Shown: positions 1-8,136 of the stretch, one piece after another
Layout: the number at the start of each line of letters is the position of its first letter
How positions within the stretch are numbered: position 1 is the stretch's first letter
DNA from: an uncultured Atopobium sp.
GTDB lineage: Bacteria; Actinomycetota; Coriobacteriia; Coriobacteriales; Atopobiaceae
DNA: 8,136 bases
Assembly (NCBI GenBank): GCA_946647055.1
Contig: CAMPCT010000087.1
Coordinates: forward strand, 1-8,136
Direction of reading: 5' to 3'
The notes under the pieces: generated by a model
Told to the model about the DNA's origin: nothing
Databases searched by the model: none
Seen by the model: only the letters and a program-made list of their open reading frames with translations
Position numbers and translations under genes: made by a program

Positions 1-21
1 TTCGCGTAAGAGACATCGCGA

Positions 22-882
22 CTAGTCGTCAGTCTCCTCGTAGTAGTAGGAGTAGTCGATGCCCTTCATAAACAGCTCCCTATCGTCGATTCGGCCGGTC
101 AAGGCACCCGTAATCAAGGCGCGGATGGGCTTGGCGTCAATGACGCTTCGCTCCATGGCCTTGAGATACTCCTGCTTGTCAATGAGCCGCCAGTCAACGC
201 AGAGATGCAACCGCTGCTTCAGCAGCATATCGAGCCAGATCCTTGTGGCCCTACCGTTCCCCTCCATGAAGGGGTGTGCGATGTTCATCTCGACGTACTT
301 GTCGACAATCTCGGTCGCGGTAGTGTCGGGCATGGCCTCAATCCGAGCGAACGTCTCGTCGAAGTACCTCCAGTTGGCAAATTGGAATCCGCCCTTGGAG
401 ATGTTCTTCGTCCTGATCTTGCCCGCAAAGTCGTAGAGGCCGTCAAACAGAAACGCGTGAATCTGCTGCAGCCCCTTCACGGTCCCGACGAAATCCTCGT
501 CAAGGACGGGACTGTCCCACAATTCGTATGCGCGTCGCTTGCTCTGCTCGTCGAGCGGACTCATCTTTCCCGCAATCCAGTCGGGAAAGCCCGCGCGAAC
601 CTTTCTGGGCAGAACCATGATGAGCGCGTCAACGCCCTCCTGCCCGATGCAGTCGCTCAGATACCTCTTGCCATCGGAGGCAATCAGCCTCAGTTGTCTA
701 CAAAACGTATTCAGCTCAGGGTTCCGACGTTTGCAGGCATTCCAATAGATGCGCGGGTTCTTGCTGTCCGTCAGTGCCGCAACCACGTCAACTGCAGAGT
801 AAAGCCAGCGCGAATCGTCATCGTCCCAAATTGCTCGGACAGCGGTCTTGTTGAAGTATCGAACCGAGGTCTTTCGGGTCAT
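22..882 (-). CDS. BRO-N-like domain fused to Fic AMP transferase (class III, autoinhibited)
   Basis: A 286-residue protein. Residues about 8-105 resemble the BRO family N-terminal domain (IWDDDDSRWLYSAVDVV, then DGKRYLSDC), a putative DNA-binding module. Residues about 110-286 form a Fic domain with the catalytic motif HPFMEGNGRATR at 203-214. His203 is the expected catalytic base, Glu207 the metal ligand, and Arg211 the ATP phosphate contact. The flap-like segment ISKGGFQFAN (161-170) precedes it. The C-terminus carries SYYYE at 278-282, matching the (S/T)xxxE inhibitory helix of class III Fic proteins such as Neisseria NmFic, so the enzyme is probably autoinhibited until it modifies itself (Tyr279 aligns with the NmFic auto-AMPylation site). 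Known FicT-type relatives AMPylate DNA gyrase and topoisomerase IV; the target here is an inference. The start is placed at 882 because AGGAAAGGA lies 8 bases upstream; 40 further in-frame codons upstream run through the promoter and operator and are not believed. No separate antitoxin gene is adjacent. Confidence 0.9.
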   Translation of the reverse strand: MTRKTSVRYFNKTAVRAIWDDDDSRWLYSAVDVVAALTDSKNPRIYWNACKRRNPELNTFCRQLRLIASDGKRYLSDCIGQEGVDALIMVLPRKVRAGFPDWIAGKMSPLDEQSKRRAYELWDSPVLDEDFVGTVKGLQQIHAFLFDGLYDFAGKIRTKNISKGGFQFANWRYFDETFARIEAMPDTTATEIVDKYVEMNIAHPFMEGNGRATRIWLDMLLKQRLHLCVDWRLIDKQEYLKAMERSVIDAKPIRALITGALTGRIDDRELFMKGIDYSYYYEETDD

Positions 883-901
883 GGCGTGTGTCCTTTCCTG
901 T

Positions 902-920
902 TGTCTACAAATTGTAGACA
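902..920. promoter_or_regulatory. 19-bp operator-like palindrome over the Fic -10 box
   Basis: TGTCTACAA-A-TTGTAGACA is a perfect 9-bp inverted repeat around one base. It covers the -10 box of the BRO-Fic promoter, so a bound protein would block RNA polymerase. The TACA...TGTA core loosely recalls BlaI/MecI/CopY-type operators, but the BRO-N-like domain of the Fic protein itself or the XRE protein encoded upstream are equally possible binders. The binder is unknown. Confidence 0.65.
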
Positions 921-939
921 TCCGGAAAACGTAGGGCAA
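902..939 (-). promoter_or_regulatory. Promoter of the BRO-Fic gene
   Basis: Read on the minus strand there is a -35 box TTGCCC (934-939), a 17-bp spacer and a -10 box TACAAT (911-916). Transcription would begin near 904, giving a leader of about 20 bases before the start codon at 882. The -10 box lies inside the operator at 902-920. The spacing is ideal and the boxes are close to consensus, but the promoter is read by eye. Confidence 0.65.
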
Positions 940-990
940 GTTGGTTGTCGCCCCTTTGTTGTTTCGAGCGGCCTCCGAGCCCGGGCACGA

Positions 991-1065
991 CAGCGTACAC
1001 AATTCGACCTAAGCTCTCACGTTTCCGCAGGATACGCGAAAGCTTAGGTCGAATTGTGTACACTG
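991..1065. repeat. 25-bp inverted repeat with 25-bp loop between the XRE and Fic genes
   Basis: The arms at 991-1015 and 1041-1065 are complementary at 24 of 25 positions (the mismatch is at 994). The outer parts contain the self-complementary octamer GTGTACAC. The 25-base loop contains TTTCCGC and GCGAAA, which could extend the stem with a bulge. The element lies 29 bases after the XRE stop codon and upstream of the Fic promoter. It could end XRE transcription as a long-stem hairpin (there is no clear T-run), or be a MITE or a head-to-head pair of transposon ends. The sequence does not decide between these. Confidence 0.75.
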
Positions 1066-1094
1066 TTGAGCACGAGATCTTCACGTGAGGGACG

Positions 1095-1886
1095 TCACGG
1101 CAAATCGTTAGTCGGCCTGTCTAAATAGAACTGCTCCTTGGTCCACTCGTCAAAGTAATACGTATGCCCTGGGTGCACGAGGGCCATGCCCGAGAACAAA
1201 ACGAACTCCACGTCGTTGTCGTCGGTTATCTCCCCAACGAGACCCTCAGGGCATTCATCCAGCAAATCGTAGTCGACACCAAACAGTTCGAAAGTGGCAT
1301 TGGCCTCGCTCTCAATGAGAGAGAGGATGATTTCTTCCATAACCGTGTGTGCAACTATGCATTCACCGCTCTTTGCCTGCGCGCGAAGCCTCTTGATGAA
1401 AAACACGAGGGCATACATGAACTCGTAGTCATATCGAGTGAGGAACTGAGGGGGTAGGTCTCCGGCAAGCCAAGAAAAGCCTAGTTCGCCCAGATGGGTA
1501 CCTTTCGGTCGTGTAGACAGCTCTGCAAGATCTTCTTTGGCGTGGTCGAGCACAATGTCGCTGCCAAGGGCAAACGATGCGGCCGTAATACGGCCGTAAG
1601 TGTTGTACAGATACGTCGACCAAGCCTTATGAGATTCGTCAATGCCACTCAGCGGATCATCCTCGACGATCGTTTCGTCATTCGGCAGTTCTTTCCAGTC
1701 CAAGACCTTCAACACTTTTGGAACCTTGTCAGAGCGAATTGATGCCCCAGACTCATAACGTGACCAGGTCTTCGTTCCCACGCCTGCTTTTCTCGCCGCT
1801 TCCTCAATCGTAAGGCCTAATGATTCGCGACGAGCCTTTATGGCCTCCCCGAGCTCTGGTGAACCTTGGCTTCTCTTAGGTGGCAT
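1095..1886 (-). CDS. XRE-type HTH protein with an unrecognised C-terminal domain
   Basis: A 263-residue protein. Residues about 12-64 form an XRE/Cro-type helix-turn-helix (AIKARRESLGLTIEEAARKA, then TWSRYESG), so it is expected to bind DNA in the cytoplasm as a repressor or sensor. The remaining 190 residues, mostly helical with an acidic stretch near 207-228, match no family I recognise; there are no membrane segments, zinc ligands or obvious catalytic motifs. The start at 1886 is chosen over the in-frame ATG eight codons earlier because AAAGGAG stands 5 bases before it. The gene is divergent from the toxin-antitoxin operon across 178 bases, and the Fic gene follows on the same strand after 212 bases with its own promoter. 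It may regulate one or both neighbours, but this is inferred from position alone. Confidence 0.85.
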   Translation of the reverse strand: MPPKRSQGSPELGEAIKARRESLGLTIEEAARKAGVGTKTWSRYESGASIRSDKVPKVLKVLDWKELPNDETIVEDDPLSGIDESHKAWSTYLYNTYGRITAASFALGSDIVLDHAKEDLAELSTRPKGTHLGELGFSWLAGDLPPQFLTRYDYEFMYALVFFIKRLRAQAKSGECIVAHTVMEEIILSLIESEANATFELFGVDYDLLDECPEGLVGEITDDNDVEFVLFSGMALVHPGHTYYFDEWTKEQFYLDRPTNDLP

Positions 1887-1919
1887 ATCTTCTCCTTTAT
1901 GACTGGTCACTATAATGTC

Positions 1920-1947
1920 AGTATATTCATTTCTTGTGAGATGGCAA
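1920..1947 (-). promoter_or_regulatory. Promoter of the XRE-type gene
   Basis: On the minus strand there is a -35 box TTGCCA (1942-1947), a 16-bp spacer and a -10 box TATACT (1920-1925). The transcript would have a leader of about 27 bases. A short inverted repeat TGAC-TG-GTCA (1900-1909) and further TGTCA/TGAC motifs lie just downstream and could be operator half-sites. Confidence 0.5.
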
Positions 1948-2012
1948 GTGGGGGTCCACAGTTGCCAACGCTCGCCTTAGCTGCATATCACGCAACTACG
2001 AAAATGATTTTC

Positions 2013-2047
2013 TTGCCTTTCGTGAATTGTCATCATATAATGACAAT
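2013..2047 (+). promoter_or_regulatory. Promoter and operator of the toxin-antitoxin operon
   Basis: A -35 box TTGCCT (2013-2018), a 17-bp spacer and a perfect -10 box TATAAT (2036-2041) place the transcription start near 2048, about 17 bases before the toxin start codon. ATTGTCAT-N6-ATGACAAT (2026-2047) is a perfect 8-bp inverted repeat that spans the -10 box. This is the arrangement expected for autorepression by the HTH of the antitoxin. A further AT-rich palindrome, AAAAT-G-ATTTT (2001-2011), abuts the -35 box. Confidence 0.7.
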
Positions 2048-2064
2048 ATTAGGAGAGGGAGGGC

Positions 2065-2415
2065 ATGAAACCAAAGGCATCGATCGAGCTATTTCTTCGT
2101 CAGCTCAAGCAGTTTGTCGAGAAGAACTCGTTCATCTTGGTCGAAAGGGAGGCAAGCAAGCAGTTCATGGCAAGCAGGGGCATGTCAATCGAGATGCTCA
2201 GGGACTTGATTCTCTCGTTGGAACCTGCTGATTGTTTCGATGGCCCCGAACCAGACAGAGATCCACGTTATGCGGAGAAGTGGACCATAGCCGAGTTTTC
2301 ACCAACTTACCTAGGTGAGCAGATCTACCTGAAGATGTCTATACGCATCGATATCGAACGAGCAAAATGCCTGTCGGTAAAGGCATATGTAGAAAGAAGA
2401 GACACCAATGACTGA
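2065..2415 (+). CDS. MqsR-like toxin of a type II toxin-antitoxin pair
   Basis: A 116-residue protein with the MqsR family pattern: an N-terminal helical half (residues 5-55, including EMLRDLILSL) followed by a W...F.P...G.QIYLK...L.VK strand half (73-108). E. coli MqsR is 98 residues, so the length is slightly long. MqsR has a RelE/YoeB-like fold and cleaves mRNA, preferentially at GCU in E. coli. Tyr88 and Lys90 in QIYLK and Lys106 near the end correspond in position to conserved MqsR residues; specificity here is unknown. AGGAG (2051-2055) stands 9 bases before the ATG. The toxin gene comes first and overlaps the antitoxin gene by 8 bases, the same order as mqsRA. Assignment rests on remembered family patterns, not on a search. 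Confidence 0.75.
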   Translation: MKPKASIELFLRQLKQFVEKNSFILVEREASKQFMASRGMSIEMLRDLILSLEPADCFDGPEPDRDPRYAEKWTIAEFSPTYLGEQIYLKMSIRIDIERAKCLSVKAYVERRDTND

Positions 2416-3451
2416 GTATGTGGACACCTACTGCCCCGAGTGCGACAAAGAGGTCCATGCCAGCCTTCACGACCAGCTGACCAGCCTCTCCGTACGCGGT
2501 GAGCTTGTCACCTACTCCGAGACCGTCGCCATCTGCCCAGAATGCGGGTCGGCAATTGGCGACGCCCGCATCGAAGGTGCCAACCTCGAACGAGCCTATG
2601 CCATCTACCGCTCGATACATGGTGTCCTCTCCCCTGCCGAAGTCAAGGACCTGCGCCAGTCGTACGGCCTCTCCCTACGCGAGTTCAGCAAGTTCCTTGG
2701 CTTTGGAGAGCAGACAACCTATCGCTACGAGCACGGTGACATCCCCGACCAGTCGCACAACACCACGATGCTGAGCGCCAGGAGCGTGGAGGGGGCTCGC
2801 CTTCTCCTCTCGCAAAACGGCTCGAGGCTGAGCAGCAGGTCAAAGGCAAAGGTGGAGCAGCACATCCAGAATATGGCTGACGGCGCTGCAAGTGAAGTCC
2901 AACCTGGCCCCACCCTCGAGGCGAGGGAAACCGACACCCCCTCTGCTGTGAACGGGTATCGAAGGCTCGACATGGACCGAGTCGCAGCGCTCGCGTTCGA
3001 GCTCGCAAACAGGTGCCATGAGCTGTACTGGACCAAGTTCCAGAAGGCCATGTTCTTTGCCGACATGGTGGGATTCGAGCGCAGCAGTCGCTCGCTCACG
3101 GGGCTCAGCTACGCACACGCCACCTATGGCCCCGTCATGGACCGTAAGGACGAGGTTCGCTATCGCCTTGCCAGCCGCAGGGCTGTGGACTTCCGCGAAT
3201 GTGGTTGGGGTGAGGTGCTTGTCCCCGTACATCAAGAGGGGCAGCCTTTCAGCCCAATGGAGCTGGCGATCATCGCCGAGGTCGCGGATTTCGTCAACTC
3301 CTTCGACACCGCCAGCGAGCTGTCCGATTTCTCGCACGGGCTGAGCTGTTGGAAGGCAAGTGCTGACGGCGAGATCATCGAGTACACGAGCAATGACGGC
3401 GAGGTAGGGAGCGCCATGACCAAGTGGATGGCCCAGCTCGAGACCGCATGA
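2408..3451 (+). CDS. Antitoxin: MqsA-type zinc finger, HTH and Panacea/SocA-like (DUF4065) domain
   Basis: A 347-residue protein in three parts. First, an MqsA/YgiT-type zinc finger with CPEC pairs at Cys9/Cys12 and Cys43/Cys46. Second, an XRE/MqsA-type helix-turn-helix at about 76-122 (LSPAEVKDLRQSYGLSLREF, then TTYRYEHG). Third, after a low-complexity linker (about 155-182), a Panacea/SocA-like DUF4065 domain at about 190-315, with YWTKFQKAMFFADM, YAHATYGPV and LSDFSHGLSCWK as landmarks. In Panacea systems this domain neutralises a cognate toxin, and the zinc finger plus HTH give operator binding as in MqsA. The toxin should be the overlapping MqsR-like protein. Translation is probably coupled through the ATGACTGA overlap, with a weak purine-rich AGAAGAG site. 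Autorepression at 2026-2047 is inferred. Confidence 0.85.
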   Translation: MTEYVDTYCPECDKEVHASLHDQLTSLSVRGELVTYSETVAICPECGSAIGDARIEGANLERAYAIYRSIHGVLSPAEVKDLRQSYGLSLREFSKFLGFGEQTTYRYEHGDIPDQSHNTTMLSARSVEGARLLLSQNGSRLSSRSKAKVEQHIQNMADGAASEVQPGPTLEARETDTPSAVNGYRRLDMDRVAALAFELANRCHELYWTKFQKAMFFADMVGFERSSRSLTGLSYAHATYGPVMDRKDEVRYRLASRRAVDFRECGWGEVLVPVHQEGQPFSPMELAIIAEVADFVNSFDTASELSDFSHGLSCWKASADGEIIEYTSNDGEVGSAMTKWMAQLETA

Positions 3452-3460
3452 CAGACTGCA

Positions 3461-3493
3461 GCTGGGCTGGCGATTGTTGCTCGTCAGCCCAGC
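3461..3493. terminator. Strong hairpin between convergent genes
   Basis: GCTGGGCTG (3461-3469) pairs perfectly with CAGCCCAGC (3485-3493). Inner bases add one G-U pair and three further pairs, closing a 7-base loop at 3474-3480. It starts 9 bases after the antitoxin stop codon and ends 31 bases before the convergent peroxidase stop codon, so it can serve both. No T-run follows, so intrinsic termination is not certain. Confidence 0.55.
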
Positions 3494-3524
3494 ACGTTCG
3501 TCGCAAGTTAGCTGTCACCCGCCC

Positions 3525-4064
3525 CTACAGCAGGGCCTTGACGCACTCCTCAACCTTGGCCATGTCCGCCGTGGGCTCGAAGCGCGCGACGACGTTGCCC
3601 TCGCGATCGATGACGAACTTGGTGAAGTTCCACTTGATGTCGGGCTTCTTGTCCCAGTCGGGGTCGGCCTCGGCAAACATCTTCTCCAGGAGCGGTTTGA
3701 ACTCGTGCTCGTCGAAGCCCTCGAAGCCCTTCTCGGCCTTGAGGAAGGTATAGAGCGGCAGCTCGTTCTCGCCGTTGACGTCGGCTTTCTTCATCTGCGG
3801 GAAGGTCGTGTTGAAGTGCATGGTGCAGAACTCGTGGATCTCGTCGTCGGTGCCGGGGGCCTGCCCGCCAAACTGGTTGCAGGGGATGTCCAGGATCTCG
3901 AGGCCCTGCTCGTGGTAGTCGCGGTACATCTGCTCGATGGGCTCGTACTGGGGCGTGAACCCGCAGCCGGTGGCCGTGTTGACGACCAGGATGACCTTGC
4001 CCTTGTACTCCGCGAGGTTCAGCTCCTCGCCCTTGCCGGTGGTGATGGTGTAGTCGTAGATCAT
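3525..4064 (-). CDS. Glutathione-peroxidase family thiol peroxidase
   Basis: A 179-residue protein, the usual length for the family. NTATGCGFTPQY (29-40) carries the peroxidatic Cys34, and PCNQFGGQAPGTDDEI (61-76) is the family signature. Gln68 and Trp145 (KWNFTKF, 144-150) complete the catalytic set. Cys80 in FCTMHF is placed like the resolving cysteine of thioredoxin-dependent members, so the reductant is more likely thioredoxin than glutathione. The role is reduction of hydrogen peroxide and lipid hydroperoxides in the cytoplasm. Cysteine, not selenocysteine, is encoded at position 34. The start at 4064 is preceded by GAGGG at a 7-base spacing; an in-frame extension of 36 residues upstream lacks family sequence and is rejected. 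The gene is convergent with the antitoxin gene and divergent from the lipid kinase gene. Confidence 0.95.
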   Translation of the reverse strand: MIYDYTITTGKGEELNLAEYKGKVILVVNTATGCGFTPQYEPIEQMYRDYHEQGLEILDIPCNQFGGQAPGTDDEIHEFCTMHFNTTFPQMKKADVNGENELPLYTFLKAEKGFEGFDEHEFKPLLEKMFAEADPDWDKKPDIKWNFTKFVIDREGNVVARFEPTADMAKVEECVKALL

Positions 4065-4180
4065 GGTCGCGCCCTCGTTCTGTCTGTTGATGTGCCTGCC
4101 GACCCTATGGTGCGGCATCCCATATCCAAATGTCAAAGGCGCGTCCTGGCGCCGGTGCCGGAGGGTCTGCAAACCCGCAA

Positions 4181-4215
4181 ATCGCGAAATGATAGTCAGA
4201 CTATCATTTCACGAT
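4181..4215. promoter_or_regulatory. 35-bp near-perfect palindrome upstream of the peroxidase gene
   Basis: Arms at 4181-4197 and 4199-4215 around one central base match at 16 of 17 positions; the inner 12 bp per side (GAAATGATAGTC / GACTATCATTTC) are perfect. A possible minus-strand promoter (TTGTTT, 18-bp spacer, GATAGT) would have its -10 box in the palindrome. It looks like an operator for a dimeric TetR- or MarR-like regulator, or for a metal or peroxide sensor. No regulator is encoded next to it, and a hairpin role is also possible. Confidence 0.65.
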
Positions 4216-4237
4216 TCTGGCCAAAACAACATTGGGG

Positions 4238-4280
4238 GGGTCCCGCCCCTCTCGCGCACGGGTCCCGCCCCCTCGCGCGC
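4238..4280. repeat. GC-rich imperfect tandem repeat, two units
   Basis: GGGTCCCGCCCCTCTCGCGC starts at 4238 and GGGTCCCGCCCCCTCGCGCG starts at 4260. The two units are adjacent, each 21-22 bases, differing mainly by a short indel. The element lies between the palindrome at 4181-4215 and the kinase promoter; its function is unknown. Confidence 0.6.
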
Positions 4281-4308
4281 CCCACACGGCGGCGCCCCCA
4301 CCCGCGCG

Positions 4309-4317
4309 TGATATAGT
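4309..4317 (+). promoter_or_regulatory. Extended -10 promoter of the lipid kinase gene
   Basis: TGATATAGT reads as an extended -10 element (TG-N-TATAGT). No -35 box is recognisable in the very GC-rich sequence 17 bases upstream. A transcription start near 4324 would give a leader of about 36 bases. Confidence 0.45.
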
Positions 4318-4359
4318 CATTCGCAGCCCCTGCCCGCCACGACGCACGCGCGACTCACC

Positions 4360-5088
4360 ATGCCCAACGTCCAACAGATAGCCCAGGAGATGCTCGCCGG
4401 CGTGGAGGTCATCCTCCCCTACTTCGCGGTGCTTGCCACGACGGCCTTCCTCATCCGCTACTTCACCAACATCAAGGACGAGATCTTCCGCAAGCTGCTC
4501 CACATGGTCCTCGTCGTCGCCCTCATGTTCTGGCCGTTCGTGTTCGACCACTGGTACACGGCCGCGCTCACCGCCCTTTTGTGCATCGTGGTCTTCTACC
4601 CCGTGCTTGCCCTGCTCGGACGCATCGACGCCTTCTCCAGCTTTGTCAACGAGCGCTCGACCGGCGAGTTCAAGGCGAGCCTGACGCTGGTGCTGCTCAT
4701 GTATGCCACCGTCCTCGCGCTGTGCTGGGGCTGGCGCGGCGAGCGCATCCTCTCCGTCGCGGCCATCAGCGCCTGGGGCTACGGCGACGCGACCGCCGCC
4801 CTCGTCGGCAAGCGCTTTGGTCGCCATCACATCGAGGGTCGCCTGGTCGAGGGCCGCAAGAGCCTCGAGGGCAGCCTCGCCATGTTCGTGGTCTCGTTTG
4901 TCAGCGTGCTTGTCGTCCTTGTCATCCGCGGCGGCATGACCTGGCCCCACCTGCTGCTCACGGCGCTTGTCACCGCCCTCGTCACCACCGTCGTCGAGCT
5001 CGTCTCGCACCACGGCAACGACACCGTGACCTGCCCGCTTGCCGCGACGGCCGTCCTCATTCCGCTCACGTGGCTGTTGGGAGGGTGA
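4360..5088 (+). CDS. CTP-dependent lipid/polyprenol kinase-like membrane protein
   Basis: A 242-residue protein with about seven membrane segments. It matches the DGK1/SEC59/phytol kinase superfamily (near the CDP-diglyceride synthetase fold): RKLLHM (44-49), AWGYGDATAALVGKRFG (138-154) with Asp143, RKSLEGS (166-172), and a late E...GNDTVTCPLA segment (Glu213, Asp221). These enzymes phosphorylate a membrane lipid alcohol such as diacylglycerol, dolichol or phytol, usually with CTP; the substrate here cannot be told. The start at 4360 has no clear Shine-Dalgarno sequence, so initiation may be weak. It is four bases from the following membrane-protein gene, with which it probably forms an operon. 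Older annotations often call such proteins phosphatidate cytidylyltransferase. Confidence 0.8.
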   Translation: MPNVQQIAQEMLAGVEVILPYFAVLATTAFLIRYFTNIKDEIFRKLLHMVLVVALMFWPFVFDHWYTAALTALLCIVVFYPVLALLGRIDAFSSFVNERSTGEFKASLTLVLLMYATVLALCWGWRGERILSVAAISAWGYGDATAALVGKRFGRHHIEGRLVEGRKSLEGSLAMFVVSFVSVLVVLVIRGGMTWPHLLLTALVTALVTTVVELVSHHGNDTVTCPLAATAVLIPLTWLLGG

Positions 5089-5092
5089 TCGC

Positions 5093-5719
5093 ATGAGCGA
5101 CGCGGCCGACAAGAGCGGCAGCCGGACGCTTCTCGTGTCCGTCCTCATGAGCGCGCCAGGACCGCTCGTCATGGGCCTGGGCTTGCTCGTCGGACGAAGC
5201 TCCACCCAGCTCGCCGACTTCTTCCGACGCAGCGCGGAGCTCTTAGCCATCATCGTGTCGTTCGTGGTCTTTCGCCGGACGCACCGCGAGGGCTTCTCCG
5301 ACCCCGACCTTCGCGTGCAGATGGAGCGCCGGTCCAACTACTTCGTGGGCTGGATGATGTGTCTGAGCGGCTCGTTCATGGTCGCGCTGGCGCTGTTTGG
5401 CGGCAGCGAGGACAAGGGCAACGTCGTGGCCGGCCTTGCCATCGCGGGCATGGGCGCCATCGCCAACACCATCTTCTGGATTCGCTACACCGTGCTCAGC
5501 AAGCGCAGCGACAGCGCGATCCTTGCCGTCCAGAGCCGACTCTACCGGGCAAAGTCGCTGGTCGACATCTGCGTCACCACCGTGCTTGTCGTCGTCATGC
5601 TCATGCCGGGCACCCCGCTTGCCCGCTGGCTCGACCTCGCGGGCTCGCTGGTGGTGGCCCTCTACCTGGTGTGGTGCGGCATCAGGACCGTCCTCGAGAA
5701 CCGACGCGCGGCAGCGTAG
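5093..5719 (+). CDS. CDF-like integral membrane protein lacking usual metal ligands
   Basis: A 208-residue protein with about five to six membrane segments and no C-terminal cytoplasmic domain. It resembles the membrane part of cation diffusion facilitators: STQLADFFRRSAELLA (37-52) fits transmembrane helix 2, and SRLYRAKSLVDICVTT (148-163) fits helix 5. In CDF proteins each helix carries a D/HxxxD zinc site. Here the first ligand of each pair appears as Arg45 and Lys154, while the second is Glu49 and Asp158. Zinc transport is therefore doubtful, and the substrate is unknown. The start at 5093 is preceded by GGGAGGG overlapping the end of the kinase gene, with four bases between the genes, so the two are coupled. 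An alternative is a distantly related membrane protein with a coincidental pattern. Confidence 0.7.
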   Translation: MSDAADKSGSRTLLVSVLMSAPGPLVMGLGLLVGRSSTQLADFFRRSAELLAIIVSFVVFRRTHREGFSDPDLRVQMERRSNYFVGWMMCLSGSFMVALALFGGSEDKGNVVAGLAIAGMGAIANTIFWIRYTVLSKRSDSAILAVQSRLYRAKSLVDICVTTVLVVVMLMPGTPLARWLDLAGSLVVALYLVWCGIRTVLENRRAAA

Positions 5720-5765
5720 CCCGAGCGCACGCCGTCCCCGCCTTTCCCGCGGTATCCCGTTGGAC

Positions 5766-5771
5766 GATAAT
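5766..5771 (+). promoter_or_regulatory. Possible -10 box of the DUF4236 gene
   Basis: GATAAT lies 33 bases before the start codon in an otherwise GC-rich gap of 85 bases. The candidate -35 (TTTCCC, 5743-5748, 17-bp spacer) is poor. Read-through from the upstream operon is the alternative. Confidence 0.35.
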
Positions 5772-5804
5772 GGACACGACAGCCAGCTCGGCAAGGGAGG
5801 CGAC

Positions 5805-7193
5805 ATGGGTCTTCGGTTCAGGAAGTCGGTCAAGATTCTGCCCGGCGTGAAGGTCAACCTCTCGGGCTCGGGCGTGAGCGTGACCGTTGGCCCGCGCGGC
5901 TTCACGCACACCATCGGCAAGAACGGCATCTACCGCAACCTCAGCCTCCCCGGGACGGGCATCTATTCCCGGGAGAAGGTCGCCGACCTCCCCGGCAGCA
6001 AGGGCAAGGGCGGCTCGGGCAGTGGCTCCCGCGGCAACTCCGGCCGCAGCACCAAGCGCCTCACCAGCGTGGGCACGACCACCTCGCGCGCGCCTTCGGT
6101 GCCCGCCGCCGTGCGCGAGTGGCGCGCCTACACCGGCGAGAGCGACCCGCAGGTCACCATCGACATCTCCCCCGAGGGCACCGTCACGCTCCTCGACGCG
6201 CGCGACCAGGCCATCACCGACCCCACCCTCATCAGCATCATCAAGCGCACGCCCCAGTACCGCGAGCAGATGCCGGTGCTACGCGAGCAGCACCGCGCCG
6301 AGGTCGCAGCCGTGGTCGCCGAGCACGCCGCCGCCAACGACGCGGTCATCAAGATCTGTCGCCGCTCCCCGCAGGTCCTTGCCCGCAGCGACTTCGAGAA
6401 GGCACTCGAGGACCTTGAGCAGGGACGATTTGACCTGTCGGAGCCGGAGCCCACGGCTGCGCCAGAGCAGTCGCCGGTCGAGGCGCCGGCTCCCGCGCCA
6501 ACCCCGGCGAGCAAGCCCGCGAGCAAGTACCTCGACCGTGAGCTCGCGCGGCAGTTTGACGAGGAGCTGCGCCAGTGGGAGGCGACCCACGCAACAGCTG
6601 CGCCCGAGCCCACACCTGCATCGGCACCTGTGACCGAAGCCGACCAAGAGCTGGTGGACCAGCTCAAGCAGGCTTGCCAGATGGCCCTCGACGGCGACGA
6701 GGACTACGTCGAGTCCGTGGCCGAGGAGTGGATGTCCCGCTGCGACATCCCCCTCGAGATCTTCACGCAGTTCGAGTACCGCGAGCAGGAGCATTGCCTC
6801 ATGGTCGACCTCGACCTGCCCGAAATCGAGGACCTACCCGGGCAGGTCGCGACCCAACTTGCCAACGGCGACCTGCGGACCAAGGACAAGTCGCAGACGC
6901 AGCTGCGCCGCGAGTACGCGGAGTGCGTGTTTGGCCTCGCCGTGTACGTCGCGGCCAACCTGCTCAACATCAGCCCCGCCATCGAGGAGGTCGTCGTGTC
7001 CGGCTACACGCAGCGCCGAGACCGCGCGGGAGACCTTGTCGACGACTACCTCTTCTCGGTCAGGTTCCCCCGCTGGGCGCTCGACGGCGTGGACTTCGAG
7101 GCAATGGACCCCGAGGAGTTCTGCCTTGGGCTCGAGAGTCGCTGCAGCATGACCGCCACCAAGGTGTTCAGGGCAATCGAGCCGTACGAGTAG
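5805..7193 (+). CDS. DUF4236 protein with linker and conserved-looking C-terminal domain
   Basis: A 462-residue protein. Residues 1-57 are a DUF4236 domain (MGLRFRKSVKILPGVKVNLS, then SVTVGPRG and SLPGTGIY), a small basic beta-rich module of unknown function. A Gly/Ser-rich stretch (64-95) is followed by a helical, charged region (about 100-210), an acidic Pro/Ala/Glu linker (about 212-280) and a C-terminal domain (about 281-462) with FEYREQEHCLMVDLDLPEIE and RWALDGVDFEAMDP as its most distinctive parts. There are no signal peptide or membrane segments, so it is cytoplasmic. Relatives with DUF4236 at the N-terminus carry varied tails; the function is unknown. AAGGGAGG four bases before 5805 fixes the start. 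The frame continues far upstream inside the preceding gene, but that part is only a shadow. Confidence 0.85.
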   Translation: MGLRFRKSVKILPGVKVNLSGSGVSVTVGPRGFTHTIGKNGIYRNLSLPGTGIYSREKVADLPGSKGKGGSGSGSRGNSGRSTKRLTSVGTTTSRAPSVPAAVREWRAYTGESDPQVTIDISPEGTVTLLDARDQAITDPTLISIIKRTPQYREQMPVLREQHRAEVAAVVAEHAAANDAVIKICRRSPQVLARSDFEKALEDLEQGRFDLSEPEPTAAPEQSPVEAPAPAPTPASKPASKYLDRELARQFDEELRQWEATHATAAPEPTPASAPVTEADQELVDQLKQACQMALDGDEDYVESVAEEWMSRCDIPLEIFTQFEYREQEHCLMVDLDLPEIEDLPGQVATQLANGDLRTKDKSQTQLRREYAECVFGLAVYVAANLLNISPAIEEVVVSGYTQRRDRAGDLVDDYLFSVRFPRWALDGVDFEAMDPEEFCLGLESRCSMTATKVFRAIEPYE

Positions 7194-7636
7194 GGCCGAC
7201 TGCCCGATCCAGCCGCCTCGCCCGCCTTGTCGATGCTCCCTTGGCCACCGACGCACTTGACATAAGCACCTTATATGCAAAGGACGGCATAGCTGATGCA
7301 CTTTGCGGCGCCGTACCCTCAAACCCTGCAGCGCACATTTGCGAAACTGCCAAAAAATCGAGCTTTTAGGAAGAAATGGGGTGCGATTTCACAGCCCGGG
7401 CGATACAACACCCTCGTTTCCGCAGGTAGTCGGTACCGGTTTTCGCGTGTATCACCAGGGCACACCTCGATTCTTCCTAAAACCTCGATTTTTTGGCATT
7501 TCCACGATTCTGTGCTGCAACGCTCCCCCAAAAGGCTGCTCCAACAAGCGGTTGCCATCCTGTCACGCCCCCGTCGCCCGACAATCGCGGCGCGTCAGTC
7601 GTATCCTTGGTGACAGCAACCGGCAAGGAGGCCCCC
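7194..7636. other. 443-bp intergenic region
   Basis: No gene is supported here. The first 130 bases hold no clear terminator; a TTGACA at 7257-7262 lacks a matching -10 box. The middle is occupied by the long inverted repeat at 7327-7519, which is richer in A/T than the surrounding genes. The last 110 bases lead to the lipoprotein gene, with a weak -10-like TATCCT at 7602-7607. Confidence 0.7.
7327..7519. repeat. Long imperfect palindrome, candidate MITE or REP-like element
   Basis: The core arms at 7348-7375 and 7471-7498 match at 27 of 28 positions. Outer ends TGCAGC (7327-7332) and GCTGCA (7514-7519) match with the same offset, and an inner pair (7395-7407 with 7448-7460) matches at 11 of 13. 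The whole could fold as one hairpin of about 193 bases in DNA or RNA. There are no coding potential and no obvious target-site duplication. It may be a non-autonomous mobile element, an extragenic palindrome or a large terminator structure. Confidence 0.75.
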
Positions 7637-8136
7637 ATGAGGAACACGCACACGTCCCTGCTCGCAGCCGCCTTCGTGGCGATGGCGCTCACGCTCTCCG
7701 CCTGCGGCTCCGCACCCGCACCAGATCCCGAGCCCACGACCATCGTCGAGGGAACACCGGTGCTCTTCTTCTTTGACAACACGGGCGCGACCCAACTGCG
7801 CGAGGACATGGAGGCGGGCAACGTGCCCCTGTCGTGCACCGTCCTCTACGACGAGTCGGGCTGCCGTCCCGAGGTGACGGTCACCGACCCCGACACCATC
7901 GCCGAGCTCTACGATCGCTTCTCGCAGATGATCGTGCTCGAGGACGGCGAGGCCATGGGCGTCACCGACTCATACCACTACATCGCCTTCACGCTGCAGG
8001 ACGGCACCACCGTGAGCTGGGGCTTTGAGGGTGCGGGGGCCATCTGCGACGGGTCCGACCTCCTCGCGGTGAGCGACGAGGGCGGGCTTTGGCAGCTCGT
8101 GCGCGAGCTCCAGCAACCGCTCATGGACGACGGGGA
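7637..8136 (+). CDS. Secreted lipoprotein, 3' end outside the window
   Basis: At least 166 residues are visible, and the frame is still open at the window edge. The N-terminus is a lipoprotein signal peptide: Arg2, a hydrophobic stretch (8-20) and the lipobox LSAC with Cys23 as the lipidated residue. An Ala/Pro/Glu-rich spacer follows, and then an acidic globular part that contains paired cysteines (Cys65 and Cys75) and a third near residue 139. I recognise no enzymatic motif. AAGGAGG stands 5 bases before the ATG, a strong start. It would be anchored on the outer face of the membrane, and the ligand or role is unknown. Confidence 0.85.
   Translation, partial: MRNTHTSLLAAAFVAMALTLSACGSAPAPDPEPTTIVEGTPVLFFFDNTGATQLREDMEAGNVPLSCTVLYDESGCRPEVTVTDPDTIAELYDRFSQMIVLEDGEAMGVTDSYHYIAFTLQDGTTVSWGFEGAGAICDGSDLLAVSDEGGLWQLVRELQQPLMDDG

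Follow-up and report, generated by a model that had tools for sequence, protein, structure and literature searches.

The two genes at positions 2065 to 3451 of the window, the 8,136-nt stretch of DNA from an uncultured Atopobium sp. that was analyzed here, most probably form a type II toxin-antitoxin operon on the mqsRA plan (we put the probability of the scheme as a whole at roughly 0.8), in which the first gene would encode an MqsR-fold, ribonuclease-like toxin and the N-terminal zinc-binding domain (ZBD) of the antitoxin would hold and block this toxin. The HTH of the antitoxin is predicted to dimerize on a palindrome over the -10 box and to repress the operon, and the C-terminal Panacea domain, which would be dispensable for holding the toxin, may sense a trigger and loosen the complex. 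The domains, the gene overlap, the toxin fold, a recurring palindrome, purifying selection and natural partners lacking Panacea were obtained in this analysis, and the proposed toxicity, neutralization, autorepression and sensing follow the behavior of homologues. The two-gene toxin-antitoxin locus described in an initial annotation of this DNA was confirmed, with both genes, their 8-nt overlap on the + strand and the domains all present, and the toxin-first order, the overlapping antitoxin gene and the palindrome over the -10 box of the putative promoter fit the mqsRA plan. The features are as follows.

2013..2041 (+): sigma-70-like promoter, TTGCCT - 17 nt - TATAAT, 10/12 matches, a consensus match only
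2026..2047 (strand.): putative operator, palindromic and covering the -10 box, with 11-nt arms of 91% complementarity and the core TGTCATCATATAATGACA at 2028-2045
2065..2415 (+): toxin gene, MqsR-like, 116 aa
2408..3451 (+): antitoxin gene, 347 aa, zinc finger-HTH-Panacea
2420..2623 (+): ZBD, residues 5-72, Cys 9, 12, 43 and 46; predicted to neutralize the toxin by homology with B. fungorum PanA (PMC10440598)
2624..2797 (+): HTH domain, residues 73-130, with HigA2 and MqsA matches; predicted dimeric DNA-binding autoregulator
3041..3355 (+): Panacea (SocA-like) domain, Pfam residues 212-316, GPV at residues 241-243

All three domains that had been assigned to the antitoxin were borne out by matches over the respective cut-offs, namely to the MqsA profiles TIGR03830 (77.6 bits, cut-off 61.8) and PF15731 (31.6 bits, cut-off 30) and to the Panacea profile PF13274 (44.2 bits, cut-off 25.7). 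The four zinc-finger cysteines (CxxC...CxxC) were invariant in 26/26, as were G241 and P242 of GPV, the Panacea signature (PMC8832971); the fold match of the zinc finger was weak. The proposed likeness of the toxin to MqsR was upheld by a match to the MqsR fold in a fold search and by the catalytic tyrosine, but not by the Pfam profile PF15723, which scored 14 bits against a cut-off of 26.2; NCBIfam gave no match. Likewise, no precomputed Pfam label was found in 120 homologues of the toxin, those among the matches listed, of 169, and distant members of the branch with such a label include P0255, P0257, P0290 and L061. The toxin branch, which is placed in Coriobacteriia by the names of the relatives, is thus poorly annotated and mostly without a Pfam label, and a limited literature search found no publication pairing MqsR with Coriobacteri.

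In genomes from the class to which the genome of L001 belongs, relatives of the toxin were detected in 27 of 396 and Pfam MqsR in 34, and a wider toxin profile found relatives in 41 of the 395 genomes of one order. For comparison of the partners we used 40 loci, the window included, in which the toxin match stays in one frame and the partner carries both zinc finger and HTH; in two of them (L083, L088) the match to the toxin profile begins only at about residue 27 to 29, and one (L029) is a very long branch. Outside this set were loci with a broken or shortened toxin (L001, L022, L023, L081), at contig ends (L091, L094) or masked (L089), as well as L092 with a toxin match of only 1e-5, every Pfam-MqsR locus except L061, and repeat records of one and the same place. 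All 40 partners carry zinc finger and HTH, and 36/40 carry Panacea. Three of the remaining partners end after the HTH (L008, L019 and L020, inside contigs of 263, 53 and 188 kb), and no Panacea remnant was found in these loci by a custom profile in any frame. The fourth (L024:1860-2711) is a full-length zinc finger-HTH antitoxin in which a second HTH, of the XRE type, takes the place of Panacea; it is a single case, found in one of the four genomes of its family, and 5' of its toxin, at 1212-1463, there is a short Panacea-like stretch. A 100/100 branch of the toxin tree separated the 40 loci from 17 Pfam MqsRs (out of 30 such loci), with the four Panacea exceptions nested among the 40. Attraction of long branches is flagged for this tree, also at this split; the grouping of the three Panacea-less toxins had weak support (79/56). 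Among the 30 Pfam-MqsR loci the custom Panacea profile matched at least one (L061), which is a lower bound since the same profile missed the Panacea domain that Pfam found in the L092 partner.

Several further arrangements were seen in the course of this comparison. Two different MqsR-Panacea pairs (L004 and L090) lie on one contig of genome G224, separated by about 6 kb. At L057:1841-2707 the partner of an ordinary Pfam-MqsR joins an MqsA zinc finger-HTH to a HIRAN domain, the one full-length fusion of this kind in 101 genomes, and MqsA and HIRAN have been named together in the literature; a 77% identical HIRAN stretch occurs in another protein (L103), whose upstream frame is HipA-like by eye only. 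A zinc finger-HTH protein without Panacea, possibly an orphan antitoxin, is encoded at L113:1414-2001 (read on the reverse complement), with no toxin match in the 3.5-kb locus. Defence-island settings were found for a relative on a Fibrella plasmid beside CBASS genes (L099:1-3469) and for a Bacteroides relative (L100) that has a DNA methylase and an HNH gene as neighbors. A phage-labelled faecal contig (L101:2519-4002) holds a distant pair, consisting of a 142-aa ORF whose tail looks MqsR-like by eye and an antitoxin relative of 352 aa and 27% identity. In the window itself, a Fic protein with a BRO-N-like N-terminus (22-1002, -) is over the cut-off of the NmFic equivalog model and belongs to the PADLOC candidate defence family PDC-S04, and a divergent HTH protein (1095-1910, -) adjoins its gene; a glutathione peroxidase (3525-4172, -) and a cation-efflux family protein (5096-5719, +) are ordinary neighbors.

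The distribution of partners bears on which part of the antitoxin holds the toxin. A grip by Panacea, either by itself or with the help of the zinc finger, after the manner of stand-alone Panacea antitoxins, would agree with the direct neutralization of other toxins by stand-alone Panacea (PMC10440598), with the GPV signature kept in the window antitoxin, with the presence of the domain in 36/40 partners and with its constraint, and a mirror-tree comparison of co-divergence over 33 of the 36 Panacea loci, which pointed neither way, is compatible with it. However, toxins of the same branch are paired with zinc finger-HTH only (three) or with another C-terminal module (one), and, in the Bacillus fungorum system, where the antitoxin of MqsR is a ZBD-HTH-Panacea protein, the toxin is neutralized by ZBD-HTH and by the ZBD on its own but not by HTH-Panacea or by Panacea on its own (PMC10440598), so that we regard a grip by Panacea as unlikely. 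Since Panacea-less partners are nested in the toxin branch, this branch can live without Panacea, and a contact between Panacea and the toxin is still compatible with these data. A type VI-like system, in which Panacea would be a protease adaptor delivering the toxin for degradation, is suggested by the occurrence of the same domain in SocA (PMC8832971), but the window antitoxin has a dedicated zinc finger and, according to the same source, other Panacea antitoxins did not need ClpXP or Lon, which makes this reading highly improbable. By analogy with B. fungorum, the antitoxin of the window most likely holds its toxin through the front zinc finger, and the rear Panacea domain probably acts as a sensor, the role favored for the B. 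fungorum antitoxin (PMC10440598). Which surface holds the toxin had been considered an open question in the initial annotation; it has been settled in this relative in favor of the ZBD (PMC10440598), the Panacea-less partners agree, and the comparison therefore supplies an answer. Moreover, the natural Panacea-less and HTH-swapped relatives within one toxin branch represent matched pairs, with which the role of Panacea as sensor or neutralizer can be tested.

The active site of the toxin departs from that of E. coli MqsR, for which Tyr81 and Lys56 are both required for cleavage, with K56A being inactive (PMC9636575), and in which alanine at K56, Q68, Y81 or K96 reduces toxicity (PMC2791442). 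In profile alignments E. coli Tyr81 corresponds to Tyr88 of the window toxin and Lys56, within an ungapped stretch, to Asp59; counterparts of Gln68 and Lys96 were left unassigned, as two profile alignments disagree near Gln68 and the C-terminal stretch is ambiguous between clades. Tyr88 and Lys90 of a YxK motif are invariant in 40/40 branch toxins, and the Lys56 site is occupied in these by Asp (25), Ser (5), Gln (3), Glu (2) and once each by Lys, Leu, Ala, Met and Asn. In the window clade Asp is found at this site in 19/19, inside D-G-P-E-x-D, and an acid is thus fixed there. The 17 Pfam-MqsRs of the class have Lys (12) or Glu (5), and two Bacteroidota relatives have, by eye, Arg and Lys. The variation at this site across the branch and the Pfam-MqsRs indicates that the Lys/Tyr pair is not general, and because Lys56 is not universal in the MqsR family, Asp59 weakens the claim about mechanism and not that of homology.

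The replacement of Lys56, with Asp in 19/19 window-clade toxins and Lys in just 1/40 of the branch, together with the inactivity of K56A in E. coli (PMC9636575), could also mean that the branch has lost ribonuclease activity and that the pair is a regulator with the 'toxin' as co-repressor. We consider this improbable, since Tyr88 and Lys90 are invariant in 40/40, Glu stands at the Lys56 site in 5/17 Pfam-MqsRs of the class and the toxin is under constraint. In the L004/L005 pair dN/dS was 0.08 for the toxin, 0.19 for the ZBD, 0.05 for the HTH and 0.09 for Panacea, and across eight pairs without the window the ranges were 0.07-0.25, 0.06-0.46, 0-0.12 and 0.09-0.32, respectively, the highest values falling at very small dS; between the window and L004 or L005, silent sites were saturated in 7/8 comparisons. 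Each part is therefore under purifying selection in the relatives (dN/dS <1). In addition, four loci (L001, L022, L023, L081) combine a broken or shortened toxin with an antitoxin that retains its three domains in a single frame, which fits a toxin shed by cells and also speaks against a loss of activity; no clear reverse case of a whole toxin with a broken antitoxin was seen among the loci examined, where assembly errors are possible.

Going beyond the preferred scheme of ZBD, HTH and Panacea, the Asp at the Lys56 site may itself take part in catalysis in the window clade. A more far-reaching and tentative proposal, which we think rather doubtful in its entirety, is that the MqsR-fold ribonucleases of this clade are active and have a rebuilt active site, in which the essential lysine of E. 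coli MqsR would have given way to the invariant Asp of D-G-P-E-x-D, forming an acid/tyrosine pair that is closer to those of classical microbial ribonucleases, and that the MqsA-type zinc finger-HTH would be a chassis for interchangeable sensor modules at the C-terminus (Panacea, a second HTH, HIRAN in an ordinary MqsRA, or no module at all), all governed by the same conserved operator logic. A conserved MqsR branch that has lost Lys56 would put the generality of the Lys/Tyr mechanism of E. coli MqsR to the test.

Autorepression is suggested by the inverted repeat at 2026-2047, which contains the -10 box and lies a little less than 20 nt 5' of the toxin start codon; the pattern TGTMATCATATRATKACA occurs a single time in the window, at this putative operator. 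A site within five mismatches of TGTAATCATATGATTACA was present 5' of the toxin in 22/22 window-clade loci tested, 19 with Panacea and all three without, compared to 0/1,388 background windows. These loci comprise 19 whose toxin is in one frame, together with L001, L022 and L023, and L081, L091 and L094 were left out. The consensus was picked after viewing the same upstream regions, several of them near copies, and the background windows thus serve as the control, not the discovery. Of 21 more distant loci, 13 were within six mismatches and eight were not (background 5/1,739 windows), and in three of those 13 (L061, L086, L095) the site precedes the start of the match by 59 to 81 nt. As the site is common to partners with and without Panacea, the HTH is likely the DNA-binding part of the antitoxin.

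Several known systems resemble the window pair in part. The antitoxin of Caulobacter SocB/SocA also has a Panacea domain but differs in serving as ClpXP adaptor for a toxin that inhibits replication (PMC8832971). E. coli MqsR:MqsA (3hi2, 3gn5) has no Panacea, carries Lys56 where the window has Asp59 and uses a different operator sequence (PMC4894380), and its MqsA zinc finger is only a weak fold match to that of the window. A Bacteroides finegoldii plasmid pair (WP_195589978 / WP_004327161) is already annotated as MqsR family toxin and SocA-domain antitoxin; its toxin keeps Lys at the Lys56 site, and its antitoxin is 24% identical over 82% of the query. The suggestion of the initial annotation that this pairing may be little studied does not hold, as MqsR-like proteins are the commonest recognized class among putative Panacea partners (90 of 1,268, with 938 lacking a domain match; PMC8832971) and the B. 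fungorum pair has been dissected (PMC10440598). The authors of the former study state that the domain was seen earlier, in their 2013 chapter, in a putative alternative MqsR antitoxin, and found Herbaspirillum MqsR toxic but not rescued (PMC8832971). B. fungorum MqsR:PanA, compared here by its published description (PMC10440598), shares with the window an MqsR-type toxin with the catalytic Tyr that B. fungorum MqsR needs and an antitoxin of ZBD, HTH and C-terminal Panacea, and differs in that the window branch is mostly without a Pfam label. The window pair is thus a poorly annotated case of a toxin-antitoxin kind that has already been studied.
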